Positions 1-53,962 of a stretch of DNA of 53,962 nt are shown piece after piece. Position 1 is the first letter of the stretch. The number at the start of each line of letters is the position of its first letter. Below the pieces are notes generated by a model, which worked only from the letters and a program-made list of their open reading frames with translations, was not told where the DNA came from and did not search any database. Origin of the DNA: Apophysomyces variabilis (lineage: Eukaryota > Mucoromycota > Mucoromycetes > Mucorales > Mucoraceae); contig MZZL01000010.1 in assembly GCA_002749535.1 (NCBI GenBank), positions 1-53,962 on the forward strand, given 5' to 3'. The position numbers and the translations under genes were made by a program.

Positions 1-111
1 TTTTTTCCAATTGGATCATAGCAAGGCATTGGCAAATTTACTGCAAAAGCTTGAATCCCCAGTCCGCAAATGAGAAATAGAAATGCGCAAACAAATAGGT
101 AAAACACAGTA
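1..111 (-). repeat. Dispersed repeat, copy 1 (inverted match to 14257-14367)
   Basis: Positions 1-107 are the exact reverse complement of 14261-14367, and the match continues to 111 with one mismatch. Read on the minus strand the copy ends in an A run (positions 1-6 are T), as a retroposed element would, and it may continue past the window edge. The Helitron 3' terminus begins 10 bp after the match ends. Family unknown; a SINE-like or other short interspersed repeat is one inference. The 134-codon open frame that crosses it has no coding character. Confidence 0.8.
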
Positions 112-120
112 AATCCCAGA

Positions 121-3100
121 CTAGCCTTTCTCCACTCGCTTCGCTCGTTCCGTTGCAGCCGCACGCGGCTGGAAGGTGAACTTGGTTGTTTCTAGCAGTT
201 CCTTTTCTGGGAATATTAAATAATGGCATATATTTATAATAGAAAAAGATTTTAAGATTGCTATGAATCATATTGATGAGAGAGACGTATACATGAACCG
301 GTTGTAAGTTGAGATATGTCAGAGATAATAAAACATAACAAAAAATCTGCATCAAACGGATCAAGAAGGATGTAGGATATATAGAACATATAGAGAAACA
401 GATAAGGATAAAACTATAAAGACTGTAAAGAATAAAAGGCATAAGAAGGTATTTGCAACATAATCATACTAATGTTAAGATGCATGCGATAGTAGTAATT
501 CTGGGTATACAACGTTTTTGGTTATACGTCGAGAACCTTCTGGTAATAACACTGTGAGCCCTGAACTGCTGGTAACTCTGGACATTGCGACATAAAGCTG
601 GCCATGAGTAAATACTGGTTCACGAAGATCAATACCGACGCTGGACAATGATTGGCCCTGGGACTTGTTAACTGTCATGGCGAAAGAAAGCCTTACTGGA
701 AATTGGCGCCTTTTGAGCATGAACGGCAGCTCATCATTGCTAGAAAGAACTATTTTGGGAATAGAAACCACTTTTCCATGGTGCTGATGTCCTATGATGG
801 ACGCTGTCAAAAGGTTTTGTGAAACCCTTCGGACAATCATACGGGTTCCATTACAGAGGCCATCCCGCGGATAAAGATTGCGCAATAAGATGATAGGTGC
901 GCCAACCTTCAAGTTGAGCTGAGCAGGAGGAAGCCCCGGAGTGTTGAAGCTTCGAAGAGACTCTTGGGCGATCTCATCAATACTCTCTTCCTCGTTGACA
1001 TCGCAAGAGTCCGAGGACAAAATTGAAATCTGCTGACCATCAATTCTGGACAACATTATTTCATTTAAAGCATCAACCTTTTCATTGGTTGAGGCCAGAA
1101 TAGCCCTTCCCTTGAAAAATTCCAAAGGATCGGCATTTATGAGCTCATCCGCCGGATATATGCTTTGAATCAGTTCCTGCTCAGATTCAGTACAACGGAT
1201 GTATGACGGAAGAAGAAGGTTGCCATATAAAGATGGGTCGTATGGCAACGTCCCAACCCATTTTGCAAATTGCTTGTCAGTATCTGAAGCTGAACAAATG
1301 CGCATATTGATGCGAAGGTTGAGTTTCTGCAGTTGAGGCCAAATATACGAACTGGTCAATGATGCTTCAACTGTTTGAGATCTATTGCCACGGACGACAG
1401 GAGATATCTGGGCAAAGTCTCCTCCGAGAATCACTGCCTTACCGCCAAATAGCTTATTGCGTTGGCAGATGTCTCGCATAGTTTTGTCAAAGGCCTCAAA
1501 GCAAAAGCGATGCTGCATAGGAACCTCATCCCATATAATTAGAACTGCATGACGAATCAAGTCAGCCAGCTGGGAGTTAGCTTTGATTCCAGTTATCGAG
1601 CTTTCTTCGACATTCAGTGAGATCTTAAAACGGGAGTGAGATGTCCTTCCACCAGGAAGTAGAAGGGCCGCAATACCAGATGACGCTACGCAGATTACTA
1701 TCTGATTGTTTCGCCGGAAGTAGCTGCACAACGTCTTGTATAGAAAGGTCTTTCCTGTGCCTGCTGGGCCTTGCAGAAAAAACTGTGCAGATTCAGACGA
1801 TGACTGTATCTGTGACACGACTGTTCCAAAGGCAACTTCTTGATCTAAATTCAGTTTGTTATACATGCTTTCAAAAGCACTGGCTTCCTGGCGGGTATCA
1901 TACTGTTGCTGTTCGTTGTCTATCATCTGGTTGCCTGAAGACTGAAATGTCCAGTTATAGCAAGGGGATGGGAGTCCATACTGCTTTACATCATAACCCA
2001 TATCTTCGAGTTCTCTTTGGATCAGATAAAGTCCATAATCGCTTGCAGGATTCTCGAGTTCTTCAAAGAATGGAGCGCCTGAATCGTTCTGATTGGATCT
2101 CTCATACTCCCTGTGTAGGGATTCTTCCCGAAGATCATCACAAATTTGACATTTGAATCTCTCCCACATATTTGCAGGATCTGTCATGTCTCCATGAATT
2201 AGTGCTAAAATGAAGAGCTGTCTCAAGCTGTTTCCCGAGCAGACATGGATAGCTTCATTAAAGCAGAGGATCCAATTTTGATCATTCTGTAGAAGACCTC
2301 GAGCAACACATGCCTGCTTAAAGGTAGGGTGTACTATACGTCTACCTTGGCCGTCTGTCGTAGTGCGCAGATCTTCAAAAGAAGAAGGACCAGGTACAAC
2401 TGTCAACAGCATCCGTAGGTAGTACCTTTCGCCAGCAAAAGGGCTGCAATGGTACATTCTGCCAATCTGATACCCTTGTTTTCGCTGAAGCCAAACTCGT
2501 CTGCGGTGATCCCAGCGAAAATGAGCAGGAAAATCATGGTAAAGGTACTTGATCGCATCAGGGTTTTGTCGATAATAGTCAAAGTAGCTCATAAGCGTTG
2601 TGCGACTATTCTCCATCCTTTGTGCAATCTCTTCTCGGTTGCCATCTTGGTCAAAATATACGGGCTGTTCTCCAGGAAGATGTACGCTAAGATGAAGCAC
2701 AGGTGGAAACTCTTCATGGAAAGGGAATTCGAAAAGATTCCATGCTGCTTCTGTCGGACCAATGTACCTACCACTCAGGTACCGCTGGATCTCGTCATGT
2801 TCATTCCTGATTTCCAAGCTAGTGCGGTCAGGTCCCTTATAAACGTACTTGTTAACGTATTTGATACTCTTAATTGTTGCACAGACTTCCACATTAATGT
2901 GTGCCTTGTACTTCTTGAGCAAATAAGCATTGTATGGTACGACCCACGTATTGTCGATGTAGAACGTTTCTCCTGAATGAGACGGATGGCGAACAGCATG
3001 TCTCACTCCATTATCACGTCGACGATACAGTGGATAGCCATCTGTCCCTAACCGCGTCTCAGATTGGAAAGGTTTAGGATACTTCTTAGAACAAATAAGT

Positions 3101-5377
3101 CCTCCCGGCCTCGCAGCATTTTCTTTCATACATGGAGATTTTGGGTTCACAGTTGACCCACATGGTCCATGGATCATGCAGGATGTTACTATTTCATACA
3201 GCTCACGGTCCTCATCTGCATCAGGAAGCTCGGCACTGATGATCTCATCAATATCATCGATATCGTTGAATTTGTTGTCGACAAAAAGTAGAATATGCAC
3301 GTGCGGAAGACCTCGTTTCTGAAACTCAATGGTCCGCACTATGCCTTTGAATTTTCCGAAAACGTTCTTTGTCTTCAGATCATGTAGTAATTCATGCAGC
3401 TTTAAGTTGAAAACTCTGGCAATTAGATCGGGCCTGTCAGCAGCAGACTGGCCAGGAAACAATTCTGCAGTGATTTCACTCCACCTTGGATTTGCTGTGA
3501 AAGTGATAAACAGGGATGGCTTGCCTAAATGGCGCACGATTGCCATGGAATTCTGAAACAGCTGTGCCATGAACCTCGGGCCACCATGATAACTGCTGGG
3601 TAACACAAACCGTCGGCCAACAGCAGAAACATCTACGTCGTCCTGCACCAGTACATCAGCCAAGCCATTGTAAAGATCGACTCGAATCCTGTTTTGATTT
3701 TTGCGAAACCACTCAAGTTTTGTCTGGTCGCATATAGCCCATGCATCTACCAGAAATTGCTGGAACAGCCGTCGAGCATAAAATATTGTCGAGAACTCTC
3801 CGCTCCGCAAGTGTAGACGAAAACGGTAATATGCTCGCTGCCCTAGCCGCATACGCTGACGCTGAGTACCATCAGCGGTTTCAATCGCATTAAGTGTAAG
3901 TCCCCATGTCCAACCAAACTCCCCATGGGGGAAAAGCAGCACGTAGTGCAATGGCATGTATGCACCGTGAGTCTGATTTATCCGAGTCAAACTTGGTTGG
4001 CCATCAGTGCTTCGATATCTGACAATGATGTCTCTATAAGATCCGGTGCTCTGAGATCCCGCTTCGAAATTTGCAACTTGTTCAGGCACTATCGCAGCAA
4101 CTTCATCAGCCGTAGGTAGGTTTTCCGTGCGTTGATCTGAACCTTGGATAAGCCGCATCCTCATTGAAGGGCTGATGGTAACATGAGCACTCTCCCCTCT
4201 TTCAAACCTATGATGATGCTCCTGTAAAACTTCGAACGCTGTCTTATAAACGCGAATAAAAGGGTTATTGATCTCATGAAGCATCTCAGTCAAACGTCGA
4301 ATGATTTGACTATCAAGCTCGGCGTATTGTGCAGAGCGAGCAATGCTGGCATATGAAGGGTCATATATGTAAAATTGAGTAAAGGAAGGAGGTGAGCCTT
4401 CCTCAGGAAGAAGCTGTCCTTGGAGATGATATACTTCTCCGTGAACCTGGAAAACTGTAGGACCGCGCCCATCGTTCAATGAAGTTTCAATTTGACATCC
4501 AAGAGATGTAAACGCAAAGGCTGCATTGAACCTTCGTATGTTTTTCAGAAAATGAGAAGAAAGAGGGTGTGTCCCATCATACAGACTTTTAAGGTAGTCT
4601 GGAGGGTCCTGCAGTAAATGTAGGCTCACAGCATTTCTCTTGCAGCAGCTTTCAAATCTCGGGTCCCCGTCCGAAGAACGGGAATCATGCTCAGCAAGCC
4701 AATGCAATGCTTGACAGTCAGGACATTCTACAGTCATTCGACCAAGATCTAACGGCATGAAGTTTGCTAGTCGAGATCGGAATGCCAGGGGAAGTCGACG
4801 TCGTCGTGTTTCACTGTTCACGTATTGTTCAACTTCTCTAAGATCATTGTCAGGCGTCAGATGACCATCAGCGATCAAATGATCAGCATCAGCATTGCCG
4901 ACGTCATTAGTGGGGACATGGGAATCTTCAGGGCCAGGACGACGACGCTGAGTAACAGGGCCTGAGGAATCTGATTGTGCTTCATCTGATTTTCTTTGAC
5001 GTTTACGATAATGCCAAGCACGGCTGCGCAACCTGCATGGATAGCATGTTTTTCTACTGTCATCTGATGGTCGTAACTGTTAGCGTTCGGTTTGCTAGGT
5101 GTTGTTCCTGGTTGTTGTTCAGAGTAGAGCTATGCCACGTTACCTCGGTCTGGTATCAAAAGTTGTTTACATTTAGAACATTTATTGTTATTATTAGTAT
5201 TTGCCATTGTTCAATTCTGTATCTACAATGTGAAAAGCAGAAGAACGATCGAAAAATGGAAAAGAGTAGAGGAGTAGAAACAATCATAAAAGAATCTGCC
5301 TTTTTTCGAAAATAGAAATCGGCAAAATGTTTTTGCGCGCAAAAATTTATCGAAAATACAGTATACTAATAGAGTGA
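121..5377 (-). mobile_element. Autonomous Helitron transposon
   Basis: The element runs on the minus strand. Its 5' end reads TCACTCTATTAGTATACTG, the TC start typical of Helitrons, preceded by A. Its 3' end is CTAG (121-124) followed by T. A short palindrome (AGCCGC / GCGGCT, 157-170) lies about 33 bp inside the 3' end, as expected for the Helitron terminal hairpin. There are no terminal inverted repeats and no target-site duplication; insertion is between A and T. It encloses one long intact Rep/helicase frame. The same two terminal sequences recur in the neighbouring element at 5381-6356, which supports the boundaries. The exact 5' base is uncertain by a few nucleotides. Confidence 0.88.
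475..5031 (-). CDS. Helitron Rep/helicase (RepHel) protein, 1518 aa
   Basis: Rolling-circle transposition protein. The N-terminal third carries the Helitron-like domain. The HUH Rep motif is visible as GLPHVHILLF near residue 574, and the catalytic tyrosine region as KYVNKYVYKG near 727. The C-terminal part is a PIF1-type superfamily 1 helicase: Walker A GPAGTGKT near 1090, Walker B IIWDE near 1165, GGDFAQISPV after it, and NKSQGQS plus YVAMSRV near the end. The frame is uninterrupted with no introns, so the protein could be functional. It fills most of the 121-5377 element. I see no extra RPA, OTU or endonuclease domain. The N-terminus is basic (SRAWHYRKRQRK), plausibly nuclear. Unlike the host genes it is intronless, consistent with a mobile origin. 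Confidence 0.95.
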   Translation of the reverse strand: MRSRAWHYRKRQRKSDEAQSDSSGPVTQRRRPGPEDSHVPTNDVGNADADHLIADGHLTPDNDLREVEQYVNSETRRRRLPLAFRSRLANFMPLDLGRMTVECPDCQALHWLAEHDSRSSDGDPRFESCCKRNAVSLHLLQDPPDYLKSLYDGTHPLSSHFLKNIRRFNAAFAFTSLGCQIETSLNDGRGPTVFQVHGEVYHLQGQLLPEEGSPPSFTQFYIYDPSYASIARSAQYAELDSQIIRRLTEMLHEINNPFIRVYKTAFEVLQEHHHRFERGESAHVTISPSMRMRLIQGSDQRTENLPTADEVAAIVPEQVANFEAGSQSTGSYRDIIVRYRSTDGQPSLTRINQTHGAYMPLHYVLLFPHGEFGWTWGLTLNAIETADGTQRQRMRLGQRAYYRFRLHLRSGEFSTIFYARRLFQQFLVDAWAICDQTKLEWFRKNQNRIRVDLYNGLADVLVQDDVDVSAVGRRFVLPSSYHGGPRFMAQLFQNSMAIVRHLGKPSLFITFTANPRWSEITAELFPGQSAADRPDLIARVFNLKLHELLHDLKTKNVFGKFKGIVRTIEFQKRGLPHVHILLFVDNKFNDIDDIDEIISAELPDADEDRELYEIVTSCMIHGPCGSTVNPKSPCMKENAARPGGLICSKKYPKPFQSETRLGTDGYPLYRRRDNGVRHAVRHPSHSGETFYIDNTWVVPYNAYLLKKYKAHINVEVCATIKSIKYVNKYVYKGPDRTSLEIRNEHDEIQRYLSGRYIGPTEAAWNLFEFPFHEEFPPVLHLSVHLPGEQPVYFDQDGNREEIAQRMENSRTTLMSYFDYYRQNPDAIKYLYHDFPAHFRWDHRRRVWLQRKQGYQIGRMYHCSPFAGERYYLRMLLTVVPGPSSFEDLRTTTDGQGRRIVHPTFKQACVARGLLQNDQNWILCFNEAIHVCSGNSLRQLFILALIHGDMTDPANMWERFKCQICDDLREESLHREYERSNQNDSGAPFFEELENPASDYGLYLIQRELEDMGYDVKQYGLPSPCYNWTFQSSGNQMIDNEQQQYDTRQEASAFESMYNKLNLDQEVAFGTVVSQIQSSSESAQFFLQGPAGTGKTFLYKTLCSYFRRNNQIVICVASSGIAALLLPGGRTSHSRFKISLNVEESSITGIKANSQLADLIRHAVLIIWDEVPMQHRFCFEAFDKTMRDICQRNKLFGGKAVILGGDFAQISPVVRGNRSQTVEASLTSSYIWPQLQKLNLRINMRICSASDTDKQFAKWVGTLPYDPSLYGNLLLPSYIRCTESEQELIQSIYPADELINADPLEFFKGRAILASTNEKVDALNEIMLSRIDGQQISILSSDSCDVNEEESIDEIAQESLRSFNTPGLPPAQLNLKVGAPIILLRNLYPRDGLCNGTRMIVRRVSQNLLTASIIGHQHHGKVVSIPKIVLSSNDELPFMLKRRQFPVRLSFAMTVNKSQGQSLSSVGIDLREPVFTHGQLYVAMSRVTSSSGLTVLLPEGSRRITKNVVYPELLLSHAS

Positions 5378-5380
5378 TGA

Positions 5381-6356
5381 CTAGTCCTTCTGCACTGGCT
5401 TCGCTCTTTACGTTACAGCCGCGTGCGGCTGCAGGAAATGGACTTGTGGCGACTTTTTAGCATATGTTTACGTTAACATAAGATATTGCTAAAAATGAAG
5501 TCCTCATTTTAATGTAAGATATTCAAGAGGTGTACGTAAGTGAATGATGTGATATGGTGTTGGGGAATAAAGATGTACCAAGTAAGATAAATAGTCTAAA
5601 ACGCGAAAAACGATCTGGAGACATAAGAACGTAAATAAGCCAGTATCGCTTGTGGGCGACAATTTCAGATAGGCAAAAGAAAAGCAGAATGAATGTTTGA
5701 AGCCTAGGTATTTGCCTCGTATAACATAGCTTCTGAACCATGATTTTACGTTAAAAAATTAGAGCGAAGGACAAAGTTAGCATAGGAATGGTTACTTCTG
5801 TTGGCAATAGAATATGTAAGAAACAGAGATAAATTGACAGTGTTCACTGAATGTACATGTCTCTAGGAACAAATCAATAGTCCTCCATATAAGGATCTTA
5901 TCATTGAGCATTTTTATCGTATATAAAACGGATGGAGGTCAATTAGACAATATATTCAACTACTCATTGCACTTTTGTAAAGCACTTGACCCTTCTCGTC
6001 ACTGTTGAAGTTTTCATACGAATGGCTATTTAATGATTTTTTTAATATTCTTCTACCCACTTATTGCAGCTCAAGTTTCTTGACCCACACATCAAGATTG
6101 CACACACCTACCAAATTGCTACTGAGAGCAATTCAACTCTTTGAACCTTGTTGGAAAGCGTCAGATAGCATCTAAGACGAATCTATTCCTCTACTTCATT
6201 GTTGGACGTACTCTTTTTTCCTAAATAAAGACTTTTATATATCAACTGGATAGTACTATCTGGTCGAACCAGCTTGCAGGAAACTGGTTGTACTACCGGC
6301 AAAATGTTTTTGCGCGCCAAAATAAACTCGAAAAATACAGTATACTAATAGAGAGA
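5381..6356 (-). mobile_element. Non-autonomous Helitron, tandem to the autonomous one
   Basis: This segment of about 976 bp has the same orientation and the same ends as the 121-5377 Helitron. The 3' end is CTAG (5381-5384), with a 7-bp-stem palindrome at 5416-5431. The 5' end reads TCTCTCTATTAGTATACTG, and the following roughly 40 bp match the autonomous 5' end with small indels, including a shared GCGCGC-AAAAACATTTTGCCG block. It encodes no protein. On the minus strand its CTAG end is followed by only three bases (TCA) before the autonomous element begins. It is most simply a deletion derivative mobilised in trans. The 5' boundary is uncertain by about 4 bp because it falls in a CT-rich tract. 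Confidence 0.82.
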
Positions 6357-7004
6357 AGAGAGACGGTTACTATACAATATCAAACCATCGTTCTGTAGAC
6401 GTTCAAGCAATTAAGTCAATGAATACAGTCAGCCACGTTGATATTTCAGCTGCGACTTTCATGTCATCGAGCAGCCAAAGTGCATCAATAAGTACGCATC
6501 ATCCGGGAGAAAAAGACAATAACATGTGTACGTATGAAAGGTGTATCGAACGTTTTTTTGGGGTTAGGATGTGATTTTGTTTCATTTGCTCCGAGACAGG
6601 ATCGTTTTAATCGTCTTAAATGTGCAGAGCGCTGTTCTGTTACAGGGTGGAGTCACATTAAAATGACATCGTAATAGTTGGAAAAGGCGCCATTTATCCG
6701 GTGTGAATATAGAGACATATAAGGTATGACACGATGAGTGGATAGGTATGATGCAAAGGATGTAACATCGTATTTTGGAATTAAACCGAAATGTGTCCGT
6801 TGATTTGTCAGGCATCCACCCTGACAAATATAATTCTGGCTACGGCGCTGTTTAAATCGGACTGTCGGATTTTAGGCTGACTGACTGCTAAAAAAATAAA
6901 AAAAAAGCAGTATAAATCAAAGTTTTTGATCTGAAGAGTCAACAGGTCTTCTCCATCCCTTTCATCCCCTTCGAATCTAACACTTATATATATATATATC
7001 TACT
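6357..7004. other. Intergenic region upstream of CYS3
   Basis: No gene seen. The last 170 bp look like the CYS3 promoter and leader: an A-rich tract near 6890-6907, a TATA box at 6911-6916, then a pyrimidine-rich leader and an (AT)n run (about 6985-6999) just before the start codon. Confidence 0.6.
6911..6916 (+). promoter_or_regulatory. TATA box of CYS3
   Basis: TATAAA in the context GCAGTATAAATC, 89 bp upstream of the CYS3 start codon and preceded by an A-rich tract. The position and context suit a core promoter; no transcript data are available. Confidence 0.55.
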
Positions 7005-8303
7005 ATGAGCCCTTCCAACCCTCAGACTACTGGTTTCGGTACTCGTGCTATCCATGCTGGTCAGGATCCTGATCCCGTTACTGGTGCTGTTATTCCCCCC
7101 TTGTCCCTTTCAACCACCTTCAAACAATCGGCTGCTGGTGTCCACACTGTAAGATTTTTCCCACAATAGAATTAAAGGTCCCCCATATTAAAACTAAATT
7201 TTTTTTCCCAGGGTTACGAATACTCCCGTTCCGGAAACCCTACCCGTCACAACTTCGAAACTGCTGTGGCTGCCTTGGAAGGTGGTAAATATGGTCTAGC
7301 CTTTGCCTCCGGTTCATCCGTTACTGCTACCATCCTCGCCACTTTGCACTCCGGTTCTCATTTGATTTCTGTCAACGATGTCTATGGTGGTACCTACCGC
7401 TACTTCACCAAGGTTGCCATTCACAACGGTGTTGAAGCTACCTTTGTCAACCTGAGCGATGCTGCCAACATTAAGCCCCACTTTAGACCTAACACAAAGG
7501 TAAATACATCAAAGAGTTAAAGAGGTGATAGCTTGGATTACTAAAACTGGAAGAAAAATTAGCTTGTCTGGGTCGAATCGCCCACAAACCCCACCCTCCG
7601 CATCATCGATATTCGTGCTATTGCCGAGTACGCACACGCTCACGGTGCTTTGCTGGTTGTAGACAACACATTCATGAGCCCTTACTTCCAGAACCCTCTC
7701 TCATTGGGTGCTGATATTGTGGTTCACTCGGTAACTAAGTATATCAATGGTCATTCGGATGTTGTCATGGGTGTTGCTGTGACCAGTGATGAGGCTGTGT
7801 ACGAGAAGTTGAAGTTCATGCAAAACTCCATGGGTGCTGTTCCTTCTGCTTTCGATTCCTACTTAGCTCGCCGTGGTCTTATGACTCTCGAGATCCGTAT
7901 GCAGCGCCATGAGGAGAATGCAAAGGCCATTGCTGCATTCTTGGAAAAGAACGAACACATTGAGGAAGTTATCTATCCTGGTTTGCCATCTCATCCGCAG
8001 CACGAGCTTGCTAAAAGCCAGCAATCTGGTTTCGGAGGCATGGTTTCCTTCCGCATCAAGGGCAATCTCGATAATGTGAATAAGCTTCTCGGCAGCCTTC
8101 AGTATATCACCCTGGCCGAGTCCTTGGGCGGTGTTGAATCCTTGATTGAAGTCCCTGCCATCATGACCCACGGTGCCGTCAGCCCCGAAGACCGTGCCAA
8201 GCTGGGCATCACTGACACCTTGGTCCGTATGTCTGTCGGTATCGAGACTCAGGAGGATTTGATTAAGGATCTGCAACAGGCCCTGGATAAGGCCTACTTG
8301 TAA
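7005..8303 (+). CDS. CYS3: Cystathionine gamma-lyase, 390 aa
   Basis: PLP-dependent trans-sulfuration enzyme that cleaves cystathionine to cysteine, 2-oxobutyrate and ammonia in the cytosol. Exons are 7005-7148, 7212-7499 and 7563-8303, all joined in phase 0. The start MSPSNPQTTGFGTRAIHAGQ is typical of the Cys/Met-metabolism PLP family. GYEYSRSGNPTRHNFE is the PLP phosphate-binding and substrate region. The Schiff-base lysine lies in SVTKYINGHSDV, at about residue 203, the same number I recall for the yeast enzyme. SLGGVESL and a normal C-terminus follow. Length matches the family. Cystathionine beta-lyase or gamma-synthase are the close alternatives, but the overall match favours the gamma-lyase. 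It converges on the acyl-CoA dehydrogenase gene, with 157 bp between the two stops. Confidence 0.93.
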
Positions 8304-8460
8304 AAAATACATCTTACATTCCCAATCCTTTCCCCATCATGTGTATAGAATGATTTTTTTACGTCGCATTTTTCTTTTTTTCTTCTATCATAACATATAA
8401 TAAACGATGTAGCACGACTTTGGCTTTGCCCTTAAATCCGCACCCTTTATTTTAAACGCA

Positions 8461-11010
8461 TCAAAGTTTGGCGTGAGAGCCGAACACAATTTTGGCTTCT
8501 GTTGAGGAAAGAAAATGAATGTTTGCGATAGCCTGGGAAAAAACGTTTACCTTCCAACACCGATTCATTTGTTGTCAGTGGAATCTCTTCTGTGAATTCA
8601 CGTTGAGCACACCAAAGGTTAGCTACGGCCACATCTTCCGTTGCTCCTGGCACGTTGTTCGTCATTGCCCACGTTGCCTGTTCCACCAACAAAACTCCGG
8701 CGAGAACACGGCCCAGGGCAAAGGTGAGTTGCCGAGCGCCAGTTTCTAATTGGACAGGATCCGCCATGGTGACAAAATGACGAATATTTCGCAATGCATG
8801 ACGAATATTAGTGGCTGTCGTACTCCGCAAGGCGGACAATGGAGCACCGTTGATCTTATCCAACAGGATCTATGCAGTAGTTTCAGCAAGGCACCAGATA
8901 CGTTCCGTCATCTTTTGGTCTCTCTTCCCATTTACCTTCTCAAAGGTATCCAAGACAGTTTTCCTTGTTTCACGGAGCACGCGAACAACATCCATCGCCA
9001 ACACATTAGTCGTTCCTTCCCAGATCGTATTGACCTGAGCATCTCTCAGTTGGCGACCAATACCAATTTCTTCCATATACCCCTGTTACAACCCAAGATG
9101 AGTTCCGAAAATGATAGCAACGTAAGACGGGTTTCTCTCTTACCTGTCCTCCAAGAGCTTCCATCGCTTCACTGCATGCATTTACACCAATCTTGCACAC
9201 GTAAGCTTTGGCTATTGGTGTCAAGAAACGCAGCATGAGAGCATCCTCTTTGCTTTCATCCAAACATTCAGTTCGGCCCAGCAACTGAATCTCGTAGAAT
9301 ACAATTTGAGCGCCTGCCCGAAACACGATTTCTAATTGGGAGAGAGTAGTGATATGCAATGGGATTTTATTCAAGGATTGCGTAAAGGCCTATCGAGAGA
9401 AAAATATTAGGAGATGGCGTCTTGTATGTTCACAGGTATCCAGGGACAGGTTACCTGGCGTTTCGATGCATAATCTTTTGCCAGCGCAAGGCATCTTCGT
9501 AGAGCAGTCACCACACCCAAGGCTGCATAGATTCTCGTAATATTTAGAATGGATGCAATATTGGGTACGCCGCGTCCGGGTTTCCCTAACTTTTTTCGGT
9601 TAGTCGGGAAGTGAAAAAAGCAGTTGTCAGTGGCTGAGTTTGAACCTACAAGTCGAGCTTCCATGCCATTCAACTGAAGCTCAGCAGTTGGCAATCCCTT
9701 CGTGCCGTACTTCTCTTTCAATCGGTGGACACGAACTCCGTTCAATTGACCATCCGGCTTTCGCATTTCAGCAATATAGAGGGAAAGGCCTTTGCTACCC
9801 TATGCCGATCCCAGATATTTAACGATTTGCATTCTTACAAACAGAAAAAATAGAAACCTTTTGAACGTTTCCAGTCTTCGGGTCAACTGTCCTGGCCAAC
9901 AACATAGTCATATCTGCCGTAGTGGCACTAGAAAACCATTTGAAGCCACTGACATGCCACAGATTTCGCTCGGCATCAATAAGCTCGGCCAGAGTTTCGG
10001 TTCTACCTACGTAAGATATTAGAAGAATCATGGTGGAATTGTTCTATATTTACCAACATCGCTGCCACCAGGACGTTCCGTCATCCATTGTCCGCTTGTC
10101 CAAAACCGTTTTGCATCGCGACTTGGTTAAGTTGAGCACGGTTTGGGAGTAAAGAATACAAAAGGGGATTTACCTTGTAAGGCGCTTATAGTATGTTTCC
10201 TTCATTTCTTGCGTTCCCAAAAGTTCGATGACGCGAGCAGCCCCGTCTGGTACATGCATAAAACTTTCAGTATTTCTGTGACATATTTGAGACGAATCTC
10301 GTACCTGTCATTGACAGAGGGCATGAGTACATAGCTGATGATGGAGCGTAGAGATATTGTTTAGCAAACTGATAGATCCGTGAATGTTCGCCAAATTGCC
10401 GTTCATATGCAATTGCTATTAGTCTTTTGCCCAATTAAACAAAATTTTAACTGGTTAATAAACAATTTCATGCGAAATTGTCATTACCCTTCTTCAGCGG
10501 CCACATCATTTAGCTGTTTCCAGCCGTTGGCCACGCTAATATCATCCACCCGTCTTAAATACTGTGTTAATGAGGACATACGAGAAGTAGTAAGTAGGTT
10601 AGGTCTACCTGCACCATGCGTCATATTGTCGTAGACGTGGATAATGTAGGGGATTCTCAACATCGTCAGCCATGGCAGCAATGTCTAAATGAAACGCACA
10701 TACGTTTCTTAAGCTTATGAGATCTCTTCCACTTTACCTTTAACAACGCGATCGCCGAAACGACGCAGATCGGGTTCAATTTGGTCTAGCACATCTGAAG
10801 GAAGCAAACGCTTCAAAATATTTTGGAGAACAAGATCATCCTCGTATTGATTTTTTAAGGAAGGCGGTTCCTATACATGGCAATAACGCATTATATTGAC
10901 CGTAACATAGACCGAAATAATGCTTCTACCTGCAAGAAGCCTACGTCTGAGGTAGCTTTGGGTCCTGGTAAGTTGCTGCTCATGCTTAACAGAAAGGAGT
11001 TGCGCTGCAT
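8461..11010 (-). CDS. AidB/ACAD11-type acyl-CoA dehydrogenase with C-terminal AKL
   Basis: Flavoprotein of the acyl-CoA dehydrogenase superfamily, roughly 600 aa over about nine exons. The first exon is 10930-11010 (start MQRNSFLLSM; an in-frame internal ATG at 10983 is possible). The motif WMTERPGGSDV replaces the usual AMTEPxAGSD and points to the AidB/ACAD10-11 subgroup. Later come KPGRGVPNIASILNITRIY and IGIGRQLRDAQVNTIWEGTT, the classic C-terminal dehydrogenase signature. The last intron removes a 'GKRFFPG' read-through, so the protein ends VFGSHAKL-stop at 8461. AKL is a peroxisomal targeting signal type 1. The role is therefore probably peroxisomal oxidation of an unusual acyl-CoA, though bacterial AidB is linked to alkylation damage. 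The substrate cannot be read from sequence. Exon boundaries in the middle are approximate. Confidence 0.87.
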
Positions 11011-11789
11011 TTTTTTTATGTCAGCCGTTTTTTTTAATGCACGTGGTTTTCTCACTTAAGCTACCCTCCCGTCCGGTCCGCTGGAAACTATTCCCCAAAT
11101 AATGCTTCATTCTTTCAATTCCATGGAAAACCTTGTAATGTGTTTGGTGTCGATTCAGGACTAGTCTCCATTTCGAAGTCCAAAGGGTTATAAGAGTTGC
11201 TTGAACGTAATAGTATAGCAGCAGAGCCTCATAAACATTGTATGAAAACCAAATTTTACAAGGAAATTCTACTATCGAAAAGAACGAGGTACACATCCTC
11301 TGTATCTTCACCAGTTTTATTTGGTATACTCATTACATTCCCTTATCCATCCCTCGTCTAATTGGGTTCAATATCGTAATATAATTTATGAAATCCTACA
11401 TATGCATTTCCACAGTTTGGGTATGTTAAATGCCCAGCAAGAGAAATGTCCTGAAGTTGTATAAAATATTGATATTAGAGTTGTATTTCCCCACGGTACA
11501 AGTAATGTTCCGAAAAGGTTCTCTATTTTGGTCAAGTTGGCTTGCAAACACAGATGGTTTTATATGACATAAAGAACAAGTTCAGAACCCCTTTATTCTG
11601 CAAATGGTAAGGTTGCAAGCATGTATATATCAACTTCTCATCGGGCTTTGCTTGCAGAATTCGGTGCCATTACATTTCCTTTTCCACGGATGAAAAGTTT
11701 TTCCGACCAGCAGTCATCACTGCAGGAGAACAGATTTAATCACCGCTCCCGAGAGTGAGTGAGAGAGAGCGTGTCGAAATCAAAGCAAC
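11011..11789. other. Divergent promoter region between ACAD and JHD1
   Basis: 779 bp separating two divergent genes. I see no open frame with coding character and no clear TATA box. A GA-rich run (GAGTGAGTGAGAGAGAGCG) lies just upstream of the demethylase start, at about 11753-11771. Confidence 0.5.
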
Positions 11790-14110
11790 ATGGAGCAAAA
11801 CGCAGAGACATGCCCTTTCTGCATAGAAGGTCGGAAACACTTTGGGCTGTACGATACTTGGCTGCAGTGTGACGCATGTTCTATCTGGTATCATGCTGCC
11901 TGCTTGAAAATTTCCGAGCAAGACTGTGATCTAATCGAACGATACCATTGTCCGTCATGTTCTCCTAGTCGGGGACCCACTACCTGTGAGTTTGGGATTA
12001 CGTTTGTTAAGAAAAAAAACAAAGAGAAAAAACAAAACTGACGAACAAGAGTGAATAACAAGATAAACCACGACCCCGTAAATCCAGTCGAAGCCATGCT
12101 CGGTTAAATTACGCGGACTTGAACGAGGGCAAGACAGCGGATCAGAAGATCTGGGGAAAGATCCTGCGAGCAAAAATGTTTGCCAATGACCCCTTTAAAC
12201 GATATGCTGGAGAAGATGTGACTCTGGAATTAATAAAGCGAACGGGACTAAGGCAACCCTTCGTAGTCGAACAAGCAGAAGGAATGGACATGCAGATGCC
12301 AGACTCTGATATCACTGTCTATGATATTGCCCAGGCTGTTGGTAGGATCGCACTCCATCGTTTTGCAATATTGCAGATATACTTATAATAAGGTAAAATT
12401 TAATGCACTATTTAGGCGAAGATCGACCTGTTGAGGTGATTGGTAAATTTCCTTTTTTTTTCTTTTCTTCTGATGACCTACTGGTGTTCTTATCTGAAAC
12501 TGTCGCTTCATCTTCCTATTAGATGTGGCAACACAGGCTGAACTTCCAGGATGGACAATGGGGCGATGGGCAGCTTATTATCACAGTCCAGACAGAGACA
12601 GAATCCGAAACGTGATTAGTCTTGAAATAAGTGGTACGGATTTCGGAGATCGGATCAAGAGACCACGTATTGTCCGGTAAACAGAAAGAACAAGTCAAAT
12701 TACGAAAGTCTTGGCTTAATCTTTGAGGCGTAGAGAGATAGATTGGATTGATACGATGTGGCCAGCCGAACTAAAACCAAAGGAGTACCCAAAAGTACAG
12801 TTATATTGCCTCATGGGGACGAAAGATTCCTATACAGATTTGTAGGTTGCAAGCTTTCATGATCTGTTGAATCTACTCTAAGCTAATACTTGCATAGCCA
12901 TATCGATTTTGGTGGTAGTTCTGTAATAATCATCAATCACAACTTTTATTATTTCTAATGCTGTTTGAAAGGTCTTTTATCACATTTTGCATGGATCCAA
13001 GGTGTTTTACTTCATCGAACCAACGTCAAAAAATCTCAAGAAATATCAGAAATGGAGCTCATCACCCGATCAAAGCATAATATTTTTTGGAGACGAAGTG
13101 AAAGAGTGCTATGCTGTTCATCTAAAGGCGGGAAATACCATGTAAGATAGCAGAATCTCAGTGACTTTTTCCGATGAAGCTAACCTTTGCTCTTATGAAA
13201 TGTGTTTTACCAGGATCATTCCGACTGGATGGATACATGCAGTGTATACACCAGAGGATGCTGTCGTTATTGGGGGCAATTTCCTTCATGGTTACAATAT
13301 TGCAACTCAGTTGCAAATATATGATATTGAAGAGCGCACCAACGTTCCAGCAAAGTTTCGTTTTCCTTTCTATAAGCGCATCAACTGGTATGCAGCTTTG
13401 AAGTATGATGAGTTGCTTAAACGTAAGTAAATTGAAATACTACCGTAAAAGATGCTTGATTTGAACTCTAACTTGCCAGCTATATCCTAGGCAACCCATC
13501 GACTTTATCCCGTTATGAACTCCAAGGAATAGCAGCCTTGGTTCAATGGTTACACAAAGACGTAGTAAACGATCAAGCGACGAGCGAGCAGCGTAAATCC
13601 ATGCGAGCAGATATACCATCCAGTATCGTGGATCCTGTCGCGCTTATTAACAATATGATGCAAAATATCGGAAAAGCACTCGAGCAGGCACTCGAAAACG
13701 TGCAGAACAGCAAAACCAATAACCAGAAACGAAAAGCGCCTAAACTAATATTGAAGGTGAAACCTGAAAAGAGGAAAGAAGAGGAGGAGGAATACAAAGA
13801 CGATGAGATTGAATGGCCAGATGAAGAGATTCCGCAAGAAGACGAGGCGCTTGCTAGTGATGATGAAGAGTATCAACAAGAAGATGATGAAGAACTGCTA
13901 AAGAAAGAGAAAATGTCCAACAAACGGACAAAGGCGAAACGAACTAGCATTAAGATGGAACAAGATATGAATAGCCAGAGCAGTGATGACGATGATGGTC
14001 TTGGAACGAGGATCAAGAAAAGGCGAGGGCAGGTTTCCCGTGGCCATAAGCCCGTTCAAAGTAGCACAGTCAAGCAGCGATTAATGGAACGCATAATTAA
14101 ACGCCATTGA
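11790..14110 (+). CDS. JHD1: PHD-JmjC histone demethylase, JHD1/KDM2 type, 595 aa
   Basis: Nuclear Fe(II)/2-oxoglutarate lysine demethylase, most like JHD1/KDM2 (H3K36me1/2) or the related KDM7 group. The nine exons are 11790-11985, 12063-12341, 12416-12442, 12523-12676, 12734-12841, 12898-12922, 12972-13141, 13214-13422 and 13491-14110, giving 596 codons. A PHD finger occupies residues 8-60 (CPFC, CDAC, H, CPSC). The JmjC core has [11 protein letters not shown], where H256 and D258 bind iron, and [11 protein letters not shown] with the third ligand H328. The C-terminal 180 residues are low-complexity, acidic then basic, probably nucleic-acid or nucleosome contacts with nuclear localisation. 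Exon 3 is 27 nt. Exon 6 is only 25 nt and carries the iron-binding HxD. No F-box or CXXC domain is present. Confidence 0.92.
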
Positions 14111-14204
14111 TCATTGTCTTTGCTTTTATTGACGAAGTGTACATCATAATGATTATTATATGTCAAATGAACAAAACAAAATAACCTGGATAAACCGGAC
14201 AAAG

Positions 14205-14260
14205 ACTCCATAGCCTAATGGTCATGTTAGCTCATTGGCTGCATTGATTGAATCAATACA
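14205..14260 (+). other. Possible 5' part of the dispersed repeat, with a pol III A-box-like motif
   Basis: TAGCCTAATGG at about 14212-14222 matches the A-box consensus of tRNA-derived promoters. It lies directly 5' of the 107-bp repeat, which ends in an A run. A B-box-like word (GATTCAAGCTT) occurs about 115 bp later, further than usual. It does not fold as a tRNA. This is a weak hint that the repeat is a tRNA-derived SINE. Confidence 0.25.
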
Positions 14261-14367
14261 GTGTTTTACCTATTTGTTTGCGCATTTCTATTTCTCATTT
14301 GCGGACTGGGGATTCAAGCTTTTGCAGTAAATTTGCCAATGCCTTGCTATGATCCAATTGGAAAAAA
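14261..14367 (+). repeat. Dispersed repeat, copy 2
   Basis: Exact inverted match to 1-107, ending here in an A run (14362-14368). It lies 150 bp after the demethylase stop codon. Because the two copies are identical over 107 bp, the element is either recent or under conversion. Confidence 0.85.
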
Positions 14368-16427
14368 AGCTTATATTTTATTCGGCTTCCTCTGAAAAGT
14401 CATAACGTCTTGATTCATTTTTACTATTAACCTTCTTGACTCTTTCGTGCATACGCATGCGGTTTCGATTCTCTGTTAACATAATCTTGACTGTGCAACT
14501 TGGGAAACGATTCCATATACTTTAGAGTAATAAAATTGCACACTTGTTGTCTCAAGCTGCATCTTATCAAGCAATCGGCACCATTTGCTACGTTTACCCC
14601 AAAAAGAAATACCTCGTACCTACCTCTAGCTTTCAAGGAAATGCATCGACTTTCCAATGTCATGTGAATAACAATACATGATTTTGCAACAGATAATGTT
14701 TTCATGGCTTCATAAACTGATTCAAGCTATGAATTATAATGACGTTACGTTTTATCTTTCAGAGTCATCGCTTTGTCAACGTACGAGCAACTACTGGTCA
14801 ATTAAACGAATCCATATCTAGTAGCAGTCATTGTTCGAACGACATCTCAGGTTCCACGGAACTTGAGACATCGAATGACAACAACTTCCCTACCCGCGCG
14901 ACTACCCAAACATTAACGCGTTATAACATGACGCGTCCCTTCATTGATAAGGCGACGTGTTGTCCCTTTTCATCCTTTCTTTTGGCTTTATCTTTTGCTG
15001 CAGTTTCGATTAAATGATCTATTGATACCTTTGTCAATCCGACGTGTGACAAAACTACCTGGTAAGTCAAAGCGCACAGTCATGAAAAGGTTATCTAATC
15101 GCATGATTCTAGTATACTAGACCAATCTTCCATGTATGAAACCAGAAGAATACAGAATGACATGCTGGACTCTCAACAGAAGGTAATTTCCTACTACTAC
15201 AAGAATTATCATTTATTGACATTATCTTTTCCGGAAAATGCACACAATTATGAACAAAAAGTATGCACAAGGTATCTTTCAAGAGAAGCAATTGGGTGAA
15301 ACAAGGTACGACAAGATTGAATGTTGTTATTATTATGCAGCCATCTAATCTCAGGACACTATAGCTCTTGGACAACATATTACAAAATGCCTCTCATTGT
15401 ACACTCTGTTCTGGTCAATTGCAGCAAGCATCCGTCTCTGACAGCAAGGACAACATACACTTCCGGACATTCAAGACAACCTGAAACATTGGGTGATTTC
15501 GGACAGATGCAATCCAACAAAGCGGTAAGACAACAAACCAGACAAAATGCTATCATGATTCCTAATTTTTGAATTTTCTGTAATCTAACGGCATAGGCAA
15601 GCAAAACATTCTCTATTGGGTGGGTGGGTGGGCACTTTGTGCCGGACGTCAAATTCCCGGGCTTCTTTTCTTTTCGTGCTCACGCCCATCATGAATTTGG
15701 TGCGGCGTGGGCGCTCAGCCAGGTGCTGGGATACCCTTCGGGGGTAAGTAGAACACATCAATTATAGCACTCCCATTTACTAACCATGAATTATATTTCA
15801 CGCTACTCAAATGAATTTTGCGTCCACTGGAGGATTAAGTTCATGTAAGTAAAATGTACTGCCTGCATAAATCATTCACTAATGACGCATATTGTCTTAT
15901 CCTTTAGCGCAAACTTGGTTCTTTCATCGATGCAAAGTTTGTTTCAAAGTAGCGCAAAATATAATTCAATAAACAGTAGGATCAGACTTCACAGAAAAGC
16001 ATATAGGGCACAAGGTCACAAACTACTATGTACCCGCGGCCTCTAATCATGGTACAGCCTTCCGCTTGAAAAAATAAAATATACACATAGCAAACTTCCA
16101 TATGCAAAAATGACAAAGGATATTTTATGCAAAAGTTCAACGTGCTAATAAGATTCACTCGCTATGTGTCCGTGTAACAGAGTGCAATAGTCATTGTGGC
16201 TTCGACCGTGTATCGTATGTACCTGGAGCCAACACGGTCGAGTATCGCCTTATGCAAGTCGGTTCCGTCTGATCGGGATGTGAGTGTTCCATGTACCATT
16301 TTCTGCAGAATCTACGCAAAAAAGAAAACAAAGGCAGCAGAGCTTAATGGCATCGGTAGGGTACGGTGGCAGGTCTGATCATCGAGCGCAAGTCGTACTC
16401 GGCTTGTTTTTCTTTTTTCAAATGGGA
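14368..16427. other. 2.1 kb without a confident gene
   Basis: Several short frames next to plausible splice sites occur on the plus strand, but I could not chain them into a recognisable protein. Examples are an acceptor before 14761 followed by a Ser/Thr-rich frame to 15017; an acceptor before about 15446 opening QGQHTLPDIQDNLKHWV; and a strong donor GTAAGT after about 15745. A short Cys-containing frame (TWFFHRCKVCFKVAQN) follows near 15910. It could be a rapidly evolving gene, a decayed one, or chance. A G-quadruplex motif lies at 15618-15632. Confidence 0.35.
15618..15632 (+). other. G-quadruplex motif
   Basis: GGGTGGGTGGGTGGG: four G-triplets separated by single T loops, the most stable class of parallel quadruplex sequence. 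It stands out in an AT-rich surrounding. Confidence 0.7.
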
Positions 16428-17399
16428 TTAGGCATTCAAGCTCTCAATGGACTCTATCTCTTTTCGCAGCTGTTCTAATTCGTTCTCTTTTGCTGTAAGT
16501 TTCTGGGCTGCGTCCTTCATTCATAATCAATCAAACGCAATGAGGGAAGCTTTACTTCGTTTTTACCTGAAGAGCGGCCATGGCATGCCCATAGACTTGA
16601 TCATACTGTTCTGTTAAGCCATGATTGGATGTTAATGTTTTGGAAATGCAATCGTGTATAGAACGAGTCCTTAAGAACGAATAAGTGATCCTATTCCTGA
16701 CGATGATGGCGAAGGTACTTGTTTGATCATACCTGGCGGATGGATGAATTCCAGCGCTTGTGCTTGGTAGAAACTGTCGGTAGGCAAGGGTGCTTTCCGT
16801 CATGTTGATCACGTTGACAGGTATTGACAAGGTATTGAAGTCCCAAAAATGATAGTCATAAATGTGAGTGGATCCACCGTCTGCTGGAAACGACGTAATG
16901 ATTGCCATACATCGAAAGCCAGCCTTTGTGAGGTTCAAATCATGCATAATTTGACGTTCCCGAACGGATAAAGCTAAGGTAGTTTGTCGTCTAAACCGAA
17001 AATAACCAACTACGTTACCGCCTACATAGCGTTGTTGTTCTTCAAGCACGCGGCTATTGATGGATCCTTGGCCATCGTAAGGCAGTGGTAGATGGTCGGA
17101 AAGACAATGGTACCCCTGGATGACTTTGAAAGCACCATTACGCATCTGAAGCTTACCAATGCCGCCACGTACCTAGAAAACGTTCTACTTGTTGTACTTG
17201 CTCGTCGGAAACATCGTCCATGACTTCAGTGGTTTTGACGATTCCACTCCCGATCAAGAAACCTTCCTAACTAATTGGTTTAGCAAGACGGCAAGGAAGT
17301 GTATCTTGTTTAACTTGCGATGTCTGTACGCGCATTTGCACACTCATATAGTAGAGAAGCCAAAACGGTTCCACTGATTCGAACGGTGGCATCCACCAT
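16428..17399 (-). CDS. Abraxas-like MPN- protein (BRISC/BRCA1-A scaffold family), 272 aa
   Basis: Scaffold of K63-deubiquitinase complexes (Abraxas 1/2 family). Exons are 17315-17399, 17173-17262, 16567-17123 and 16428-16514, summing to 273 codons. The N-terminus MVDATVRISGTVLASLLYEC followed by FLIGS matches the Abraxas opening (SGFVLGAL ... GFLLG). NVVGYFRFRRQTTLALSVRE corresponds to the family hallmark VxGWYxFRRxxxxxxSxRE. No JAMM zinc ligands (HxH...D) are visible, as expected for the inactive MPN- partner of BRCC36. The last exon, reached by an intron after AALQ, encodes a heptad-rich coiled coil ending SIESLNA, which in the animal proteins pairs with BRCC36. It is shorter than human Abraxas 2 and lacks the long C-terminal tail. 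Confidence 0.8.
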
Positions 17400-18441
17400 G
17401 AATAAATAGGATTCTATTCCCCAGAGTGAGGGCCTCGATGCAGTAAGAACTCGGACGACAGCTTGATTCTGTTCTCCGATGGCTGTCACCTGTCTCCTCA
17501 TTATGACATATGCAGCTGATGCAACCTAACGCCTTTAATACTATAGACTTTATATCTTTACTAAGTAGGCGGGACGACCTGGCCAATGGGTGCGCTAAAT
17601 CAACATCGTTGCTAAAGCAGCACGATAGGATAGCATATGTTGTACATTTCTAGTCTCAGCATACAATGCGCAATCTCCTGTTACGAGCGAACCATACAAT
17701 TACCTAGACGGGCAAAATCCAGAAATAAAAATTGCCCCACAGCTTCAATAATCTATGGCGAAAATGCTAATCGATCCATTTCCTTTATCTGAGCCATCTA
17801 TACTCTTGCTTCTTTCATTATACACAAACTAGTTACTGCATCCTTCCAAAAACAAAAAAAACCAACTGTGGCCATAGTCAACTACCACGTGTTACGTGCT
17901 TCTCCGGTTTTGATACATGTCGTTTACAGAATAGATTAACCAGAAACCAGCTTGTAGTAACCTATGAGACGATCTGATCGCCGTGATTTACCAGCCTGCT
18001 AACTTTCACCTAGATTGAAGACTTGATAGCTTATTTCGGATCAGACGTAAAGAAACATTGACAGCGACCGATCCACGATGTATACGTTTCGTTCGCTTTG
18101 AAACAAGATGAGATCAGAGATAGCTTTGCAAACTCCTCCATTTTTCCGTCCAAAGAAAAAAAAACTAACCAGCGTGTACCTCACGTAGAATACGCGGCTG
18201 ATGATGGTCTTTAAAAAGAGAAATATGTATTAACGTAAATTAAAGTGAGGTACCCGCCTCAAACCCTACGGTTGAACTGTAGTATTAGAGCATTGGATGG
18301 TAATCCATAAAACTGTCGTTGGTGTAGCTGTGCGTGGGATGCAATCGCATTCCAATGCTCTGTATTTCCCCTTCTAAGACGCATTGATTTATCGTCGATC
18401 CCGATTTCTTCCTTCAAGATGTCTTGATTGCAGGCAGTTGA
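17400..18441. other. Intergenic, no gene seen
   Basis: About 1 kb between the Elongin A stop and the Abraxas-like start, both on the minus strand. Short frames only. The sequence is AT-rich with no repeats I could recognise. Confidence 0.4.
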
Positions 18442-19568
18442 TCAATGGGGTGCCAAAGCGGATTTAACGTGTATACTTACATTATATAAGCTTTTCTTGT
18501 GTTTTTTCCGCGGTTCATCAATAATGGATGGGGGCGGTCGCATCAATGGAGGTGGCGGTTTATGTGGAGATGAGGTATGATAGATTGCATGATAAGACTG
18601 GTAAGCCCTTGATCGAGCTGACAGGGGCTTTGGCATATTGATAACTTTGCTCGTAGGCATGGGAGGGTTTTGCTTTTGCGGTCGTCTGGCCACTGGCGTA
18701 TTGTAGATCGCGTTTCTGCTCAATATATAAGACCACAATACTTAGCATGTAAACACATCTGCTTACGTTCGTTCCGCTGCTTTTCGTGATTCCCGAAATA
18801 TCTTGCTAGTTCGTGTTTCCTCTATTAAAATATCATATAAGCCCGTCGTTCTTTCTCCAACTCTGTTCCTTACTTGTAGTATTAAACCCCCTTCCATGCG
18901 ATGGTACAGCTCCTTTAAGCACTTTTATAGATCGCGCAGCCCTCTCATCCTGGATCTTGTTATATTGATTTTTTATCTTCTCGCTCACAATTCGTTTTTT
19001 CCTTTCATTCTCTTCAAAACGTTTCTATAAGATGGACAATATATAATTAAACGAACAAAGTTTTAAGTATGAATTATTTACCAGGTATAACTGTCGCCAC
19101 GTCCTGGGGTCTTGATGCTGTCCTTCATTGTAAGCTTGACGTATATCCGAATAATACAGACAATGTGCTAACCACAGTTCTAGACATATAGTATGCATTA
19201 AACACCGAGACCACTAAATTTGACAACTCTATACCGTCCGAGTCAGGAATTAAATGCTTCAGATTTTAGTTCAAGTTAGCAACGGATATTAAATATTTAT
19301 CCGTAAGACTTACTGGGTTGGCTCGCTCGATCCGATAGAGCTGTTTTGGAGTCGCTTTTCGCAAAGGCTCTTTTAACAAGGCATATGGCACACTGCCGAC
19401 GTCTGTAAGTGCTGGTAACAAAGCAAAGTGTTCCTTCCTTCAGTTTTCATCTTGTATGACTTCACCATTTCAACTCCATTCAAGATAAACTTGTCTGTAC
19501 TCACCATCCAAGAACTTTGAAAGCGTTTCTTGTGAAATGGCAACTAGAGATTTAACTTGGTTGGGCAT
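18442..19568 (-). CDS. ELA1: Elongin A, 250 aa
   Basis: Elongin A, the RNA polymerase II-associated protein that forms a ubiquitin ligase with Elongin B/C and a cullin (Ela1 in yeast). Exons are 19505-19568, 19314-19402, 19235-19256 (22 nt), 19082-19179, 18874-19024, 18767-18821 and 18442-18715, totalling 251 codons. The first part is the BC-box/F-box-like segment (LCCVEMPNQVKSLVAISQETL, then DVGSVPYALLKEPLRKATP, KQLYRIERANP). SDELWLAHC and DPRTWRQLYL are hallmarks of the Elongin A domain. A basic coiled region and a Pro/Lys-rich tail follow. The frame is open upstream of the ATG at 19568 as far as an acceptor (LCCVE), so a short 5' coding exon may be missing. The tail may also continue past a donor-like GTAAGT at 18476. 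Confidence 0.88.
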
Positions 19569-20611
19569 TTCCACACAACACAGCTATGGAAGGGAAAAAA
19601 AGCCAAGTTCATTGCACTCAGAAAACAACGCCCGAATTGGCATTGGCATACTTAATTCGTCATATGTTTTATTTAATTTCAGCTATCTACAAAAGAACTT
19701 GGGCAAATAATCAATTAATTTGGTCAACTCAATACATGCTGTACTAAGCACCGATTCAGCATATTTAGATTTTGAACGTATGAGCTGTTATTTCTATCCT
19801 CAAACCCAATGCTAAGGCCATGTTTGCCTAAGCATTTAGCTAAAAAGTCGAAATTTCTTTAACTTTCAGTGTTACCCTTTCCTCTTATTTTAGAAGCTGA
19901 CGTAATAGCTAGAAGATCAAACGAAATTTGTGACACACAGCAAATGTCGAATGAACATTTTAGCCTTATCTTCTGGAGGTGGAGCAGAAAGAAGGAGTAA
20001 TGTATAGTTCAGATCTCAACATAAGCGACAATGCACTGAATCACCGTAGCCATCTTTTTTTCCCACAATTTGATTTGCAATCCCGGAATTGCATTGCCAT
20101 GCACAACGTAAACTAACGGTGCGCAGTTTAGATCGTCTTAAAAGTCTATTGGAGATAGTGCCACCACTTGGGTTGTGCAAAGGGTCGGACAGCGTTACAG
20201 GCTAAGCATATAGGGTGCTATCTCACATGACTTGCTGTTTCCTACTTCCTTTCCGCTTTGGGAAACGGTTAAATGAGAAAAAGAAAGGATAGTAATGACG
20301 GGTTCATTTCGAAACCTGGCACGTTCCATTTCTAAAACGTTTTTATCACAATATTAAGCAGCTATACTTATATTGCGAGGAAACGGAGGTGTCAAGGCAT
20401 AACTCTCGAATTGTCTCCAACATATATAATCCTCTTAATAGTCTATCACTTGAGCAGACCAACTTTTTAATATCTGAATTTGAAGTTGCGACTTGTCAAC
20501 ATTTTCTACTTGCGAAAAAATCAGCAGAGGCTGTATGTTCCACGGGTATGGTAACGCAGCAGACAACCAGGCTATCATTGCGCGATACATGCTACGGTTT
20601 CAGCAGCGTCC

Positions 20612-20923
20612 ATGTTGGTCAATCCGTCTGGCGAAGGCGTCTGGAAGCGGTTAGCGAAGAGAAGCAGACAGGAGTACCTGGCTATCGAAGATGTCTTAAA
20701 GAAGGAGGATGGTAGTTGACCATTCATTCCGTACGACGTCGAACAAAAACTTGGCAAAACGAGACTGTAATTGAACAACTCATATCTAGACGATGAATCA
20801 GACAACAAGAAGAAAAATGACCAGTATCACGCAAAGCTCCTGTAATGCGAGGGAAAAGCTGCAAGCGAAAAGGCCGAGATGGATGCACGACACAAGTGGA
20901 TAGGCTTCTTACGCCGATGTTGA
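20612..20923 (+). pseudogene. Spliced coding remnant with an in-frame stop
   Basis: Starting at the ATG at 20612 the frame reads MLVNPSGEGVWKRLAKRSRQ and ends exon 1 at 20711 with a GT donor. An acceptor at 20788-20789 continues the frame (DDESDNKKKNDQYHAKLL), then hits a stop at 20843. The same frame resumes to a second stop at 20921 (SEKAEMDARHKWIGFL). The composition is protein-like and charged, but there is no recognised domain and no complete gene. It is probably a decayed or truncated gene; a small real gene ending at 20843 is the alternative. Confidence 0.35.
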
Positions 20924-21143
20924 GTAAGTGTCATTGAATGATTATGGAATGTTTGTTTTATTGCCCTCAAATTCAAAATGATACATGCATCTTGCATTTG
21001 CTTGGACAGGAGCTAGGCGTGGCGTTGTCAATGTCTATAGATACGTATGAAGAATGGAATCATTATGGTCTGTTAGCGTTAAGCTCAGTTTTATCAGACT
21101 CGTCAGGAGAATCCGCGAGATGCGAATTTATTTTTTTGGGAAA

Positions 21144-21379
21144 TATAGTACATCCTTAGCATAAAAGTCCTTTTCCAGCCCGATTGTTCTGTTTCAGAAC
21201 AGCTGGATTGTAAAACGTTGTACATAGTGGATTGTATCTACAAGCAAATCAGGAAAAACAGACCAAAACAAGCAAAGGTCCGTTTTGTCGTTGGCTTTGG
21301 TGGTACGAGGTGGCGCCATATCCTCTGTCGTGCTGAAGGAGAAAGGATTAGGAAGCACTTGTACTCGCTGAGATAGCAC
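21144..21379 (+). pseudogene. Open coding-like segment without a start
   Basis: A frame of about 78 codons, open from after a stop to 21379, includes KQAKVRFVVGFGGTRWRHIL and a basic tail. It has no Met and no matching partner exon. The VVGFG...G pattern recalls the strand before the second RuvC segment in Fanzor/TnpB-like proteins, but that resemblance is faint. I treat it as a possible relic of a mobile-element gene. Confidence 0.2.
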
Positions 21380-22759
21380 CTGAAACAAGTCCAAAAAAGT
21401 CGGGATTAAGCAGTTTAACCAATCAGACTAGAGGTGCTTCTATAGAAGGGATGCATTCTCATTAAGGATATCTACAAACTATAATAGGTAAATAAAGCTG
21501 TTTTCGACTTAGATACGCGATGGGATCTAGAAAAGGTTCAACAAGAATATTCCACTGGAAAACGATAGTTTCAATGCAGAGATGTCATCATTCGATCTAT
21601 CAAAGAAATAGAGAGCACATAGCGGGAAGGCAAAATAAGATATAATCAAGCAGCTGCAGTGCTGTAGTTATACACAGCGTTGTGAAGCTATGGATGACAA
21701 AAAGCAACGCATAGGTTACACGGCGCATTCTGCCTCCTTACTCCAACCATTCAGATCAAAAAAATAAAAATATCCAAACATTCTCTGGATTCTCAAGATC
21801 AAATGATACTCACAAACAAGCTTGATACAACTTGATCGTGCATGCACTTCATTTTCCTTTGACAAAAATATACAGACAATTTAACATAACAAATACTGAT
21901 AAGGATCTGTTTATATTTGTATGCGGCTATCTGCTCCGTCTTGCAGAATGGATGCAGATATACATCGTAAGAATCTACGTATTTAGTCTATCAGCAAGAA
22001 TAAAATCAAACGAAGCCTTTGATGAGAGAACATATCTTATGTAGGGCAATTCAGGCTCTGAATGTAGTACCAAATCCTTATATAGGAACGAAAAGCTGTG
22101 TCCGCTTGCGCAGTGTAACGAAAAAGGCAGAGAGGTCAGGTACAATCCCTGGGATATCTCAACAAAACTTTGTGGACTATCAAGGAGTAACCCTGGTAAC
22201 CAACAAAGTTTTGTTAAGCTTCTCCTATTTTCCTTTTGTCTGGCTGTTAGATAGGCCATACTATAAACGCAAAAGCAAACAAGAATCAGCATAGCCTCAA
22301 GACGAAGAGCGTACTAGAAACCAGCCAATAGCATTCATACATCTCTTTGGAAACACGGTTTTTAATCCGTTTGTATGTCTCTGCGAGTTAAGGTCAATTT
22401 GGCAAACCGATTGTAACTGAGATGGACCAAAATCTTACAAAAAGATCACAATGGCACACAGCTCTTTCCCGAATAGGTGTGCCATTTTTCGTGATCCAAA
22501 AGAAAATAGAATTTCCTGACGTTTGAACTGGCTCCCAGGCTACATATGGCAAATCAAAGTGGTTTTGAGGAAAATTTAGCTTATTTAGCAATGATATTCT
22601 GCGAAGTGTTAATCAGACACGGAAGTATCTTTGTTGCTCAGACCCAATGACGGAAAAGTTTAAGGTGCCACTACGAAAAATTGCGTGCTTGTGGCGGACA
22701 TACTAGGATCCGACCACTGTCACTGGAAGGCGTCATTTATCAGCTGCATTCCTGATGAT

Positions 22760-22766
22760 TATAAAA
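22760..22766 (+). promoter_or_regulatory. TATA box of first OPT gene
   Basis: TATAAAA, about 120 bp upstream of the start codon at 22887, followed by a pyrimidine-rich leader. Confidence 0.5.
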
Positions 22767-22886
22767 GCATCCTCTCCGCTAACCTTTCAAAAACATCAAT
22801 CGCATCCTAATTCATTTCTCCTTCTATTTTCCTCCTGATTTCCTTTCCATTTTTATTTATCACAGTTATAGCTTAATATTTATTCC

Positions 22887-25509
22887 ATGGATGAGAAAAC
22901 TGTGAAGAACGGTAGTGAGGCCGAGCACAACTCCTATGCTTCTGCTGAAAAGAATGATTACAAGGCGTTTCATGACGACCGGTATGAAGCGGATCTCGGC
23001 GAAAAATTGCACTACGAGGATGAAGACGTCGATATTCAAATTGTAAACGAAATAGCAACAACCGAAGATGATCCAACTCTAAAATGCTTCACTGTTCGAG
23101 CCTTAGTCGTCGGTATAGTAAGTGATCAAGCACTATGCATGATCAATGATACTTAACCCGACCGGCATGCAGATCCTCGGCTGTCTTAGTTCATCGGTGT
23201 ATCAGCTAATGCAGTTTAAACCGGTCGGCGTACCGTTGTCCGATACGTTCATGATGATTGTGGCCTATCTAGCCTGCAATGCCTGGGCCCGTTTCCTTCC
23301 TTCCGGGGGCTGGTTAAATCCCGGACCATTTAATATCAAGGAGCACACCTGTATTTTTATTCTCGTCTCGTCTGCAAACGCATCAGCCTATGGTACCTAC
23401 ATTCTTGGTGCTCAAGAATTGTTCTATAGTAACTCCCCGAGTGCTGCCGGTGGCATTTTCCTTCTCTTCGCAACTCAAATCGTAGGCTACGGAATTGCCG
23501 GTCAATTGCGTCCCTACCTGGTTTATCCTTCCCATGTTATCTGGCCTCAATCCCTTCCTACTGTCTCCTTCCTAAAAACACTCAACACCGGTAATGACGA
23601 TTCCAAATGGCGTACGAAGTTTTTCTTCATTGTCTTTGGGAGCATCTTTGTGTATGAGTTTATCCCTCAATACATGTTCCCGCTCCTCGGTGGTATCTCG
23701 ATCTTCTGTTTGGCCAAACGGGACTCCCGCTGGTTTATGAATCTGTTTGGCGGACTTAATGTCAACGAAGGCCTCGGTATCCTTCAGCTCAGTTTCGATT
23801 GGAATTTCTTGACAGCTCAAAGTCCATTGATTCTCCCTCTCTATGTCCAAATGAATGTGTATGCTGGTATCGTCATTCTATGGATCATGGCGCCTCTTCT
23901 GTACTATTACAATGTCTGGGACGCACAAAAATTCCCCTTCTTGTCAAATGCTCTTTACTTTGTGAATTCGACCACTGGCTTGGCCGGAAGATACCCACAA
24001 GCAAAGGTGCTTAACGAAGATAACTCTTTAAACATGACAAAGTATCAGGAAATTGGTCCCGCCTATTACTCCACCCTTTATGGCGTTCAATACATTTTCA
24101 TCAACATGGGTGTCACTGCAACGATTTCGCACGTTGCTCTATTCTACGGAAAAGAAATCTGGAGAGCATTCTCTGAGCAGTGGAAGAGAAGAAAGGAAGG
24201 CCATAAAGAAGAAGACATCCACATGAAACTCATGGCAGCTTACAAAGAAGTAAGTTATTCTGCAACTTATTCTTCTGGCAGCTCTACTCACAGGAAAACT
24301 AGGTTCCCTCTTGGTGGTACTACGCTGTCTTTGTGATTGGCATTGCCCTGAACATTGGTCTTGCCTATGCCAATCAAAGCAGTCTTCCTTGGTGGGGCGT
24401 TATTTTTGCCATTGCCATCTCCTCGATTTTGTCTCTTCCGCTCAACTTCATCACAGCTCTTACTGGTACAGGCTTTGGCCTCAATGTTGTCACCGAAATG
24501 ATCTGTGGCTTCGTTCTTCCAGGCTATCCAGGTACATCCATTCTTCAAACTCGATGGTCCTTTGCTTACTGACATTTTCGCGGTTAGTTGCCAACATGTA
24601 TTTCAAGACACTCGGATACAACACGATGAGCCAAGCAGGACATCTGGCAAAAGACCTGAAGATCGGTCACTATTTAAAGGTGCCGCCTCGCATGGTCTTT
24701 TTCTTTCAAATTGTGGGCACTATCCTTGGCTGCATTTTCAACTACATTGTCAATAACGTAAGCATAAATGCAGACCATGTGTTCTTCACTATGTTGTTCA
24801 TTGACTGAACTGGAAAACTATTTGTAGGATCTGATCCATAACAAACGAGATATACTGATTAAAGGTGGCAATAACTTCTGGAGTGGAACCAGCGTTCTGG
24901 TAAATGAATCAAGACTACATAGTTCCAGCTTTGACTCATAGCTTTGTTTATGCGTTTAGACCATCAACTCTGCTGCTATTACATGGGGAGCGATTGGCCC
25001 GATGGCTATGTTTGGTCCTGGTACACGTTATTATATTTTCTTGTGGGCTTTCATCATCGGATTTTTCTTGCCTTTGCCCGGATATATATTACACAGGCTT
25101 TTCCCGAAAGTCGGATTCAACAACATCAATGTCGTCATGATCCTTACTGGTCTGTGCACTATGCCTGGATCCAACTCGTCTTGGATCACTGTCGCCTTCA
25201 TCATTATCATTATCTCTCAATGGTACCTCAAACGCCGCCATCAAGCATGGTTTATCAAGCACAACTACCTTATCTCAGCAGCGCTTGATTCTGGAACTTC
25301 TCTTATGGCTTTCTTATTAGCAATGTCCGTGCAAGGTGGCGGTAACGGCGAGGAGCATCTCTTTCCAGCATGGGCCGGTAATGCCGGTAAGTTTTACTCT
25401 CTATTCCTACCTTTCCAGGTTTTGACTAACTTTCTATGCGATTGCAGACCTTGACAGAAAAGACTATTGTTGTCAATATTGCCCGGAAATACACACAGAT
25501 ACCATCTGA
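22887..25509 (+). CDS. Oligopeptide transporter (OPT family), 755 aa, copy 1
   Basis: Proton-coupled oligopeptide transporter of the fungal/plant OPT family, in the plasma membrane. The seven exons are 22887-23117, 23173-24249, 24303-24531, 24588-24757, 24828-24899, 24960-25386 and 25448-25509. The cytosolic N-terminus is acidic and ends in the family signature EDDPTLKCFTVRALVVGI. Many hydrophobic segments follow. Conserved stretches include GWLNPGPFNIKEHTCI, the ASAYGTYILGAQ region, QIVGYGIAGQLRPYLVYPSH, WDAQKFPFLSN, SSLPWWGVIFAIA, FKTLGYNTMSQA and WFIKHNYLISAALDSG. The C-terminus ends in a cysteine cluster, DYCCQYCPE. Substrate range (small peptides, glutathione or metal-siderophore-like compounds) cannot be read. 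Its tandem partner starts 1.5 kb downstream. Confidence 0.94.
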
Positions 25510-27050
25510 TGGTAAATAATTATACGTACCATGGGAAACTACTGCATGAAAGCATGCGTTCCTCTTTAAGTTTTGCATATAACTTGCTTTCCATCCTCCT
25601 TTTCTTTTGCTACAACTGGAAAGTTTTACTATCCTATTATACTTGTAATTTACGTCTTTTTTGTTGTACATCTGTTCAGTAGTCAAACCCAAATGAAGAG
25701 ATCCTCCGTTTCTTTCATGAAATCTTGTTATTCACATTTTTTCGCTACTATTGCGCAATATGTGCGACCACCTGTTTACCGTGGGAAATGTACATGAATA
25801 CCCTGTGCTTATAAGCGACGATATTTCCTCTTGCGTAGAGTATGTTGCGCACAAGCAGTATGTATGGAACGTATTCATACTAGTAAACCGAAGAAGGGAC
25901 TTACATGATGTTCCCGCTTGCATATATTTGCTTATGGCGTTATGTGATCATATTGATCCTGAGTTGTAACAGTCTGAAAAAGAAGAGAAGTATGATACGA
26001 TCAAAAATTCTCCATTGGGGCTGAAAATAGAGGTACAGTGCGGAAGTTGAAAAACCGGAGTGCACGGTTCTGCCAAGCGTCAACATTCAGTTTGCTTTTT
26101 TGCTGTTTCCATCTATTATCAGCAGATATTGTTTCCTGCAACACTCTTATCGTTTATAGTCATCCTTCTCTTTCTTGACTTCACAGCTATTTTTCATCTC
26201 TTTTTTTTTTGGTTCAAAGAAACAAGGGAGCATACTATGTAGGAAAGCTGACACTTTGACGAGTGTTTTATCACCATTGCTTAGGCTTTATGAGGATGGA
26301 AATTGGTGTAATGGTGCGTTCAACAAAGAGACAAAGAAGGTTTATTAAAATAGTTCTGGTCATATGACTGGACAAAACGATCTTTGTCTTGGCAAAAAAG
26401 AAAAAGGCCCTGGAATGCTGTAAACCCTGTGCATCGAGGGAAGCATGGCCATGACCGAATTCAAATTATCTTACAATGTACTTATGATTTGAAAAGACAA
26501 TCGGACGCTAAGGGCTAGAGAGAGAGTTTCAAGATAGCCACCATTCCTTTCTAAGTGCCAACCGGAGATCGTTCCCAAATTTGTTAGTTTTTCAACTTCT
26601 TTGAACATAGCATTTTGGGGGACGAGGCGATTATCTTTTGAGAAAAAGGCAAAAAAGAAGAGAAAAAAGAAATCACGCAAACGTTATTTGCGAAGGACTT
26701 ATAGATAAGGTTGGAAATAGCCTATATATAGAAATATTACGCTTGATTTGGCATGATTCGATACAAAGCCAATTGGGAAACACCGAATGTGGAACAAGCC
26801 ATGTCGGGAGAAGAAGACCAATAGATAATGTTCTTCCCTTTTACTGTCATCCCTCAGCGACACGAGCAAGAGATGTCGTAAGAGATCCCGATAATCACGA
26901 AAATTCCTTATATATAGAGTACAGCAAGTGACAAAAGCTTCATCTACACCTTCTAAACATTCATATCTAAACTATCTCTATCTACATAGCTTAACTGTCT
27001 ACAGTTAGTCTTCTCTATTCCCTTAAATCTCTATTGAATCCCCATTTGTG
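25510..27050. other. Intergenic between the two OPT genes
   Basis: 1.5 kb with no coding region seen. It holds the 3' end of copy 1 and the promoter of copy 2, with a TATATATA at 26909-26916. Confidence 0.5.
26909..26916 (+). promoter_or_regulatory. TATA box of second OPT gene
   Basis: TATATATA about 135 bp before the start codon at 27051, a spacing similar to that in copy 1. Confidence 0.45.
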
Positions 27051-29642
27051 ATGACTGAAAAAGTCATACAAACCGAAACCTCGTCAGAAAAATATGAGTA
27101 CGACTACAATACATCCTCGGCAGAAAGAAAAGTCGTAGGTGATCTCACCTACGGACCAGATGAGGTCGCAGATAAAATGGAAAACGCGGACGAAGAAGAA
27201 GATGTGTACATTCAGATTGCAAACGAACTAGCCACCACAGAAGACGACCCGACATTAAAATGCTTGACTGTTCGAGGTTTTCTGATCGGTGTCGTAAGTA
27301 ATCCATCCTCTTATTGCTACTTGATTTATTGAATCGACATCTTCATAGATCCTGAGTATTGTTGGCTCCTCTGTATACCAACTAATGCAGTTCAAGTCGG
27401 TCCCCGTTAACATCTCAAGTATTTTCATGTTGCTTGTTAGTTATGTCTTTTGCAATACTTGGTACAAAATCCTTCCAAAAGGTGGCTGGCTTAACCCTGG
27501 TCCATTCAACTACAAAGAGCACACTTGTATATATGTTATGATCAATGCTGCAAATGCATCAGCCTATGGTACATATGTTCTAAGCGCTCAGCAGCTGTAC
27601 TACCAGAACTCGCCAAGCGATGCAGGCGGAATTTTCTTCCTTTTTGCAACCCAAATCGTAGGCTACGGAATTGCTGGTCAATTGCGTCCTTTCTTGGTTT
27701 ATTCTCGTCATGTTATTTGGCCTCAAGCACTGCCTACTATCTCCTTGCTCAAAACAATTAACGCCAATAACGAAGATTCCCGATGGCGAACAAAATTTTT
27801 CTTCACGGTATTCGGCTGCGTCTTTGTGTATGAATTCATTCCACAGTATATGTTCACCCTACTTGGAGGCATTTCTGTCTTTTGCCTGGCCAAACGCGAT
27901 TCACAACTCTTTACCAACTTATTCGGTGGCACTGGCCTGAACGAAGGTCTTGGTATTCTCAACATTAGTTTCGACTGGAATTATCTTACTACTATGACTC
28001 CGCTGGTCCTACCGCTCCATGTTGCTTATAACTATTATTTCGGCATTCTTGTTCTGTGGATCGTAGCCCCCGCTTTATACTACAGCAATGCATGGGACGC
28101 ACGAAAATTCCCTTTGCTTTCCAACGATCTTTTCTATGTCTACAAGAATGGCACAGTTGACAAATACCCACAAAAAGAAGTGCTTAATCCTGACAATACG
28201 TTGAATGAGACGAAATACGCAGAAATCGGACCCCCATACTATTCAATTGTTTTCGGAATGTCTTATATCCTGATTAACATGATGGTTACTGCAACTATTA
28301 CCCACATCGGTCTTTATTATGGCAAGGATATCTGGAATTCCATCCGAGTGCAAATCGCTCAATCCAAGAATAAGGAATCAGAACCACAAGATATCCATAT
28401 GCGGTTAATGGCGGCCTACAAAGAGGTAAGGTTTCACCCGCAAGGTAATAGAAGGGCATGAATGAACCACTGGCTTAGGTTCCTGTATGGTGGTACTATG
28501 CCGTCTTCGTCATTGGTATTGCCCTAAACATCGGTATGGCATATGCCAATAAGAGTAGTCTTCCCTGGTGGGGTGTCATCTTTGCCATCGCTTTGTCAAC
28601 CATTCTTTCTCTTCCGCTCAACTATATTGTTGCCATTACTGGTGTCCAAATTGGGTTGAATGTGGTAGCAGAAATGATTTGCGGTTTTGTTCTTCGCGGC
28701 TATCCTGGTAGGTCTGGCAATGAGATATTTATGTGCATTAACATTCTTTATAGTGGCCAATATGTATTTCAAGACGCTTGGTTTCAATACAATGAGTCAG
28801 GCAGGAGCTATGGCCCAAGATTTGAAAATTGGACATTATATGAAAGTCCCTCCCCGAATGATCTTCTTCCACCAAATCTTTGGAACGATTATCGGATGTA
28901 TCTTCAACTACATTATCAACCACGTAAGCTTTTGTTATAGCACATTGGGTGATTACTTACACTGAATTTTCCTTTTTAGCTTATCGTGTCGACCAAAGCT
29001 GATGTCCTTTTAGGAACAGGAAATAATTTCTGGAGCGGCGCTAATCCTCAGGTATCTATATTTCTTTTTATTTCTAGAGACAGAGACATCTGACTTTCCC
29101 CTCTCAATAGACGATCAATTCAGCTGCTATTACTTGGGGTGCTATTGGACCCCTGGCCATGTTTGGGCCAGGCACCCAATATTACATTATTCTTTGGGGC
29201 TTCGTCATTGGTTTCTTCTTGCCTGTCCCTGCATACCTGCTTCATAGGAAATTCCCCAAAGCAGGCTTCGACAAGATCAATATCCCTATCATCCTCACTG
29301 GTGTCTGCCTTCTTCCCGGTGCCAGCTCATGCTACTTTACCATGTCTTTTCTTCTCGCCATGCTTTCCCAATATTATTTGAAGCGCTACCACCGAGCATG
29401 GTTTATCAAGCATAACTATCTTATTTCAGCCGCACTGGATTCTGCAACGTCAATCCTAGTCTTTATCCTTGCTATGGCTGTTCAAGGAGGTGCAAACGGT
29501 CAACTGTACCCGTTCCCAACTTGGGCTGGAAACCTTGGTAAGTAGTTATGTAACACGTCTCATGCTCGCAATACTTATCAACTGTTCTTTAGCACCTGGC
29601 GAAAATACGGACTATTGTTGTCTAGACTGCCCACAGTCGTAG
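27051..29642 (+). CDS. Oligopeptide transporter (OPT family), 755 aa, copy 2
   Basis: Paralogue of the upstream transporter, in the same orientation. Exons are 27051-27293, 27349-28425, 28479-28707, 28754-28923, 28980-29051, 29111-29537 and 29593-29642. Exons 2 to 6 have exactly the lengths of those in copy 1 (1077, 229, 170, 72 and 427 nt), and the total is again 755 aa. All membrane and signature motifs are kept (GWLNPGPFNYKEHTCI, QIVGYGIAGQLRPFLVYSRH, SSLPWWGVIFAIA, WFIKHNYLISAALDSA). The N-terminal 70 residues and the last exon differ most, though the final DYCCLDCPQ retains the CC-x2-C cluster. Start chosen at the first ATG (MTEKVIQTET). Divergence in the N-terminus suggests different regulation or sorting. 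Confidence 0.94.
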
Positions 29643-30257
29643 TCATAGTGTTATATCCCCCTTTGTATTGATATTTTCTATCTTTTTGTTAACTGCTATT
29701 TGGTTTTGTAATAATATTTCTACGAAGTTGTACGTTAGTTGCTTTGAGAAACGACCATGGATGAGCGTAGGGATACAAGCCTTTAAAAGATGGTGCACTA
29801 AACGCTACCGTTTCTATGCTTTGTTAATGCCAGAGTACATGGCATGAAAAGTTCCTTCATGTATCGAAGAAGGTAATTCAGCTTGGTATGTCCCAGAGAC
29901 TTATATATCACTGTCCAATCGCTTCGAGGAATGAAATAGCATATCTTGTATAGAATAGAAATGCACTCGTTTTTTATAAGGTTCTATTGTACCTGATAGT
30001 CTTAACGATTCGATAACTCTGAAACAACAATTCTTGCACATATTTGTATACTCTTGCTTTATTCTTGTTATTGCCTTGGTACTATCACTTTTCCTTCATA
30101 AGCCATCAAGAAACAGTTAGAAGTAGAGTTTTAGGCAAGTTGAAATTTCCCACAGCGCTATTTCACTTGCGGGATCCCGAAAATGGTTGTGAATTTTCGT
30201 TTTCTCTCTATCTCTCTCTCTCTCTTTTTAATCATTCCTCCTGTTCGTCGTTTGACC
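29643..30257. other. Intergenic, OPT2 to SPO7
   Basis: No gene seen. A CT-dinucleotide tract (30205-30228) lies in the probable SPO7 5' leader. Confidence 0.5.
30205..30228 (+). repeat. CT microsatellite in SPO7 leader
   Basis: Repeated CT/TC units interrupted once by TA, about 30 bp upstream of the SPO7 start codon. Pyrimidine tracts are common in fungal leaders. Confidence 0.7.
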
Positions 30258-30975
30258 ATGGACGCATCTTCAAGTATAACAGAAAACGTATCACCGAAAT
30301 CATCCCAAAGGCACATGGATCAAGCAACTTATCGAGACTTGGTCATTTTCGAAGAACGTTTAAGAGGCAACATGAACCGGCTCCAACAACGAAAGAGAAA
30401 ATTCGAAGGTAGTGATGTAAGCTCCTCTGAACACATGAGAAATAACTGAATTATGCCATGCCATTGGATAATCTTGCCGTAAAGCTCTTCTTTGCTGTCT
30501 CCTACTTTTATTAGCTTACTTCTTCTATTCCGTTTTTATTGAGCCTAGCAAGGTAAACAAGCAAGGCACTGCAACTTCCGAAAATATCATGATCATCTCA
30601 CGCTAACTTTTTTTCTTAGGCATTTGTATACCATCTTTTAAACACCACAGCACTCCTGATCGTTGCTGGAAGTCTAGTATTCTTTTATCGCTCTGGAATG
30701 TACTCCGAAAAGATCGTCTATGCTGCAAAGTAAGGCAATGAGAAAGAAGGTAGATGATAGAGTAGTAAAGCTCATATATCCATAGATTTGTACCCCATTG
30801 CAATCGCGCACTCCAGTCTTTTAATTTACAATTTATTCAACGAGGCCAGTCTGGAGAATTGGGATTCTACAGTCGGATACCACAGGCGTTTCAAGACGGG
30901 TTTAATGCCTATCGTAGACAATATTACGCACGGAAACGAGCGCGTCAAGCAAAAATGAAATCGAAAGCCTTATGA
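30258..30975 (+). CDS. SPO7: Spo7-like regulatory subunit of the Nem1 lipin phosphatase, 172 aa
   Basis: Nem1-Spo7 sits in the nuclear/ER membrane and dephosphorylates lipin (Pah1), promoting diacylglycerol and triacylglycerol synthesis. Exons are 30258-30408, 30485-30552, 30620-30729 and 30786-30975, totalling 173 codons. After a Ser-rich start, YRDLVIFEERLRGNMNRLQQ is the family opening. Two hydrophobic hairpin segments follow: LLCCLLLLLAYFFYSVFIEP in exon 2 and LLNTTALLIVAGSLVFFYRS in exon 3. Exon 4 opens with FVPHCNRALQSFNLQF, the conserved Spo7 C-terminal motif. The tail is very basic (KRARQAKMKSKAL). Length fits Spo7/CNEP1R1 proteins. It converges on acyl-CoA oxidase. Confidence 0.9.
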
Positions 30976-31137
30976 TATGAAAAACGTATATTACTCTTGA
31001 TTGCGATGTTGCTCGAAACCAAATTCAACCTGAATATACTATTTTTGCAACAATATTGTGAAAAATATATACTAGAGCTTGGCCATTCTAATATAATCCT
31101 TGTTGTCTTTGCGATGGAGGATTCGTTTGGCAAGTAT

Positions 31138-33745
31138 CTACGGAAGGTGAGCTGCATACCCAGAAATAAAACAAAGAAAAGGCGCTGATAGTTAGTCAAA
31201 CGCAAACTTACACCAAACCGTTCTCTTCCATCTTGGGAATTGATTGGATTGCTTTGTACTGCTGTCCAGAAAGCTTCATAAGCTCTCCCATCTTTCTGAC
31301 CTAGAACAGTAGCCAACTCGTAATCGCTGAATCCAAATGCATCCGTAAATCCAACTGCTTCATCAGAAACTTCTGCCAATCCAACAGCGAACTGATTGTC
31401 AACGAGATGCACATCCTTGGGGAGAATGGTTGAAGTGACAAGGAACGAAGCGAGCGAGGACTGACGTAGAAGCGAAAGACAGAACTATTACACAACCAGA
31501 AGGTTAGACCATCCTGATCGCATTAGTCCTTCTATGATATACCAGGTTAGCTATCTTCTGCACAGGCTTTGCTATAGCAGCATATTCGGATGAACGTTGA
31601 AGATTCTTGGCTGCGGAAATTGTTTGTCGCAGGATAATGTATTCAGCATGGGCAAGGTTTATTTCCCAACAATCCATGTTAAGATCGACCCAAGCACGAC
31701 CGGCTTGCAGCTTTCGAGCAAGGCCAGCAACGAGGCGCGCAGCACGAGTACCGAATAGTTTCAATTGAAGATCAGGGTCCAGCAGATCTTTTTCCGATAG
31801 AATCGCCACTGGTGTATCCGGGCTGCCGAGCTTTAACAATTCTAGATATTCTGCGGTCACCGACGTGATACATTTTCCTTGAGTGACATTCTGCAGTTGT
31901 TTCAAGAGGAATCTGGCCACCTGCTGGGCTAAAACATAGTTATCCCCCTCGTAGGTGTTAGCTGGTACAAAGTCTGCAAAAAGTTGAGAAAGGCCACTGA
32001 AAGCGGAGAACCCGTGTCCGCCCATGGCTTTACGGCATTCTTCAATGCCATCAGTGCTACGTCGGGTGCTCCAACTTTTCAAGGCACAACTTGTTGCATG
32101 GATTTCAGGTAGCAAATGTGTATCTTCTTGCGCTAGTTGCTTCTGGAAGTCGTTGAACTGTGCGTTGAGATCATGGCTAGATATAATCAGAGCATACGCA
32201 GTGCTCAATAGTGGAAGCAAACGATGCTGTACCGAGGAGTAAGTGATAACCTGGCGTTCTAGCTCGCTTGAAGAATCTGCAGGGTCAGTAAACTGGCGAC
32301 GAACTGTAGAATAGCGGGTTGCGATGGCAACAGCCTTTGCCAATGTCCATCCGGCATCAGTCACGATTCCGACTCTCAACTTCACCATACTGCCATAAGA
32401 TAGCTTGGCATGTACTGGAGCTATGTATTGCCCCTCCTTCGTTACTTTCGAGAACCGCATCAGCATATTCTCTCGCGGAATACGCACGTGATCAAAAATG
32501 GCATCTTTCATAGCCCATCGTCAGCACGTACTAAACATGGCTAGCAGGATAAAACTTACATCCGTTATCCATTGTGGAAAAGCCGCCATATGCCTTAGGA
32601 CCAATATCACCGACTTGGACACCGTCAATAACCTTATGGTCGACTACATCGGCTTACATTAGACATAAAATTGCAAAAGCATAGACCTTGAGAAACAGAA
32701 TCCTAACCTGGTGATCGAACAGGAACAATAAACAGATGAGGGCCATAGGATTTACCAGAAATAATTAGTTGAGCCTACGAATATGATGAATACGAAGAAA
32801 GTTTACATTAACTAATATCTTGCAATCACCTGAACCACGGCATGAGTGGCCATTGTACCGAGTCCTCCTATCCACCATTTGGCAGCCTACAGGAAAGGTC
32901 TTTTACTTTAGTTCTTCGTGCGTGCGTCTTCTTTGTTTTAGGAGAAGTGTTATAATTACTGTCAAGTCGGGACTGTGGATAATAAATTCATCCGTCTTCG
33001 TGTCCAACGTGGCTGTAGTGTTCAAACCGGCTACATTGGAGCCATGACTATTAGGAAGAAAAAAGAGTTACAACTAGCAGAAATGCTCTTGTTCCTTACG
33101 CTAGCTCTGTTTGTGCATAGCAACCCACAATGGCATGCCTTTTCGCTGCCATATACCATTTTTCGATTTGCTGGTCTGTGCCTTGGGCCTTGATGACAGC
33201 CATGAAGGCTGGACAAGTGAATAATGCGTAAATCAGTTTTGGTAGGCTGCTCCATTGGCCCTAGCAAGGCAGCAATTTACGTACCTCCGTAATGAAGCGA
33301 TAGCTGAAATAAGTATAAAAGAGCCGGAGGTCAATGTTAAACACGATTTGACAATGCTTCATTTCTTTTTGCCTACCGGATTCAGCATATCGTTCAAGTC
33401 AGCCATGACGGCAAATTCCTCTTCCGACCATCCATGTTCCTCTGCTATTTCAATTAAACGTTCCGCCACACGGATAGCGTGAGCCAATTGCTATACTTCT
33501 ATGTTATTAAGCTAGGTCAAATTTTCATGTATATTCAAGACTTAAACCTCTTGACGACTCATGAAAATCATGTTCAACTTGTTGAATAATGGTTCTTTTT
33601 CTATTATAGCTCGCACTTTTTCCAATTTTTCCACAGCTTCGGCCCCTCCTCTCAAGAAGCGTGTCATGTCGGCTACCGGAAAACTTGTTTTACGGCGAGC
33701 GTCTTCAAGGTCTTGAACCATTTGTTGCAAATGTGGGTTTGTCAT
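31138..33745 (-). CDS. Peroxisomal acyl-CoA oxidase
   Basis: First, FAD-dependent, H2O2-producing step of peroxisomal beta-oxidation. The start is MTNPHLQQMVQDLEDARRKT. Exon 2 continues QLAHAIRVAERLIEIAEEHG (an ACOX N-terminal helix). Later exons give WYMAAKRHAIVGCYAQTELA, a textbook ACOX motif, then KWWIGGLGTMATHAVVQ and FDHVRIPRENMLMRFSKVTK. The long exon 31504-32511 covers the second acyl-CoA oxidase domain, with CRKAMGGHGFSAFSG and PANTYEGDNYVLAQQVARFL. The penultimate exon ends AVQSNPINSQDGRERF at about 31212. The last few residues depend on the splice choice. One reading stops at 31138; another runs into SPO7. No SKL-type signal is evident, so peroxisomal import may use another route. 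The lower boundary is uncertain. Confidence 0.9.
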
Positions 33746-34354
33746 GTCAAACAGAAATTGCGGGGGAATAAGAAGGGAAAGGGGGGAGACTCTCACAAGT
33801 AGCGTATTTAAGGTTGACTGTCACATGCCAACGTTGAGTAACAAAAAGGGGATTTGAGGGCAACATCGACCGCATAAGCTAGGTACCTCTTCATATACAG
33901 TCCATTCCAAAGCATTATCCAGTTTGTACTATATTCCCAACCGATAAAGGTGTATCTCGCAAATTCACTGGGCGCATTTGAAAAACTGAGCTTGGTGCTA
34001 ATAAACGATATTGGTTCAAATGTCCATCTAGATCAAGAACAACTCTATTAGAAGCAAACGATGTTGGATTTTTTTTGTGTTAACACACTCTATCTTGATG
34101 GCCTGCAGCTGTCTTTTTTTTGTTTGGATGCAGGCTTGGAAGCTAACCATTGGCGCACATTGGGTTTTATGCATTAATGCTGACTACTGTGATCCACAGC
34201 TTTTTTGGTCTAGTCACTGTACGAAACGGTCACGATTGGGATTGCAAGGAAGAAAAAAAATTGGTATCCAAACTTTGCTTTATTAGAGATATTTTACGTT
34301 CTAGCTTGTATCTTTTGTAGATCTAGACATCCATGTGCTTCTGATAAGTGGTCG
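33746..34354. other. Intergenic, DGAT1 3' end to ACOX 5' end
   Basis: No gene seen; short frames only. It should contain the acyl-CoA oxidase promoter (minus strand) and the DGAT1 terminator. Confidence 0.45.
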
Positions 34355-36005
34355 TCAGTTAACTGCCACATCTTTGTGAGCAGCTGCCCACTGATAGTAG
34401 TACAGAAGCGCAATGGTGGGTTGTCCAACCACACAGAATGAAATCCTAAAAATTGTATTGTTCAGTTTTCACATGAATTAACTAGTCGCTTATAACCATT
34501 ACCAAAAGATAGTGTTACCCAGGGCACTGCCCTTGCCACGCCACTTTTCTAGAGGTTTTGTGATAGCAATCAGGGGGATCTGACCCAGCATACCCCAGAA
34601 TGCAAAACCGGTCAATGCATGAGTAGGAATACCCACCAAAACCTCATGCAGAACGGCAGACACGAAGAAGACCAAGAACTGACACAACGCAGGAGGCGCT
34701 CCACGCTGTACGCTAGGAAGATAGACGTGACGCTTGAAGAACAAATAGACCGGTCTATTCCAAAGTCGCCAGTAAGTCGCCAGATTGCCCGAGTTCCACC
34801 AAGCTAGATAAAATGTGCGGTCGCCGAATCGGAGGATCTCGCTCAGCGCGTTGAGGAAAGCGTGGAAGAGTGCATAGAACATCAGTAACCAGATCACAAC
34901 GGCGGTAGTTGAAAGTTTCAGGACCCGTTCGACAATGGTGACAAAGTTTTTCTCTTCCAATGCTCGCAAGGAATTGGCCAATGTCGGTTTGGCATATTGT
35001 TCTGTTAAGACGTACATCATCACCAGGCAGACAATCAGTTCAGCAACGCGTTTAAGGAAGAATGTCAAACGGAACTCGGATGTGCGAGGATATGAAGGTT
35101 GATAGCAAAGGGTAGGTGCGAAGAAAAAGTACAAAAGATTGTTTCCCCGTACGTTGGCAGGATATTTTGCGCGCTCATCATCTGAGTAGAACTCATCAGG
35201 ATTACCGCTTACAAGTTGTCTTCGTAGATCTCGGTTGACCAAAGCAAACGATGTCAACTTGAGGAAGGTAATAAGGCAAATAATCAAAACACCGGAGCCC
35301 ACTATAGCCAGAACAGAAATCAGTCAAGGTACTTATCCCTATGGGCCTGTTTCATTCGAGCACTAACCAAGAGGATGATAAATTTTGGTGTACACAATGT
35401 AAGACGGGAAGGTGAGAAGGAACGAAAGATGAGCAATATGAGTTGCAGCGGCAACACGGTCGAGCACAGCCAATTTGTTTAGAAAGTCCGGCTTCGCATC
35501 CTTTGCTTGTACAGCCAGTTTAGCCATACCATATTCCACCATAAGTGCCACGCCTAGACTGAGCGGGACACTAAGCCAGGCAATAACGAAGAAACCGTAG
35601 TCTTGGTATGGAATGTAGCTGTGAGGCAACCGAATGAGGAGACCATACTTCATCCAGTTTTCGATGATCAGCCGAATGTTACTTGCACCGAGGACAAGCA
35701 CTGGTTGGTAATCAGTAACGGTGTCAGTTTCTTCTTTACTACCACTTACTTCCTAACCGAATAAAGCCACTGTAGTTTTCTGGAGGAGCTTCCTTGGAGA
35801 GCACCGAAGCCTTGGTTAATGTGTGTATGGGTATTGTGTGGCTCAAGCCAGGGTAGTTGTTCTTCTTTTTATCTTCATGCTTTTCTTCGATAATAGTGGA
35901 TACCCGTTTCGTGATGCGTAGATCTCTTCTCTGTCGAGTTTCTGTCTGATCGTCTTCACTATCCGTGACGACCTTTGCAGATCTGCGCTGCTGAAGGGTC
36001 GCCAT
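34355..36005 (-). CDS. DGAT1: Diacylglycerol O-acyltransferase 1 (MBOAT family), 492 aa
   Basis: ER-membrane enzyme that transfers an acyl group from acyl-CoA to diacylglycerol, the committed step of triacylglycerol storage. Exons are 35750-36005, 35368-35700, 34503-35301 and 34355-34445, summing to 493 codons. The N-terminus is polar and charged, followed by several membrane segments. PANVRGNNLLYFFFAPTLCY and YPRTSEFRLTFFLKRVAEL are DGAT1-type. FYLAWWNSGNLATYWRLWNR is the MBOAT substrate-binding block, and SAVLHEVLVGIP holds the catalytic histidine. The end is YYYQWAAAHKDVAVN. A sterol acyltransferase (ARE) is the alternative, but the motifs favour DGAT1. Start at 36005 is chosen over an upstream in-frame ATG in the probable leader because the family N-terminus is short and polar. 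Confidence 0.92.
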
Positions 36006-37087
36006 AAGTGTTTCTGTTTCTTTGTTTGAGGTAGTAATAGAGTGTGAAAGAAAAAGGAACAGATGAAAAAGGGAAGCAACTGTATATAGCCAATGGTCTG
36101 ATTCAAGTTCCGCAAGCTTCACATGCTAATGCGTGTGCGTTTCATATTTCCCAAACACTTCACGTTTTAGTTTGCTGAAAAAATCATTAAGCTTTCTTCT
36201 TTTCCTTAGAATGGGTGCTCTAAGTTGTATTGTGTAGTATTTGAGGTTTGTTATTGAATCCATGGAGTGATGGCAGCTTGCAAAAAGTAGCTATTGACCA
36301 ATACTCTGATTGTGGTCAGCACGTGGAAACCAATCGCCGCCGTGAAAGGGAGTTGTTAATGGTATTGCGCTTGTAATTCCTGATATATAACTGCTTTTAT
36401 TTGTTCATAATGAGAACGGAAGGATCGGATCCCTGCTCTCCTGTTGTTGTACTAAGGAATACAGCCAATAGACTACTCCGATTCCGTATTTGCAGGGACT
36501 CTGCAACAATTAAGTTACTCATTGATTAAAGTTTTCTAGAATCAGAAATGGTAATCCATGTAAATAGCCGATAAGCTTGAAGGACAATTTAGATCTTTTT
36601 TGCTCTTTCTTAATCATGGTTCCTAACTGCTTCTTACTGCAAATACTCGTCCTACAGCAACAGAGCAAATTGTAATTGCACTTCTTGTTACACCAATTCC
36701 CGTGTCCATGTGCTTCCAATAAGCACTTGCCCTCTACGCTATTTTTGTTTTGGTCTGTAATCAAAGGTAGGCAAGCCTTGTCGTTTTACAGAGACCGGAA
36801 TTGCTGTTGTTCTGGGTCGCCAATAGTTCTCTTGCCTATCTGGATCGCAACTTCGTTAACTAAATACCAAGAGAACGGCGATAGATAACCATCACACACA
36901 GAATCTATCTGTTCGTTTACACGATTTTGTATTGCTTAAAGCGGATATGCGTAAATACTAAAAAAAATCTTTGCCTTTGTTGTGTTAGAAAGCAGGGCTG
37001 GATTGATCGGTTAAACATTTCCGTCTCCGGAGCCTGTATCTTTCGGACTGTGACAACGGCAGACCCACCCATTACTCTTCGTCCTCT
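36006..37087. other. Divergent intergenic region, DGAT1 / SDHAF4
   Basis: 1.1 kb with no gene seen. On the minus strand a CCATTGGC next to TATATA (about 36082-36096) lies some 80 bp before the DGAT1 start codon, a plausible CCAAT/TATA core promoter. Confidence 0.45.
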
Positions 37088-37366
37088 ATGTTAGGAAATA
37101 CCATTCGACGATCCTATACCAGCTTGAATCGACCTGGACCTCTTCCTCTGGGGAATAAAAAGAAACAACAGGAAATGCTCGATTTAATTCGAAACAAACA
37201 GCAGCGAGATTTGAAAGACGAGGGTGCCCTACATGACGATGCCAGAAAACTGCAGCCGGAATTCGAGGGCGATGTGAATCCGAAGACGGGTGAAGTGAAT
37301 GGACCAAAAAATGAGCCGTTAAAACATGGCGATTGGAGTTTTGGCGGAAGAGTTACAGACTTTTAG
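37088..37366 (+). CDS. SDHAF4: Succinate dehydrogenase assembly factor 4, 92 aa
   Basis: Small mitochondrial-matrix chaperone (Sdh8 in yeast) that binds flavinylated SdhA before complex II assembly. It is a single exon. The first about 20 residues (MLGNTIRRSYTSLNRPGPLP) form a basic, Ser/Arg-rich mitochondrial presequence. The hallmark C-terminal block FEGDVNPKTGEVNGPKNEPL, then HGDWSFGGRVTDF at the very end, is diagnostic of the family. Length is normal. It converges on the Bud4-like gene, with 208 bp between the stops. Confidence 0.95.
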   Translation: MLGNTIRRSYTSLNRPGPLPLGNKKKQQEMLDLIRNKQQRDLKDEGALHDDARKLQPEFEGDVNPKTGEVNGPKNEPLKHGDWSFGGRVTDF

Positions 37367-37574
37367 CGATACTCTTGTCAAAACGTTTATTTGGAAAGAT
37401 TTACATATTTAATAAAGCTGATATGCCAGCACAGTGTAAAGCGCAAGCATACTGTGGAAATAAAACAAGGTGGCCTACTGGTTCTCCCTCTTTCTGGAAA
37501 ACTATTGCTATTTTGACTTTTTGTACATTGTATACAAGTTATATACTCTTATGAATAGGCTTATTGCTCGCAAT

Positions 37575-40482
37575 TTAGTTCAAATGTCCCTCGGTGTTGT
37601 CCATCCACGCTGGCCGTGGGGGGACTTTCCCCAGTATCACAGTAAGTACTTCCAGCCATCGATTGCGGTCCTCAGCAGAGTCACAGAAGAACTCGATTTT
37701 CTCACCGTTATTAAAGAAGATTTGAAATCCATTCTTAACTGAGAAACATATTTCATCTTCCTTAACACATGGCGGCCTGCCAAGGGCCTTCACATGTCCC
37801 GCAATATGATTTTCGTTTTGCCTAACCTTCTGCACTGGCGATACGACATTCCTCTCCATTGTTGTATCCGCAATTATGGAATGGTCACAGGCTAGTAAAA
37901 CGGCTTTGGAGAGATCGATGACAATCCGGGGAGAACGGAATGTGTCCGTAAAAGAGAACAAGCGACCTCCTTGTAATTGAAAGTAGCGCCGTCGCCAAAA
38001 CTTCATGTAAAAGGACATGGTTGGATGATGTGAGTGCCTTTCGTGTTCTTTTGCCCCTTTTTCTCTTTTCCTTGTACTTACATTTACATCACCGCCTAGT
38101 TGAGACATGTAGCCCGCCTGCCAGCATGTTTGATGAAACTTCCGCGCATTCATTGCTTGTTCGCATGTGTAAATATCTATCGGAAGACCAGCATCCGTCT
38201 AATATCACGCGTCTATGAGAAGTGTCTTTTCTTCTTCTTGTGTTACCTTTGGATCAACATTGGGAAGGTAGAAAAGCTCAACAGTCAGCCTTCCAACAGC
38301 CTTTTCTGGTACTCTGTCATGATATTTTTCTCGTTTGGCTTTTGCTCCAAAAGGATGTTTTGATGGTCGATACCAACCGTTGACTAGTGCAAAGGAAGCT
38401 GTACATGTCTTTTCTCGACATTGATCCATAATATTGTGAAGAGAAACACGGCTTTGTGCAAGCGCACCATTTGATCGATTCACATAACGAGTGATCCCGT
38501 TGGACCGGGTCGTAATAAGCCTTCTCAGTTGTTGTCCATGGCTTGTATAAGAATTTTTTACTTTGAGAGTCAAAGTAAACTCGCACCCAGGTTCGGCATC
38601 ACTGAGAAAGCATCATCAGAAAATAAGATCTACGATTCGAATTGCCTTACATATGACATCCATAATTAAACGCTACACTATGGCTCATTGGCTGGTAATT
38701 GGTCAATTGTTCGGTTTTCCCATCATTAATTGCACAGCAGATAAGCGGTGGATCTGCAGGGGATGGATGTAAGGAGTCAACATTGTTAGTTTGAAATTGC
38801 TTGCCTTTGTCAATAGGAAAGTCGAGATTTTCGGCTGCAACGATTTGCAAGTATAACAAACCGCTTCCCGTCCTTGACTGTCCAGGAGATTCTATGGGCA
38901 TGGCAGACACATCCTACATTCACCTCTGTTTTAGCGGAACGTGTTTTAAACCAATATTCCTAATCGAAACACAAACGTTTTTCTCATCCACTGTGTACCA
39001 AACTAGCGCGTCTTCTGGGGGAGATTGCAATTGGTCTTTGTTCCACGAAGCTTTGTCATCTCCCACAAATATAAGCTTATGCTGATGCATTTCATTATGT
39101 TCGTTTGCCTGGAAAAGAAAGAAACAGCAAGTCATTATACTAGCGAATTGAACAAGCTCTCTTACCACGTTGGCTGTGATCTGTTCAAGCTCACTGATCA
39201 ATGATTTGCCAAATTCCGTAGTTTGCTTATTCGATTCTAATGGCAAAGACTGCTCTATGTTCTCCCAGGCACTTTTCTCACTTGGCAGGTATTGAGGCGG
39301 AACATGCTCAAGTGATGCTGCTGTCGAAGTGTCTCCTTCATCGGATTCGGCAAGGTGTTCCGCATTTCCCGGATTCGGCACCCGGTCGGTGACAACATTA
39401 TCATTCGTAGCGTTAGTCAACTGTATTCCATTTTGGGAAGGGAGCTTAGGTTCGTGAGGTGCTTTAAACCGAGCATTTCGTGCTCTGGTGATGGCTGCCA
39501 TAATCTGCTTTTCGATCGATTCAAGTGAAACTTGGTCAGGAGTCTGGTCTCCATTATCAGTATTCAGATCGTTTGCCGTGTGCGTACTGTAGGGCGTCTT
39601 TATTGGACTGGCAATTAACATATCCAAAATACTGTCCGCCTTCTTCCGTCTTTCTCGCTTCGGGGGAAATGATACAGGATTGTTGCCTGCTATAGTGACC
39701 TGATGCTGCCGTTGTTGTTGCATTTGTTCGGTGTTGTCCGGATGTAGTTTAATGATTTGTTTGTCCTCCACAGCGTGAGTTTGTTTACTCGCATTACCGA
39801 TGGAAGGTACAGCAAACAATGGGTTTCTGGGAAGATCGACCTTGTTGTCCGTGATACCCACAGCAGATGGTGTTCGAACTTCTTCTTCTTCAGAGCTTTC
39901 TTCGTCCTCGTCCTCTCCATATTCCAGATCATCTATATCTTGCTTCTCTCCTGCCATAAAGACTTCATCGTCACCCGCAATCTGGGAACCTGATTCTGGT
40001 GTAGTAGATTGGTAGAAGTTTTCAATCTCATGTATGCACGGAGTATCGCTGAACGTGACACTCTTGCGTACGCCTCTTCTCCGTTCCGATACGAGCACAG
40101 ACTCTGTCGGCTCAAGACAGTGATTTTCATTGTTTTGATATAGGGAATTCTGCAAGTATGCCGACGAGATACACATGTCATGACTCATTGATGGTTGCTT
40201 AGCAAAGGATGTGGTTTCACTTCGTAAGTGATCCAGGTTGCCAAAAGGTGATCTGTTTTGATTGGACTTGATAACCAACGCAGCGACTTCGATTTTTTTA
40301 GCTGCGAAATTTTTACCAAGCTCTGGTCGTTCTATTTTTTGCCGCAGTTCCTTTGGAGCACAAAGGTGGCTTTCAAGACCTGAAGAGCTAGATGACCGAT
40401 CAGGGGACGCGGGCACTGGAGTCTTTGGTGATTCTGTGGAGCTCTCTTTGTAGTTGTCCCTTAGGGTTGTCATCGTGCTCAT
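37575..40482 (-). CDS. BUD4: Bud4/anillin-like protein with C-terminal PH domain, 868 aa
   Basis: Cortical scaffold organising septins and the division site. Exons are 39166-40482, 38934-39108, 38651-38872, 38247-38601, 38088-38199 and 37575-38000, totalling 869 codons. The N-terminal 440 residues are disordered, with Ser/Pro-rich and strongly acidic stretches (residues about 180-200). RTGSGLLYLQIVAAENLDFP starts the C2-like anillin-homology region. EKAVGRLTVELFYLPNVDPK leads, via a 51-nt intron, to a PH domain beginning CWQAGYMSQLGGDFWRRRYF and ending EDRNRWLEVLTVIL. Removing the introns restores the uninterrupted GGD-WRRR PH strand typical of Bud4 and anillin. The 5' leader is pyrimidine-rich on the coding strand. 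Confidence 0.85.
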
Positions 40483-41778
40483 TGAGTTGCTTACACGTTA
40501 CAAAAGTAAGAAGAAAGGAAAAACAACAGAGGCAGGGAAAGATAGAAGGATAGAAAGAGACAAAAAGAGATGGGAAGAAGGAAGACAGGCTTTGAACGTA
40601 TTAAGTTTTGTATAGTTACGCTTTAGTCGAAGTGGTTTCCATTATGCCTGTGCAGCTGAATCTGAATTCACTTTCCCTCATAGGTTGTTTGTTTTGCTGT
40701 ACCTTTTTCCAATTCAGGCACTATAGGAACCTTGCCACCCGGAAATAATCCGATTGTACCTATTGTTTTCTTTTGTTGCAAAACGTATTGTCAGATTTTA
40801 CTTTTTAAGTCTTTGGCTTTTCGGAAATAGAGGTCTTACTGATGAGCATTCGTTCCGATCAAATGGTACAGCATCAAGTTATACAGTGCGAATTTATAAG
40901 TACACATTACACGGATCGCGATGGTCCGTCGCTAACCAGGCAATACAGTTGTATTTTCAATCGCAGAGATTAACACGATTTTAATTGACCGAAAACACTC
41001 AATGTGTCTTAAAGAAACAGGTAACTTCTCCCTGACCAAGATGACAGCGGAGCTCCGTAATATTATTCCCTGGACCATCCCGGATTCGGCACAACAAAAG
41101 CATGATTCAGCAAAAGCAGCTATACAAAAACAATGAATCTCAGCCAAGCCTCGAAACGCGTACTTTCCTTTTCTTGTCTATCAGCAATGTAGTACGACAC
41201 TTGACGGTGCTTCAATGGATTATTGATGTTGTCGACAGCCTAACCCCATTGTGAATTAGGTGAATTAATGTTCGCCAATGATGTGCGAATGCTAAGCTTA
41301 CAGTGACCTCACTGCAACTGTCACTAAATCTCGATTAGCGAATAACCGAAGTCGGCTCTATATCCCCGTATTTTCTGCTAACAAGTACATGAGCAAGAGT
41401 GGTTTATCAACAAAAGAATTGCTGCTTTTGTGAGATGACTGCTGGACAGTGTATTTTTAACTGTCATATCTCTCTGTGAGTGCTCTTCTCCGAGCTGTAC
41501 ATCATATGCCGTCTATCATGACACGGCAGAAATGCTATCGTATGACTGCGACTATCAACAACGATATGTATGTTTATATGCTATGAAACTGTGACCGCAA
41601 TCATGTAATACTCAAACTATACGTTGGAAGAGACACACCATAACCTAGTTCGATAAACCCATCTGTTGGAAAGTGGAGGATTTTTTTTTGCAAAAACTCA
41701 TGGTAAGCTACTAATGAAAGACTAATCTTTCTGAGTGCAAGAATGTTTCAATAAAAGGTCTTTCTGATATACAACGCA
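40483..41778. other. Intergenic, no gene seen
   Basis: 1.3 kb between the zinc-knuckle gene stop and the BUD4 start. Only short, unconvincing frames on both strands; no recognisable repeat or RNA gene. Confidence 0.45.
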
Positions 41779-44426
41779 TTATGCATTGCGAACGATGACA
41801 TAATCGTCCATGTTGTAGTACAGTCGGTAAGCCCCGTTCATATTGTAGTTATTGTCATGCGCATTGGCATCATTGTTAAACTGCCGCCTGACAGGGTTTG
41901 TGTCGTTGGTTAAAGATTTGCGCTTCTCACAATCAATCAGCCAATGTCCGTGTTGTTTGCATCGGTGACAAGTTGGGGTGTGGTTGCTATCATTGATGAA
42001 GCCAGCGTCAGAAAGTCGCAACATATTCTGTTCCCAATTCAAGGGATATCCGGGTTGATGAGAAAATGAACACAAGGAGCTGTTCCCAGTATCATCCTTT
42101 TCTACAACAGTTGGGGAAGCAATATAGCAACAGAAGCTGCGACCTTGCAAATCTATGATTGCCGCAGTGTTGGGGATGTGTGTTTCAACGGCCAATAGCT
42201 GTATTCTGGATCCATACTCCCTCAACTTTTTGGCAATACTTTGGAGCGTCTCATTCGGTTGACTCTTGGAATAAATTCCAATAGATTCCATGAACAGGTT
42301 AGTATCACGCATATGGCAAGCTGCAAGTACAGCGCTCCATGCTTGTTGAGCATCGAGTAGGGGCATAAAAGGACAATCGCGAAATACGATATGGTCCAGT
42401 GCTCCACAATGTCGACACTGATAAAGATTGCCTAGACTCATATGCTGGTATTGTTGATCCGACGGTAATCGACATTCATCTTCGTCCACAAATTTCAGGA
42501 TACTCCTAAATCGATCTTCTACACCGACCAAGTCGGTCTGTTCCACATGATTATCTTTCCAATATGCAGAACAATCAGAGTATTGTCTTTCGCTCAGCGT
42601 CTGCCTAACTGGCTGAGATCCATATACCAAAGGAATACCTTCAATGGGGGACCAAATAGCGGTTGAACTCGCCTCATCACTTCTGTGCTCTGGGGACCGT
42701 CTGAAGGAATAGTAATCACGAGAAATGGTTCGATTCTGTTGTTGCAATGGGTTCCACAAATTCTGTAACGTCGTGTGATAATTTGTGTCATACGAGAGGC
42801 TCTTTCTGTTTTGGTCATCCAGGTTGGTTGATTGCGAAGACACTACATCGGTTGAGGTCCACGGCATATTATGGATAGACTGCCGAGAGGCTTTATTTGG
42901 CATATCTGATCGGCAGAAATTGCTTCTGTTGAGCGTTGAAGCCGTTCCCTCCGACGTCTTCCATTTAGATCGAGGATACAGATTTGAAGATGGGACAGAA
43001 TTTGGAGCATGCGAACAAAGCGATGTATTTCCGCAATTGTCGATTGCTAAGATGCCGTTTTGGAGTCTGGCTGGTGATTTCCATATACGATCTAAAAATG
43101 CGTTGGCCCAAAAGTTGGAGGATGTGTTTCTTTTTCCTACCTGACCACCAAGGCTGGTCCGCAGCGATATTGGCCTTCTGTTGTAATGATCTTATATTTG
43201 TAGAACCGTACTGCCGATCCTGCAGATATTCTATCCCTTCTACGTCTGTTACAGTAGGTGGTGTCAGACTCGTCGTTGGTCCTTGTACGCTCGTCTCTTC
43301 AAGCCGGTACAGTGCCGTTGAAACTTGATGCCGCTTCTTATTTCTTGCCATTGCATGATGACGGTTTTCCGATGCCAACCGATCCTTCGTCTTTGTTTCC
43401 CAAGGGATTTCTCTTTTAGAAGCTTGCCCAGTTGTATCATTATCGTTCATTCGTTTTATATCAAGAAATGGAGAATATTCTTTGAACATCTCGGCTGTAT
43501 TTTCCCATGCTATTACACGATCTGGTTTCACCTCATCCCAACCTCCGGGCTTTGGTGGGATCGGTTTAAAATCTGGAGCACCAAATCGTTTCTTGCATCT
43601 CATAAACAGTGCTATTTCACTTGTCTTGACCACTCGTTCCTCCTCCGAATCAGGCGAATCTCTCCGGAAGCGGTTGCGCGATTGAACTGTATCCTGATAC
43701 GAATGTCGCCCTGATCGTTTACTGCGCTTGGCACGACCGGAATGAGATCGGTCCTTAACTGAATTACGGTTCATTATTAATATACTTATTTCTGAGCTAA
43801 TATTTGGCGTCTGATGACTTTGATGAGCTTTCTTACTAGACGATTGCTGTGCTGGTAACGTGGTCAAAATTGTTGTATCGCCTGGGCAATTTTCATCATC
43901 GGTGCAACTTTTTTTGCTTGTATTATTGTTATTCACTTCGCCTTAATTTTAACTGTTAATATGCATAGCATACAAAAGTTTACCTTTACATGACAGTTCT
44001 TTGTCTGGAGCGCTTTGGCCGAACTGACTATGTATCCGATCGTCGTGGCATTCGACTGAAGAAAAGAGATTCGACTTTTTAGTATATGTAACGCCAACTG
44101 GTGTCTGATGAAAATCCATATCAAATCGGTCTAACGCGGTAGCAGGTTTATATCTTGGTTACAAGTACGAGGTATAGTCCATAAACGAAAGAAAAGAAAA
44201 ACCAAAGGCTTGACAGTATGAGAAAAGAAAAAGAGAGAGTGGTAAAGGATAAACAAAAAGAGACTGGCAAATGAATGGTCATAATCAATGCAGGGGAAAT
44301 GTTCCAAGTGATGACTTTACTTAGTTTACCAGTGTACACAAAATCAATCTGCTCGTCGATAAGGAGCCTTTCATGGCACATGTTTAGGATCTTTGCTGTA
44401 CCATCCTGCCTATAGATACCCGGCAT
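41779..44426 (-). CDS. Zinc-knuckle (CCHC) protein of unknown function, 726 aa
   Basis: I do not recognise this gene. Exons are 44321-44426, 43984-44130, 43141-43941 and 41779-42905; they sum exactly to 727 codons, which joins two long frames into one protein. Residues about 1-85 include MPGIYRQDGTAKILNMCHER and a region opening RFDMDFHQTPVGVTYTKK. The middle has an Arg/Ser/Lys-rich stretch, then RCKKRFGAPDFKPIPPKPGG and AWENTAEMFKEYSPFL. The C-terminal part has a CCHC-like finger (CRHCGALDHIVFRDC, spacing C-x2-C-x4-H-x5-C) and a canonical zinc knuckle (CHRCKQHGHWLIDC). The final tail is Asn/Tyr-rich. Such knuckles usually bind single-stranded RNA or DNA, so an RNA-associated role is the inference. 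It shares a 158-bp divergent promoter with the Tag1-like gene. Confidence 0.75.
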
Positions 44427-44584
44427 ATGAGAGAAGAAAAGGTAAGATGACTACGAAAATCAATAGCATACGAAAGAAATATATTCAAAGCACATGATGA
44501 TTTTATGTCACTTGAGCATCGCGCCGGTCATTCAATTCCAGATCAACGCACCTTTCTTCCGTTTGTCTTCTACCTCACACAGCC
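44427..44584. promoter_or_regulatory. 158-bp bidirectional promoter
   Basis: Only 158 bp separate the start codons of two divergent genes (zinc-knuckle on minus, Tag1-like on plus). The interval must hold both leaders and core promoters. I see no clear TATA box in it. Confidence 0.55.
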
Positions 44585-47471
44585 ATGCAAGAGGCAAGCG
44601 ATTCCAAAGGGGAGTCATCGTCTTCCAACCCTCTTCATATCCATGCCAAGCCCGAGAACTCTGAGACAGCGCCTCTTCTCATATCGGAAGATGGTAGTTC
44701 TAACCCAAGGCTTAAGCGGAAAGACAAATTCCCAGCTTGGCGAGGTGTCACCAGTTCGGCATATGGAACAACTCCTCCGCCAGAAGGAAGACACCGATCA
44801 GATCCGCATGTTCCACTCTGGTCAGAGCATAGCAGGCTACGAATATGCCTTGCATTTGTTCTTCTGATTGCTTTTTCACTTATCATGACCGTCGTGCTAA
44901 TACTCATGGCGCCCGGCTTTGCGCAGCGATCATTAGAAGATGGTGTCAACTTTGAATTCCTAGAGACATCTATACTTAACGTTTCCAGCCAAGACGGAAA
45001 CAAGAGTGTCATTACCATGCATGTCGTTGGCAATATTATCCTACAAGATATCACCTATAGTCTCAGCCAGAAGGCTTCATGGCTATTTGGCCGTATCAGC
45101 ATGCAAAGCACAGACTTGCAAGTATTTTATTCTCCAGCATTAGAGATATTCCAGCCGCAATTATCACGACGTGCCATGGGCACAATCTCATTGCCAGTTC
45201 TCTCGCTGCAGCAAGATAGCAACATTAGCAAATTTGACTTTGTTACACAGTTCGTCATTGAAGCAGAGGACGTCTTGATTGATTTTTGTAAAGATGCTGT
45301 TGCCTTGAAAACGGTCAGTTGGCAGATAGCAGGGGAAGTTACACTACAAATAGGATGGCTCCCTGTCCAAGGACATCTACAACTGAACAAGGCTGTCGAT
45401 TTGGAAGGTAAACTACGTTTCTAAATATTTGCAAATCCAATGTTACACTCATGGATGCCACAGAATACTGACTGGTAGCCTTTAGGTATGGATGGGTTAC
45501 AATATACGGAAATGCAATCCATCGCTTTTCCTGGAGCTCATGTGCTAGGAGGCATAGCACTTCGCGGAATCGTGGGAATCTATAACCCTTCAAGCACTCT
45601 CAGCTTCAATCTTGGCGACGTTGATTTCGGAATATATCTGCCCATGCAAGAAGGTGCCCAGAAGGATGTAATAATTGCAGTCGTCCGAGCAAACGATGTC
45701 AAACTTCTTGGTAAACAAATGAACAAGTTTACCATAACCGGACGCTCCATTCCATTGGACGATAATGATGTTAACGGAAAATTACTGATGGAACAATTCT
45801 TGTCCTCATACCTGCATGGCAATATTTCCACCGTTCTTGTGCGAGGAAGCGCTTTTGGACCAGATGAGCGTAACAATAGTGACAACGCGTTTTCCTCAAC
45901 ACCAATATGGTTGCGGAAAGCACTCCAATCAGTCACATTGAGTGTTCCCTTTCCTGGAACAACACAAACAGACCTTATCCGCTCGCTTGAACTTTCGAAC
46001 ATCAAAATCGATTTTAGCCAACAAGGTGACGCGCTAATATCTAGTGATATTGACGCATGGTTTAGAAAACCGGACGAGATGCAGTTTTCCATGAATGTGA
46101 CAGAGATCAGTCCCATTGTCTATCTATATCTTGAATCCGATTCGAAAAGACCATTTGGTCGTGTTTACCCTGATGGCCCGTGCAAAGCATATACTTTCGA
46201 AGACGATGATGGTCTGCCCAAGGGGACTGCCAGGATCAAGTCACGACTTAACAAGGCACCATTTTCCGTATTGGACGAGGATGATTTTCAAAAGTTTATA
46301 TTTGCAGTATTCAACAAACAGCATAGCAAGGTGTTTATACAAGGTTCTGCTGATGCCAAAGTAGATAGTGCGTTTGGACTTCTAATGGTGCGAGGTCTGA
46401 ACTTCAAGGGCGAAATTGAGACCCAAGGTACTTGAGAGAACGAATACAGGGCCCATAAGAAAATATTACATAGCGGATCCAGTGTTGTTTCGATTAAATG
46501 GGGCCTATGAATCGTTTAAATTTTTTGCATATATTCCGTTGTATCAATTAACAAACCTTCTTATGAAAAGGTATGAAGGGTATGAAAGATCCTCCGCCAA
46601 AGGTGACTTCAATGTCGATTGTCAAAGGATATCCCAACGCTATCGAAGCTGTTTCCACCATTGTGATAAAGAATCCTTCAGATATTGATGTGAACCTCGG
46701 GCCAATCAATCTGACGCTCATATATCAACGTCAGAATATAGGCATGGTCAACATCCAAGAATTGCTGTTAAATCCCCGTGCTGCCAATGAGATGACAGCG
46801 ACTGTTTGGCTACATCGTTCTGGGAAAGCACAGTCTGACCAGCAGAGCATGGTAGACTTTGTGGGAAAGTATATCTCAGGTAAGAAACGTTAAATATTTT
46901 CCGCGACTGACTCTGATACGCAGGTGGAAACGACATGAAGCTAACAATATCTGGAAATCATTCACATGCCACCCCGTCGAAATTACTGCAACCTCTCGTT
47001 AGGAATTTTGAATTTATTGTCCGTCCGCCACCGTTTATTGCGGAACCACTATTGAAAGACATGCAAATCAACGTTCTCTCCTCTACAGCTGTATTATGGC
47101 TTCGTAACCCTTTTCCGGATATCTTAATGCAGATAGTGCAGCTGAACGCCTCTGCTACGTACGAGTCTCAAGAAATCGGCACTAGCTATGCTAATTTCAC
47201 CGACAAAGCCGAAGGATGGAAAGGCTCGCTCGTGCTACCTCCACTGTTCTGCGGTAGTGACTCCACCAATTGTACTGGAACGGTGGTTGAATCACCGAAA
47301 CTACCAGTCATGACCAAGAAACTTGGTTTTGAGGCGATTAGAAAAGCTTTAGGTGGATCAATTGAAGTAGCGGTCAGCAGTACCGTCACCGTCATGGTGG
47401 ATAATTTTGTTTTGGAGAATCTGGTCTATCAGCGCGATAATCTCACAGCCAAAGTCAGGAAGGGATTTTGA
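44585..47471 (+). CDS. TAG1: Tag1-like vacuolar membrane protein (DUF3712), 873 aa
   Basis: Type II, single-pass membrane protein resembling yeast Tag1 (YLR173W), a vacuolar protein implicated in ending starvation-induced autophagy. Exons are 44585-45407, 45486-46427, 46571-46879 and 46924-47471, giving 874 codons. A cytosolic, Ser/Pro-rich N-terminus holds an ETAPLL acidic dileucine, a typical vacuolar sorting signal. The membrane anchor is at residues about 88-112 (LAFVLLIAFSLIMTVVLILM). A long luminal beta-rich region follows, with repeated NPS/NP motifs and several N-glycosylation sequons (NVS, NIS, NVT, NCT, NLT), as in the LEA-like repeats of this family. FTITGRSIPLDDNDV and PPPFIAEPLLKDMQINVLSS are recognisable family-type stretches. 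It converges on the Fanzor locus. Confidence 0.82.
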
Positions 47472-48025
47472 AACAGTTACTGCTGTATCAAGTGCAGCTT
47501 AGTGGTACTTAGTGCATGCGAAGATAGGCAGCTGCGCGATACATCAGAATTAAGTAGTTTCAAAGCCTTCTATTGCTTCTACATGGTTGACTATGGTGCA
47601 GGATATGGTCCATCTTAAAAGCAAAATAAATCGATTTATTGCGCATCTTGAATATTTGATCTTCCAACTTTTATGCATTTCAACAGACATAGCCCATAGA
47701 ATAGTAGATAATATTTTATTATCGGCAAATATCCTAACTTTTGTTCAATAAATGAACAGGTTCTTTAGCTCATATTTTCCTTTTTTTTATCCTTGAGTCG
47801 GCAGCTTTATCAGTGGTTAACCGAATTGATTATCACCCTACACTTAAGTCTCTATAAACAAGCAGCTTACAATCCATTACGATTACTCTGCATCTCCGTT
47901 GGTTATGAAGAAACCATCGATAATCCTGAATCTCTTGTAACTCTTTTTCACTGTTATTTTTACTGTAAGAGTATAACAAATTCCTATAATAGGCATTGTT
48001 GTGAGTCACACAATAAGACTGGATT
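47472..48025. other. Intergenic between TAG1 and the Fanzor locus
   Basis: AT-rich, no gene seen. It contains the word CTCTGCATCTCCGTT (near 47887), which recurs near 53526 on the far side of the Fanzor gene. Confidence 0.4.
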
Positions 48026-48222
48026 AAAAAAAAAGAAACCTGTTATATGTCCGTCATAGCGACGGATGCCGGCCTTCGCATCCTGTTTATAAAATAAGCA
48101 AATTACTTGTGCAGATAACTAACAGTAACACCTACCAATATGGTGGCTTTCTGAAGACGACTGTACGCACCTATAGTAAAGATATATTAGCTGTTAAAGC
48201 TGCCACACTTTAAATATGTCGG
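48026..48222 (-). ncRNA. Candidate Fanzor guide RNA (fRNA/omega RNA) region
   Basis: Directly 3' of the Fanzor stop codon, on the same strand, the sequence holds a cluster of stems. CCACCATATTGGTAGG forms a small hairpin. GGATGC-gaaggccg-GCATCC is a 6-bp stem. CCGTC-gctat-GACGG is a 5-bp stem sharing two bases with it. About 17 nt later comes a run of nine T (48034-48026 on the minus strand), which looks like a pol III terminator or a poly(T) boundary. In TnpB and Fanzor loci the guide scaffold typically lies at or just past the 3' end of the nuclease gene, so the position fits. The guide portion and exact ends cannot be read. Confidence 0.4.
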
Positions 48223-51200
48223 TTACCTTTGAACGGTGGTATCGGCAATATTGGATATTCCAGCGTCAAAATGGCTGGGATCAAATGGTGGCAACGTTAT
48301 CCTCTCTGCAGAAAAAAGGTTGCTGATCGCCGCTAGTCCGATGGCCACGGCGGCTTGAACGTCGCGATTTTGAGTCGTACGCCCTGCTTTAAAAGTAACA
48401 CACTTCGAGTTGACGCAGCGCGAGCTTCCATTCATAGTACGCCATTTAATTTCCTTGTAACGACGCCCTTTTGGGTGAATTATCTTCTGAAAACAGAATA
48501 CGCATGTTTGCGAGCTACGATGCTCATCTGTCATTGCCACTGGGGTGTACCTACGGTGTCTCGCCCGTAACCATTTGCCTTCACGCTTAGGATGGCCTTT
48601 CAATCTGGACCCAACACACGTCCCTTGGGTGCCAATCGCCATAACTGGTATTACCCTCCTTCCGCTATCATGTGGCCCCGCTTCCATCGCGATCTTTCTT
48701 CTCTCGTTTGCAGCCACTCTATCGTATATTCTCTCCTTGTAGAGATCTTGTATCACCTTTTCTTTGTGCCACCTGTTTGAATGGTAAAAATCCCTGAGCG
48801 TCTTTCTACAGCTCCGACCAATCTATAAATGTGTATGTTATCGATAGTTGTCCAAAAAAGACTAACGATTACCTTTTGACAACGAATAATATCTTGGACT
48901 GACATAGCTTTCTCCATCGAGGCTTCTTTCAATTGCTCTTCGGCTGCAAGAACCTCTGTATTCGACTGTGGCAATTATCACATAAGCACAACATATTTTA
49001 GTTGGCTTATTTACCTTCTTTCGTCGCTCCCGTTTCTTGCGGAATGTCCTTGCAAGTGTTGTTTCATCGAGCAATTTTGCCGTGATACGTATCGGCTTTG
49101 GTAGCTGGAGCATGTCAGTAGGAGAGACATCGATATCATCATCGTGATCATTGACGTTATTGACACCCAGCATCGAATATCGATTGTAAAGCTGTAAATG
49201 GAAATCTGCTCTTTGTCTCGTAATAGGCACTGTAGTCAACAGCACTTGCAAACCGTAATCAGTGCCACTGAACGTTAGTATATTGTTCTGATCTTCTAAA
49301 AGTGGCCCAAGATCTAATCGGCCTACGCCGTCTTCACAGCCGGGGCATCTCCCACTTTGGGGTCTGCACAGGCTATCCTCCTCCTCCTCCTCCTCCTCCT
49401 CGTCGTCGTCGTCGTTATCGTCGTTGTGCTTGTCCTTCTTTTTCTCCTTTTCTTTTTTGTATTTGGTATCTTCTTCATCACCATCTGCTTCCTCCATTTT
49501 CTCGTCTTCTTCTTCTTTGCTTTTTCTCTCTTTTCTGCCAGCAGGACTTTTACCTTTTTTCTTTTGATGCGCTTTCACCAACTGTACGATTCTGTATATT
49601 AATATACGCTTTTATGTTGATGCAAGTTTGTATTCAACGTTACCTGTTCCAACTTGTACTTCTTCCGTCTTGCATTTGCTAACCGATCGTGTACTTGATT
49701 CAAAGCCATTTGTTGGTTTGACCAGTTCAATTTTGCAGCTTTTAAAGCTTCATAGCTCAGTTTCTGCTGTTGATATGCTGCTTCCTTTTCAGTAACGTTT
49801 TCATGTTTGTCTGCCTTTCTTTTGTCCCTTATGCGCTTTTGACAAATAGCTTGATTTTCCTGATAGCTAGAGCGCAAACCTGCAACTAACTTCGTGGCTT
49901 CTTTCACAAGCTTGGTGTGTTGACATTTCAACGTTTCAAGAGTTTTTACATCCTTCTTTGTATCATCGAGAGTCTTTGCTAACTCAGGCGTGCTTTGTTG
50001 TTCGATGCTCGGCTCTTGGACGTAGGGTTCCTTTTTCCTATAATACTTCTTTCGTCTCGCCTCGTACCGTGATTCTATGGGTCTTCTTTGTTCACAAACG
50101 TTACCATCAATAATTGCTGTTTTCTGCGGAGTTACTGTGATGCGCCAGCGTGGTACCAACCCGCGCTCCTTGCATGTTTTTTCAATAGCCTCTACGTTGA
50201 AAAACGATCCAATCACTGTTCGCTTTTCTGCTATTGCTTCGTCTCTGTTTGTGAACACTGAGCCATCTGCCTTGTAAATATCAAGCTGGGCATAGCTTGA
50301 CCCAAACATTTCATACATGGCTACTGCATCTAGTGGTAGTGCGTGAACAGAAGCAGGGCTGATTGTGGGACATATCGAAGCAGTGAACTCTTGATATCCA
50401 ATCGAACAGAGCAAAGCGTTCGCCAATACTACGAAATTGAGACGCAGCGGTATACAAGGAGCAATTTGTCCCCTAATGACGTACGGCCTTAATGCGTTTG
50501 CGATATTCACCACGGTATCGATTTCTTGAGGAGAAAATGCATCGTCCGCATGAGAGGTAGCTAGCACATCTTCCACTGTTACATGGCCGCTGATCTTATC
50601 TGACTGTAGGAGGGCTTTGGTAATAGCTTGCAGGATACCGAGCTTTCGCCTGCTTGGCTCACTTGTCTCCTCCTTCTCCTCCTCCTCCAGTTCTTCTTCT
50701 ATTTGTTCGAACACACCGATGTGTGTTTCACCGAGGGATATCAAAATCTTCGCTTGCTGCTCCTATTTTGCCACGTAAGCATATATCCTAATCAATAATG
50801 AAGTTTACCTCTTCTTTTGTAACCGACGCTCGGTTGTTCATTTGCTCTACTTTTATTGATTTTGGGTTGGACCTGGACTCCGATCGCGCCAGCAATTGAT
50901 TTTCGAGCCGTTCGATCGCCTCAGCACACGTCGCCGCACGCGTGGCTAGCCTTACCAAGATATCATCTTCTTCTTCCTGCTCGATCTGCTTCTTCAAGTT
51001 TCGCAATTGCTTTTTCTCGTTTTTTAATTTCCTTTTGATAGCTTTTTTCCGATATTGGTACTTGATCACTTGTTGCTGCTCGATTTCTTTTTCTCTTGCT
51101 AGTTTTGCCTTCTCTCTGATTTCTCGTACTTTTTCTTCACGCCTTGGTGCAAGATTAACACGGAGTAGAACACGCAATAAGTGATTCATGCTTCTGTTGT

Positions 51201-52290
51201 AAAGAGATCCTGCCCACATATTCTTTAAATTCGTCGAAAATTGCTTCATGTAAAAATGCGACGTCCTGCAAAGACCATCGGGAATTACAGGCTGATTGTC
51301 AAGAGTTTGATCATGGAACTGCATCCATAAGTAGTGTTTTTCTTTGCTCACGTTTCCTTTTGTGCCAAAATATAACCCGTGCAGAAATTGGATATGGTTC
51401 TCATTGAACATGGAAAGTAGATCGTTGTTTCGCCTGCCTGGCATCTCGTCAAGAAACTGCGAAAGATTATCTGGCATTGGGGCTACAGGTACAAAATAGT
51501 CATCTACCAGCATACTTTCGTCACGTAATTTTTCTTTGGGTACAACTGTACGGATATCGAAGCCAGTTGATGTTTGGTCCAATTCAGCTTTCACTGAACC
51601 TGATGCTGGGTCTAGAGACAAGGAAACTGACACGTATTTCAACATGGTAGCACGTACAACAGTTGCCAAGTCGGACACATAATCCGTCATTTGCACGGAC
51701 GTCGACTCTACCGTGTGCATAAAAATCCTTTTCAGATTTTCGTCAAGATCCGGCCGCAGTACGGATTTCAAAGGAACTGTACATGTCCTGAAAAGGTTAT
51801 CCGAGTCTTCATCTTTCTTTTTGGGTCTGTTCTGCTTTCCTTCAGCTTTGACCACAGCCAAGACATCATCGAAGTTATCGACCGCGCATTGTCTCCAAAA
51901 TTCGCCTGTTTTATGGGACGACGAGAGTCTAGAACGTATCTGTTTCTCTATTGTCCCTTTAGGGACGCCCGCTTTTTTGTCTGCTTCCTCAAAACTTCCT
52001 CGAGGGATTCTGTCTGCTTTTTCAAGAGCTTGTCGCAAACGATCCATCCTTTTTTCTTGAGCCTTCAGTCTCTTTTCTTTTGTTTTGGCAGACTGTTTTC
52101 CTTTCTTTGTTTTTCTAGAATTTTTTGTCTCATTTTTCCACAGTTCGTTTGCTATAGTACTCTTCAACTTCTGTAAAAGTACTCCAAGCAAGGTATTTTT
52201 GGCTTGATCGTAGGATATCTGAGGCTCTGTTTGCCTTTTCCTTTTTCTTCTGGCGCTACCGCGTGGTGTAGGTAATTGTATTTCGTTCAT
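48223..52290 (-). CDS. Fanzor RNA-guided nuclease (eukaryotic TnpB homologue), 1286 aa
   Basis: Five exons, 50809-52290, 49644-50762, 49015-49581, 48873-48965 and 48223-48822, each a whole number of codons. Predicted OMEGA-type, RNA-guided RuvC nuclease. RuvC-I is LTFSGTDYGLQVLLTTVP, with Asp near residue 973. RITAKLLDETTLARTFRKKR is the bridging helix typical of fungal Fanzors. VIPVMAIGTQGTCVGSRLKG corresponds to the RuvC-II strand, where the usual Glu is absent. MTDEHRSSQTCVFC supplies the alternative Glu (near 1187) known for Fanzors, followed by the zinc ribbon CxxC...CxxxxC. RTTQNRDVQAAVAIG carries the RuvC-III Asp (near 1241). The N-terminus (SARRKRKRQ) looks like a nuclear signal. The approximately 960-residue region before RuvC-I, with coiled coils and an Asp/Glu run, is very long. 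No transposase gene is adjacent. Confidence 0.88.
49377..49415 (-). repeat. CTC/GTC trinucleotide repeat inside the Fanzor gene
   Basis: On the plus strand a run of CTC units passes into CGT units. On the coding strand it encodes consecutive Asp then Glu residues, within exon 3 just before RuvC-I. The run is likely length-variable between strains; it shifts no frame because its unit is three bases. Confidence 0.85.
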
Positions 52291-53962
52291 AAAAAATACA
52301 AGAAATGTTGGATCTAGTTCTCAAAAGTAGAACGGAAAGGTGATATGCGAATTGTTCTCTGAACTGTTGTCCAATTTTCACTTGACAGATTGGACTGCGA
52401 ACTTTTCTGATAAAAAAAAAACTGAAACTTTATCACTTTATTTATCGTGGCTAGCTCTCATGTAGTTGAAAAGGAGAAAGAAGATAACGAGAAAAATTCG
52501 ATTCGGACAACAGAGAAAAAATGGACAAGTCTTTATAACGGTTGGCAAAGAAGGGAAAGACCAAGGATACAAAGTATAAAGAACCTAGGTTATAGTGATT
52601 GCTATTGAGAAAGAAGCGGCAATACGAATAAAGAAAATCACAGGGAAGCAAGGGATAAAGGTTAAGCTGACTTGAATATTCATGATCGCACTCCCACTTT
52701 TATTCCTTACCTTTTACTACCTTTATATCCAACCAATCTTGGTTCATGGAAAAAGATGGAAAAGGTTCGCTTGCAACGTATCAGCGAAAGAAGAAAACAA
52801 AGTACGAGAGCAGAAAAGGCACACAAGTAAATGTCTTTGTGTCGGATACAGGCCGCATAATTGCTCCAGTTGGTTGGGTTGATTTAGCCTTGCATCAAAA
52901 GATCGATAAAAGCCGGGCACTTGCTGTACCCTTCCATCTCAAAATCAAAGACCTGCATGCTCCAGAAATCGCGTGGCCTCTGTTCGCAGTAACATCGTAC
53001 ATTGCAACAGAAATCTCATACAGTTGCGTAAACGCGCCTCCGTGTTTACATAAAGGTAATACATGGACAAATTGAGCGGTACTTCACATGTATAATCTTT
53101 TTGGATTGCCCCCATCAACGGTCGATGTAATTGTATTTTTTCTCATAGACTTGTGGGTGATATTTACTCTGCTGCCACATCTTCAAGTCTTTCCCATAAG
53201 AATGCCGATGTGAGTGTAATCTCAACGCTGTTTGAGTAAAGGAAAGACGGCAATCAACTTTTACGTACGAATCTCCCGTAAAATGTCCAAATTGCTAAGG
53301 TGTACCGTCGTTTTCTTTGGGATATCCTTGTATGGAAACCACTTCTTCAAGACTAAGTTTTGCCTCGATTACGATGTGACCATCTGCATACTGCTGATCG
53401 CTACGAGAGACCTACGGAAAATTCAGCGAGAAAATGCGTCCTACGGTTTAAATAAAGAATGAAATAGTAAGCACGTTATCATGAATTGCTTTCTGTTTCG
53501 ATTTATATTGCGCTTTTGTGTTAGAGCTCTGCATCTCCGTTTTCAAACTCAATGCATGCACCACAACTTCATGGTCCCGCATACAGTTTTGAATCGACTC
53601 CTATAATGCAGGCTCAATAGCATCAGCACTACTGCTTGCAACCGTTAGAGGGATATCTTCCTGCTGTTAGACTGTGGTACATGCTTCGGAAGCACTGCTG
53701 TTGAACGATAATATTTGGAACGTTCGATGTAGTGCTTCACTAGCCTTTTAGATATCTAGTTATCAAAAACTTTTAAGGAAAAAGGAAAGGAAAAGAAGTA
53801 CATTTACAATCTTTATATAAAGAACAGCCACTTTGGGGAAAACGTACCCGGTTCTTTGATATATCCCCGCCATTGCTACACTGTCTTATCTAAGTCAATA
53901 AAAACTTAACTTTAACTAGGAGATTTTCTCCAAGTTCAAAGAACCAAATACGGCCAGCTTCC
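52291..53962. other. 1.7 kb upstream of the Fanzor, no confident gene
   Basis: It holds the Fanzor promoter (minus strand) and one plus-strand frame at 52746-53075, listed separately. A short A9 run lies at about 52413-52421. The second copy of CTCTGCATCTCCGTT lies near 53526. No terminal inverted repeat matching the other side of the Fanzor was found. Confidence 0.4.
52746..53075 (+). CDS. Hypothetical protein, 109 codons, possibly one exon of a gene
   Basis: Unrecognised. It starts MEKDGKGSLATYQRKKKTKY and continues with GRIIAPVGWVDLALHQKIDK and PEIAWPLFAVTSYIATEI. The amino-acid use looks protein-like, with a basic start and hydrophobic middle, but there is no known motif. No convincing downstream exon was found; a second frame at 53232-53462 is not obviously linked. 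It could be a small gene, a fragment of a mobile element, or chance. Confidence 0.25.
   Translation: MEKDGKGSLATYQRKKKTKYESRKGTQVNVFVSDTGRIIAPVGWVDLALHQKIDKSRALAVPFHLKIKDLHAPEIAWPLFAVTSYIATEISYSCVNAPPCLHKGNTWTN

Follow-up and report, generated by a model that had tools for sequence, protein, structure and literature searches.

A gene of a probable divergent Fanzor lineage within a recently copied element of Apophysomyces variabilis

Results

Gene structure and splicing

The window analyzed here is a stretch of 53,962 nucleotides that forms an entire contig of Apophysomyces variabilis, and it carries a Fanzor-like gene on its minus strand. Fanzors are nucleases of eukaryotes that are guided by RNA and are related to TnpB and Cas12. 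Removal of four GT-AG introns between positions 52290 and 48223 gave an open frame of 1,286 residues, with a CDS of 3,861 nt (1,286 codons and the stop codon), and the five in-frame exons with canonical splice sites described in the original prediction were recovered at the same coordinates (Table 1). We tried 60 splice-site combinations, several of which gave a long open frame of 1,277 to 1,291 codons, for example when intron 1 ended at a different acceptor or intron 2 had a different pair of sites. One set was adopted by its reading frame and the appearance of its donors and acceptors, so a few residues at the junctions of introns 1 and 2 are uncertain; the catalytic motifs are unaffected. 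The alignment to protein P0008 of Mucor fragilis crossed the junctions of exons 3, 4 and 5 unbroken. In all 11 other copies that were gap-free across the gene the four introns were bounded by GT and AG, and in 10 aligned copies of these 11 the intron lengths were identical. The lack of any sign of decay, also predicted originally, held for the window copy in that its frame is open, though the 5' end of the element is lost at the contig end.

Table 1. Coordinates of the features of the Fanzor-like gene and its element in the window
Feature	Positions	Strand	Remarks
Exon 1	50809..52290	-	Start codon 52290-52288
Intron 1	50763..50808	-	46 nt, GT-AG; alternative in-frame acceptors possible; kept in copies
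Exon 2	49644..50762	-	
Intron 2	49582..49643	-	62 nt, GT-AG; alternative in-frame site pairs possible
Exon 3	49015..49581	-	Acidic low-complexity linker (residues ~871-954) and RuvC-I
Intron 3	48966..49014	-	49 nt, GT-AG
Exon 4	48873..48965	-	Spanned by alignment to P0008
Intron 4	48823..48872	-	50 nt, GT-AG
Exon 5	48223..48822	-	RuvC-II strand, relocated Glu, zinc ribbon, RuvC-III, stop codon
D975, RuvC-I Asp (GTDYG)	49258..49260	-	Alignment
E1187, relocated RuvC-II Glu	48523..48525	-	Six residues ahead of zinc ribbon; aligned with DEY Glu of SpuFz1
Zinc ribbon C1194, C1197, C1223, C1228	48400..48504	-	Alignment
D1241, RuvC-III Asp (NRD)	48361..48363	-	Aligned with NRD of SpuFz1
Conserved non-coding 3' end, from which the guide-RNA scaffold is predicted to derive	47970..48222	-	Also matched in remote loci
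Hairpin TCCGTC-GCTAT-GACGGA	48050..48066	-	38 genome sites
Predicted terminal stem, 5' arm	48035..48048	-	Folding of last 101 nt
Predicted terminal stem, 3' arm	47971..47984	-	Reaches right end of element
Predicted guide segment	47949..47969	-	~21 nt of flank next to the right end; length assumed by analogy with other Fanzors
Repeated element, part within window	47970..53962	-	3' end at 47970; 5' end ~616 bp past contig end
Small divergent open frame in element	52746..53075	+	110 aa from Met; no Pfam match

Catalytic motifs and protein features

The motif residues of the protein are G973-T974-D975-Y-G, T1185-D-E1187-H-R-S-S-Q-T-C1194, C1197, C1223, C1228 and R1240-D1241. The published Fanzor motif, D-X(125-275)-[TS][TS]XX-C4-X(5-50)-RD (PMC3627910), was present in the 1,286-residue protein and in none of 2,000 shuffles of it. 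D975, E1187, the four cysteines and R1240-D1241 were invariant in an alignment of six sequences. E1187 is followed by six residues and then C1194, which agrees with the definition of the relocated glutamate (Ealt) as one lying before the zinc ribbon (PMC10711439).

The original prediction had claimed all expected Fanzor hallmarks for this protein. The triad and the zinc-ligand residues were all found, in order, and E1187 and D1241 were numbered correctly; residue 973, named as the first aspartate, is a glycine, and the aspartate is D975. The claim failed at three other points, namely the RuvC-I tripeptide, the length of 1,286 residues and the full-length Pfam search. At RuvC-I, DPG is described as occurring "near exclusively" in Fanzors (PMC10711439), whereas the window protein has DYG, and DNG was found in all seven relatives that cover the site. 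Most Fanzors have 600-700 residues (PMC11423790), with lengths given as "up to ~800" (PMC10711439), so the window protein is about twice the usual size. Its relatives P0008 (1,262 residues) and P0010 (1,308 residues) are similarly long. AlphaFold models, which covered the relative P0009 (14 sequences) and exon 5 alone (8 sequences), and hence less than or other than the whole window protein, were of low confidence, with mean pLDDT values of 42.2 and 44.5, respectively.

Homology to known Fanzors

A Pfam scan of the full-length protein gave no match above cut-off, and exon 5 alone scored 13.3 bits against PF07282 (TNB/OrfB zinc ribbon), below the cut-off of 26.3. This branch is not recognised by the standard domain library. 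The named relatives of the protein all came from Mucor or Rhizopus. A cousin in the same genome, L037, shared 36% identity with it over 113 residues (single-comparison E 3e-18) and carries the canonical DPG. L037 scored 24.7 bits against PF07282 (cut-off 26.3), although in the genome scan it was listed above the cut-off together with its neighbours, and it matched SpuFz1 (PDB 8gkh) with E 0.0042.

We then compared the family with the PDB. The top match of a family profile including L037 was SpuFz1 (E 3.1e-4), with E1187 and D1241 opposite the glutamate of DEY and the aspartate of NRD. The SpuFz1 residues aligned to them are 65 apart, as are its metal ligands E541 and D606 (PMC10432273). When L037 was left out of the profile, SpuFz1 remained the best match, with a weaker E of 0.065. 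No Fanzor was found with the longer profiles A1 and A2, nor in the PDB with a single sequence, the 103-residue C-terminal piece, or with the relative P0001, and profile-profile comparison with eight canonical Fanzor C-termini gave a probability of 8.8. In NCBIfam, exons 1, 2 and 5, P0009 and P0014 matched no Fanzor, and only L037 reached guided_TnpB, with 15.1 of 100 bits. Other candidates were rejected: MmeI_hel, matched in the N-terminal or linker part of 5 of 14 relatives (best E 2e-4), lay below cut-off (16.5 of 27 bits, a cut-off seen for P0001 only), and KASH_CCD and BUD22 were weak Pfam matches below cut-off in exons 2 and 3. As judged from the sequences, homology to Fanzors is clear by way of the DPG-bearing cousin. 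The protein likely represents a divergent Fanzor-related lineage and not a canonical Fanzor1, an assignment made because DYG or DNG replaces DPG at RuvC-I.

Selection on the gene was estimated from its copies. Against a copy of 88% identity, pN/pS was 0.36 for the gene and 0.21-0.24 for the core; among seven other intact copies, which have few differences, it was 0.67, and 1.32 for the N-terminal part. The ratios against the 88% copy point to past purifying selection on the gene.

The repeated element and its ends

The gene sits within a repeated element of ~6.6 kb that is multicopy, with defined ends and differing flanks. Copy counting, a further check proposed for the prediction, gave 15 long copies including that of the window, 98-99% identical and most of them matching from 47970 on, as expected of a recently copied element. 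This recent mobility applies to the element and is distinct from nuclease activity of the protein. The 5' end common to the copies lies ~616 bp past the last position of the window; since the window is the entire contig, the 5' end of its copy is truncated. The gene was intact in 8 of the 12 copies gap-free across it and broken in the other four, three of which shared a 2-bp CT deletion. Recurrent slippage explains this deletion as readily as does the spread of a dead copy, because it lies in a CTCT run and because L027 resembles L024 and L025 no more closely than it resembles most other copies. A sister family comprises 12 copies with identical 3' ends.

The element ends read TAGGGTATAACAG ... 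GGAATTTGTTATACT. The left junctions share A[T/G]GTACT (A in 13 of 14, T or G in 14, G in 11, T in 11 and ACT in all 14), and the right end of the element has TTATACT where the left-flank motif has ATGTACT. The insertion sites read ACTNN, and in 7 of 12 copies the NN was identical at the two ends, against a permutation mean of 3.4 (P 0.0096). A serine recombinase would be expected to leave an identical crossover dinucleotide at both ends; it is not favoured, as the dinucleotide differs in 5 of 12 copies. Among the 18 exact matches to the left end, 14 adjoin a long Fanzor copy and three are found no more than ~125 bp from the start of a contig. The remaining one (C94:282476) probably marks the far end of a copy that an assembly gap divides. 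No partner element sharing this exact left end turned up among them. Scanning of two proteins of the element revealed no recognisable recombinase or transposase domain. A genome search with PF12012 (Crypton) gave no match, and no positive control matched either. The 110-residue frame of the element was kept in copies and showed 39-48% amino acid identity in five remote loci.

The conserved 3' end

The 3' non-coding end could be aligned with that of the 88% copy at 191 of 253 positions, of which 92.7% were identical, compared with 82-90% for the introns. Its hairpin occurred at 38 sites genome-wide, all of them at 3' ends of these elements, while a reversed-pattern control gave none; it was found in none of eight canonical Fanzor loci, and the exact hairpin was absent at 4 of 23 loci that match the sister family 3' end. 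The 3' UTR as a whole was not unusually stable (z -0.55), and among five folded stretches only the last 101 nt stood out (z -2.89), longer stretches being weaker. The predicted terminal stem is an inverted repeat that has TATAACA in common with the left end, and its sequence differs between the two families, which both conserve the hairpin. Covariation in the hairpin was no better than in shuffles (142/500), and Rfam gave no match for the 3' end. We placed the predicted guide segment just beyond the right end by analogy with the OMEGA/Fanzor layout described in PMC10432273.

Discussion

In this study, we found features that can be read directly from the genome. For the gene these are the open frame under the adopted splice model, its catalytic motif and its family; for the element they are its copies with their common ends, the motif of the left flank and the conserved 3' end. 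We consider it likely that the predicted five-exon gene encodes an RNA-guided nuclease of an oversized, divergent Fanzor lineage, which would cut the element-free form of each insertion site next to A[T/G]GTACT, with repair copying the element back. Transcription of the 3' non-coding end would yield a scaffold RNA, and the 3' tail of this RNA, reaching into the right flank, would serve as the guide; the left-flank motif would act as the target-adjacent motif. TTATACT in place of ATGTACT at the right end would spare the filled site. Repair of the cut from an element-bearing copy would keep or spread the element, and the first insertion at ACTNN would be made by an enzyme not recognised among the two scanned proteins of the element.

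Known systems share parts of this arrangement. SpuFz1, a Fanzor1 of Spizellomyces punctatus, likewise has the relocated glutamate ahead of a C4 zinc ribbon and an NRD RuvC-III, and belongs to a multicopy element with a motif visible at its left flank (PMC10432273); its motif CATA likewise corresponds to a conserved CA before the left end together with the TA duplication (PMC10432273; PMC3627910). It is described as having 638 residues, ~30-nt terminal inverted repeats and a TA target duplication (PMC10432273; PMC3627910), whereas we found 1,286 residues, DYG at RuvC-I, ACTNN junctions and TATAACA-type ends. PpFz1 of Parasitella parasitica is also a Fanzor1 enlarged by an insertion, of ~100 residues inside RuvC (PMC11423790); in our protein several hundred residues lie N-terminal to RuvC-I. 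The MCi-2 element of Mucor circinelloides resembles ours in a ~6-kb 3' part 99% identical between copies, with a Fanzor gene inside, and in terminal repeats described as not recognisable (PMC3627910). For MCi-2 the same source describes 5' regions that vary, duplications of ATAATTNNNN(N) and a partial Crypton transposase, unlike the single uniform 5' end, the ACTNN sites and the lack of a recognised transposase here. Identity with the MCi-2 family was rejected because the duplications and 5' ends differ. The window's genome is likely that of another species than the MCi-2 host, because the C-terminal 208 residues of P0010 from M. lusitanicus matched it at best with 38% identity. Prokaryotic TnpB (IS200/IS605, IS607) shares the D-E-D RuvC, the zinc ribbon and D-hydrophobic-G at RuvC-I, but typically keeps the canonical glutamate ~50 residues upstream of the ribbon (PMC10711439). 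Our gene differs from it also in its introns and in a length over twice the 350-550 residues searched for TnpB (PMC10711439).

Several other explanations were weighed against this mechanism. The nuclease gene may be a passenger without part in spread or retention, if the ends of the element are recognised by an unlinked enzyme, a transposase or a tyrosine recombinase, that moves it. The ACTNN sites with equal NN in 7 of 12 copies resemble a target duplication or a recombinase crossover, and the gene is disrupted in four of the 12 gap-free copies, in three by the same, perhaps recurrent, deletion. The past purifying selection on the gene and the failure to see a partner element among the 18 left-end matches speak against such a passenger, which we regard as possible but doubtful. 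It is about equally doubtful that the hairpin and terminal stem form the binding site of the mobilising enzyme and not a guide-RNA scaffold. The inverted repeat with its TATAACA, the non-significant covariation and the Rfam result would suit a binding site; a scaffold is favoured by the restriction of the hairpin to element 3' ends at all 38 sites, its retention across two families with different predicted terminal stems, and its position where Fanzor guide RNAs are encoded (PMC10432273).

We regard it as rather unlikely that the protein descends from Fanzors and has lost its nuclease, the RuvC-I change and the N-terminal part of ~870 residues reflecting reuse for DNA or RNA binding, such as repression or targeting of the element. 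Such reuse would fit DYG or DNG in place of DPG and the location of most of the protein outside the nuclease core. It would also fit G977, which occupies the position of N385, a further residue used by SpuFz1 and lying two residues after its D383 (PMC10432273). The invariant D975, E1187 and cysteines in six sequences and the low pN/pS of the core argue for a retained nuclease. Resemblance by chance, or to an unrelated zinc-ribbon protein, is scarcely credible despite the lack of a Pfam match over cut-off, given the absence of the motif from all 2,000 shuffles and the E value of 3e-18 to the DPG-bearing cousin.

A self-sufficient giant Fanzor would be a more far-reaching form of the proposed mechanism, in which the N-terminal ~870 residues, with no Pfam domain above cut-off, carry out strand exchange or docking for insertion at ACTNN and the RuvC part RNA-guided cutting. 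We raise this quite improbable reading because the scanned proteins showed no recognisable transposase domain and the left-end matches included no partner element; if true, transposition and RNA-guided retention would be combined in a single eukaryotic protein.

Under the preferred reading, this is a Fanzor lineage of about twice the usual size and without the DPG signature. Surveys of the Pfam type would likely miss it, because the protein has no Pfam-A match above cut-off. The same genome gave at least 73 matches to PF07282 (150 of 164 candidates scored) and at least 156 exon-level matches to the protein core (121 of 172 candidates scored). The lineage raises the question of what role its several hundred extra residues play. 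Because the families are young (15 long copies that are 98-99% identical in one, 12 copies with identical 3' ends in the other), left flanks, right ends and 3' scaffolds can be read from the copies, which give a concrete prediction of the target-adjacent motif and the guide.

A predicted five-exon gene of a probable divergent Fanzor-related lineage

We searched the genome of Apophysomyces variabilis (38.7 Mb, 126 contigs), in which the window is one entire contig (C1, 53,962 bp). The Fanzor-like gene comprises five open stretches which, joined across four GT-AG introns (46-62 nt), give one 1,286-codon frame ending at 48223, in agreement with the original prediction of a five-exon, in-frame gene with canonical splice sites. 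Several others of the 60 splice combinations tried were also open (1,277-1,291 codons), which leaves some uncertainty as to where introns 1 and 2 begin and end. The protein carries the published Fanzor/TnpB motif (PMC3627910); shuffling its sequence 2,000 times never reproduced the motif. D975, E1187, the four cysteines and R1240-D1241 were invariant in an alignment of six sequences; the RuvC-I Asp had been placed at D973, two residues off its actual position, D975. Structure predictions were of low confidence (mean pLDDT 42.2 for the database relative P0009 and 44.5 for exon 5).

Coordinates and residues of the features discussed
Feature	Position	Strand	Remark
Fanzor-like gene	52290-48223	minus	
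RuvC-I residues	G973-T974-D975-Y976-G977		Fanzor-like protein
Relocated Glu and zinc ribbon	T1185-D1186-E1187, C1194, C1197, C1223, C1228		Fanzor-like protein
RuvC-III residues	R1240-D1241		Fanzor-like protein
3' end of the element	47970		
Open frame of 1,534 aa (single)	478-5079	minus	Helitron_like_N (PF14214), PIF1, Pif1_2B
Small divergent ORF within the element	52746-53075	plus	open in most copies
Open frames	44516-45421 and 46917-47471	plus	
Sister family, 12 places	C29, C30, C79, C83, C84, C87, C95, C107, C116		

Fanzors are described as carrying RuvC-I 'near exclusively' as DPG, with a Glu six residues ahead of the zinc ribbon (PMC10711439). The prediction that all expected hallmarks are present held for this Glu and failed for DPG: RuvC-I reads DYG here and DNG in all seven relatives covering the site. 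Reported Fanzor1 lengths are mostly 600-700 residues (PMC11423790) and up to about 800 (PMC10711439), and the available text of PMC10432273, PMC11423790, PMC10711439 and PMC3627910 contained no description of a Fanzor of such size. Because DPG is missing and the size exceeds that of published Fanzor1s, we file the protein as a divergent, oversized Fanzor-related lineage. A rival explanation is that it is a catalytically altered descendant that binds DNA.

Relationship to known Fanzors

A Pfam scan of the full-length protein found no family, and exon 5 alone scored 13.3 bits against the OrfB zinc ribbon domain (TNB), under the 26.3 cut-off. Our protein database searches scored the roughly 8,000 candidates with most shared words and were not exhaustive. 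Among the 14 relatives scanned, only P0009 gave a TNB match with E no higher than 1 (10.9 bits); seven (P0008-P0014) reached the C-terminal region, and P0001-P0007 came from searches in which the N-terminal part matched. P0012 and P0013 came without an organism name; the named relatives were Mucor or Rhizopus proteins (Mucorales per NCBI), including P0008 (M. fragilis, 1,262 aa) and P0010 (M. lusitanicus, 1,308 aa), and all were annotated as hypothetical, uncharacterised or unnamed, except one 'Up in starvation'.

A cousin locus in the same genome, L037, has the canonical DPG at RuvC-I. It scored 24.7 bits against TNB (in the genome-wide scan it was listed above the cut-off, together with its neighbours), and matched the Fanzor-like C-terminus at 36% identity over 113 residues (E 3e-18 as a single comparison, 4e-14 in the whole-genome search) as well as Fanzor1 of Spizellomyces punctatus (SpuFz1, PDB 8gkh; E 0.0042). 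SpuFz1 was also the top PDB match of a profile of the Fanzor-like family plus L037 (E 3.1e-4); without L037 it still ranked first among 177,635 sequences, at an E of only 0.065. In the profile including L037, E1187 aligned with the Glu of DEY and D1241 with the Asp of NRD in SpuFz1; these two SpuFz1 residues are 65 positions apart, as are E541 and D606. The metal ligands reported for SpuFz1 are E541, D606, D383 and N385 (PMC10432273). No Fanzor was recovered by longer profiles or by a single-sequence search, and the match from profile-profile comparison with eight canonical C-termini of the same genome was weak (probability 8.8; E 0.0038 in a single comparison). The link to known Fanzors runs through the same genome, via L037.

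A repeated element with intact and broken copies

For the sequence from 47970 to the contig end, 15 long copies (window included) matched at 98-99% identity and one at 88%, besides several fragments. The unit measures about 6.61 kb, from a 5' boundary that the copies share, about 616 bp past the end of the window, to a shared 3' boundary at 47970; its flanks differ from copy to copy. Gene status was counted in 12 complete copies, N-free across the gene (window, L018-L027, L029): the gene was intact in eight and broken in four (L024, L025, L027, L029), with L023 resting on one of two copy comparisons. Left out were L030, L031, L033 and L034 (N runs), L035 (partial), L032 (the decayed 88% copy) and L028, whose exon 3 has one N and a short duplication in the stretch for the acidic linker, perhaps through misassembly.

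Compared with L032, the window copy had an overall pN/pS of 0.36, against 0.24 for the core alone. Across the seven other intact copies it was 0.67 (N-terminal part 1.32, core 0.27), on few, non-independent differences. Under another rival explanation, the gene is a passenger in the element.

A genome search with the core gave 156 exon-level matches in total. A sister family, with 59% identity across the final ~200 residues, comprises 12 copies of equal score. All of them share the same 3'-end sequence for at least 313 bp, beyond which similarity ends; these identical ends point to a very recent burst. TNB had 73 matches in the 38.7 Mb, the genome being also rich in other Fanzor-like genes. 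Contigs C1, C15, C48 and C112 each have an end within a copy of the element, probably because the assembly was interrupted by these repeats.

Contig C1 also carries an intact-looking Helitron, judged by its domains. The small ORF has no Pfam domain; five remote loci (C116, C77, C66, C6, C73) have versions of it at 39-48% identity, some without a listed Fanzor core match nearby. Of the two other open frames, the one at 44516-45421 has a DUF3712-like match just below the cut-off (23.3 of 24.1 bits), and the one at 46917-47471 stops some 500 bp short of the 3' end of the element.

The 3' end, junctions and proposed mechanism

The 253-nt 3' non-coding end was 92.7% identical to L032 over 191 aligning positions, conserved like the coding sequence (90.6-92.8%) and more than the introns (82-90%). 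It has a hairpin, YCYGTC-GCYAT-GACRGR, found at 38 genome sites (reversed control, 0): 30 lay at most 600 bp downstream of a core-domain match on the same strand, and the other eight inside DNA matches to 3' ends of these elements. None of the eight canonical Fanzor loci checked had the hairpin, and its exact pattern was missing in 4 of 23 loci matching the sister family 3' end. Comparing the two families, both partners had changed in two base pairs; three sites had a C-A mismatch, and covariation counts were not above shuffles (142/500). In folding, the window's last 101 nt was the sole outlier among five stretches (z -2.89, 1/200 as good); its 131-, 150-, 130- and 253-nt stretches gave z -1.11, -1.10, +1.03 and -0.55, and for the sister family z was -1.96 (last 85 nt) and -1.11 (last 101 nt). 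An Rfam search of the 3' end gave no match. A third rival explanation is that this end serves a transposase.

Left junctions (n=14) read A[T/G]GTACT-NN-TAGGGTATAACAG, with A in 13, T or G in 14, G in 11, T in 11 and ACT in 14. Right junctions (n=15, found by end sequence) read TTATACT in 14 and TTATACC in one, variable beyond; L023 lacks the last ~18 bp of its right end. NN was equal at both sides in 7 of 12 two-ended copies (permutation mean 3.4, P 0.0096). Of 18 exact left ends genome-wide, 14 adjoin a long copy, three are no more than ~125 bp from a contig start, and the remaining one (C94:282476) probably represents the distant end of a copy split by an assembly gap. There were 19 right-end matches genome-wide; those at C75:46528 and C76:187002 match the 15-letter right-end pattern in isolation, the searches made showing no further trace of the element.

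In SpuFz1, the motif CATA corresponds to the duplicated TA together with the conserved CA that precedes the left repeat (PMC10432273, PMC3627910), and is likewise visible at the left flank. By analogy, we predict A[T/G]GTACT as the target-adjacent motif here, with the right flank acting as guide. Our best reading is that the Fanzor-like protein is a Fanzor-type RNA-guided nuclease acting on empty sites. Insertion itself would be the work of some other enzyme; the putative nuclease, guided by a putative RNA, would cut empty sites, and repair of the cut may restore or spread the element.
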